Source of the DNA: an uncultured Thermogutta sp. | GTDB taxonomy: Bacteria > Planctomycetota > Planctomycetia > Pirellulales > Thermoguttaceae | Assembly: GCA_937128505.1 (NCBI GenBank) | Contig: CAKZMM010000063.1 | Span: forward strand, 1 to 37,440 | Direction of reading: 5' to 3' | DNA: 37,440 nt | Shown here: positions 1 through 37,440 of the stretch, one piece after another | How positions within the stretch are numbered: the first letter of the stretch is position 1 | How the letters are laid out: every line of letters begins with the position of its first letter | The notes under the pieces: model-generated | Told to the model about the DNA's origin: nothing | Seen by the model: only the letters and a program-made list of their open reading frames with translations | Database searches by the model: none | Made by a program: the position numbers and the translations under genes

Positions 1-63
1 CAGGCTGCGATTCGCGCCCTGGTCGAAGGGTTCCTACTTACTTTCTTGATGTCTCTAACTCAT

Positions 64-87
64 CTTCCGAAACAACTTCCGAAACAA
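64..87. repeat. exact 12-bp tandem duplication
   Basis: CTTCCGAAACAA occurs twice in direct succession (64-75, 76-87) and a third partial copy may start at 88. It lies in non-coding DNA. Confidence 0.95.
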
Positions 88-290
88 CTACCCGGACTCA
101 AATTTTATGGTTCGGGCAAGTGTGCGATAGAGCAAGCATCCAGAAATGTTTTCGCCGTATTCGGGAAGAGGCCTCGATATGACCGAACCCCAATTTAGCC
201 ATTCCCTGAAACGGATGAAAAGGCCCCGTCTCCCGGTGGGCAAAATCCTTGTCACCGACCGACTTTCAACCATGGGGCAACCGCTATTTC

Positions 291-452
291 GCCAAGATTC
301 GCTTTTTTCCCGCATCCCATGGGGAAACGGCTGTTCATCGTGTCGTTAATGCGCGAATTTCTCGTTCTGCGGACCCGCACGGAACTTGTCACAAGGCTCC
401 CTCCATTCTGCCAAGACATCACTTTTTTCCCGTACCCGGGGCGGAAACCGCC
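291..452. repeat. diverged direct repeat, about 120 bp apart
   Basis: Two segments share GCCAAGA, then TTTTTTCCCG, then a C/G-rich stretch and AAAC: 291-332 and 410-452. TTTTTT starts at 303 and 423. An upstream CTTGTCAC also occurs before both (248 and 385), although at different distances. They look like two related non-coding segments; function unknown. Confidence 0.55.
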
Positions 453-540
453 AATAAGCTGGGACAGTCCCACGCTTGCGGCGGTGCCGTCAAAAACGTA
501 AGTTGAAAGCCTCGTGGATATTAAATTGCAAGGTGCGCGC

Positions 541-561
541 GATGCCTTTTGCAAAGGCATC
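541..561. other. 9-bp stem hairpin
   Basis: GATGCCTTT, loop TGC, AAAGGCATC form a perfect stem-loop, followed by GTTTTACCC. It resembles an intrinsic terminator but the T run is only four long. It may end a transcript entering from the left, or be a protein-binding dyad. Confidence 0.6.
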
Positions 562-795
562 GTTTTACCCGCGCATCGAAAGGGCTTTTTACCACATGCG
601 TGTTACCGAGTCTAAGGGTGTCACGGAGCCGACGCATTTGTATCGGCGGTGTTTGCGCAGGCAGGCTCATCGAACAACTGCATGCTGAGCTTAAAGTCCC
701 GCGGTGGATTTCACGCGGTGTGGATTCCACGAAGGTTTGGTGCGATTGACGACTTTTTAACTTTTCGATAACGCACAATTCTTTCATTGGGCCGA

Positions 796-2775
796 ATGAT
801 GCAAAGCCTACTCGAACCGGAATACGATTACGTTTATCGGCTTCAAACACGGGGATCGGGAACCGCCGGTGAACTGCCGCTAACCGATGCCCTCCTTCGC
901 CACCGTCCGAGTGGGGATCTATTCGGTATGGTGCAGGATGTCGGCATGGGGTGGAATCCATCGGAGGTGGATCGTCCCCAATTCGTGATTCTGAGCACCT
1001 TGGGGGGATTGAGGGCCGAAGCCGGTCGGCCGATCGCCTTGGGCTATCACAGCGGACATTGGGAGTTGCGCGAAGCGGTAGCCGCCGTTGCCGAAAGCAT
1101 ATCCGCACACGGAGGGCTCCCTTACGCGGCTTATGTTTCTGACCCCTGCGACGGTCGGACTCAGGGCACCGCCGGGATGTTCGATAGCTTGGCTTATCGG
1201 AACGATGCAGCGGTGGTATTTGGGCGACTTTTGCGCTCCATCCCGCAAGCCTGTGGTGTAGTGGGGGTAGCGAGCTGCGACAAAGGCTTGCCCGCCGTGA
1301 TGATGGCCCTCGCCCGGCACAAACACCTCCCTGGGCTCATTGTGCCCGGCGGGGTAATGCTCCCCTCGGATAGCGGCGAGGATACCGGCCGAATCCAAGC
1401 CATCGGCACACGATATGTCCACGGAGAGCTTTCCTTGGAAGAGGCGGCTCGGCTCGGATGCCGGGTCTGCGCTTCAGGTGGTGGGGGGTGCCATTTCCTG
1501 GGGACGGCGGCAACCGGGCAAGTGATCGCAGAAGCATTAGGACTAACCCTCCCCCATGCAGCCTTGGCTCCCAGTGGCCAAGATTTGTGGCTCGATTTGG
1601 CCCGACGAAGCGGCGCCGCCCTGATGGAGCTTTTCCGAAGGAGGATTCCCCTTGCAGAGATCCTGACCGAAAAGGCTGTGGAAAATGCGATGGTCTGCTT
1701 TGCGGCCTTCGGCGGATCGACGAATTTTCTGCTCCATTTGCCGGCAGTAGCATTCGCGGCCCAATTACCGCGCCCCAGCCTCGAAGATTGGGAGCGCATT
1801 AATCGCCGGGTGCCACGGATCGTTTCCGTGCTGCCGAATGGTCCGGTCAACTTCCCCACGCTATTTGTCTTCCTTGCCGGGGGTGTGCCGGAAGTCATGC
1901 TTCAATTGCGAAAACTCGGGCTTCTGCACGAAGACGTGTTAACGGTCAGCGGACTGCGTTTGGGCCAAGTTTTGGATTGGTGGCAACGCTCTCCGCATCG
2001 CCAGCGGGTTCGGCGAATCCTCCAGGAACAGGAGAATATCGATCCCGATCAGGTCATCCTCACCCCTGAAGGGGCCCAACGGCTGGGGATCACCAGCACG
2101 ATTTGCTTTCCCCGCGGGAATTTGGCACCCGGTGGTTCCGTGATTAAAAGTACCGCGATACGCCGCGAATTGCTCGGCAGCGACGGAGTTTATCGGAAAA
2201 CGGGGCCGGCCCGGGTATTTACCCGGGAAAAGGAGGCAATTGCCGCCATCAAAGGCGAAGGCCCGCGAGCGGTTCGGCCGGGGGATGTACTGGTGTTGAT
2301 CGCCCGCGGACCTTTGGGGGCCGGTATGGAAGAAATCTTTCAGGTGACCTCGGGCCTGACTTACCTCTCTTGGGGGCACGAGGTGGCGGTGCTCACCGAC
2401 GCGAGGTTTTCCGGGGTGAGCACCGGGCCATGCATCGGGTGGATTACCCCAGAAGCGCTTGCCGGCGGGCCGATCGCCAAACTCCGCGACGGGGATAAAG
2501 TTCGCATCGTCATCGATACCCGGCTTCTTACCGGAAGCGTCGATTTCGTGGGTACCGAGGAGCGTGAGTTTGATCCTGCCGAAGGAGCTCGAATTCTGGC
2601 AGAACGCCCGTCGAATCCGGCGGTTTCACCGGACCCGCAGCTACCACCTGAGACGCACTTTTGGGCCATCTTACAGCAACTAAGCGGCGGCCCTTGGCGG
2701 GGGGCTGTGTATGACTACGAACTTCTAATCGAACTTCTGGAGCGACTCCTTCCGAAAGAAGACCGGAAAACTTGA
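796..2775 (+). CDS. yjhG: YjhG/YagF-family D-xylonate dehydratase (IlvD/Edd superfamily)
   Basis: It probably dehydrates D-xylonate (or a similar pentonate) to the 2-keto-3-deoxy acid in cytoplasmic sugar-acid catabolism, using an iron-sulfur cluster. The protein matches E. coli YjhG, as I remember it, along its whole length (about 659 versus 655 residues): GELPLT and RPSGDLFGM near the N-terminus, SDPCDGRTQGT (Cys118), GVASCDKGLPA (Cys161), CASGGGGCHFLGTA, AFGGSTNFLLHLPA, VLPNGPV, ITDARFSGVSTG-type (here LTDARFSGVSTGPCIG) and LAGGPI. The cysteines fit the cluster ligands of IlvD/Edd enzymes. Start: the frame opens at TTG 787, but ATG 796 or 799 is more natural; there is no clear Shine-Dalgarno site to decide. 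No transporter or aldolase adjoins it. The YjhG subfamily call is firm; the substrate is inferred from the family. Confidence 0.93.
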   Translation: MMQSLLEPEYDYVYRLQTRGSGTAGELPLTDALLRHRPSGDLFGMVQDVGMGWNPSEVDRPQFVILSTLGGLRAEAGRPIALGYHSGHWELREAVAAVAESISAHGGLPYAAYVSDPCDGRTQGTAGMFDSLAYRNDAAVVFGRLLRSIPQACGVVGVASCDKGLPAVMMALARHKHLPGLIVPGGVMLPSDSGEDTGRIQAIGTRYVHGELSLEEAARLGCRVCASGGGGCHFLGTAATGQVIAEALGLTLPHAALAPSGQDLWLDLARRSGAALMELFRRRIPLAEILTEKAVENAMVCFAAFGGSTNFLLHLPAVAFAAQLPRPSLEDWERINRRVPRIVSVLPNGPVNFPTLFVFLAGGVPEVMLQLRKLGLLHEDVLTVSGLRLGQVLDWWQRSPHRQRVRRILQEQENIDPDQVILTPEGAQRLGITSTICFPRGNLAPGGSVIKSTAIRRELLGSDGVYRKTGPARVFTREKEAIAAIKGEGPRAVRPGDVLVLIARGPLGAGMEEIFQVTSGLTYLSWGHEVAVLTDARFSGVSTGPCIGWITPEALAGGPIAKLRDGDKVRIVIDTRLLTGSVDFVGTEEREFDPAEGARILAERPSNPAVSPDPQLPPETHFWAILQQLSGGPWRGAVYDYELLIELLERLLPKEDRKT

Positions 2776-3336
2776 AGTCGTCCCCCCCATTACGATCGAG
2801 TTTGCGATCCTTTGCTTCTCAATAGCGTCCCGATTGAGTGCTCCCGGCAACCGAACTGCTGACTCGGCTAGCGGTGCGCTTTAGCTGTTGATTCGCGAGA
2901 TTGGCATCTTCCATGATCTGCGATACGGCTGAATCTGCCGAGATCTCATGACGCATTAATTTGCCGAGATCTCATCACGGATAAATCTGCCGAGATCCGA
3001 TGATCGACGAAAACGAAGCTTTTACCGGCTCATTGCAAATTCTCGTTTACCCAGCAAGTGGCGGGACTTTGCGATCCGCTGCCGCGCGAATCGTTGTTAG
3101 CTGACTTGAAGCCGACAGCTTGGCAGGAGCGGAGTGCTCAGCTCTCAGCACAGCAACCTTGCTGTTGAACACCATCGGGGAGCGCACGCTCAACCGTGAT
3201 GAACTATATGACCGATCTTCCGGCAATCTCTCTTTCCGGAGGTAGGCTACTTCTGGCAAGAGAACTGGAATTCCGGCATGAAAACCCGATCTTTAGCTGC
3301 CGATTGAGGGGGGGTTCGGGGCGGTGCTACGCCCGG
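2776..3336. other. intergenic stretch between two convergent genes
   Basis: No gene seen. It separates the dehydratase stop from the stop of the minus-strand secreted protein. No clear intrinsic terminator is visible. Its main content is the 26-bp tandem array at 2932-3009. Confidence 0.6.
2932..3009. repeat. 26-bp tandem array, three copies (a fourth degenerate)
   Basis: Copies start at 2932, 2958 and 2984 with the core AATYTGCCGAGATC. Copies 1 and 2 match at 22 of 26 positions; the 3' third of copy 3 has drifted. A weaker copy 0 seems to precede them (about 2905-2931). This is the longest tandem array in the window. Confidence 0.92.
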
Positions 3337-5784
3337 TCAATCCTTTTCGCTCATCAGCTCGATAACCGCCACTTCCTCGGGAGATAAACGTAGTTTGGTT
3401 CGCCCATTTGCCCAGGATAGAACCTGTCCGCTTACAAGCTCCCGGGATTTGACGGGCGGATTGCCCTGGTAGGTGATCGTTACGGTGTGCTGGTCCCGAT
3501 CATCGTTGAAAACCGTAAGGTATTTCTGACCAAAGCGCTCCACGTAGACCCGCGGATGGTCGGTTTCGGCCAAAGTGATCGGTTCCCAGCCTGCCTCCGC
3601 TACCGCTTTACACAGCGGAACATAACGGCGAAAGAGCGCGCGATCGCGATTGTACAGTTCGGGTCGACTGAAGTAATGCCCTTCAGATGCATTGGGGCTA
3701 AAAAACCCCGGGAACATCCCATAAGCCAGTGCCCGCTGCATGTACCTTTCCACTAGCTCCGGCGAGAATTGGTCGAAATCCGTATTCATCAAAAAGCAGT
3801 AGGGCTTGCCCTTGCACAGGGATCGTCGGTACAGAAGTTCGGCATCGGACATCGGGCTCCAGCGGCCATTGCGATGCCAATCGGTTTCCGTGCCCAGCAC
3901 GTCCAAATAGGGGACCAACCAGCACAAGCGGCCTGGAGTTCCGTTGGCCATCATCAATTTCCCCATCCCGTGCATATCGTGCGCGATGGCCTGCACATAT
4001 TCGAAGACGATCAAGCCGCGAAAGATCGCCGGTTTGCCGCTTTCTCTGGAAAACACCAGCGGGGTTCGGGCAGCAGCGAAATGATCGCGACGAAAATCCA
4101 ATTCGTCCGTGACATAACCTTCGCTAGAATCAACATATTCCCCGTCGAGCTCGCCGCCACGTTTCTGGATGTAAAGCGTTTCAATGATCTGGGAACTCCA
4201 CTTGTTCCGAAAGTCAGTCACTTCGCCGGAAATGCCCGGCATCGAGTTCATGCTCCAAACAGCTCCATTACACCAGGGAGTATCCAGAAAGCGTGCGGGA
4301 AACTCCCCCTGCTCGTTATGAAAGCCACTGGTGAAAAGAGCTAATGCGGAGCGGTGTTTTTGTTCCGCCAAACGTTTGGCCTCCTGCAAGGCGGCTTGAT
4401 ACGTTCGGGGCAATTCGGGTTTCATCGGCATCCACCACGTCATCGGTTCTGTATAGCGGAAGGTGATGATCCCGTGGGCATCGTCCCATGCCGTTTCGTT
4501 ATTTCCTTCTTTAAAGCAGAAGCCAAAGTCCTCCCAACCCTGCACCTCGCTAATCTTGAAAAAGGGCATCCAGAGCCCCTGTTTGGGAACGCGAACCGTA
4601 AAAGCCTCCGGGAATAGCTCGTAGTAACGGCTCAAGGCTCCACGGAAACCATGCTTCGGGTCGAATTCGAAGCGACAAAATCGCAATTTGGCTTCCGGTT
4701 TTTCCGGCGCAAATCCCAAGTCATAAGCCAAGAAAAGCTCGCGCGTTGCCGCATGGTAGCCGGTCCGGAAGAAAGCCGGCTGCGTCATATCGATTCCCAA
4801 AGCGATCCCTTGAGTCGGTGTACCCACCGCCCCCAAGGGGTATCGGCTTAGCCGTCCGTTGCTGCCGCAGCGCCACGAGGTGCTGTTCATGTATTCCCGC
4901 ATGGGGAGAACATCCACCGTAGAGCGCGGATCTTGAAACCAGCGAAGTCCCTGTGGAGGAACCGGAATGCTATAAATCAGACAGACCGCGCGGTCTCGGC
5001 CGGTTGTTTCCCGCAAGGTGACATCAAAGAAGGTCGCACCGGCTTTCTGATAAGTGCGGCAATCCATGCGAATACCGAGCGCCTGCTTTTCTAACCGTAA
5101 ATAAGCGGAATTGGCGGCTACATCGCGGAGCTGGAAGCCTTCGTCGATCTGCGAGGGGACTTCGACCGGTACGGCATCGAAAAGGGCTGCAAATTCCGGC
5201 ACGCGAATTACCCGCAGCGCCGGATCCCGGAAATATGCCTTTCCCCCGTGCGAGCGGAGTAACATATGAAAGCTGACTGCGCGCACAGGTTTTTCTGGAA
5301 AAACAAGTACCTCCACCCGCTGCCAATCATGGGTTCCGGTAGCGAACGGGGCGATTTGGTCCCACAAGGGTGTGCCGTCCTGATACGTTAAATCCAAATA
5401 GAGCGAATAATTGCTATCAGGCGAACCGGTAACTCCTTCCGCCTTGCTCCAGGCAACCGCCAGTAAAGGCTCCGGCTGCTTCTGATTGAGGATCACCGTC
5501 TGGCTCACCCCGCGTTGGGCTTGTGTGTCCTGGCCATTGTCGCAAATAAACACGTCTCCTTTCCGGTCAAAGCCGAGCTGCCAGGGTCGCCAGCGGTCCG
5601 GTTGAAGCAGATTGGGCCCGGTCTTCTCTTCACCGAGCAGTTTTTTGACCACCCTCGGGCCGGCTGCTTCGGCCAAGGTGCCTGTACCCAGTCGCTGAGC
5701 CGAACTGGATAGTGCCGTCGATGCAAGCAATAGGCCGGCGCCGATCATCCGGAGCACGGTGATGATCTTGAGTTGCCGTCGCAT
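3337..5784 (-). CDS. large secreted glycosidase-like protein
   Basis: I do not recognise the family with certainty. The 815-residue protein starts with a signal peptide (MRRQLK, hydrophobic stretch to about residue 25, probable cleavage after SSA near 29). Residues about 55-200 read as a beta-sandwich, carbohydrate-binding-like module (alternating beta pattern, DWQRVEVLVFPEKPVRAVSFHMLL). The middle, about 330-730, is rich in W, Y, D and E with a DGEYVDSSEGYVTDELDF segment (Asp547 to about 564) and PYLDVLGTETDWHR, typical of a TIM-barrel glycosidase with acidic catalytic residues. The end, about 745-815, looks like a C-terminal beta domain (YLTVFNDDRDQHTVTITYQG). It most likely acts on a polysaccharide outside the cytoplasm; substrate unknown. 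The start is supported by AGGGGA seven bases before ATG. The neighbouring sugar-acid and oxidoreductase genes fit a carbohydrate theme. Confidence 0.8.
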   Translation of the reverse strand: MRRQLKIITVLRMIGAGLLLASTALSSSAQRLGTGTLAEAAGPRVVKKLLGEEKTGPNLLQPDRWRPWQLGFDRKGDVFICDNGQDTQAQRGVSQTVILNQKQPEPLLAVAWSKAEGVTGSPDSNYSLYLDLTYQDGTPLWDQIAPFATGTHDWQRVEVLVFPEKPVRAVSFHMLLRSHGGKAYFRDPALRVIRVPEFAALFDAVPVEVPSQIDEGFQLRDVAANSAYLRLEKQALGIRMDCRTYQKAGATFFDVTLRETTGRDRAVCLIYSIPVPPQGLRWFQDPRSTVDVLPMREYMNSTSWRCGSNGRLSRYPLGAVGTPTQGIALGIDMTQPAFFRTGYHAATRELFLAYDLGFAPEKPEAKLRFCRFEFDPKHGFRGALSRYYELFPEAFTVRVPKQGLWMPFFKISEVQGWEDFGFCFKEGNNETAWDDAHGIITFRYTEPMTWWMPMKPELPRTYQAALQEAKRLAEQKHRSALALFTSGFHNEQGEFPARFLDTPWCNGAVWSMNSMPGISGEVTDFRNKWSSQIIETLYIQKRGGELDGEYVDSSEGYVTDELDFRRDHFAAARTPLVFSRESGKPAIFRGLIVFEYVQAIAHDMHGMGKLMMANGTPGRLCWLVPYLDVLGTETDWHRNGRWSPMSDAELLYRRSLCKGKPYCFLMNTDFDQFSPELVERYMQRALAYGMFPGFFSPNASEGHYFSRPELYNRDRALFRRYVPLCKAVAEAGWEPITLAETDHPRVYVERFGQKYLTVFNDDRDQHTVTITYQGNPPVKSRELVSGQVLSWANGRTKLRLSPEEVAVIELMSEKD

Positions 5785-6039
5785 AGTGTCGTCCCCTATA
5801 AAGCGAAAACAGTGATCAGGATTCCGTATGATTGAGCGATGGTTTTTTAAGTTAGGCTCAAGTCATAACGGTTTTATCACCTTTTATAGTCGCGCGGATT
5901 GGCCTGCGAAAGAAGCCTCGGGCCGCAGGTACCAAACACTCCTGCAGCGTTCTCCTGAAGCGTTGGCGACTTCTTGGGGCACAGCCGCCTTCCGCGAACT
6001 CTCACCGTAAAACGGTTTCCCGATTCTCGCAAAAGCCGT

Positions 6040-6079
6040 GACCAGTTCTCCGATTATTTGACCAGTTGCCCGATTGTTT
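6040..6079. repeat. 20-bp tandem duplication
   Basis: GACCAGTTCTCCGATTATTT (6040-6059) is followed by GACCAGTTGCCCGATTGTTT (6060-6079), 17 of 20 identical. A degenerate earlier copy may lie at 6011-6030 (GGTTTCCCGATTCTC). Confidence 0.9.
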
Positions 6080-6221
6080 TGGGTTCTGATCGCACGCCGG
6101 AAGGAGGGGCATGATCTGCCGTGTGCGCCCAAGGGAAACCCTGGGAAGCTCGGAGCATGTTATCTCACGCTTCCAAGTGGTAGACTAACTTTGAGGTCCA
6201 AACGCAAGCGAAGGTACAAAT

Positions 6222-6268
6222 CGTTTAGGGATTTGATGGAAACTCGTTTTAGGGATTTGACGGAAACT
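6222..6268. repeat. 23/24-bp tandem duplication
   Basis: Copies at 6222-6244 and 6245-6268 share CGTTT(T)AGGGATTTGAYGGAAACT, differing by one inserted T and one C/T change. Confidence 0.93.
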
Positions 6269-6401
6269 GAGGGAAAATCGAAGAGAGCGCAGTATCGCGC
6301 CTCGCAACCTTGCGTGTCAATGCGGCACATGGCGAGGGCGGTCGACAGACGGCTCGGGCTACCGGCATCGAAACCGTGCTTCTGCTAAGGTCGGTAGTCT
6401 G

Positions 6402-6433
6402 GTACACATTTACCCCTGTACGAAATTAACCCT
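6402..6433. repeat. 16-bp degenerate tandem duplication
   Basis: GTACACATTTACCCCT (6402-6417) and GTACGAAATTAACCCT (6418-6433) match at 12 of 16 positions, 30 bases before the next start codon. Confidence 0.6.
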
Positions 6434-6462
6434 TTTTAGGAAATAGCTCCGCAAATACTTCG

Positions 6463-8034
6463 ATGAAAGATTATCGACCTCGTGGTGTGATCCCGATTGC
6501 AGCTTCGGCAACCGGGTTGACGGCTGCACGAAAGAGTTGCCCTGTCAAGCCAAGGGGCGCGATCCTCGGAGCCCTATTGGCGGCCATTGTGGCGAGCCCA
6601 ATCCCCGTTTGGGCGAATGAGCTGATTCAGACGCGGCTCCAACTTCAGGAAAAATATCGCCAGCAGTTGACCGACCTTGCAGCCTGGTGCGAAAGCCAAA
6701 ACTTGCCGGAACTTGCAGCGCGCACGCGACACTGGTTCCATCCTCCGGATCCTCATAAGCTGTATATGCCGGTTCTACCTCGGGAGACGAATTCCCTGGC
6801 CCCACCCTCGGGGGTGACGGGGCCGGCGGCGGAATGGCATGCCCGATTTGCTCGGCTTCGCCGGGATCAAGCGGCGGCACTATTCGAACTTGCCCGACGA
6901 GCCATCCGAGCCCAACGGGCGGCTTTGGCCTTCGAGTGCTTATTGGATGCTCTGCGCGAAAACCCGGACCACGAGACGATTCGTCGAATTCTCGGCTTTC
7001 AACCTTACCAAGGTCAGTGGCGTACCGCTTACGAAGTGCGCCGGCTGCGAAGCGGGGATATCTGGCATGAGAAATTCGGATGGATTCCCGCCGCGCATCG
7101 CAATCGATACGAAAACGGCTTGCGGCCTATCAACGACCGCTGGCTGCCGGCCGAGGAGGTCGAGCAGTTGCGAAGCGATATCCACAACGGTTGGGATATC
7201 GAGACGGAGCACTACCTCATTCGAACCAATGCCGGATTGGAAGCCGGCATTGTGATGGCCAACGAACTCGAACGACTTTTCTCGGTCTGGCGGCAGCTTT
7301 TCGTCCGCTTTTACGCCAATGAGGCGCAGATTATGAGCCTATTCGATGCCCGGTCGCGAACGGGCCTACCCACCGTCGCCAAAAAACGGGTTGTGTACTT
7401 TCGCAGTCAAGAAGACTTTCGAAATGGTCTTCGGGCGGCATTGCCGGCGGTTGACCGGGTGAACATCACGGGAGTATATTTTGGCCAAAACCGCACAGCC
7501 TATTTTTTCGTAAGCGATCCTCCCGATTGGACCACCGTCTATCACGAGGCTACCCACCAGCTTTTTGCTGAAGCGCGTCCTACTAGTTCGCAAGCGGGGT
7601 TACGTCAGAATTTTTGGATCCTCGAGGCTGTAGCCCTCTACATGGAAACGCTTCGCACGCAGGGGGATTATCACGTACTGGGCGGCTGGGAGGCGCAGCG
7701 GGTCAAGGATGCCTGCTACCGGCTCGTGCATAGGAACGAATATCTCCCTTTGGAGAAATTGGTCAGCCTGGGAATGGAACAATTTCAAACCTACCCGGAT
7801 TTGGGGATGCTCTATACTCAATGTGCCGGACTTGCCCAGTTCTTCATGCATCATGATTACGGACGGTACCGCGACGGCCTGATTGCTTATTTAAATGCCG
7901 TATACAGTGGCCGTGACGATCTGCTGAGTCTTTCGCGATACACGGGAAAGCAACTCGCCGAATTGGACAACGAATATCACCATTATATGGCCTCAGGTCC
8001 GGAGCTTAGCCCGATTCATTCCGCAGCTCGGTGA
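6463..8034 (+). CDS. secreted DUF1570-like putative zinc metallopeptidase
   Basis: The 523-residue protein has a basic N-terminus and a hydrophobic stretch (about 31-50) ending PVWA-NE, so it is probably exported; the signal is unusually long. Residues about 150-240 carry a repeated planctomycete-style pattern (NPDHETIRRILGFQPYQGQW, then GWIPAAHR, then RWLPAEEVEQL) also found in the protein at 30384. The C-terminal half holds VYHEATHQLF, an HExxH zinc motif (His361, Glu362, His365), and ILEAVALYMETL with Glu388 placed as the third ligand of a gluzincin. The layout matches what I recall of DUF1570 proteins. Peptidase activity is inferred from the motif only. It lies 388 bases before the Tat-exported oxidoreductase on the same strand. 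Confidence 0.82.
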   Translation: MKDYRPRGVIPIAASATGLTAARKSCPVKPRGAILGALLAAIVASPIPVWANELIQTRLQLQEKYRQQLTDLAAWCESQNLPELAARTRHWFHPPDPHKLYMPVLPRETNSLAPPSGVTGPAAEWHARFARLRRDQAAALFELARRAIRAQRAALAFECLLDALRENPDHETIRRILGFQPYQGQWRTAYEVRRLRSGDIWHEKFGWIPAAHRNRYENGLRPINDRWLPAEEVEQLRSDIHNGWDIETEHYLIRTNAGLEAGIVMANELERLFSVWRQLFVRFYANEAQIMSLFDARSRTGLPTVAKKRVVYFRSQEDFRNGLRAALPAVDRVNITGVYFGQNRTAYFFVSDPPDWTTVYHEATHQLFAEARPTSSQAGLRQNFWILEAVALYMETLRTQGDYHVLGGWEAQRVKDACYRLVHRNEYLPLEKLVSLGMEQFQTYPDLGMLYTQCAGLAQFFMHHDYGRYRDGLIAYLNAVYSGRDDLLSLSRYTGKQLAELDNEYHHYMASGPELSPIHSAAR

Positions 8035-8422
8035 CGAGAAAGCGACCGTGAACTGGCAAGAATATCTCGCGCGCCCGACACGCACAAAAATTGCCTTCCT
8101 AACGATTGACTCCCCGCGGCCGGCAACCCCGTGTTGGTGTGCACGTTTGGATGACCTGCCTAAAACAGGGCCATAACTCCGCACGAAGGGCCCCGGAATC
8201 CGGCGGGGATTAGGTCGGACCGATGAGCCCGCGATTGAACTCGCGATACTCTGGCGGCAGGTCGGAACAACGGTGAAGGGCTTTTGCACTCTTCAGAGAA
8301 ATTTTAGAGAAATTTTTCGGTACCTGTTCGTGATGGCAGCTTGATAGAGCTGGAAACAAAACCTCTCGACAAACGGCGGCTTGCGATTTTGCTGTGAATT
8401 CTGGCTTGAAAGGAGCGTGGTC
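8035..8422. other. intergenic stretch
   Basis: No gene seen. It contains the 11-bp duplication at 8295 and ends in a strong Shine-Dalgarno site (AGGAG, 8411-8415) for the next gene. Confidence 0.6.
8295..8316. repeat. exact 11-bp tandem duplication
   Basis: AGAGAAATTTT occurs at 8295-8305 and 8306-8316, non-coding, about 105 bases before the next start codon. Confidence 0.9.
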
Positions 8423-9742
8423 ATGAACAATCGGCCTAAAAGACCGGGAAGCTCGCGGCGCAAATTCCTGACGGCGGCTGCTTGGGTCACAGGTGCTCTT
8501 TGGATCCCCGCGCATCGAGGAGCGATCGCCAAAACTACGGCGAACGACAAGCTCAACATCGGCATCATTGGAGTCGGCGGCCAGGGCGCGGCCAATACGG
8601 AAAGAGTCAAAAGCGAGAATATCGTGGCCCTCTGCGACGTAGATCGCCGGCGTCTGGCCGAGGCCGCGCAGAAGTATCCCGACGCGCAAACCTATGTGGA
8701 TTGGAGGAAACTCCTCGATCAAAAAGGGCTAGATGCCGTGGTCATCAGCACCACGGACCACACCCATGCACCGGCCAGTTGCTGGGCAATGAAGCGGGGA
8801 CTTGGGGTGTTTTGCGAAAAGCCGTTGGCCCACTCGGTGTATGAGGCCCGGGTGGTCCAAGAACTCTGCCAGCAGACCGGCGTGGCCACGCAGCATGGGA
8901 CGCAGATGCACGCCACGGATCACTATCGCCGGGTAGTGGAGCTGGTCAAATCCGGCGCGATTGGCCCCGTGCACGAAGTCCACGTTTGGTGCGGACGGAT
9001 TGGACCTAGTCCTACCCGGCCGAAAGACGAACCGCCTGTGCCAGAATACTTGGAGTGGGATCTTTGGCTGGGACCGGCTCCCTGGCGGCCCTATCATCCA
9101 AGTTATTTGCCCGGTTGCACGGTGTGGGAACAGTGGTGGGACTTTGGCAACGGCTGCCTCGGGGATATGGGGAGCCACCTCATCGACTTGCCGTTTTGGG
9201 CCTTGGATTTAGGCGATCCGCTTACCGTGGAGGCAGAGGGTTCTCACCATAATCCGGAGGCTTATCCTCACTGGCTCATCGCCCGTTGGGAGCACCCTGC
9301 TAAAGGGGATCGCCCGGCAGTTCGGCTCACGTGGTACGACGGAATCCAGCGGCCACCGTCGCCGCCGGGTCATGACCTCAGCAAGTGGGGGATTGGCGTA
9401 ATGTTCGTCGGGGAAAAGGGGATGCTTTTGGCCGACTATTCGCGGAAGGTCCTCCTCCCGGAAGATCACTTCAAAGATTTCGAGCCGCCTCAACCTTGGA
9501 TCCCCAGCTCGCCGGGACATTACGCGGAATGGATCCAGGCTTGCAAGACCGGAAGCCCCACCCTGTGCAATTTCGTTTATGCCGGCAAACTGATCGAGCA
9601 CAATCTGCTGGGCACGGTGGCCTTCCGGGCGAAAACGAAGCTGGAATGGGACCCAGGTGCGCTAAAGGCAAAGAATTGCCCCGAGGCCGACGCGTTTATC
9701 CGCCGGCCTTATCGAGAAGGTTGGAGCTTACTGCCGAGCTGA
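8423..9742 (+). CDS. Tat-exported Gfo/Idh/MocA-family oxidoreductase
   Basis: This NAD(P)-binding sugar or polyol oxidoreductase of 439 residues probably acts outside the cytoplasm. The N-terminus carries a twin-arginine signal (SRRKFLTAAAWVTGA, about residues 11-25). It is followed by a Rossmann fold, LNIGIIGVGGQGAAN (glycines near 50), ALCDVDRRR, and the family catalytic EKPLAHS motif with Lys133. The C-terminal half contains GCLGDMGSHLIDLPFWAL, typical of the family's substrate domain. Start: ATG 8423 has AGGAG seven bases upstream; the frame is open further upstream to 8381 but that would displace the Tat motif. Planctomycetes have many such paralogs and the substrate cannot be read from sequence. 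It lies near the sugar-acid dehydratase and the glycosidase-like gene. Confidence 0.92.
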   Translation: MNNRPKRPGSSRRKFLTAAAWVTGALWIPAHRGAIAKTTANDKLNIGIIGVGGQGAANTERVKSENIVALCDVDRRRLAEAAQKYPDAQTYVDWRKLLDQKGLDAVVISTTDHTHAPASCWAMKRGLGVFCEKPLAHSVYEARVVQELCQQTGVATQHGTQMHATDHYRRVVELVKSGAIGPVHEVHVWCGRIGPSPTRPKDEPPVPEYLEWDLWLGPAPWRPYHPSYLPGCTVWEQWWDFGNGCLGDMGSHLIDLPFWALDLGDPLTVEAEGSHHNPEAYPHWLIARWEHPAKGDRPAVRLTWYDGIQRPPSPPGHDLSKWGIGVMFVGEKGMLLADYSRKVLLPEDHFKDFEPPQPWIPSSPGHYAEWIQACKTGSPTLCNFVYAGKLIEHNLLGTVAFRAKTKLEWDPGALKAKNCPEADAFIRRPYREGWSLLPS

Positions 9743-10250
9743 TCGAATAGCGGTGACTTTCTGGCGCGATTGAGTTGCAAGTTGCGGCTTTCCGGCCACG
9801 TTCCGCGGTTTTTTGCCCACATTCCCGTAATAAAGATCCCCTTCGGTGATCGTTTTTGGTCAAGGTCGCGAGTAATCCCGCGGAATTTTTTAACGCTTTT
9901 TCAGCGGGGCGGAACCAGCCGGTCTACGAGGCACAAGAGTCGCAGACAACCGGTGCTTCCTCGGGGGGCCGCGGCACGCTCATTCGGACTCATGACGCGG
10001 ATCTCAGCAAGGTGCTGACCCGTCGGGGCCCGACCACGGCGAATCGCTCGTTTTTGTTTCGTGCTCGTAATGTGCTTTCCCCTGGGGGCAAGGCCGGTAA
10101 AAATGGGGAGAATCGCTGCATAATCCCCCGGTTTGAAGATCAAAGCGCGGCCGCCAAACGGGGGTGGCCCCGCGGCGAAACCCCGCGAATTCTCGGCGAA
10201 AGATTTGCGGCGGATTGTACATTAGCTGAGTCTGGATCGATCGGGGGCTC

Positions 10251-10278
10251 TTCACGCATTCTTGCTTTTTGTTATAAT
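10251..10278 (+). promoter_or_regulatory. possible sigma-70-type promoter
   Basis: TTCACG (10251-10256), a 16-bp spacer and TATAAT (10273-10278). The -10 hexamer is perfect and the -35 matches 4 of 6. The next plus-strand gene starts 380 bases downstream, so a leader RNA or unannotated transcript would result. The -10 region is part of a tandem duplication. Confidence 0.35.
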
Positions 10279-10299
10279 ATTTAGGCATAATATCTAGGC
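10274..10299. repeat. 13-bp tandem duplication over a -10-like element
   Basis: ATAATATTTAGGC (10274-10286) and ATAATATCTAGGC (10287-10299), one mismatch. Confidence 0.92.
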
Positions 10300-10660
10300 A
10301 CAATTGGTTATTTCGGCGAACGCAGGATAGGTAGCCGCGCGGCCAGGTTCCAGACTTTTTTCTCCTACCGGCTTCGTTGTCCCCCTGCGGCTATCGGTGA
10401 ACTTTGCGAACTCTTTGGATGCGGTATCGACTAACATGGTTAGCCCCCGGCGGCAAACGGCATTCAGTGGTTTTCGTGGCACCCCGAGTGCTTCCGGCGG
10501 TATTGGCCGCGTTTTGAGACCTTTCGTCTGTCGCCGGTAGGACGCCTTTTATTTGGTGTCAGGGCAAGGTGTCGTTTCAAACTTTCGAAATAGCTTACTG
10601 AATTTGCAAACGAAGGCATCTTGAGGGATTTGACTCCAACCAAAGAGGGAGAGGCTGAGG

Positions 10661-11242
10661 ATGGTTCGCACTTTGAGCACGATGTTGCCGCTGGGTACCC
10701 AAGCTCCGGACTTTTGTCTTCCGGACCCGAGTGGACGAATCTATTCGCTGGTGGATTTCGCGGACAAACCGGTCCTGTTGGTGATCTTCCTTTGCAATCA
10801 CTGCCCTTATGTGAAGCATGTTGCCGAGGAATTGGCCCGGCTTACCAGCGAATACATGGAGCGGGGAGTAGCCGTGCTGGGGATCAACTCCAACAATTGG
10901 CAGGAATTTCCAGAGGATTCCCCGGAAAAGATGGCGGAGGAAATACGAATCCGCGGCTACAAGTTTCCTTATCTGTATGATGAAACTCAAGAGGTAGCCA
11001 AGGCGTATCGGGCAGCCTGCACGCCCGATTTCTTTGTCTTCGATCGGCAGCGACGCTTGGTGTACCGGGGGCAAATGGACGATAGCCGCCCGGGGAACGC
11101 TGTTCCGGTGACCGGGGCTGACCTCCGCGCGGCGTTGGACGCCGTCCTAGCGGATAAACCCATAACAATCGAGCAAAAACCCAGCTTAGGGTGCAACATT
11201 AAGTGGCGGCCCGGTAACGAGCCGGATTATTTCAAACCGTAA
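10661..11242 (+). CDS. thioredoxin-fold (AhpC/TSA-ResA-like) redox protein
   Basis: This 193-residue protein is a likely thiol-disulfide oxidoreductase or peroxiredoxin-like enzyme. It begins with the AhpC/TSA signature LGTQAPDFCLPDPSGR and carries CNHCPYVK with Cys45 and Cys48 as the active pair, then AVLGINSNN, YLYDETQEVAKAYRAACTPDFFVFD with the conserved cis-Pro region, and LVYRGQMDD. There is no signal peptide, so it is probably cytoplasmic. The end (GCNIKWRPGNEP) matches my memory of a widespread family annotated simply as thioredoxin family protein. Start: ATG 10661 has the purine-rich GAGGGAGAGG six bases upstream. It stands alone. Confidence 0.9.
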   Translation: MVRTLSTMLPLGTQAPDFCLPDPSGRIYSLVDFADKPVLLVIFLCNHCPYVKHVAEELARLTSEYMERGVAVLGINSNNWQEFPEDSPEKMAEEIRIRGYKFPYLYDETQEVAKAYRAACTPDFFVFDRQRRLVYRGQMDDSRPGNAVPVTGADLRAALDAVLADKPITIEQKPSLGCNIKWRPGNEPDYFKP

Positions 11243-11652
11243 TTTTCCGGCATCCAGTTGGCAATGATGCGGGGAAGCCGCAGTGCTGTGTTGTAAACCG
11301 CTCTGATGAAGAGGATCTCGCGCGAGGATCAATATCGGGAAAGCGGTGGGCGGCGGTAAGTGATAAAACGGCAGGATGCGGAGGATTCTCCCGTTGCCCG
11401 GGAGTCCGGTTCACCATGCCCCCCGTACGCGAAAACACGGTGTGATGTAGAGGCTTCTCCCTCGGGAAACTCTGGAGCCGTTTATCCGCCGGCTAAAGTC
11501 AAGATTGAAAAGCTCGCAGCGGATCAATTCCGCCGTCGGAAATTTGAGCCCATCGGCAGGGGCGGCTTCCGGCGAAATGTTCGAGGCCGCGTATTTCTAA
11601 ACATGCTTTGCCCGAATTCAGCCGGTGGTAGCGGCGATCGAATCTTGCGTCC
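11243..11652. other. intergenic stretch between convergent genes
   Basis: No gene and no clear terminator seen. A small dyad, CTCGCGCGAG, lies near 11317-11326. Confidence 0.5.
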
Positions 11653-12525
11653 TCATTCTATCACTTCGACGAATCTCGGCTCGATATATTCGGGCAAAAG
11701 CCCGTGGTGGTAACCGGCTTCCAGTAGGGCGGCGACCGCTTCCCTGCCTTGCTCTCCGAGGGTTACCGTCCAGCGATTGACGTACATATCGACGAATCGT
11801 GCAAGGGCCGCACGGTCAAGCCCGCGGGCAAACTGTTGAGCAAAATCGAGTGCTTCTTCCCGATTCTCGAGGGCAAACCGGATACTATTGCGCAGGAGAC
11901 GTTGAAGGTCGCCGTGCATCGGCGGAGGAAGTGTGGCCCGGACGGCATTTAGCCCCAGCGGAAGTGGCAAGCCGGTGCGGTTCTGCCACCATCGCCCCAA
12001 GTCGGCCACAAGATGGAGTCCTTGAGTGCTATACGTCAATTGGCCTTCGTGAATGACCAGCCCCGCCTCCACCGGTTTGCCGTCGAAATGCCCGGTGTTT
12101 ACCGCATCGAGGATCTTCTCGAAGGGCACCTCCACGTAGTGGAAAGGCTTTGACAAAAACAGGCGTAAGACCAGGAATGCCGTCGTCCAGGTCCCCGGTA
12201 TCGCGATCGACAAGCTTGCCGGGTCTTTACCCAAGCAATCGGCCCGGGCCACCAACACCGGCCCATAGCCTTCGCCAACACTTGCTCCGCAATCCAGCAG
12301 CAGATAGCGATGATGCACGTACGCGTAGGCGTGCAGGCTGATGGCGGTCAAGTCATAACGGCTAGTCAATGCCGCCCGATTGAGCGACTCAATGTCCGCC
12401 AAAACATGGACGAATTCATAGGGGCCCAGGTCGATCCGTGCGCGAGTAATGGCGTAGAACATGAAGGCGTCGTCGGCATCGGGACTATGAGCGAGCGTAA
12501 GCTTTTGTTTGAGTTCGGATTGCAT
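11653..12525 (-). CDS. mqnD: MqnD-like menaquinone biosynthesis enzyme (futalosine pathway)
   Basis: MqnD converts cyclic dehypoxanthinyl futalosine to 1,4-dihydroxy-6-naphthoate in menaquinone synthesis. The 290-residue product has the periplasmic-binding-protein-like fold of the MqnA/MqnD family without a signal peptide: LTLAHSPDADDAFMFYAI (residues 9-26), DLTAISLHAYAYV, GEGYGPVLVA, SIAIPGTWTTAFLVLRL, EAGLVIHEGQLTY and LPLPLGLNAVRA. These fit MqnD better than MqnA, but the family also contains proteins labelled only as menaquinone biosynthesis protein. No mqnA, mqnC or mqnE lies nearby. No Shine-Dalgarno site is obvious before the start at 12525. Confidence 0.8.
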   Translation of the reverse strand: MQSELKQKLTLAHSPDADDAFMFYAITRARIDLGPYEFVHVLADIESLNRAALTSRYDLTAISLHAYAYVHHRYLLLDCGASVGEGYGPVLVARADCLGKDPASLSIAIPGTWTTAFLVLRLFLSKPFHYVEVPFEKILDAVNTGHFDGKPVEAGLVIHEGQLTYSTQGLHLVADLGRWWQNRTGLPLPLGLNAVRATLPPPMHGDLQRLLRNSIRFALENREEALDFAQQFARGLDRAALARFVDMYVNRWTVTLGEQGREAVAALLEAGYHHGLLPEYIEPRFVEVIE

Positions 12526-12800
12526 GGAAGTGGCAAAGGTTGACTAGCAGAAATTTTGTGCAAGCTCGTTTGGCTTTTACTTTTGGGGTAACCCCCGCCT
12601 ATAACGGTACTCCGATTATATCCAACGGTGAATGCGATGGGGGAACGCTTTATGACTCCGGCATTCGGCAAGCAGCGGTAGCAAGCACTCGGGCCGATTT
12701 TTGGCCTCGTTAATCCGTAGGGTAGCGGGCTTCATCCTGGGAAAAGAAAATTACAGGGAAACCGCCGATATCGGGGGATGGGGAGATTCGGGCGGCAGAC

Positions 12801-12856
12801 CGACCTCATCTGCCCCGATGATTTAAACCGGCCTCATTTGCCCCATTGATCTAAAC
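12801..12856. repeat. 28-bp tandem duplication
   Basis: Copies at 12801-12828 and 12829-12856 share CGRCCTCATYTGCCCC then TGATYTAAAC; 23 of 28 positions match. Confidence 0.9.
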
Positions 12857-12959
12857 AGTACCCGGGGCTTAATCAGACAAGTTCGATCTCCGAAGCAGCC
12901 GCGGAAAATCGGACCTTGAATCGAGAACTCTGACCCACATCAAAAACTGGGCAGAACTC

Positions 12960-12979
12960 TGTGTGAAAATGTGTGAAAA
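12960..12979. repeat. exact 10-bp tandem duplication
   Basis: TGTGTGAAAA occurs twice (12960-12969, 12970-12979). AGAACTCTG just before it is also repeated (12924 and 12953). Confidence 0.88.
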
Positions 12980-13128
12980 GCGGCGGGGGGTAGACAGTCG
13001 GATACGAATGGTTGTTGGCCTTCGTTGTACCGATTTAGGTTTCGTTTCCTGGCGGTACACGGCGTGAAAGCTTCCGCGTGGTTGACACCCCTTCAATCTC
13101 TGCAAGAAGGTCTCAAGGGAAAGCCGCC

Positions 13129-13929
13129 TCATGCGGAGGGACGTCCGGAGCCCATCGGACTATCGCCCTCCAAAACAAAGCTAAGTCCCCCAGAGGCTCG
13201 TAGTTCCAATCGGTACCGCTTGCCGGGGACCAATTTCATGGAAGGAGCCTCACCATGCGCGGCACGCACACCCTTTTCTCGGGCCGCTTCTGGATTATTC
13301 GCATACTCCCAAAATTTCCCCCAAATTTCCTGCTCGAAGGCCGTCATTTCGCCACCTGCGCGATACACCTCGGGGGCGGTGCCGGGAGCATCCAGCGGGA
13401 ATCCTTCCTCCGGTGCCTGCTTTTCGCCGAAAAGCCGACGGAACAAGCAAAGTGAAGCTGCACGAAGTGGGTCGCCCAGCTCCACATACTCATCAAGGAA
13501 CTTGATGACCCAGGAATCCACATAAAGCAGATCGCCTCCGATCGTAAATTCCTTCGGCGGATGCAAGGGGCGACCATCCGGGCCCAATTCCACGAACGCA
13601 AACTTGGTTTTCAAATCCCCCGTTTCGCGTGAACCCACCTGAGACAACACATCCACGAGGGCAACTCGGCGTTCCACCTTCAGGAGGCGATTAGCCGTCT
13701 CCAATTGCTGGATTCGGGCTTCCTGCCGTTCAATTTCGGCGTTTTGCTCCTCGATTTTCGTCCGAAATTCCTCGATTTGGCGATCCTTTTTCTCAAGATC
13801 TGCTTTCATTCGTTCTTGAAGCGTCAACATGTCGTAGATTTTCGCCCCACCCCAGGCGATAAACACGACTACAACGATCAAGATTATCGAACTGATCAAA
13901 TTAGCAATCGAGTTGATGAACTTTATCAT
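13129..13929 (-). CDS. membrane-anchored coiled-coil protein of unknown function
   Basis: I do not recognise the family. The 266-residue protein has one N-terminal membrane helix (about 10-30, IANLISSIILIVVVVFIAWG) and then a charged coiled coil from about 38 to 88 (LEKKDRQIEEFRTKIEEQNA, then EIERQEARIQQLETANRLLK). A C-terminal globular part of about 175 residues follows with KFAFVELGPDGRPLHPPKEF, LLYVDSWVIKFLDEYV, GDPLRAASLCLFRRLFGEK and MTAFEQEIWGKFWEYANNP. The topology suggests an anchored scaffold with its C-terminal part on one side of the membrane. It reads as a real protein with consistent codon use and family-like motifs. It stands alone with no clear Shine-Dalgarno site. Confidence 0.8.
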   Translation of the reverse strand: MIKFINSIANLISSIILIVVVVFIAWGGAKIYDMLTLQERMKADLEKKDRQIEEFRTKIEEQNAEIERQEARIQQLETANRLLKVERRVALVDVLSQVGSRETGDLKTKFAFVELGPDGRPLHPPKEFTIGGDLLYVDSWVIKFLDEYVELGDPLRAASLCLFRRLFGEKQAPEEGFPLDAPGTAPEVYRAGGEMTAFEQEIWGKFWEYANNPEAAREKGVRAAHGEAPSMKLVPGKRYRLELRASGGLSFVLEGDSPMGSGRPSA

Positions 13930-14052
13930 GCTTGGGCTCGCTTAAGTGAGACTCAACCAATAACGGCGTCTACCTCGGTTGAATATCAAGTAACTCGAGT
14001 CACCCCCAGAAGGAAGTTAGGTTTTGCCGTAAGCACAATCAACCGCTTCTTA

Positions 14053-14098
14053 CCTCGGCAGAACATGAGTTCATTCCTCGGCAGAACATAAGTTCATT
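14053..14098. repeat. 23-bp tandem duplication
   Basis: Copies at 14053-14075 and 14076-14098 begin CCTCGGCAGAACATRAGTTC and differ at a single base (22 of 23 identical). It lies about 125 bases upstream of the minus-strand coiled-coil gene. Confidence 0.95.
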
Positions 14099-14225
14099 GG
14101 GAAGTCGGCCAATCCGTAAACTAACCTGACGACCTACTGCTGGCAATTACCATCGGCGACAGAGGCCAGTTTTTCGAGGGGCAAACCTCAAACCGGAGTT
14201 CTCTCGTTGGGCGTCTTATAGAATC

Positions 14226-14249
14226 TAATCTGTTGACTAATCTGTTGAC
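14226..14249. repeat. exact 12-bp tandem duplication
   Basis: TAATCTGTTGAC twice in succession (14226-14237, 14238-14249), non-coding. Confidence 0.95.
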
Positions 14250-14332
14250 GGAACGATAAGCCCTTCAATGCAATTTTCGGAGGTACCTACCGAATTCTTA
14301 CCATCTTTTGGAGTGTTTCGCCATCCAAAAAA

Positions 14333-14382
14333 AGACGCCGTCTCCGACAAGATAAAGAGATCATACCCAAGGCACGGCGTCT
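14333..14382. other. 9-bp inverted repeat with a 32-nt spacer
   Basis: AGACGCCGT (14333-14341) and its exact complement ACGGCGTCT (14374-14382) can pair. An A7 tract (14328-14334) overlaps the left arm, so read on the minus strand the stem ends in a T run, as in a terminator with an oversized loop. It lies downstream of yceH (minus strand, stop at 14828), but nearly 450 bases away. Confidence 0.45.
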
Positions 14383-14827
14383 CTGGCATCGCGAGCAATA
14401 CCGGTTTTTAGAGGTTCGATTCACGAAATTGCTTGTATCCGAAGCGAGCCGCCGCCATTGATTTTTACTACTTGGTGATCGAATAGTCGACACCCGGCCC
14501 TATTCGACGTACTGCCCTCCGAGGTGCCCCGATGAGAGCACGGGTTTGAACTCTGCTCCAAAGCCTCTCTTGACCGCGGGCCCAAATTCACTTGCTGACC
14601 AAAGAAAACTCCTAAATACCGTCGCCCAAAATTGACCCTGCGTAAACCCGTAGACTCGGAAGAAATATCCCCGTATTCCGGTATTCAAACATTCCCGGTC
14701 CAGATCCGATGGCCAAATCTTATGACTTTAGCCCGGCAATCCCGAGCAAGTGAGCCGATGCAAAACCAAGAAGCGAGGTTTCTCTCGATGCGTCGGTCAT
14801 CGACTTGTTTCAGGGTTCTTGAGGTCC

Positions 14828-15694
14828 CTAAATCAGTCCTTCTAATTGACGCCGCAAAGCCACCACTTCACGCTCCAAATTTCGCATCGCGGCCACGCAC
14901 GAAACGAGTTCCTCCCGAATTTCCCCCAACTCTTTGTGGATCAACGCCATCTCTCGTTGCAATTCTGGGCCAAGTGGATGCGATTCACCACCGCCGGCTG
15001 ATACCGGTCTTCCAAAGCTTGGACGTGCCTCCGGAATTGTCGACAAAGCCGCGGGGCTTTGTGCTTCGCTTTGCGAGACGGAAACTTGTGCCTGCGGACC
15101 GGAATGGACCTCCGCTCCAGATTCCGCCAAGCGCCAAGTGCTATGGCTTGCCTTCAACCTTTCCAATTCCTCGCGCGGATACAGCGTATGGCTAACCACA
15201 TGTCCTCGGGTCTCGGGGGTCAGTGAGGTCACCAAGCCTTTTTGCTTCAGGTCCTGAAGGATGGTACGCAACTGGGACAATTCGGCGATCGGCTCCATCC
15301 GACTAACTCGCGCTCGAAGCTGCCCTTCGGTTTGAGGGCCGCGAAGCAAAAGTTCCGCCATGACCGCCAATTCGACCTTATTCACCCCCAACCACTCGTA
15401 GCCGTAATGTCGGTATTTGATGACCCGACCGCCCCCCTCCACCATTCCCACGGCTCCGTAGTGACGAAGGCGTTCCAAGGATTCTTCAACATCCTCTTGA
15501 GTAAGTTGCATGATCGGGTCGCGATTATTCTTCTGATTGCAGCCGGCACAAATCGCGTGCGCCGACATCGGGTAATAGTCGGGGGTAGTCTTCGCTTTTT
15601 CAATCAGCACACCCAATACCCGGCGATCCACCGCCGAAAGGGGACGCCAGCGGGGAAGCGAAGCGCTTTCTGTCGACGGGGCCTGTTGCGTCAT
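14828..15694 (-). CDS. yceH: YceH-like DUF480 protein
   Basis: This is a winged-helix DUF480 protein of 288 residues; its biochemical role is not established. The N-terminal part holds the family signature (LSAVDRRVLGVLIEKAKTTP, then YYPMSAHAICAGCNQKNNRDP at about 41-61), a second winged helix (VNKVELAVMAELLLRGPQTEGQLRARVSRM), and SHTLYPREELERL. E. coli YceH is about 215 residues; the extra length is a Ser/Ala/Pro-rich linker (about 195-235) and a C-terminal coiled coil (LGPELQREMALIHKELGEIR through LEREVVALRRQLEGL) which may mediate oligomerisation. The start is supported by GAGGAG nine bases upstream of the ATG. Nothing around it suggests an operon. Confidence 0.88.
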   Translation of the reverse strand: MTQQAPSTESASLPRWRPLSAVDRRVLGVLIEKAKTTPDYYPMSAHAICAGCNQKNNRDPIMQLTQEDVEESLERLRHYGAVGMVEGGGRVIKYRHYGYEWLGVNKVELAVMAELLLRGPQTEGQLRARVSRMEPIAELSQLRTILQDLKQKGLVTSLTPETRGHVVSHTLYPREELERLKASHSTWRLAESGAEVHSGPQAQVSVSQSEAQSPAALSTIPEARPSFGRPVSAGGGESHPLGPELQREMALIHKELGEIREELVSCVAAMRNLEREVVALRRQLEGLI

Positions 15695-15903
15695 GAGTCG
15701 ATTCTCCTCATCGTCCTCGGATATCCTCTCATTGCGATTTTAATACCTGGTCCGGAGTTCACCATCCATGGACCGCCTCCGTGCTAGAGAATGGATCCGC
15801 AGCTCAAAACCCTCCTCGTCGCGGTCCGGTTGCCCCAAGGGTCTTTTCTTGAACGTTGTCCCACGGTTTGCATTAATTCGGATACCCTCAACCGGGTTGC
15901 ATC

Positions 15904-15929
15904 CAAGCTTTTCTATCAAGCTTTCCTAT
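15904..15929. repeat. 13-bp tandem duplication
   Basis: CAAGCTTTTCTAT (15904-15916) and CAAGCTTTCCTAT (15917-15929), one mismatch. Confidence 0.9.
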
Positions 15930-16256
15930 TATTTGGATCGCCGAGTTCGCGAACCACCCCCCGCTTGAAGAAGAAGATTTCTCCTCGGCAGTGGAACCAA
16001 TCTTCTTGAAGCGGCAATATCTTGCGAAAACATCTTCTGGTAAACCACAAGATTGTTTCTCGAATGCGCCGATTTTCTGCGACGATGCCCCCCTGATGTC
16101 CCTTGACGCCGATTTATGAATCCGATGAGCCTCCCTTTGCCGCCGAAGCCGTTGATCCAGTCTCTAAGAGTGACGTAACCCTTTCCAGATGGTTAAGGAG
16201 CTTTTGCAATCCCGACGCTTCGCACCGCGGTTTGTCCGCCCCGGCTAAGCGGCGCC

Positions 16257-16281
16257 GCATTTACGCGACGCATTCCGCGAC
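16257..16281. repeat. 12/13-bp tandem duplication beside the pcrA stop
   Basis: GCATTTACGCGAC (16257-16269), GCATTCCGCGAC (16270-16281), with a third partial copy GTATTC running into the end of pcrA. Confidence 0.75.
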
Positions 16282-16285
16282 GTAT

Positions 16286-18568
16286 TCAGCCATTTGCGTT
16301 TCGGCCCGGCAACGGGCGCAATTTTCCTTCGGAAAGCCGGATTTTTACTCGACCAATCGGTGGCGGGAATTCGACGTTGGCCACCCGCTTCACACCACTG
16401 CCACTCAGCGCGACAATACGCCCGATCCCGTACTCGGCGTGCAGCACGGTCATCCCTTGGCGGAACTGATCGGGATGCACCGCAGGCCCGCTCCCGCCCG
16501 CCAACTCCGCTGCCGTGATAATGCGCGAATTCCCACGGTTAGGATTGGCCCGGGTCCCCGCGCTAGAAGCTGCCGGTAACGGGGCCTGATAGAACTGACT
16601 CTCATTCGATGGCAAAGCAGATAAACCACTTCGGTCCTCGAGGAGCATCTCCCCTCGCGGCAACTCGAACAAGAAAACACTGGGGATCGTAAGCCGACGT
16701 TGCCCGCGAAAGTCGCGGTACAGCACCCGGGTCAACGTGAGCTCTTCTCGGGCTCGCGTGATGCCCACGAACATCAGGCGACGTTCCTCTTCCAATTCGT
16801 CCGGGATATCACGGGCCCGCTCGTGGGGAAGAATCCCTTCCTCGACAGCGATCAGATAAACGACGGGAAACTCCAAACCTTTCGAGGCGTGCAAGGTCAT
16901 CAAGGTGACTCGATCATCCTGATCGTTCCAGGCATCAGTCTCGCCCACCAGAGACACTTCCTCGAGGAAATCGGCAAGATTGCCCTGGCTTTGATGTCGA
17001 TCGTCAAAGTCGCGGGCAACGGTAAGAAGCTCTTCGATATTCGCGAGCCGTTCCTGCGTTTGCTCGTCATGAGCCGATTCAAGATAGGCCCGGTAACCCG
17101 TTTCTTCCACGACAAGCCCGAGGAGTTCCTCCACGGGCCCCTGAGCCGCTTCCTCCAATCGGCGCCACATCCGCAGGAAAGTTTCCAGGGCGGGGCGGGC
17201 ACGCCGGGTCGTCAGAGCCACGGCTTCCGGAAGCTGCATGAGCTGGAATAAAGAAAGCCCCTTCTGACGGGCGAGGCCCAACCACCCCTCCACCGTGCCC
17301 TTTCCGATTCCGCGTGGGGGCACGGGCAGAATCCGCAGCAGCGCCTCGTCATCCCGGGGATTGTTCAAAAGTTGAAGATACGCAAGAAGGTCTTTGATCT
17401 CCTTTCGCTGGAAAAACTCGACGGCATTGACCAATTGATACGGTACGCCGCTCTCCCGGAAAGCAACTTCCAATGCCCGGCTTAGCGTGTTGACTCGATA
17501 AAACACCGCGAAATCGCGGTACTGTCGCTTCCCGGAATCGACTGCCTCGCGAATCTCCTGGGCAATGGCCTGGGCTTCGTCCTTTTGCGTTTCGAAGGTT
17601 AGTAATCGAACGGGCATCCCTTCGCCATTTTCTGTGAAAAGTTCCTTCGGCTTTCGACGCACGTTGTACTGGATGAGCCGGGCCGCCACGCGCAAAATCC
17701 GCTGAGTGCTCCGATAATTCTGCTCAAGCCGGATCACACGCACCGAGGGGTAGTCGTGCTCAAACTCCAAGATGTTCCGCAGGTTTGCCCCACGCCAATT
17801 GTAGATGGATTGATCCGGATCGCCCGTGACCGTCAGGTTCGGATGGTCAATCGACAAAGATCTCGCGATGGCGTATTGGGCCAAGTTAGTATCTTGGTAT
17901 TCGTCGACTAGGATGAAGCGGAACCGTTCATCCAACTCGGCCCGAACCTCCGGGTGTTCTCTCAACAGTCTTACGACATGGCACAGAAGATCGTCGAAAT
18001 CTACAGCGTTGGCGCGTAGCAGTGCTTCCTGGTATGCCGCATAGATGCGGCGGACCAAGTCGTCCGGAATCAAACCGCCACTGGTGCGGTAATGCTCCGG
18101 CTCAATGAGATTATTCTTCGCCCAACTGATGGCACTGGCGAATGCCTCGGGCCGAGCAAAAACTTCGTCGAGGTGATTCTGCCGAATTACCCGCCGGAGG
18201 ATTCGGCCGCTCTCCTCGGTATCGTAAATACTGAAGTTAACCTCCAGGCCGATGAGCCGAGCATAACGTCGCAACAACTGGGCACAAAATCGGTGGTAGG
18301 TCCCCATCCAAGCCTTCCGGCCCGGCAATAACGCCCCCACCCGCGCCTGCATCTCTTCAGCGGCTTTGTTCGTGAAGGTAAGGCCGAGGATTTGTTCCGG
18401 GCGAATCCCTTCGGAGATGAGATAGACGATGCGGTAGGTGATGACACGCGTTTTGCCGCTTCCGGGACCGGCCAACACAAGCAGAGGACCTTCCCCGTGG
18501 GTAACGGCTGCTCGCTGAGCCGGCGTTAAGGTGGCCAAAAGCCTATCGATTGATTCCGTAGTGAGCAT
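16286..18568 (-). CDS. pcrA: PcrA/UvrD-family superfamily 1 DNA helicase
   Basis: This ATP-dependent 3'-5' DNA helicase acts in nucleotide excision and mismatch repair and clears recombination intermediates. The 760-residue product has all SF1A motifs: Q motif LTPAQRAAVTHGEGPLLVLAG, Walker A GPGSGKT (34-40), Walker B LVDEYQDTN, GDPDQSIYNWRGA, QNYRST, TLHASKGLEFPVVYLIAVEEG (motif V region) and VGITRAREELTLT (motif VI). The C-terminus (GMTVLHAEYGIGRIVALSG and after) is a PcrA/UvrD Tudor-like domain that in relatives binds RNA polymerase. Start: the frame is open to 18622, but MLTTESIDRLLATL at 18568 is where homologs begin; AGGAG lies only one base before that ATG, closer than usual. It is divergent from the alpha-CTD-like gene. 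Confidence 0.94.
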   Translation of the reverse strand: MLTTESIDRLLATLTPAQRAAVTHGEGPLLVLAGPGSGKTRVITYRIVYLISEGIRPEQILGLTFTNKAAEEMQARVGALLPGRKAWMGTYHRFCAQLLRRYARLIGLEVNFSIYDTEESGRILRRVIRQNHLDEVFARPEAFASAISWAKNNLIEPEHYRTSGGLIPDDLVRRIYAAYQEALLRANAVDFDDLLCHVVRLLREHPEVRAELDERFRFILVDEYQDTNLAQYAIARSLSIDHPNLTVTGDPDQSIYNWRGANLRNILEFEHDYPSVRVIRLEQNYRSTQRILRVAARLIQYNVRRKPKELFTENGEGMPVRLLTFETQKDEAQAIAQEIREAVDSGKRQYRDFAVFYRVNTLSRALEVAFRESGVPYQLVNAVEFFQRKEIKDLLAYLQLLNNPRDDEALLRILPVPPRGIGKGTVEGWLGLARQKGLSLFQLMQLPEAVALTTRRARPALETFLRMWRRLEEAAQGPVEELLGLVVEETGYRAYLESAHDEQTQERLANIEELLTVARDFDDRHQSQGNLADFLEEVSLVGETDAWNDQDDRVTLMTLHASKGLEFPVVYLIAVEEGILPHERARDIPDELEEERRLMFVGITRAREELTLTRVLYRDFRGQRRLTIPSVFLFELPRGEMLLEDRSGLSALPSNESQFYQAPLPAASSAGTRANPNRGNSRIITAAELAGGSGPAVHPDQFRQGMTVLHAEYGIGRIVALSGSGVKRVANVEFPPPIGRVKIRLSEGKLRPLPGRNANG

Positions 18569-18657
18569 GCTCCTAGTGTTGCAGAAACCTCCGCAAGCGA
18601 CAAGATGATAGCACTTGTTCAAATGCTAGCTTTCCTGGCCCAAAGAGGGAATCGAAT

Positions 18658-18673
18658 CACTTCATCACTTCCG
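18658..18673. repeat. exact 8-bp tandem duplication
   Basis: ATCACTTC at 18658-18665 and 18666-18673, in the 308-bp divergent gap between pcrA and the alpha-CTD-like gene, which must hold both promoters. Confidence 0.7.
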
Positions 18674-18863
18674 GGATTAAATCCTGAGTAGCACAATTTG
18701 GGCATCTCGGTATATTATTAGGGGCTATTCGCGGTGTCGGGTTTTTGCGCCGGGTCGATCCTTCCAATCAAAATTCCACTGAACCGGTTGGCGCCAATTC
18801 GATGCAGCCTTTCGAACCCGAATGCCCTTGCCTGAAGCAGGAAATCATCGGCTCGTAAGATGC

Positions 18864-18869
18864 AGGAGG
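18864..18869 (+). promoter_or_regulatory. perfect Shine-Dalgarno site
   Basis: AGGAGG seven bases before ATG 18877. It stands out because most genes in this window have weak or no ribosome binding sites. Confidence 0.85.
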
Positions 18870-18876
18870 CCACTGT

Positions 18877-19332
18877 ATGGGATCGCGTACTCCGTTAAAC
18901 AAAGCCCGTCTTCAAGCGATGCAGCTTAGGGCAAAATTAGAGTTAAGCACCGCTGAAATCGGACTCTCCGTTCGCACGACGAATTGTTTGGAGGATAAGG
19001 GAATCTTTACGCTGGGCGATTTGCTGAACTGTACCCCAGATTTCCTGCTCAGCATTCCGAACTTTGGCGAAAAAACCCTGGAGGAGGTTTACCGTGTACT
19101 GGAGCGGCACGGTTTTTACCATAAGTCACGCGTCCCGCAGGCAAAGGCCGACTCCGTTTCGCACGATGTACAAGCCGGGCAAGGGGAACAACGGCTGGTC
19201 GTCATGGGTAATGCATCGTGGGGTTGGTCTCATGAGCATCAAGAGACCGCTTCCCCGCTGATGGCTGCGCAGATGCCCAACCCGCCGACGGTGGAAGAAA
19301 CTGCGACGGTGGAAATTCAGAACGAGTTGTGA
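18877..19332 (+). CDS. free-standing RNA polymerase alpha C-terminal-domain-like protein
   Basis: The 151-residue protein contains little more than one alpha-CTD module (about residues 22-82): ELSTAEIGLSVRTTNCLEDK, then GIFTLGDLLNCTPDFLLSIP, then NFGEKTLEEVYRVLERHGF. It lacks the alpha N-terminal domain that binds beta and beta'. Against E. coli alpha, the UP-element contacts are kept: Arg33 (R265), Asn36 (N268), Asn62 (N294), Gly64 (G296), Lys66 (K298), with Thr67 for S299 and Ser59 for K291. The last 65 residues are polar and probably disordered. It may bind AT-rich promoter DNA or regulators without joining core polymerase; this is inference. AGGAGG (18864-18869) seven bases upstream fixes the start and implies strong translation. 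A paralogous structural helix-hairpin-helix protein is the main alternative. Confidence 0.88.
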   Translation: MGSRTPLNKARLQAMQLRAKLELSTAEIGLSVRTTNCLEDKGIFTLGDLLNCTPDFLLSIPNFGEKTLEEVYRVLERHGFYHKSRVPQAKADSVSHDVQAGQGEQRLVVMGNASWGWSHEHQETASPLMAAQMPNPPTVEETATVEIQNEL

Positions 19333-19489
19333 ATGACAAGCGCGCTCCAGTGGGATGCATTTCCGATCAGCGAAAATCAATTCGTGGCCCCGGAGTAAGA
19401 TCGACAAGGGAACTCGATTGTCACAGTGACGTCAGCGTGCGGGGGTTGAGGAGTGAAGCGAAGGCTGTTGAATTCGAAGGGCAGGAGGC

Positions 19490-19506
19490 GGTGCCGGTTC
19501 GGCACC
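19490..19506. other. GC-rich 7-bp hairpin downstream of the alpha-CTD-like gene
   Basis: GGTGCCG, loop GTT, CGGCACC, about 160 bases after the stop codon. No T run follows, so it is not a standard intrinsic terminator, though it could protect a 3' end. Confidence 0.5.
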
Positions 19507-20144
19507 TCGTCACGGCAAGCGGTTGGGTCGATCGGAATCGTCGGCTAAGCCCGAGATTCTCTTCAAGGCTAAGCGGCTAAAACCGCCCGAGCCACGTCAG
19601 GATTCTCGTCCGGCTTTTGATCTCGCTTTCGAGATGTTTTCTGGCTCCTGCGAGGTTCCCCTACACCTGACGTCGGGGTTCGGCTTACCCATCGGAATAA
19701 ATCGCGGGGCTGAGTTCGTGCTCGCGGCACGGCATGAGCTTATGATGCTTCCGTCAGGATGAACCGGGGGTGAGGCCGAGTTTGCTATCCCGGATTAGTA
19801 CCCTGCCGCTGCGCATAAACACTCGGATTGGGCACTGGACATGCGGCACCTCCCTCGCCTGAACCAGCGATAAAGAATTCGTAAGCGAGATCGTACTGGG
19901 AATGTAGCTCTACCCTCACGGGTTTTCCGCATCATCGTAGTTTCTTGCCGCTGGGAGTCAGACCCAAAGATTGGTTCGAGGTTCGTTCTCCGCCGAGCGG
20001 AAGTTCCCTCTGCCCTCGTCCTTGCTACTTCCAGACATCTTTACCTTTCCTATCCAGAAACTCCTACCGTGTTTTGGCCCGGAGTGCGTGCACAGTTTTG
20101 GTACAACTGCTTGCCCTTCCATTCTTTGTACTCATAATGGAAAT

Positions 20145-20184
20145 AAGGCACACTTTATGACGGTAAGGCACCGTCTATGACGGT
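20145..20184. repeat. 20-bp tandem duplication
   Basis: AAGGCACACTTTATGACGGT (20145-20164) and AAGGCACCGTCTATGACGGT (20165-20184), 17 of 20 identical, about 100 bases before the sigma-54-like site. Confidence 0.92.
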
Positions 20185-20282
20185 GGTGAGAACCGTTCGC
20201 GATTGTTGTTAGGATACAGGTAGGAGGAAAGGTTAAGGAGCGAAGTACGTAGGGGCTCGTTGGCGGATTGAGTCCCTGAAAT

Positions 20283-20298
20283 TGGCAAAGTTATTGCG
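20283..20298 (+). promoter_or_regulatory. sigma-54-like promoter (-24/-12)
   Basis: TGGCAA-AGTTA-TTGCG matches the sigma-54 consensus TGGCAC-N5-TTGCW at 9 of 11 fixed positions, with GG and GC exactly 12 bases apart. The first plus-strand gene downstream, 930 bases away, encodes a sigma-54 activator. It would give a long leader, a small RNA or a missed transcript. One such match can arise by chance. Confidence 0.4.
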
Positions 20299-21054
20299 GG
20301 AAAGCCGCATCTCTTTTTCTGGGCTGAAAACCTTTCTTTAGGTGGCAAAAAAGTTAGCACGCCGAAAATTAATGAAAGTCAGTTCCGCAGTAATGAAGCC
20401 GGAGTAACAATAGGGCTCGGTGCTAGGCTTGACTTTTGCCAGCCGGCATGCACAAGGCTAGTGGGGACCCCGGAAAAACGTGTCGGTAAACGGTCGGAAA
20501 GGGGTTTTGCGCAGCCGACGCAATTTTGGAAGGGTTTGGCTGCCTTCTCATGCAGTTTCGGGCCTAGAGCGGGTTGATGTAAGAAACTTTTCGGCGGGCT
20601 AAAGAGTCAATAACTGAGAAATCAAGGAAAATTAAACCGCTTCATCGCGTCCGAAATACCGGAGGAAGTGTGCTGCTTCGATCGCCTCAATGCGGTAGGC
20701 CGATGAAACGGTTGAAAAAGGCCGCATTCTCCCGGGCTTAAGTGTGTCAAGTTTTCAGCCGGTCGATCATAAAACTAAATAGCATAGGTCACTATTATAA
20801 TAATTTTTAACCTTTTAGGTCAGTTGCTGGCGGAACCGATCGGCCGCACCTAGATACCTAACTAATCGATGAAGTATTTCGTTCGTCAACCCCGGGGATC
20901 CGCAAATTAGGAAAACAGCTACATCACTAATTTGACCTAGATTATGTCACATAGCGTCGGTGGCTACACATATGCAGATCGATGAATTAGGCATTGAATG
21001 AAACGTCATTAGCGATTCAAACTCAGTTAGACAGCAGCCAGTAAGTGGGCGACC

Positions 21055-21079
21055 TCAAAAACGTGATACGACGTTTTGA
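21055..21079. promoter_or_regulatory. inverted repeat upstream of the sigma-54 activator gene
   Basis: TCAAAAACGT (21055-21064), spacer GATACG, ACGTTTTGA (21071-21079). The arms are complementary over nine pairs with one bulged A. It sits about 150 bases before the activator's start, so it is a candidate operator or leader hairpin. Confidence 0.5.
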
Positions 21080-21226
21080 TCGCAACATCAACGTGATCCG
21101 AATTTCGCCGTAATATTTCTAACAAGCTTGCGTTTCTCATTTTCGGAAAAAGTGAGCGATTCGGGACTCATCGTCCCAGTTAACGGCAATTATCTGTTGA
21201 ATTGATTGGGGGTAAGGGGATTGAAC

Positions 21227-23233
21227 GTGTCGGACCTGGCATATTTGGTGATTCGCGAAGGTTCAAAGTGGACCGACGTGTTTCGCCTAATTCCTGGTCA
21301 GACGGTCACCATTGGCCGGGCACCGACGAACCAAATCGTCTTAAAAGACGAGCGGTGTAGTCGGAACCATGCCGAGCTGTTCATGGCCGACGGAAAATGG
21401 ACCCTCCGCGACCTGGATAGCCGTAACGGTACGGTGGTTGGCGACAAACTCCTCAAAAGTGATTGGGTGCTGAGGCCCGGCGACATCATCCGCATCGGTC
21501 GCTCGCAGTTAATCTTTGTTCAGAATCTAAGCGATGCCTTTTCCGATTTGACGGCTTCGGTCCGGGTTAACGACTCGGAACCGGCGAGTGCATCGGTGGC
21601 TTCCGATGAGTCGCAGTCAAGCGTTTTAGAAGTCTGCGAGCCGACAACCATCACTCATCGTCGTGGTCAGACGCGGTTTTTAGCGTCGGTCGAGGCCGCC
21701 GAAATCGAATTGCCCAAGGTCGGGCGGGCAGCAGCCAAACTATGCCGGCTGGCTTTCGAGCTGGGCAAAGCCCCCAATGTCGGCAAAATGGCAGAGCTTG
21801 CCTTAGCGGGGCTGTTCGAAGCCTTGGCGGTGGATGCCGGGGCCATTCTGCTGCTGCCCCGCGATTATCGGGGGGTGCCCACGGCGGCTCAGCTTCAAGT
21901 GGTGGCTTCCCAGAGCAAAACCGACCAGCGCTACCACCGCGTCGCGGACTTCTTAGCGAACACCGTGCTCAGGGAAGGCGAAGCGGTCCTTGCCCGGAAT
22001 GTCCTCGGCGATAGCTATCTCGGTAGCCGCGACAGCAAGGGAGTGATTCATACCACAAGCGTGATCTGTGCTCCCGTACGTCATGGGCCGAATGTGCTAG
22101 GGTTGGTGCATCTTTATTCGACCGATCCCGATCACGGGCCAGATCCCGACGACCTAGAGTACACCTTGGCCGTCGCCGACACGGTGGCGGTCGCGCTCAG
22201 TAACCTTAACCGGCAGGAAGAATTAGTCGAAAACTTGACCCAGATCCGCATCGAAAATGTTCGCTTGCGGGAGCAGTTGGGCGCCCAAAGCGAGATTATC
22301 GGCTGTAGCGAAGCCATCAAACGGATCAACGAAGAGATTGCCCGGGCGGCAGCCAGTCGGGCAACTCTGCTCATCCGCGGCGAAAGTGGCGTCGGCAAAG
22401 AATTGGTCGCTCGCGCCGTTCATTTCAATAGTCCGAGGCGGAAGAACGTCTTTGTTTGCTTGAATTGTGCGGCCTTATCGGAGGAGCTTTTGGCCAGCGA
22501 ACTTTTCGGGCATGAGCGGGGAGCTTTTACCGGGGCAACGGAACGGAAAATCGGCAAATTCGAAGCAGCTCACACGGGTACCTTGATGCTGGATGAAATC
22601 GGGGAAATGAGCCCGAGCATCCAGGCCAAGTTCCTGCGCGTTTTGGAGGGACATCCGTTCGAGCGCGTCGGGGGAAGCAAACCGATTAAAGTCGACGTCC
22701 GGGTCATTGCCGCCACAAACCGCGATTTGGAACGGGACGTTGCCGAAGGGCGATTCCGGCACGATCTTTTCTTCCGGCTTCGCGTGCTTGAAATCGTGGT
22801 GCCTTCCTTGCGTAAGCGGCCCGAGGACATTCCCGTTTTGGCGGAGTACTTCCTGAATAAATTCCGCGCCGAAACGGGCCGGAAGATCGAAGGATTTACC
22901 GCCGCCGCAATGGATAAACTCATGCACTACCGTTGGCCGGGGAATGTTCGCGAACTGAAGAACGTCATTGAGCGTGCAATAGTGCTTTGCCAGGGTCGCT
23001 TTATCGACGAGGAAGATCTGCTTCTTTCTAAGCTGGCAACTGTGGGCGATACGGCCGAGACGCAGTCCGTCCCGCAGGGCTATGCCCCTTGCCCGCTCGA
23101 TGAGGTCGAGCGCCGCCATATCTTGGCTACTCTCGAATACACGCGGTGGAACAAGAGTCGCGCCGCCCAAATTCTGGGAATCGAGCGATCCACCCTAGAT
23201 CGGAAACTGCGCCGCTACCAACTGGAAAACTGA
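21227..23233 (+). CDS. sigma-54-dependent activator: FHA-GAF-AAA+-Fis
   Basis: This enhancer-binding protein opens promoters held by sigma-54 RNA polymerase. The order in 668 residues is an FHA domain (about 10-90: [28 protein letters not shown]), which binds phosphothreonine; a GAF sensor (about 165-325); an AAA+ domain (about 360-590) with Walker A GESGVGKE, the sigma-54 contact loop GAFTGA near residue 432, Walker [10 protein letters not shown], and [20 protein letters not shown]; and a Fis-type helix-turn-helix ([20 protein letters not shown], to the end). There is no receiver domain, so the input is probably Ser/Thr kinase phosphorylation plus a small ligand. Start: GTG 21227 with AAGGGGA six bases upstream fits better than the in-frame TTG codons at 21206 and 21221. 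Target genes are unknown. Confidence 0.95.
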
Positions 23234-23403
23234 TCGGAGGATTCCGGCATACTCCCCGCCGGGTTCTTTGCCAAATTGCCTTGCGAGCTATTCGCGCTTC
23301 TAATCGCTTTTTGCCGGGTTTTCGGTCCAAGAGAGTTTTTTGTACCCCGAGCTGCCCTTAATCCACCCGGAAGCGCCGAATTCGTCATCCACTTTTTCGC
23401 GAC

Positions 23404-23489
23404 GTTTTTTAAATCCGAAATTTTTTCGCCATGTTTTGTCGCATACAAAATTTGCCACGTTTCGTCATAGACAAAAGCAGACTTTTCAC
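23404..23489. repeat. degenerate tandem array, period about 26
   Basis: Segments starting at 23433 (GTTTTGTCGCATACAAAA) and 23459 (GTTTCGTCATAGACAAAA) match at 14 of 18 positions. A weaker copy starts at 23404 (GTTTTTTAAATCCGAAATTT) and shares the CGCCAY/GCCAC ending. Confidence 0.65.
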
Positions 23490-23808
23490 GCTATATTTTT
23501 CGCTCACGGACGTGGCATGCGGGCTCCCGCTCCACCACGGCTTAATCGCTCAGGGTGAGCCGAGTACCATTAGCGCGACGCCAGACCGGAAGGCTGGGGA
23601 AGATAGCGGCTTGCTGCCTCGAGAGTTCGGATCGGTTGGGGAGGGTAGCCAGATGATGCGGGTTAAACCGGCTGTATCGACCCGCGATCAAAATTTCTAC
23701 GGAGGCAGGATTGCACGATTCGAAAATAAACCCAAACTCCAAGATCAACGGCAAAACGATTCACCGATTCGAAGGGGAAAAACCGACGCATTCGAAACGG
23801 CAGAAGTC

Positions 23809-23853
23809 TTAAAATCACGGGGTATGAGGAAGTGTTAAAATCGCGGGGTATGA
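23809..23853. repeat. paired 19-bp boxes, period 26, just before a small gene
   Basis: TTAAAATCACGGGGTATGA (23809-23827) and TTAAAATCGCGGGGTATGA (23835-23853) differ at one base. The second ends six bases before ATG 23860, so it lies in the untranslated leader or promoter of the 86-aa gene. Confidence 0.92.
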
Positions 23854-23859
23854 ATTTGC

Positions 23860-24120
23860 ATGAAACGCCGCAAAACATATCAAGAAAGGGCCATTGAAAA
23901 TTATTACCGACACCGTCCCCAGATACTTTTGCAGCGGTTGACCGAACTAGTCAGTGAGCTTTACCTGGCCGAAGGGGCCGCCCGGAAACGGCTGTGGGAT
24001 CGGGCCGCTCAAGCGCTGGCGGGCCTGGGGGTGTCGCAGTCGAGGATAGAGCATCTGGTGAAAACTGATAACCCCAGTTATTTGGCAAATTTAGTAAGTG
24101 ATTTGCTAGCGAGACAATGA
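23860..24120 (+). CDS. small conserved-looking basic protein, function unknown
   Basis: The 86-residue product (MKRRKTYQERAIENYYRHRP, then LQRLTELVSELYLAEG, ARKRLWDRAAQALAGLGV, SRIEHLVKTDNPSYLANLVS) reads as a compact all-helical protein with amphipathic helices at about 9-38, 40-57 and 59-85. I believe similar short proteins occur in Pirellulales genomes, but this is memory, not a search. There is no membrane segment or nucleic-acid motif I can name; the basic N-terminus could touch DNA or RNA. No Shine-Dalgarno site is visible; repeated boxes lie directly upstream. Confidence 0.7.
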   Translation: MKRRKTYQERAIENYYRHRPQILLQRLTELVSELYLAEGAARKRLWDRAAQALAGLGVSQSRIEHLVKTDNPSYLANLVSDLLARQ

Positions 24121-24227
24121 GCCAGAGAAAAAGAAGGAGCAAGAGACTATCATAAGGACAAAGAAGAATAAACCGTGAGTTCAAATTGGAGGTGTCCCGC
24201 GAAGGATTGAAAAGGTTTCGAGGGGAC

Positions 24228-24253
24228 CTCTCCGAATAGACTCTCCGAATAGA
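24228..24253. repeat. exact 13-bp tandem duplication
   Basis: CTCTCCGAATAGA at 24228-24240 and 24241-24253, non-coding. Confidence 0.95.
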
Positions 24254-24311
24254 TCCGGTTCAGCCCTCCCGGAACTTTATTTCGGGCAGGACCGCACGAA
24301 CCCAAATTGCT

Positions 24312-24347
24312 CAATCTCTCAAGCTTTCCCAATCTCTCAAATTCAGC
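24312..24347. repeat. 18-bp-period direct repeat
   Basis: CAATCTCTCAA occurs at 24312 and 24330; the remaining seven positions of each unit have diverged. Confidence 0.75.
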
Positions 24348-24859
24348 GGGTGATTCCTTAGCCCTACCGATTCCGGCAGATCAACTTCTCATCTTAGTCA
24401 TGCGCCGATTACGGGGCCCTGATGAAGCGCGCTCTGGCACAGGGTACTAATTCAACATAGTTGCAGTTACCTTTACCCAGTGCGGAACACATGCCGCCGC
24501 TGAGCTTACCCGCCGCGTCTTTATTCTCACACTGAGCGCTGATAGAACATTGTAAAACACGGAGGCTGACTTTCGGGCCGCTGAAAAAATTTTGGAAATG
24601 GCCAGGCGAAGCACAACTAGAAACGGCAGGCCCGCAAAAAAGTTGCTATCATTCGCATAATCATACTGATTTTTCTGTGGAGTCAGTCACTTTTGCCATC
24701 ATCAACACCGTTGGCCACCTTTCGTCAGTTGGAAGCAGGTTGACGCCTTCGCCTGCCCGGGTCATTTGATTCTCGCAATGGCGGCAGCAGGTGACCGACG
24801 TTTTGAAAGCGCGCTTGGCCACGCCGATTCGTTTTGGGTGAGGCGGCAAGGAAAAATCC

Positions 24860-25834
24860 ATGCAATCCGCTGAGTCAAGGGATGCTGTTTTCGAACAGTT
24901 GCGGTGGCGGAAGTTTCCCGTGCTCGACCAAGGTTTTGTTTGTTTGGTCGATGTTATGGGCGACGACAAGGCCGTGGTCAGCGCTGCCCGCGTCAGTTAC
25001 GGCGAAGGCACACGAAGTGTTTCTGACGACCGCACGCTGATTCGTTATCTTATGCGTCACCGCCACACCACACCTTTCGAAATGGCGGAATTAAAATTCC
25101 TGGTCCGGGTGCCCATGGATTGTTGGCGGCAATGGATCCGGCATCGGACGGCCTCCGTCAACGAGTACAGTACCCGATATTCGATGGCGATCGATGCCGC
25201 TCAACACACCCCACCCGATGCTTGGCGGAAGCAATCCGCGAACAATCGGCAGGGGAGCGAGGGCCACCTTGACCTATCGATCGGTGAAGAACTTTCCAGG
25301 ACCGAAGCGACTTTCTTGCACGAGGCACGTCAGGTTTACGAGCAGCGGTTGAAGCTGGGTGTTGCCCGGGAACAAGCTCGCAAAGACCTCCCCCTTTCCA
25401 CCTACACGGAAGCCTACTGGAAGATCGATCTTCACAACCTTTTGCATTTCCTCGAGCTTCGGATGGACCCGTCGGCTCAATGGGAGATCCGCCAATATGC
25501 TCAGGTCATCGGCTGGAAGATCGTCGCTCCCTTATTTCCGCTGGTTTGGGAGGCTTTTGTCGACTATCGTCTCGAGGCCGTAACGCTTTCCCGGTCGGAG
25601 CAAGAGGTCATTCAGCGGCTTGCAGCTCAAGGGGCTCTCCCTGCGAGCGAGGCCCAATTTCTTGCGGCACAAGATCCCAGTTGGGTAAGCCTGAAGCAGT
25701 GTCGCGAACGCAAGGAATGTCGGCTCAAACTAATTCGGCTTGGACTGCTTCGGCCCGAGACGGACGAGGCCACCTCGACGGCGTCTGAGGCGATTTCAAA
25801 CTCAGGTTTTGCCGAGCCGAAGGAGGACGAGTGA
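24860..25834 (+). CDS. thyX: FAD-dependent thymidylate synthase ThyX
   Basis: ThyX makes dTMP from dUMP with methylenetetrahydrofolate, NADPH and FAD. The 324-residue protein carries the diagnostic RHRX7S motif, RHRTASVNEYS (Arg94 to Ser104), preceded by RHRHTTPFEMAELKF and followed by YSMAIDA and LPLSTYTEAYWKIDLHNLLHFLELR, the dUMP and FAD binding surfaces. It is longer than many ThyX proteins; residues from about 255 form a charged C-terminal extension with no known domain. Start ATG 24860 has AAGGA seven bases upstream. parA follows after 115 bases on the same strand. No thyA is seen in the window. Confidence 0.95.
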   Translation: MQSAESRDAVFEQLRWRKFPVLDQGFVCLVDVMGDDKAVVSAARVSYGEGTRSVSDDRTLIRYLMRHRHTTPFEMAELKFLVRVPMDCWRQWIRHRTASVNEYSTRYSMAIDAAQHTPPDAWRKQSANNRQGSEGHLDLSIGEELSRTEATFLHEARQVYEQRLKLGVAREQARKDLPLSTYTEAYWKIDLHNLLHFLELRMDPSAQWEIRQYAQVIGWKIVAPLFPLVWEAFVDYRLEAVTLSRSEQEVIQRLAAQGALPASEAQFLAAQDPSWVSLKQCRERKECRLKLIRLGLLRPETDEATSTASEAISNSGFAEPKEDE

Positions 25835-25877
25835 TCCTGAGCTCATGGGTGCTCAAGCGTCCCCAAGGATTGATCAG

Positions 25878-25923
25878 GCCCAAAGCGGGCAAAAATAAAC
25901 GCCCAAAGTAGGCAAAAATAAAT
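25878..25923. repeat. 23-bp tandem duplication upstream of parA
   Basis: Copies at 25878-25900 and 25901-25923 begin GCCCAAAGYRGGCAAAAATA; 20 of 23 positions match. The first copy also has a GCCC/GGGC dyad. The second ends 26 bases before the parA ATG, in the promoter or leader. Confidence 0.93.
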
Positions 25924-25949
25924 TGTATGGAGAAGGACCCCGGAGCAAA

Positions 25950-26762
25950 ATGGCTGCGACAAGGCAAATTGCCATCATCAATCAAAAGGGGGGCGTGGGC
26001 AAGACAACCACCGCCGTCAACTTGAGCGCCGCCTTGGCAGAGCGGGGACTGCGGGTTTGTCTCATCGACCTCGACCCGCAGGCTCACGCATCGCTTCATT
26101 TGGGGTGTGAACCCCAACTGGAGGGAACATCGGTCTATGATGTATTGGTGCGGGACTTGCCGCTGGAAAGCGTTCGGCGGCCGGTGGGCGAGAACCTCTG
26201 GTTAGTTCCATCGCATTTGGATCTGGCGGCAGCGGAGGTGGAGTTGGCCGGCGTCGTGGGTCGGGAGGTCATCCTTCGGGATAAACTCCGAGAAGACACT
26301 CAGCCGTTCGAATTTCTTTTTGTCGATTGCCCGCCGTCGCTTGGGATTCTGACTCTCAACGCCTTGGCTGCCGTTGAGGAGGTGTTCATTACCATGCAGC
26401 CGCATTTTCTGGCCCTCCACGGCCTGAGTAAGCTTCTCCAGACCATCGAATTGGTGGTACGGCGGCTCAATACCCGGCTGCGGGTCACCGGGATCGTGCT
26501 ATGCATGTTTGATGGGCAAACGCGACTGGCGGCCGAGGTAGGCGAAGATATTGAACGCTTTTTTCGAAGCTGCAACGAGACCTCCAAGACCCCTTGGTCC
26601 GAGGTGAGAATTTTTCAGACCCGGGTCCGCCGCAACGTCCGCTTGGCCGAAGCACCGAGTTTTGGAAAATCGATTCTCCAGTACGCCCCGGATTCCCCGG
26701 GCGCACAGGATTACCGGGCTTTGGCACAAGAGGTTTTGGAGCAGTTCGCCGGCAAGCCGTAG
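25950..26762 (+). CDS. ParA/Soj-family ATPase without a neighbouring ParB
   Basis: ParA/Soj ATPases segregate chromosomes, plasmids or protein cargo by ATP-dependent nucleoid binding. The 270-residue product has the deviant Walker A QKGGVGKTTTAVNLSAALA (Lys13 and Lys18), switch I/A' LIDLDPQAHASLHLG, Walker B FLFVDCPPSLGILTLNALAA, and the C-terminal RRNVRLAEAPSFGKSILQYA typical of chromosomal Soj. Compared with Bacillus Soj (about 253) the length is normal. Neither parB nor a parS-like site is seen here, so it may be an orphan Soj or act with a distant ParB. Start: ATG 25950 fits; the frame is open from TTG 25923. Confidence 0.92.
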   Translation: MAATRQIAIINQKGGVGKTTTAVNLSAALAERGLRVCLIDLDPQAHASLHLGCEPQLEGTSVYDVLVRDLPLESVRRPVGENLWLVPSHLDLAAAEVELAGVVGREVILRDKLREDTQPFEFLFVDCPPSLGILTLNALAAVEEVFITMQPHFLALHGLSKLLQTIELVVRRLNTRLRVTGIVLCMFDGQTRLAAEVGEDIERFFRSCNETSKTPWSEVRIFQTRVRRNVRLAEAPSFGKSILQYAPDSPGAQDYRALAQEVLEQFAGKP

Positions 26763-26904
26763 GAGTATCGGCAGCGGGGATCGCCGCTTGTCGGCCCGGG
26801 CATCCGGGCTTTACCGGCACACCGCTTCTCGGAAATGCTTTTTGAGCGGTCCTGCCCGAGTATTCCGCAGAACCTTCTCCGAGTGGCCTCCAAACCCAGC
26901 CCCA

Positions 26905-26956
26905 CTCTGCGTGAAGGTGGATGAGTCAAGATCTGCACGAAGGTTGACGAGTCAAC
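26905..26956. repeat. 26-bp tandem duplication
   Basis: Copies at 26905-26930 and 26931-26956 share TCTGC, GAAGGT and GAGTCAA; 20 of 26 positions match. A partial third copy (ATCTGC) may follow at about 26961. Confidence 0.88.
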
Positions 26957-27264
26957 ACCAATCTGCGGACCACTCCGCAGGGAGCCTTGAAAGATCCTTT
27001 TGAAATGCTTGGATGATGGTCGAGCCGCACACCCCTGAAGCCGGCGGCTTTCCCTTGGATTTTGCTCCTCTGCGCCCACCCGTATTGCTGCCCGCGCGGA
27101 GCACCCCCAAACCCCGCGTGGCTCCCTAGCATCACCTCATGAATACTTCCATTATCGCTTCCAGCACTAAAGCATTTGGCGCCGAAAACATCGGTCGATA
27201 CCCTATAATCCTCATAATCGTCCGGAATGCAAGAACCAACCTCGGGCCTTAGTTGCAACCCCGA

Positions 27265-27303
27265 GAACGACTACTGAATGAACGGCTAACGAATTAACGA
27301 CAC
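27265..27303. repeat. 15-bp degenerate tandem array
   Basis: GAACGACTACTGAAT (27265-27279), GAACGGCTAACGAAT (27280-27294; 12 of 15 match), and a partial third copy TAACGACAC. Confidence 0.75.
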
Positions 27304-27323
27304 GCTTGAGGGAGAAGCGGACC

Positions 27324-27917
27324 ATGAACATCCTGGTCGTCATCGGGCATCAACGACGCGGAAGCTTCTGTCATGCGATTGCCGAGACGGTGATGGACGA
27401 ACTTCAACGGCACGGTCATCGCGTCGTGTTCCATGACCTTTACCTGGAACAATTCGACCCCATTTTGCCCCACGAGGAAATCCCCAAAGGCGCCCCACGC
27501 CCGGAGTTTATCGAGGAGCACTGCCGGCAACTTCGTGAAGCCGACGGGATTGTCGTCATCCACCCGAACTGGTGGGGCATGCCCCCAGCGATTCTCAAAG
27601 GCTGGATTGACCGAGTCTTCTGCCAAGGGGTGGCCTACGAATTCGCTGCCGAGGGGGAGGTGATCCGCCATTTGGCCGGCAAACGAGCCCTGGTCTTCAC
27701 CACTTCGAACACTCCGCGAGACTTGGAGTTGCAACTCTTCGGCGATCCCTTAGAAAACTTGTGGCGCAATTGTGTATTCGGCTTCTGCGGGGTGGAGCAA
27801 TTTGTGCGGCGGAATTTCGAGCCGATCATTACCAGCACCCTCGAACAGCGTCAAAGCTGGCTGGAAGAAGTCCGACGAATTGTCCGCGATTGGCTCTCCC
27901 CGCCCGCGGGTTCATAA
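27324..27917 (+). CDS. flavodoxin-fold NAD(P)H:quinone oxidoreductase
   Basis: This probable FMN- or FAD-dependent two-electron quinone reductase belongs to the Flavodoxin_2 (NQO1/MdaB/KefF-like) family. The 197-residue product opens MNILVVIGHQRRGSFCHAIA, the phosphate-binding strand-loop of the fold, and contains VVIHPNWWGMPPAILKGWID, the family signature near the flavin ring, followed by RVFCQGVAYEF and LVFTTSNTP. Start: ATG 27324 with GAGGGAGAAG six bases upstream is preferred over TTG 27306. It is convergent with the HAD gene; substrate not predictable. Confidence 0.9.
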   Translation: MNILVVIGHQRRGSFCHAIAETVMDELQRHGHRVVFHDLYLEQFDPILPHEEIPKGAPRPEFIEEHCRQLREADGIVVIHPNWWGMPPAILKGWIDRVFCQGVAYEFAAEGEVIRHLAGKRALVFTTSNTPRDLELQLFGDPLENLWRNCVFGFCGVEQFVRRNFEPIITSTLEQRQSWLEEVRRIVRDWLSPPAGS

Positions 27918-28075
27918 AATTTTCGCAGTGATTTGCCTTTAAGCCATTCGGCAAAGGCCCCCTTGGCGTAAGAGGCCGTCGACAGTAAAGCCGGAGAAAA
28001 ACACCGCCCAACGGGTGCAGCCGATTGGGGGGCAGACAACCCCTGCCCCATTCTTGGTAGAACCTTTCAATCGTT

Positions 28076-28993
28076 TCACGCGCTAAGGCAGCGGAGCAAC
28101 TCATCGAAACTCCGCACCACGAGATCTGCCGGCCCGATTGGGTCCGGCGAATCCTCCGGGAGAAAAGAAACGTTGTGCTCGTCAATCGCCAGTAGCGCCG
28201 TCCGAAAACCCACGCTGTGAGCGGGCACCATATCGTGCCGAACATCGTTGCCCACGTGGAGTACCTCCGAAGGGTCAAAGCCCAGGGTCGCTACTTTTGT
28301 GCGAGCCCGCTCATAGAGGCCGGTGCCCGGCTTAGCGCATCCGTGCTCGTAAGAAAAGAACAGCAACTCGGGCGAAAATCCTAACTCTTCCAAACTGCTC
28401 CGCAAAAATGCTGGGAAAAGCAACCGCACATAGAACTGGGCATTGCTAATAATACCAAGCCGGAGTCCTTTGCTCCGCAATCGACTCAGTGCATCCAAGA
28501 CGCCAGGCGAGGGCCAAACCGGATTGACTCGAGCCTCGAACTCGACCACCAGACGGTGCCAAAAATGCGATTGGTCTTGCCTCGAACAAGGCACACGGCG
28601 AATGATGTCGGCTTCCTCGAGCAGGCCCACGTACTTTTTCCAAACCTCCACAATATCGATCTCAGGATATTCGACCCCCTCCTCGCGCCGCTTTTGTTGA
28701 GCATCTGCCACCAAACCGCAGAAAACACTCCAATCCAATTTCCCAAGGTCGGAAGGCGGCAAACCCACAGCTTCGAGGGCCCGCTCAAGGGCCACGAGCG
28801 GTTCGTGTTCACGCGGTGATTGGGAAAAGTGCCGAGTTCCTAAAAACAGGGTCCCGTAAACGTCGAAAAACACGACTTTGACTTCCCGCAAGACTCCAAG
28901 CCGCGTTGGACTAGAAATCGGGCGGAATACCCCCGGTTGTGAAAGCCGTGCGAAAATCTCGGCTAACTGTTGATCTTCCTCAAAAATCATCAT
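28076..28993 (-). CDS. HAD-superfamily hydrolase with a haloacid-dehalogenase-type motif I
   Basis: The product is likely a cytoplasmic phosphatase or dehalogenase-like enzyme of 305 residues. Motif I is FFDVYGTLF (nucleophile Asp44); the DxYGT form, with Tyr where phosphatases usually have the second Asp, is typical of L-2-haloacid dehalogenases. Motif II is LGIISNAQF, motif III Lys in GCAKPGTGLYERA, and motif IV EVLHVGNDVRHDMVPAHSVGF. A helical cap lies between about 60 and 170. The N-terminal 37 residues (MMIFEEDQQLAEIFARL) precede the fold and are unusual. It converges on the quinone reductase gene. Substrate unknown. Confidence 0.88.
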   Translation of the reverse strand: MMIFEEDQQLAEIFARLSQPGVFRPISSPTRLGVLREVKVVFFDVYGTLFLGTRHFSQSPREHEPLVALERALEAVGLPPSDLGKLDWSVFCGLVADAQQKRREEGVEYPEIDIVEVWKKYVGLLEEADIIRRVPCSRQDQSHFWHRLVVEFEARVNPVWPSPGVLDALSRLRSKGLRLGIISNAQFYVRLLFPAFLRSSLEELGFSPELLFFSYEHGCAKPGTGLYERARTKVATLGFDPSEVLHVGNDVRHDMVPAHSVGFRTALLAIDEHNVSFLPEDSPDPIGPADLVVRSFDELLRCLSA

Positions 28994-29582
28994 TTATCAC
29001 ATGCCGGCGACTGATGCACTCATAACCGACGCCATCACGCCGATGAATTTTCAGATAGTCGTTGTATCTTGCAACTTTCCCCGGTATTGCCCGAAGTGGG
29101 TTGATTCTTAATTTCTCAGCGAAAAGCGGTGGCCTAATCGCGGAGAATGAATCCCTTGGCTCAGCGGATTGCTGTGACAGCATTCGGCATCGGTCATGTC
29201 TTGCGAGAAAAAACTCCCTTTTACTGAATATACTTACGTACACTATGTCCGATTTTTTTCTGCCACCGCTCCGCTAAAGCTCGAAGCTCTTTTTCCCACC
29301 CGAAACCGAACTAGGTTCGGCAAGAATAAAAAGATAACCATCCCCTCCGAGTGTATCCCGTCCACGACGCGAAGGAATGGGCCGAATGCCTATCCGCCCG
29401 GTTCATTCCGATCCTTACACTGTTCAAGGCTCCACAAACCTCCTCGTGCCGTATTCGTGCGCCGAGATTGCATTTGGACCTTATTGCGTTTGAGAGACCT
29501 GCGCCGCGTGGCTCTAAATCGTACCGCCATGCACCATCTTGGATCGTTGTGAGAGAACCACCGCTGCGCGTTTGAAAGGCAA

Positions 29583-29610
29583 TTCCTCGCAGCGGCTTCC
29601 TCGCAGCGGC
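29583..29610. repeat. exact 14-bp tandem duplication
   Basis: TTCCTCGCAGCGGC at 29583-29596 and 29597-29610. A related GCAGCAGCGGCGAGG follows at about 29662. Confidence 0.95.
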
Positions 29611-29627
29611 GAAGAATCGTTATTATC

Positions 29628-29643
29628 TTGAATGATCATTCAA
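29628..29643. promoter_or_regulatory. perfect 16-bp palindrome, operator-like
   Basis: TTGAATGATCATTCAA is its own complement. Its TGAATGA/TCATTCA half-sites resemble operators of TetR-family regulators of fatty-acid metabolism (Bacillus FadR type), with shorter spacing. No gene starts close by; the nearest starts are 28993 (minus) and 30384 (plus). Confidence 0.5.
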
Positions 29644-30286
29644 AAGGAATAGGCAACTCCCCGCAGCAGCGGCGAGGAATCCCTGAAAAGCACAAGGCAT
29701 ACCCCCATTTTTTTCAGATGGAAGGCCTAAGTTGTTTCGGAGCTTACCGATCCCATATCCGGAGCGCTCGCACGAAGCGGACAAATCTCCCGAAAAGTTC
29801 TCCGGAAAGGTGCGTGCCGGTAGACCTTATCCGCTCGATGTGTTTCCGCATCCGAAGTTCAAGACCGGCGCTTTCATTTCTCGGGACCTACTCTTACAAA
29901 TTGCCAAAAGTTACGCACTCTACCTCAAACGGTATGAGTCGCCCGGAAAACGCTACGAGTTTACACCACAACATCAAAAGATCGTAACCGGGCGCCCATC
30001 CTTAACGTACAATTTGGCTCGGAGGAATCCCGGACTTAAACTAACAATGGGAGCATGTGAGTAAAAATTTACTTCCTGCAACCGGTCTGGGCACAAGTTC
30101 TCAAAGAGGCGAAGGAAGTACAATCTGGTCGATCCGCCCGAAAGGCAAACGCATCGCTCCCCGTTGCGCTTCTATAAATTGCGTAAACTAAGAATTTTAG
30201 GAAACCCACATAAAACTGAGAAGTATTTTTGGACACAGGTGATTCCAAGTTCGTAGCCGTCGGGTTGAGGGCCGTTATTGTACGCT

Positions 30287-30342
30287 CTCATGTCAAAATG
30301 CGGACTCCCGTATTCTCAAATCAAAATGCGGACTCCTGCGAT
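30287..30342. repeat. 28-bp tandem duplication before the HEAT-like protein gene
   Basis: Copies at 30287-30314 and 30315-30342 share the exact 16-mer TCAAAATGCGGACTCC; 22 of 28 positions match. The array ends 41 bases before ATG 30384, over or near its promoter. Confidence 0.93.
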
Positions 30343-30383
30343 GGAGGCAATCTAAATTAAAAAAAATTGCAAGTTAGTTGTCT

Positions 30384-31625
30384 ATGATTACCAAGAAAAT
30401 AATAAATCGGCTCGGCGTTTCCCGCATCATTCAAAGGTTGGTCGTACTCTATGCCCCAGCATTTGTTGCCGTTTTCGCCGAAATAAGTGTAGCAGCGGAC
30501 GTCTTTCACCTGGCCAGCGGTGCCACGATCACCGGGCAGTGGCTTAACCGGGAGCAGATACCGCGGCAAAATTACGAGATCCGCCTGGAAAACGGAGTCG
30601 AAATTTCGCTTCCCAAAGAATCGGTTCGGGAAGTCAAAACGATCCGCGATGAAAAGCTGGAATACGAACGTATCCGCCCGGGATACCCGGATACCGTAGA
30701 AGGGCACTGGCAGCTTGCCAATTGGTGCCGAGAAAAAAACCTGTTGTCAGAAAGAGAAGTGCATCTTCGACGCATTCTCGAGCTTGATCCCAATCACCAA
30801 GAGGCCCGGCGGCTTTTGGGGTACATGCATGTCGAGGGTGAGTGGACCACCCGCGAAGAGCTGATGAAGGCCGACGGTTATGTGCTTTTCGGCGGCCGGT
30901 GGATGCTTCCCCAGGCCGTCCGGCTGTTGGAGCAGGAAAAGAAGATCAAAGCGGCCCAAGGCGAATGGAAACAAAAGCTGAATCGCTGGCAAAGCTGGCT
31001 GGACAGCAGCCGCGTCGGCTTGGCGAAGGAGCAGCTTCAGCAAATTAACGATCCGTTTGCCGTGGAGGCCCTCCTCGATGCGTTGAAATCCGAACGCCGC
31101 GATTGGGTGCGAATCCTTTACATCGATGCTTTGGCCCGGATCGGTACGGTGCGGGCTCAACAAGCGCTGGCTCAATGGAGTTTGGCCGATCCGGTGGAAG
31201 AGGTTCGTCTTAGCTGCTTGGATCACCTCAAACAAAAACGTAATCCCGCGGTCGTCGACTTCTTTATTGGTAAATTGCGGAGTTCGGATAATGTCGAGGT
31301 CAACCGTGCCGCCGTCGCGTTACGGCACTTGGGTGACAGGTCGGCGATCGGCCCACTGATCGAAGCCTTGGTAACGACCCACCGATTTAAGATTCAGGAG
31401 GGCAACCCGGGTCAAATCACGACAAGTTTTGGGACGGGGGGAACAGGGCTCTCCATGGGCGGGGGAACCAAAATAGTCACCCGCAGTTTTCAAAACCGCG
31501 AGGTCCTCGATGCTTTGGTCGCCCTGACGGGAGGGACAAACTTCTCCTTCGATGTGCCACGATGGCGAGCATGGTATGCCTCGCAGCGACGGGCAGAAAT
31601 GACGCTAAACCCTCGGCGGGATTGA
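30384..31625 (+). CDS. secreted HEAT-like repeat protein of planctomycete type
   Basis: The 413-residue protein has a signal peptide (MITKKIINRLGVS, hydrophobic to about 37, cleavage likely after SVAA) and so is exported. A small beta region (FHLASGATITGQWLNREQIP, residues about 41-85) precedes a helical segment with the pattern DPNHQEARRLLGYMHVEGEW, then TTREELMKADGYVLFGGRWM, close to a pattern in the protein at 6463. Helical HEAT-like repeats follow from about 220 to 330 (AVEALLDALKSERRDWVRIL, VRLSCLDHLKQKRNPAVVDF, VNRAAVALRHLGDRSAIGPL), which usually bind other proteins. A Gly/Thr-rich loop lies at about 345-365. Start: ATG 30384 over TTG 30378. No catalytic residues seen; role unknown. 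Confidence 0.82.
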   Translation: MITKKIINRLGVSRIIQRLVVLYAPAFVAVFAEISVAADVFHLASGATITGQWLNREQIPRQNYEIRLENGVEISLPKESVREVKTIRDEKLEYERIRPGYPDTVEGHWQLANWCREKNLLSEREVHLRRILELDPNHQEARRLLGYMHVEGEWTTREELMKADGYVLFGGRWMLPQAVRLLEQEKKIKAAQGEWKQKLNRWQSWLDSSRVGLAKEQLQQINDPFAVEALLDALKSERRDWVRILYIDALARIGTVRAQQALAQWSLADPVEEVRLSCLDHLKQKRNPAVVDFFIGKLRSSDNVEVNRAAVALRHLGDRSAIGPLIEALVTTHRFKIQEGNPGQITTSFGTGGTGLSMGGGTKIVTRSFQNREVLDALVALTGGTNFSFDVPRWRAWYASQRRAEMTLNPRRD

Positions 31626-32035
31626 AGCTGCTCTAAGAAAGAGCGTAGCCCCCCATCTCAGAAGCCGAGCATCCTCGATGAAGAAGAAGGATTTCCCGGA
31701 AGGTAGACCTTTGCCCCCCGCACATTTGGCGTAAAACTTGCAGGAAGCCCGGCGTTTCGCGGCAAAATCCGCCGCCCAAAGTATACTCTTCCGTGCTTGC
31801 TCCAGGATTGAAGAAGCTTCGCTCTCGCTCTCCCTCGAGATTAAAGGAGCCCCACCGGGAAGTGTACCGGTTTTGCCGCGAATTTCTTTGGCCTTCGGGG
31901 TATATTAGCCGGCAGGCCAACCGGCTAGATGAATTGCGATTTTTCGGCGAGGGAAGTCGCCTCTTCCGCGGTACGCCGCTTTCTTCAGGGGCTCAGCGAC
32001 TTCCTCCATGGCACGCCGCGCTACAGACCCAAGCG
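31626..32035. other. intergenic stretch between convergent genes
   Basis: No gene and no clear intrinsic terminator seen. A weak direct repeat (about 31956-31979 and 31996-32019, sharing ACGCCGC) is present but only two thirds identical. Confidence 0.5.
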
Positions 32036-33319
32036 CTACCCCGTGAACCGGCTTGCAATCAGCGTGATATTTTGTCCACCAAAGCCGAAGCTATTACTCA
32101 AAGTATGGGTACAATGCACTTCTCGGGCTTGATTGGGGACATAATCCAAATCGCAATCCGGATCCGGCGTCTCGTAATTAATGGTGGGGGGCAGCACGTT
32201 ATCCCGAATTGCCAGGAGGCAGAAAATGAGCTCGACAACCCCGGCTGCCGCGATCAAATGCCCCAGCATGCTTTTGGTGCTCGAAACGGGAATCTTGTAA
32301 GCCTGCGGACCAAAAACACGCTTGATCGCCAGCGTTTCAACCCGATCATTCACCGCCGTGCTGGTGCCGTGCGCGTTGATATAATCGATTTGGTCCAGAT
32401 TCAGTCCCGCATCCGCCAGCGCCATTTTCATGCAGCTGATCGCGCCGCGGCCTTCGGGGTGGGTATCCGTGATGCGGAACGCATCGGCGGTAGAGCCGTA
32501 GCCGGTAATCTCCCCGTAGATCCGCGCCCCACGCCGGCGGGCATGCTCCAATTCTTCCAGCACAACCATCCCCGCGCCTTCACCGAGGACAAAGCCGTCG
32601 CGGTTGCGATCAAATGGTCGCGAAGCTTTCTGCGGATTCTCGTTGTAAGTGCTCAGTGCCGTCAGCAGGTTAAAGCCGGTGACTCCGAAAGGGTGGATCA
32701 TCGTATGGGTACCGCCGGAGAGCATGATGTCAGCCTCGTCGCGGCGAATGATCTCCACGGCCTCCCCGATCGCTTGGCTACTGGCTGCGCAGGCGGTCAA
32801 GCAATTGATGTTCGGCCCTTGGGCATCAAAAAGACTGGCCACATGCCCTGCCGGCATGTTGGGTTCTTGCTCCAGCTCGGCCAGCGGGTTCAAAATCTCC
32901 AGCCCTTTCTGCGTAAAGCGGACAATATCGAATTTCTCTCCGCTTAGCCCGGCAACCATCATTTCCGTATAGCGATCGAAGTCTTGCTGCCCCTCGCCGC
33001 TGCCAAGGTAAACCCCAAAACGGGTCGGGTCGATTCTCCCCAAATCCAGTCCTGAATCGCTCACTGCCTTTTTTGCCGCCCCAATGGCAAAGTGAGTGTG
33101 ACGCCCTTGGAATTTCCACGCCTGCGGATCCTCGCCCACATCGGACAGGTCCCAATTTTGGACCTCGGCGGCAATTTTCGTGGGGAAATTGCTGGCGTCA
33201 AAAAGCGTGATATATCCAACCCCCGATTCGCCACGCAGTAGGCGCTGCCAAACCGTCTCTAGCTCAGCGCCTAAAGGCGTGACAAGTCCCATACCGGTAA
33301 CAACTACTCGACGCCGCAT
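32036..33319 (-). CDS. fabF: FabF-like beta-ketoacyl-ACP synthase II
   Basis: It condenses malonyl-ACP with acyl-ACP, the chain-lengthening step of type II fatty-acid or polyketide-like synthesis. The 427-residue product has an intact Cys-His-His set with Lys: TACAASSQ (Cys177), INAHGTSTAVND (His317), SSTKSMLGHLIAAAG (Lys349, His354), plus VVVTGMGLVTPLG at the start and SNSFGFGGQN at the end. It is slightly longer than E. coli FabF (413). An added segment before the active site (LEILNPLAELEQEPNMPAGH) may reshape the acyl pocket. Start: ATG 33319 with GGGAGGAG 11 bases upstream; the frame is open to 33340. It starts 27 bases after the dehydratase stop, implying one operon. Confidence 0.93.
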   Translation of the reverse strand: MRRRVVVTGMGLVTPLGAELETVWQRLLRGESGVGYITLFDASNFPTKIAAEVQNWDLSDVGEDPQAWKFQGRHTHFAIGAAKKAVSDSGLDLGRIDPTRFGVYLGSGEGQQDFDRYTEMMVAGLSGEKFDIVRFTQKGLEILNPLAELEQEPNMPAGHVASLFDAQGPNINCLTACAASSQAIGEAVEIIRRDEADIMLSGGTHTMIHPFGVTGFNLLTALSTYNENPQKASRPFDRNRDGFVLGEGAGMVVLEELEHARRRGARIYGEITGYGSTADAFRITDTHPEGRGAISCMKMALADAGLNLDQIDYINAHGTSTAVNDRVETLAIKRVFGPQAYKIPVSSTKSMLGHLIAAAGVVELIFCLLAIRDNVLPPTINYETPDPDCDLDYVPNQAREVHCTHTLSNSFGFGGQNITLIASRFTG

Positions 33320-33346
33320 CAACTGATCAGCTCCTCCCAAAATCGC

Positions 33347-33970
33347 TCAGCCTTCCCCTTCCTCTCCGCGAAAAGCGCTACCCATCGAGTTTGCCGCACT
33401 CTCCTGCTGCGGTGTCCCTTCTTCAGTCTGCGGCTGAGGTGCACCTTCTTCGGCTCGGATAGGCCCACCCAGCTCGGCCGGAAGGGGGAGCGGCTCGCCA
33501 TTGGCATTCCGGCCCACCTCGAACGCCCGCAGGTTCTGAAGCATACGCAGCAAATCGTGCCGATCAAAAAGCGTGATCTTCTCAAATTGCTCGTCCAAGT
33601 GGGCAAATACGATTTCCATCTCCGCCAGAAGGATATCCCCCTTATGGCAGGTAGCCTTGACCATCGCCCCGTCTTTGCGAATGTACTCGATCGTTGCCTG
33701 GTAGATGAGCTGATCGCCGGGGAAGGCCTCCCCATAAAAGGTTGCCCGCGGAATCTTCGCCAAAATAACTTTCTTGCGGAAGTCGTTGTACTGACTGACC
33801 AAGAAGCCCCCGGTTTGAGCAAGTCCTTCGATGATGAGGGACTTGGGCATCAGAGGATAGCCTGGAAAGTGATCGTGCAAATGATCCTCGGCCAGGGTCA
33901 CATTTTTAATCGCTCGGGCAAATCGGCCCACTTCAAAATCCACGAACCGATCAATCCAAAACCAACGCAT
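33347..33970 (-). CDS. FabZ-like hotdog dehydratase with a changed motif and acidic tail
   Basis: This probable 3-hydroxyacyl-ACP dehydratase has 207 residues. The hotdog fold carries DHFPGYPLMPKSLIIEGLAQ with His34 and Glu48 at the catalytic positions of FabZ. The glycine that usually follows MP is lysine (Lys43). It opens MRWFWIDRFVDFEVGRFARA, similar to the dehydratase at 36309, so they are paralogs. After the fold (about 150) comes a segment with FDRHDLLRMLQNLRAFEVGR and then a Pro/Glu/Gln-rich tail (about 165-207) that looks disordered. It lies between the ACP and fabF genes. Whether it is an active dehydratase is uncertain. Confidence 0.87.
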   Translation of the reverse strand: MRWFWIDRFVDFEVGRFARAIKNVTLAEDHLHDHFPGYPLMPKSLIIEGLAQTGGFLVSQYNDFRKKVILAKIPRATFYGEAFPGDQLIYQATIEYIRKDGAMVKATCHKGDILLAEMEIVFAHLDEQFEKITLFDRHDLLRMLQNLRAFEVGRNANGEPLPLPAELGGPIRAEEGAPQPQTEEGTPQQESAANSMGSAFRGEEGEG

Positions 33971-34271
33971 TGAACTGTTCCAATCCAGCCTTGGACCTCA
34001 CGACCCGGCCGCCGTTTGTTATTCCCGTCCGTAAGAACTTCTGGCAACGAATCGATCGGCGTGCCCAAAACGTGCTACGCAAATTTCGGGCCCGGTTATT
34101 CTCCGCACTTCCCAGAGAGCTTCTATCCTCCGGAGTCCCCACCGAGCTTCCGAGCGCAAAGAAGGGTGAAAAACTTCGCTGCCACCCTAAAAAAATATCT
34201 CCGATCGAGTTCCGCGCGAAAAAGGATAAAAGCGGCCAAACGCAAAGATTCGTGCGAGTTCCCTCCGCTTT
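33971..34271. other. 301-bp gap inside the fatty-acid gene cluster
   Basis: No gene seen; frames here are Arg/Lys/Ser-rich. A gap this wide suggests a separate promoter for the dehydratase-fabF pair. No promoter or terminator can be named. Confidence 0.5.
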
Positions 34272-34664
34272 TCAAACGGTCGCCGCCAATTTCCCCTCAA
34301 CATACCGGCACATATCGCCCACGGTCAGAAGGTTGACGAAATCCTGCACCACGGGATTGGCCGCAAATTCATCAAGGTTGGCGTAGGGCATCCGCCGCCG
34401 CAATTCCGCTATTCCCTCCGGCGTCACTCGCCCATCCCGAACGTACTGTTCGTTGGACAAAATATCCATTGGCACTAATTCATCCCGGGGGATTTTGATG
34501 TTGAAGGCCTTCTCCAGCCGGAAGGCAATATCTAGCAGATCGATCGACTCCGCCCCCAAGTCCCCCACCAACGTTGCCCGGGGGGTCACTTGCTCTTCGT
34601 CTACCGCCAGGGCATCGACGAGAACCGCCTTCACTTTATCGAAAATCTCGTCCCGAGTGGGCAT
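34272..34664 (-). CDS. acyl carrier protein with a ~45-residue insertion
   Basis: Acyl carrier proteins hold the growing chain on a phosphopantetheine arm. The 130-residue product starts as a normal ACP (RDEIFDKVKAVLVDALAVDE) with the attachment motif LGAESIDLLDIAFRLEKAF; Ser40 is the predicted pantetheine site (ESID in place of the usual DSLD). After IKIPRDEL (to residue 63) comes an extra stretch (about 64-109, including NEQYVRDGRVTPEGIAELRR), before the last ACP helix, LTVGDMCRYVEGKL (113-126). Typical ACPs are about 75-80 residues. The start is supported by GGAGGG eight bases upstream. Its place between FabG and the dehydratase suggests a dedicated carrier. Confidence 0.9.
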   Translation of the reverse strand: MPTRDEIFDKVKAVLVDALAVDEEQVTPRATLVGDLGAESIDLLDIAFRLEKAFNIKIPRDELVPMDILSNEQYVRDGRVTPEGIAELRRRMPYANLDEFAANPVVQDFVNLLTVGDMCRYVEGKLAATV

Positions 34665-34785
34665 CTTTCACACCCTCCAATCGATTTCTACAAAAGTTCT
34701 TTCGCCCTTAAATAAGCCTCGTACACACTCTCAGGGGATTAATTGACCCACGCCCCTGGGATTAAAAGGCCGTTAAAAACGCCGT

Positions 34786-35538
34786 TTAATACCCTCCTAA
34801 GCTTAAGCCGCCGTCAACGCGAATGACTTGCCCGGTGATGTAAGCGGCGTCATCACTCGCCAAAAAAGCGACCACCCGAGCCACCTCTTCGGGAGTACCA
34901 ATTCGTTTCAGCGGGATCATCTCCTTCAACCGATCGCCGACCAAACTCCGCACCACCTGACTCATTTCGGTATCAATCATGCCCGGTGCAACGGCGTTTA
35001 CGCGAATATTTCGAGCAGCCAATTCCTTCGCCATCGCCCGAGTCAATGCTTCGATCCCCCCCTTACTGGCCGCATAATTGACCTGGCCACGCGATGCGAA
35101 GTACGATGCGGTGCTCGATAAATTGATAATGCACCCTGCCCGCTGGAACATCATGTGCTGGCTTACGGCCCGACAATAGTTGAAAGTCCCCGTCAAATTG
35201 GTGTCGAGCACCTCCTCCCACATCGCATCGGTCATAGACCCGAGCAACCCATCTCGGATGATTCCCGCTGAATTCACTAAAACGTCAATACGCTCAAATT
35301 GATCGACCAACTGATCAACGATTTCCTTGGCTCGCGCCGCGTCTCGGACATCCCCATGGAAGGCGAGAACCTGCAACCCGTCGCAACCGAGCTTACGACA
35401 CAAACTTTCAGCAGCCTCCTGATTGGCGCGGTACACGAACGCGACCCGACCGCCTAGCCGCGCCAAAACTTCCACACAAGCCCGGCCGATACCCCGACTC
35501 CCGCCCGTCACCAATACCACTTTTTGCTGAAGCGACAT
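34786..35538 (-). CDS. fabG: FabG-like 3-oxoacyl-ACP reductase
   Basis: It reduces 3-ketoacyl-ACP to 3-hydroxyacyl-ACP with NADPH. The 250-residue short-chain dehydrogenase has the cofactor motif TGGSRGIG (11-18), GDVRD, NSAG (89-92) and IIRDGLL, Asn114, and the catalytic set Ser142, Tyr155 and Lys159 (YAASKGG), followed by VNAVAPGMIDTEM and the C-terminal ITGQVIRVDGGL. These are FabG features rather than general SDR ones. It sits 121 bases upstream of the ACP gene on the same strand. No Shine-Dalgarno site is obvious. Confidence 0.93.
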   Translation of the reverse strand: MSLQQKVVLVTGGSRGIGRACVEVLARLGGRVAFVYRANQEAAESLCRKLGCDGLQVLAFHGDVRDAARAKEIVDQLVDQFERIDVLVNSAGIIRDGLLGSMTDAMWEEVLDTNLTGTFNYCRAVSQHMMFQRAGCIINLSSTASYFASRGQVNYAASKGGIEALTRAMAKELAARNIRVNAVAPGMIDTEMSQVVRSLVGDRLKEMIPLKRIGTPEEVARVVAFLASDDAAYITGQVIRVDGGLSLGGY

Positions 35539-35698
35539 TAGCCGAGTTGCCCGTCATCGTGCTGACTGATCGCAGGATTACCCGCCGACGAAGCCGCGTT
35601 ACACCCTCCGAATGATCCCGTACAAAACAAATTAAATTCCTTCGCAATCTTCCCTACGTTCTCTCGTTTGAATGCGACAATTGCATTCTCTCTCGTCT

Positions 35699-35736
35699 AT
35701 TCTCTGCCCAGGGCTGCATTCTTTGCCCAGAGCCCG
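35699..35736. repeat. 19-bp tandem duplication
   Basis: ATTCTCTGCCCAGGGCTGC (35699-35717) and ATTCTTTGCCCAGAGCCCG (35718-35736), 14 of 19 identical, with a weaker ATTCTCTCTCG copy before them. Confidence 0.75.
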
Positions 35737-36018
35737 GGTGCGGAAGTTACCGCTCACCGAAATCTGTCTTTTACAGTTCTGAAGGACGAAATCCTCCAGT
35801 TCCCACACTTATAGCACGACCAAAATTCCTATACTTGACGAACTTTCATACCTTTACTGAGGCAGGAAGCTACGGGGTTTAAAATAAAAAGGGATATAAA
35901 AAGCCGTTAGCTACCTCAGGGACAACCCTTCGCGGTTACCCACGACGTTCAATTGCCACGGCAATGTTGCGGCGATGTTGCTATTGACCCGGCAGAAGAC
36001 CCGGCCAAAACGCGTCTT

Positions 36019-36070
36019 TGCCAAATTGTCAATCAAAAAACCGATGCCAAATTATCAATCCAGAAATCGC
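36019..36070. repeat. 26-bp tandem duplication
   Basis: Copies at 36019-36044 and 36045-36070 share TGCCAAATTRTCAATC; 21 of 26 positions match. Confidence 0.9.
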
Positions 36071-36308
36071 AAAATCTACGGTCAAAAACCAGCTTCAAAA
36101 ACGGAACGCTTTTTTCCCCCCAATCAAAATTAACTAATCCGATAATTTACCGCTTAATTCTTCACTCCGCTACTTAGCTAGATTGCACTCGGTTAGGCGA
36201 CCGAAAACGATCCGGATTCGCTAAATACTTCCCCCCTTTCGATCCCAAAGTTTTGCTGAAGCTAAGTGCCGTGGCAGGTTCCAGTTCAGGCGGCTGCATA
36301 CCTCCGAA

Positions 36309-36830
36309 TTAACCGGTCGGCAATGGGGAGGCAATATTGCCCGGTCTGCCGTTCCGGGGTAACTCCCCGCGGAGCTGCCGATAAATCACCCTTAGCTTTT
36401 CGACGATGTGCCGATCCAGATACTCCCCCCCGGCAACCATTCCTGCAAGGTTGTACCTTTCCAAAGTAAGCCGTGCCGTCACACACACGCGATCTGCCAC
36501 AAATCCCTGTGTTCGAAATTGGGAAAGATCGGCGTTCGGCTCCAGAGCCTCTGCAACAATCCTCAGGGTCTGGCCAGGCTCTACAAACCGCCCATATTTT
36601 ACAGCCTTTACATCTTTTAGCACTACCACACTATGGGCAAAATCCTCGCTGGCTCTCACCAGCCAAGCAGCCGCCTGAGTCATTCCCTCCAACATAAGAA
36701 CCCCGGGCATAACGGGAAAACCCGGGAAATGATCCTCCAAATATTCCTCGGCGATCGAAAGATTCTTGACCGCGACAATCCGCTCACCGGGAATGAGTTC
36801 TTCGATACGGTCTATCAACAGAAAACGCAT
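36309..36830 (-). CDS. FabZ-like 3-hydroxyacyl-ACP dehydratase
   Basis: It removes water from 3-hydroxyacyl-ACP to give the enoyl-ACP. The 173-residue hotdog protein has the full FabZ active site: DHFPGFPVMPGVLMLEGMTQ with His34 and Glu48, and the family glycine intact (Gly43). It opens MRFLLIDRIEELIPGERIVA like a typical FabZ. The C-terminus (about 145-173: VEKLRVIYRQLRGELPRNGR) extends past the fold. It is the most upstream gene of the cluster, although 770 bases separate it from fabG, so co-transcription is uncertain. Compared with the paralog at 33347 it looks the more canonical enzyme. Confidence 0.9.
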   Translation of the reverse strand: MRFLLIDRIEELIPGERIVAVKNLSIAEEYLEDHFPGFPVMPGVLMLEGMTQAAAWLVRASEDFAHSVVVLKDVKAVKYGRFVEPGQTLRIVAEALEPNADLSQFRTQGFVADRVCVTARLTLERYNLAGMVAGGEYLDRHIVEKLRVIYRQLRGELPRNGRPGNIASPLPTG

Positions 36831-37440
36831 GACTTTTTGACATACCCCAAGAGAGGCCGGCTAACTTCCGCGCTCTTCCATGCCAAGTACGCCCTTCACC
36901 ACGCGGCCGATTGCCCCGAACCAGTCAGATCCCAAAACTTTTGACGTTGCTCGTGATCCGGGCACACAACACACCACTACCTTTGTCACAAAACAAATGA
37001 TTCTGAAAGCATAATCAGCGATCTTCTTTATCAAACAACGTTTTGTCAAATCACGTTGTAAAACCTTCAAGCATCGCCGGCCTCTGACCTGACACCATTT
37101 CCCCGCCGGCAACTAGCCCCCGCCCATCGTGCGTCCTCACGCGAGTCCAGGCCGAAACTTTTTCGACACCGGATTCCCCCGGAATGCACCCATAAATTAC
37201 CGAATTTTCCCAGATTGCGCTATTTTAGTTAGTCAACCCGGTGGTTCGTACCGCCGAGGATAACCCGGATTCCCCAGCGGTCCATACCGCCGGTGACCCC
37301 GAGCCGGCTTCTCCGGCCAACCCTCGGCCCAAACAAACGCAAAAAAGCTTCCTGTCCAGTGAACCGTCAATGTTGGAGCAGGCAATATAGTTTCTCAAGC
37401 CCAGATGAGCAACGGACCTTTTGAGCCGAGGACCGGGGAG
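36831..37440. other. 610-bp gene-free end of the window
   Basis: No gene seen. It contains an inverted repeat ACAACGT (37035-37041) with ACGTTGT (37053-37059), upstream of the fatty-acid cluster, and a 36-bp-period duplication at 37241. The right edge is cut by the window. Confidence 0.5.
37241..37312. repeat. 36-bp degenerate tandem duplication
   Basis: Segments at 37241 and 37277 share GYGGTYCRTACCGCCG at their starts (13 of 16 exact); the rest of each unit has drifted. Confidence 0.6.

Follow-up and report, generated by a model that had tools for sequence, protein, structure and literature searches.

A free-standing RNA polymerase alpha-CTD gene of the Pirellulales, possibly encoding a regulator that acts in trans

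Introduction

In E. coli, residue E261 of the C-terminal domain of the RNA polymerase alpha subunit (alpha-CTD) is part of the surface that contacts sigma. DNA binding by the isolated alpha-CTD is weak. According to the available part of PMC7822876, in the E. coli rrnB P1 complex R265 and N294 lie in the minor groove while K291 and K298 form salt bridges to the DNA backbone, and the available part of PMC2801614 states that the B. subtilis alpha-CTD without its N-terminal domain (NTD) binds promoter DNA in vitro. Duplicated alpha material is also known from the second RpoA of Francisella; however, as described in the accessible portion of PMC3294249, the whole subunit is duplicated there and assembles into polymerase, while in the Pirellulales only the CTD is duplicated. 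No description of a natural free alpha-CTD was found in the literature searched, which mostly did not extend to subscription papers and preprints, and within this scope the statement of the initial annotation that a regulatory role for such a protein is not known to be described still stands.

The protein considered here has the fold, sequence family and DNA-contact residues of the RpoA CTD (PF03118), but it lacks both the NTD and the linker and carries an N-terminal motif of its own. Unlike the RpoA of these bacteria, which has T or Q at position 298 (E. coli numbering), it has K298 and mostly Gly261 and Tyr304.

The alpha-CTD gene and its product

The gene is located in a 37,440-nucleotide stretch (the window) from an uncultured Thermogutta sp. 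of the order Pirellulales. The features relevant to it are the following.

18877..19332, + strand: free-standing alpha-CTD gene, 151 aa (ORF, PF03118 match, orthologs)
18928..19104, + strand: alpha-CTD domain, residues 18-76 (Pfam match, AlphaFold2 model, structural alignment, residue counts)
18877..18897, + strand: conserved motif at the N-terminus with the consensus x-T-R-I-P-L, in this copy M-G-S-R-T-P-L (aligned orthologs)
19129..19329, + strand: lineage-specific C-terminal tail, mostly of low confidence, residues 85-151 (pLDDT, ortholog lengths)
18864-18869, + strand: Shine-Dalgarno sequence AGGAGG (sequence, duplex energy)
18623..18876, no strand: intergenic region between the alpha-CTD gene and the divergent PcrA gene (ORF map, locus comparison)
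16286..18622, - strand: PcrA/UvrD-type helicase, encoded divergently next to the alpha-CTD gene in many of the orthologous loci (NCBIfam pcrA)

The ORF starts with ATG, and residues 18-76 of its product match RNA_pol_A_CTD (PF03118) with an E-value of 3.3e-17 and 62.4 bits (cut-off 23.8), while the alpha-NTD family is absent among the Pfam matches of the protein. The NCBIfam rpoA equivalogs match the CTD part only and far under their cut-offs (best 51.1 of 277 bits), and HHH_5 also matches under its cut-off. The PHROGs phage families gave no match at E 0.001, and the single weak match in a PADLOC scan was PglW (E 1.4e-4).

An AlphaFold2 model of the window protein, built from 95 aligned orthologs, has mean pLDDT values per 10-residue block of 88-95 over residues 11-80, and pLDDT is below 50 in residues 86-112. 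Residues 18-83 of the model pair with residues 250-315 of the E. coli alpha-CTD 1lb2_E (VIA-align; 66 aligned, rmsd 1.5, Z 10.3), and Z reaches 11.7 among alpha-CTDs; the best Foldseek match is 9dvt_A (E 2.1e-5, rmsd 0.9). The offset of 232 in the 1lb2_E alignment makes R33, N36, C37, N62, G64 and K66 the equivalents of R265, N268, C269, N294, G296 and K298. The Pfam match, the model and this superposition thus bear out the reading of the ORF as an isolated alpha-CTD with the equivalents of R265, N268, N294, G296 and K298 and without an alpha-NTD; the idea was said to fail if the predicted structure differed from an alpha-CTD, and the model superposes on solved alpha-CTDs (1lb2_E and 9dvt_A).

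The N-terminal motif is recurrent in the 95 aligned orthologs (R4 in 94, P6 in 85, T3 in 84), the counts for R4 and P6 not being independent because the rule used to find start codons included part of the motif; two loci outside this alignment read TRIP (L095) and TRIR (L070). The 95 orthologs have a median length of 93 aa, and only one of them has 140 aa or more. The window copy exceeds all the others in length; its last ~60 residues are therefore a lineage-specific tail.

The AGGAGG of the alpha-CTD gene, with a duplex energy of -10.3, is the best among the first start codons of 18 chosen ORFs of the window; in two other ORFs, start codons further inside the frame equal or almost equal it (-10.3 and -10.2). 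A simple scan of positions 18500-19700 for sigma-70-type promoters found no sites, and the intergenic region is only slightly AT-rich (0.49 versus 0.45).

For comparison 101 orthologous loci were used, no two of which are identical over the last 200 bases ahead of the stop codon, with close relatives and the two halves of the G023 gene counted apart. In 56 of them the pattern GGGAGGGA-N(0-4)-CCC stands directly 5' of the start codon, a count that is not independent, because the pattern was read off those starts; it occurs nowhere else in their 1.08 Mb, and one mononucleotide shuffle of the loci contains seven copies. Four whole genomes have 9, 9, 4 and 5 copies versus 5, 3, 3 and 1 of the reversed control pattern; one site per genome is at the alpha-CTD gene (two overlapping rows in G012), and a few others stand before unrelated starts. 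The window copy has the plain AGGAGG in place of this pattern. No RNA hairpin at the start is indicated by folds of the 54 bases around it, which have no excess stability (mean z +0.57).

RpoA and other alpha-CTD proteins of the host genome

The host genome (G000; 5.58 Mb, 198 contigs, 98.26% complete) contains five PF03118 stretches, two in a TPR protein and one each in RpoA, the window protein and a sigma-70-region-4 protein. The initial annotation proposed a check for a normal full-length rpoA elsewhere, and one is present on contig C21: it encodes a 342-aa RpoA with its own CTD and the only PF01193 (NTD) match of the genome. Because this rpoA is full-length and has its own CTD, the window gene is not one part of a split subunit, and that explanation is rejected.

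At DNA-contact positions the RpoA CTD has drifted in the two genomes of the window's genus that were read (G001 and G000, of three with G002), with S in place of N268 in G001 (L194) and S in place of C269 in G000 (L003).

The TPR protein of the same genomes resembles the free protein in carrying alpha-CTDs outside RpoA, but it differs in being a protein of 440 aa with TPRs, in having T at 298 and, in its second CTD, K or R in place of N268, and in forming separate clades. In the host genome it is encoded on contig C37 (L001 394-1716) and its two alpha-CTDs are in tandem; at the N268 position the second has K in 20 of the 21 proteins read and R in G024, whose TPR protein is missing from the core counts given below since the selecting expression missed it. 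Further alpha-CTD matches in the order, class and phylum samples mostly number two or three per genome, and many of the frames are RpoA-sized or ~430-530 aa long, so the TPR protein may be phylum-wide. The sigma-70-region-4 protein, on contig C162 (L005 1192-3165), has at least 658 aa and combines an alpha-CTD-like stretch with the region 4 match.

Distribution, conservation and ancestry

The distribution was searched with a profile of 33 rows (alignment A1) that had been picked by a regular expression including the contact residues. The orthologs that were to be sought in relatives are widespread within the order of the window and, at the scores used, confined to it in the samples. At E 5.6e-37 or better a free ortholog is found in 34 of 35 genomes of the order; the remainder of the class, sampled with 113 genomes, yielded none, its best match being 1.6e-23 or weaker. 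In a larger Pirellulales sample of 118 genomes with a completeness of 90% or more, 114 carry the gene at E 1.3e-31 or better, and none of 117 genomes from the phylum outside the order reaches the score (best 1.2e-21). Since presence is defined by a score cut, strongly diverged short forms are missed, for example those of G014 and G017 (85 and 93 bits). Two of the four genomes without the gene (G143 and G185) have sampled siblings in their genera that carry it (G155 and G194), and the other two (G191 and G218) are both sampled members of one genus. The free alpha-CTD is thus an order-wide family, typically of ~93 aa.

Among 40 genomes including that of the window, all have some alpha-CTD match, RpoA counted, and 38 have the short free gene; none was found in G003 (82% complete) and G013 (68% complete). 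The gene is divergent in G014 and G017, and the G023 copy is cut by contig ends. In a search of named genomes the best 80 of 373 confirmed stretches are nearly all planctomycete, many from Pirellulales, and include Blastopirellula marina DSM 3645 and Botrimarina, as well as one MAG labelled Candidatus Nealsonbacteria and one labelled only 'bacterium'.

Conservation was counted in a set of 37 orthologs found by similarity alone, with the window protein included and G003, G013 and G023 left out. The equivalents of R265, N268, N294, G296 and K298 are present in 37/37, C269 in 35/37 (F in G014 and G017), E302 in 34/37 and Gly at 261 in 35/37. In the 95-row alignment (A2) positions 265, 268, 269, 294, 296, 298 and 299 are kept in all rows, 302 in 93 and Gly261 in 94; this overstates conservation, because most rows were found by exact peptide patterns in which contact residues take part (from the best 80 of 373), and the 37-row count is the fairer one. 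Six of the 101 loci are not in A2: in L095 and L070 the start was not found by the rule, L071 and L072 scored low, and L073 and L074 are one gene cut by contig ends.

The RpoA proteins of the order (n=21) keep R265, N294, G296 and E302 in 21, N268 in 20 and C269 in 19, while position 298 is T in 20 (Q in one), as it is in all 20 genomes of other orders. A stricter DNA face in the free protein than in RpoA is therefore supported by the counts at position 298 only, and because RpoA keeps the contacts about equally elsewhere, the conservation is no specific pointer to DNA binding as a new role. Instead of marking stronger binding, K298 may be an ancestral residue. T266, Y304 and F312 are among the other positions at which A2 differs from 41 RpoA CTDs; position 261 varies in the RpoA of these bacteria too.

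Over 57-residue cores from the 17 genomes that contain all four kinds, the mean pairwise identity is 83.1% for the free protein and 71.3% for RpoA, and 83.7% and 78.9% for the first and second CTD of the TPR protein. Within one genome the free and RpoA cores are 46.6% alike. The free family forms one side of a branch with a support of 99/100, in an alignment of 57 columns for which the bootstrap has not settled, and thus has a single origin on this short alignment.

In 90 of the 101 loci, with the cores cut out by motif, codons with a single difference comprise 13,620 nonsynonymous and 97,104 synonymous cases, counted over pairs that are not independent. Identity is higher between the amino-acid sequences (0.822) than between the nucleotide sequences (0.726), and third positions account for about two thirds of the differences. 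Judged by these codon comparisons, the gene is under purifying selection. The order-wide retention and the synonymous excess led us to reject a chance ORF.

Genomic context

The divergent neighbour (16286..18622) has pcrA as its best NCBIfam match, with 724.8 bits, under the cut-off of 911.2. Linkage was scored on the 97 loci with 600 or more bases upstream: PcrA lies within 4 kb upstream in 63, divergently oriented in 63/63, and is absent in 34. The conserved context that the initial annotation proposed to look for is thus found in part, upstream PcrA being retained in the majority of loci but not in the remainder. On the downstream side one gene cluster, on the same strand, is kept in 55 of the 91 loci with room for it; the single member that was scanned encodes a DUF3592 protein. 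The window keeps the PcrA side only; its DUF480 gene and the next two genes were seen in one of 38 fetched loci (L037), some of which are short. The linkage to PcrA is real, but it is part of a partly retained gene block.

A regulator with FHA, GAF, sigma54 activator and Fis-type HTH parts is encoded downstream in the window (21206-23233, +); among the 38 loci a weak match to it occurs only in L053.

Alpha-CTDs fused to HTH-like segments

In one family of the order (f10) all five sampled genomes (G184, G192, G206, G033 and G200) contain a frame that matches both the HTH-like and the alpha-CTD part of one fusion protein. Fusions with HTH-like, Cys-rich and alpha-CTD parts are located as follows.

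L281, 600-1292
L282, 795-1430
L284, ~1049-1720

In G033, G184 and G206 the mean identity of the fusion alpha-CTD is 47.0, 57.3 and 55.4% to the free family and 28.2, 39.5 and 38.0% to RpoA, respectively. A FastTree phylogeny places these three within the free group (support 0.998), next to G014 and G017 (0.905); they have K at 298 but A at 296. The HTH matches in the fusion proteins fall under the Pfam cut-offs, and the HTH-like part alone has matches in short frames of other families. This fusion may tie the alpha-CTD domain to DNA-binding regulators.

Possible functions of the free alpha-CTD

The reading that we prefer, tentatively and at slightly less than even chances, is that a duplicated RpoA CTD became a detached gene whose product regulates transcription in trans by binding the minor groove of DNA. 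In the ancestor of the Pirellulales the CTD of a planctomycete RpoA would have been duplicated and given rise to a single-copy gene of its own, the resulting ~93-aa protein keeping the minor-groove DNA-binding face, including K298, with Gly in place of the E261 of E. coli. The free alpha-CTD would be a small regulator that works in trans on upstream sites rich in A/T, and it would change promoter use either by occupying sites of the RpoA CTD or by presenting another partner through its N-terminal TRIPL motif. DNA binding, the type of site, the effect on promoters and the partner are all putative, and the roles put forward from the sequence at the outset, competition for UP elements or adaptation of activators to DNA, are candidates of the same standing. 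Given the weak DNA binding of an isolated alpha-CTD, the protein may depend on a partner. In favour of this reading are the fold and residue equivalence, the strict retention of the contact residues together with K298, the greater similarity among free cores than among RpoA cores, the single clade, the presence in 114/118 genomes, the fusion to an HTH-like segment and the promoter binding of the B. subtilis alpha-CTD; the comparable retention of the other contact positions in RpoA, the four genomes that lack the gene and the only slight AT-richness of the window's intergenic region speak against it.

In an alternative reading the TRIPL motif would dock the free alpha-CTD on polymerase, sigma or an activator, which would make it an interchangeable third alpha-CTD for the recruitment of polymerase. 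The N-terminal motif, which lies outside the domain and recurs (with the start rule using part of it), the retained DNA face and the paralogue fused to an HTH-like segment are all consistent with this adaptor function, but Gly at 261 in 35/37 orthologs argues mildly against the protein merely replacing the RpoA CTD beside sigma, although 261 varies in RpoA too, and we consider the adaptor unlikely. Another alternative has the protein work with the divergent helicase in transcription-coupled repair or R-loop removal. PcrA/UvrD binds RNA polymerase, according to the available part of PMC8318588, which also describes a helicase interaction motif with a TGE triad, and divergent PcrA is the neighbour in most loci. 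However, the downstream gene is kept nearly as often, so the association with PcrA could be a matter of inherited gene order; 34 loci have the alpha-CTD but no PcrA, the TGE triad is present in 0/101 of the free proteins, and the host genome holds other genes of the UvrD type (PF00580 has five matches in total). Cooperation with PcrA is therefore quite improbable.

A helix-hairpin-helix DNA protein acting outside transcription, in repair or nucleoid structure, is suggested by the HHH_5 match under its cut-off and by yeast Dmc1 rows among the structural matches of the model (Z 9.5 and 9.2), but the polymerase alpha-CTD matches better in both sequence and structure, which makes a role of this kind about as improbable as one with the helicase. 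Absence from 4/118 genomes could point to a functionless relic, against which stand purifying selection and retention in the other 114; a relic is extremely improbable.

If the preferred reading of a detached, trans-acting regulator is true, a core polymerase domain would be an independent order-wide regulator in bacteria that also have alpha-CTDs in TPR and HTH-like proteins, the supply or blocking of UP-element recognition in trans would become testable, and planctomycete promoter biology would gain a concrete, small and expressible target. That the reading of upstream DNA in the Pirellulales is performed partly by the detached alpha-CTD, working in trans together with, or in opposition to, a polymerase that has no K298 in its own CTD, is a broader proposal that we regard as decidedly doubtful; if it is true, a polymerase domain would have turned into a transcription factor.

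Short alpha-CTD frames of viral contigs

Five frames from viral contigs (L189, L190, L191, L192 and L193) resemble the free protein in being short alpha-CTD frames in which an NTD was not seen. They differ from it in being 33-48% identical over the matched part, and the three of the five that were scanned have no PHROGs match. The free alpha-CTD of viral contig L189 shares 62% identity with Salmonella RpoA across 85 residues. Matches occur in 19 phage records, mostly unannotated or annotated as rpoA.
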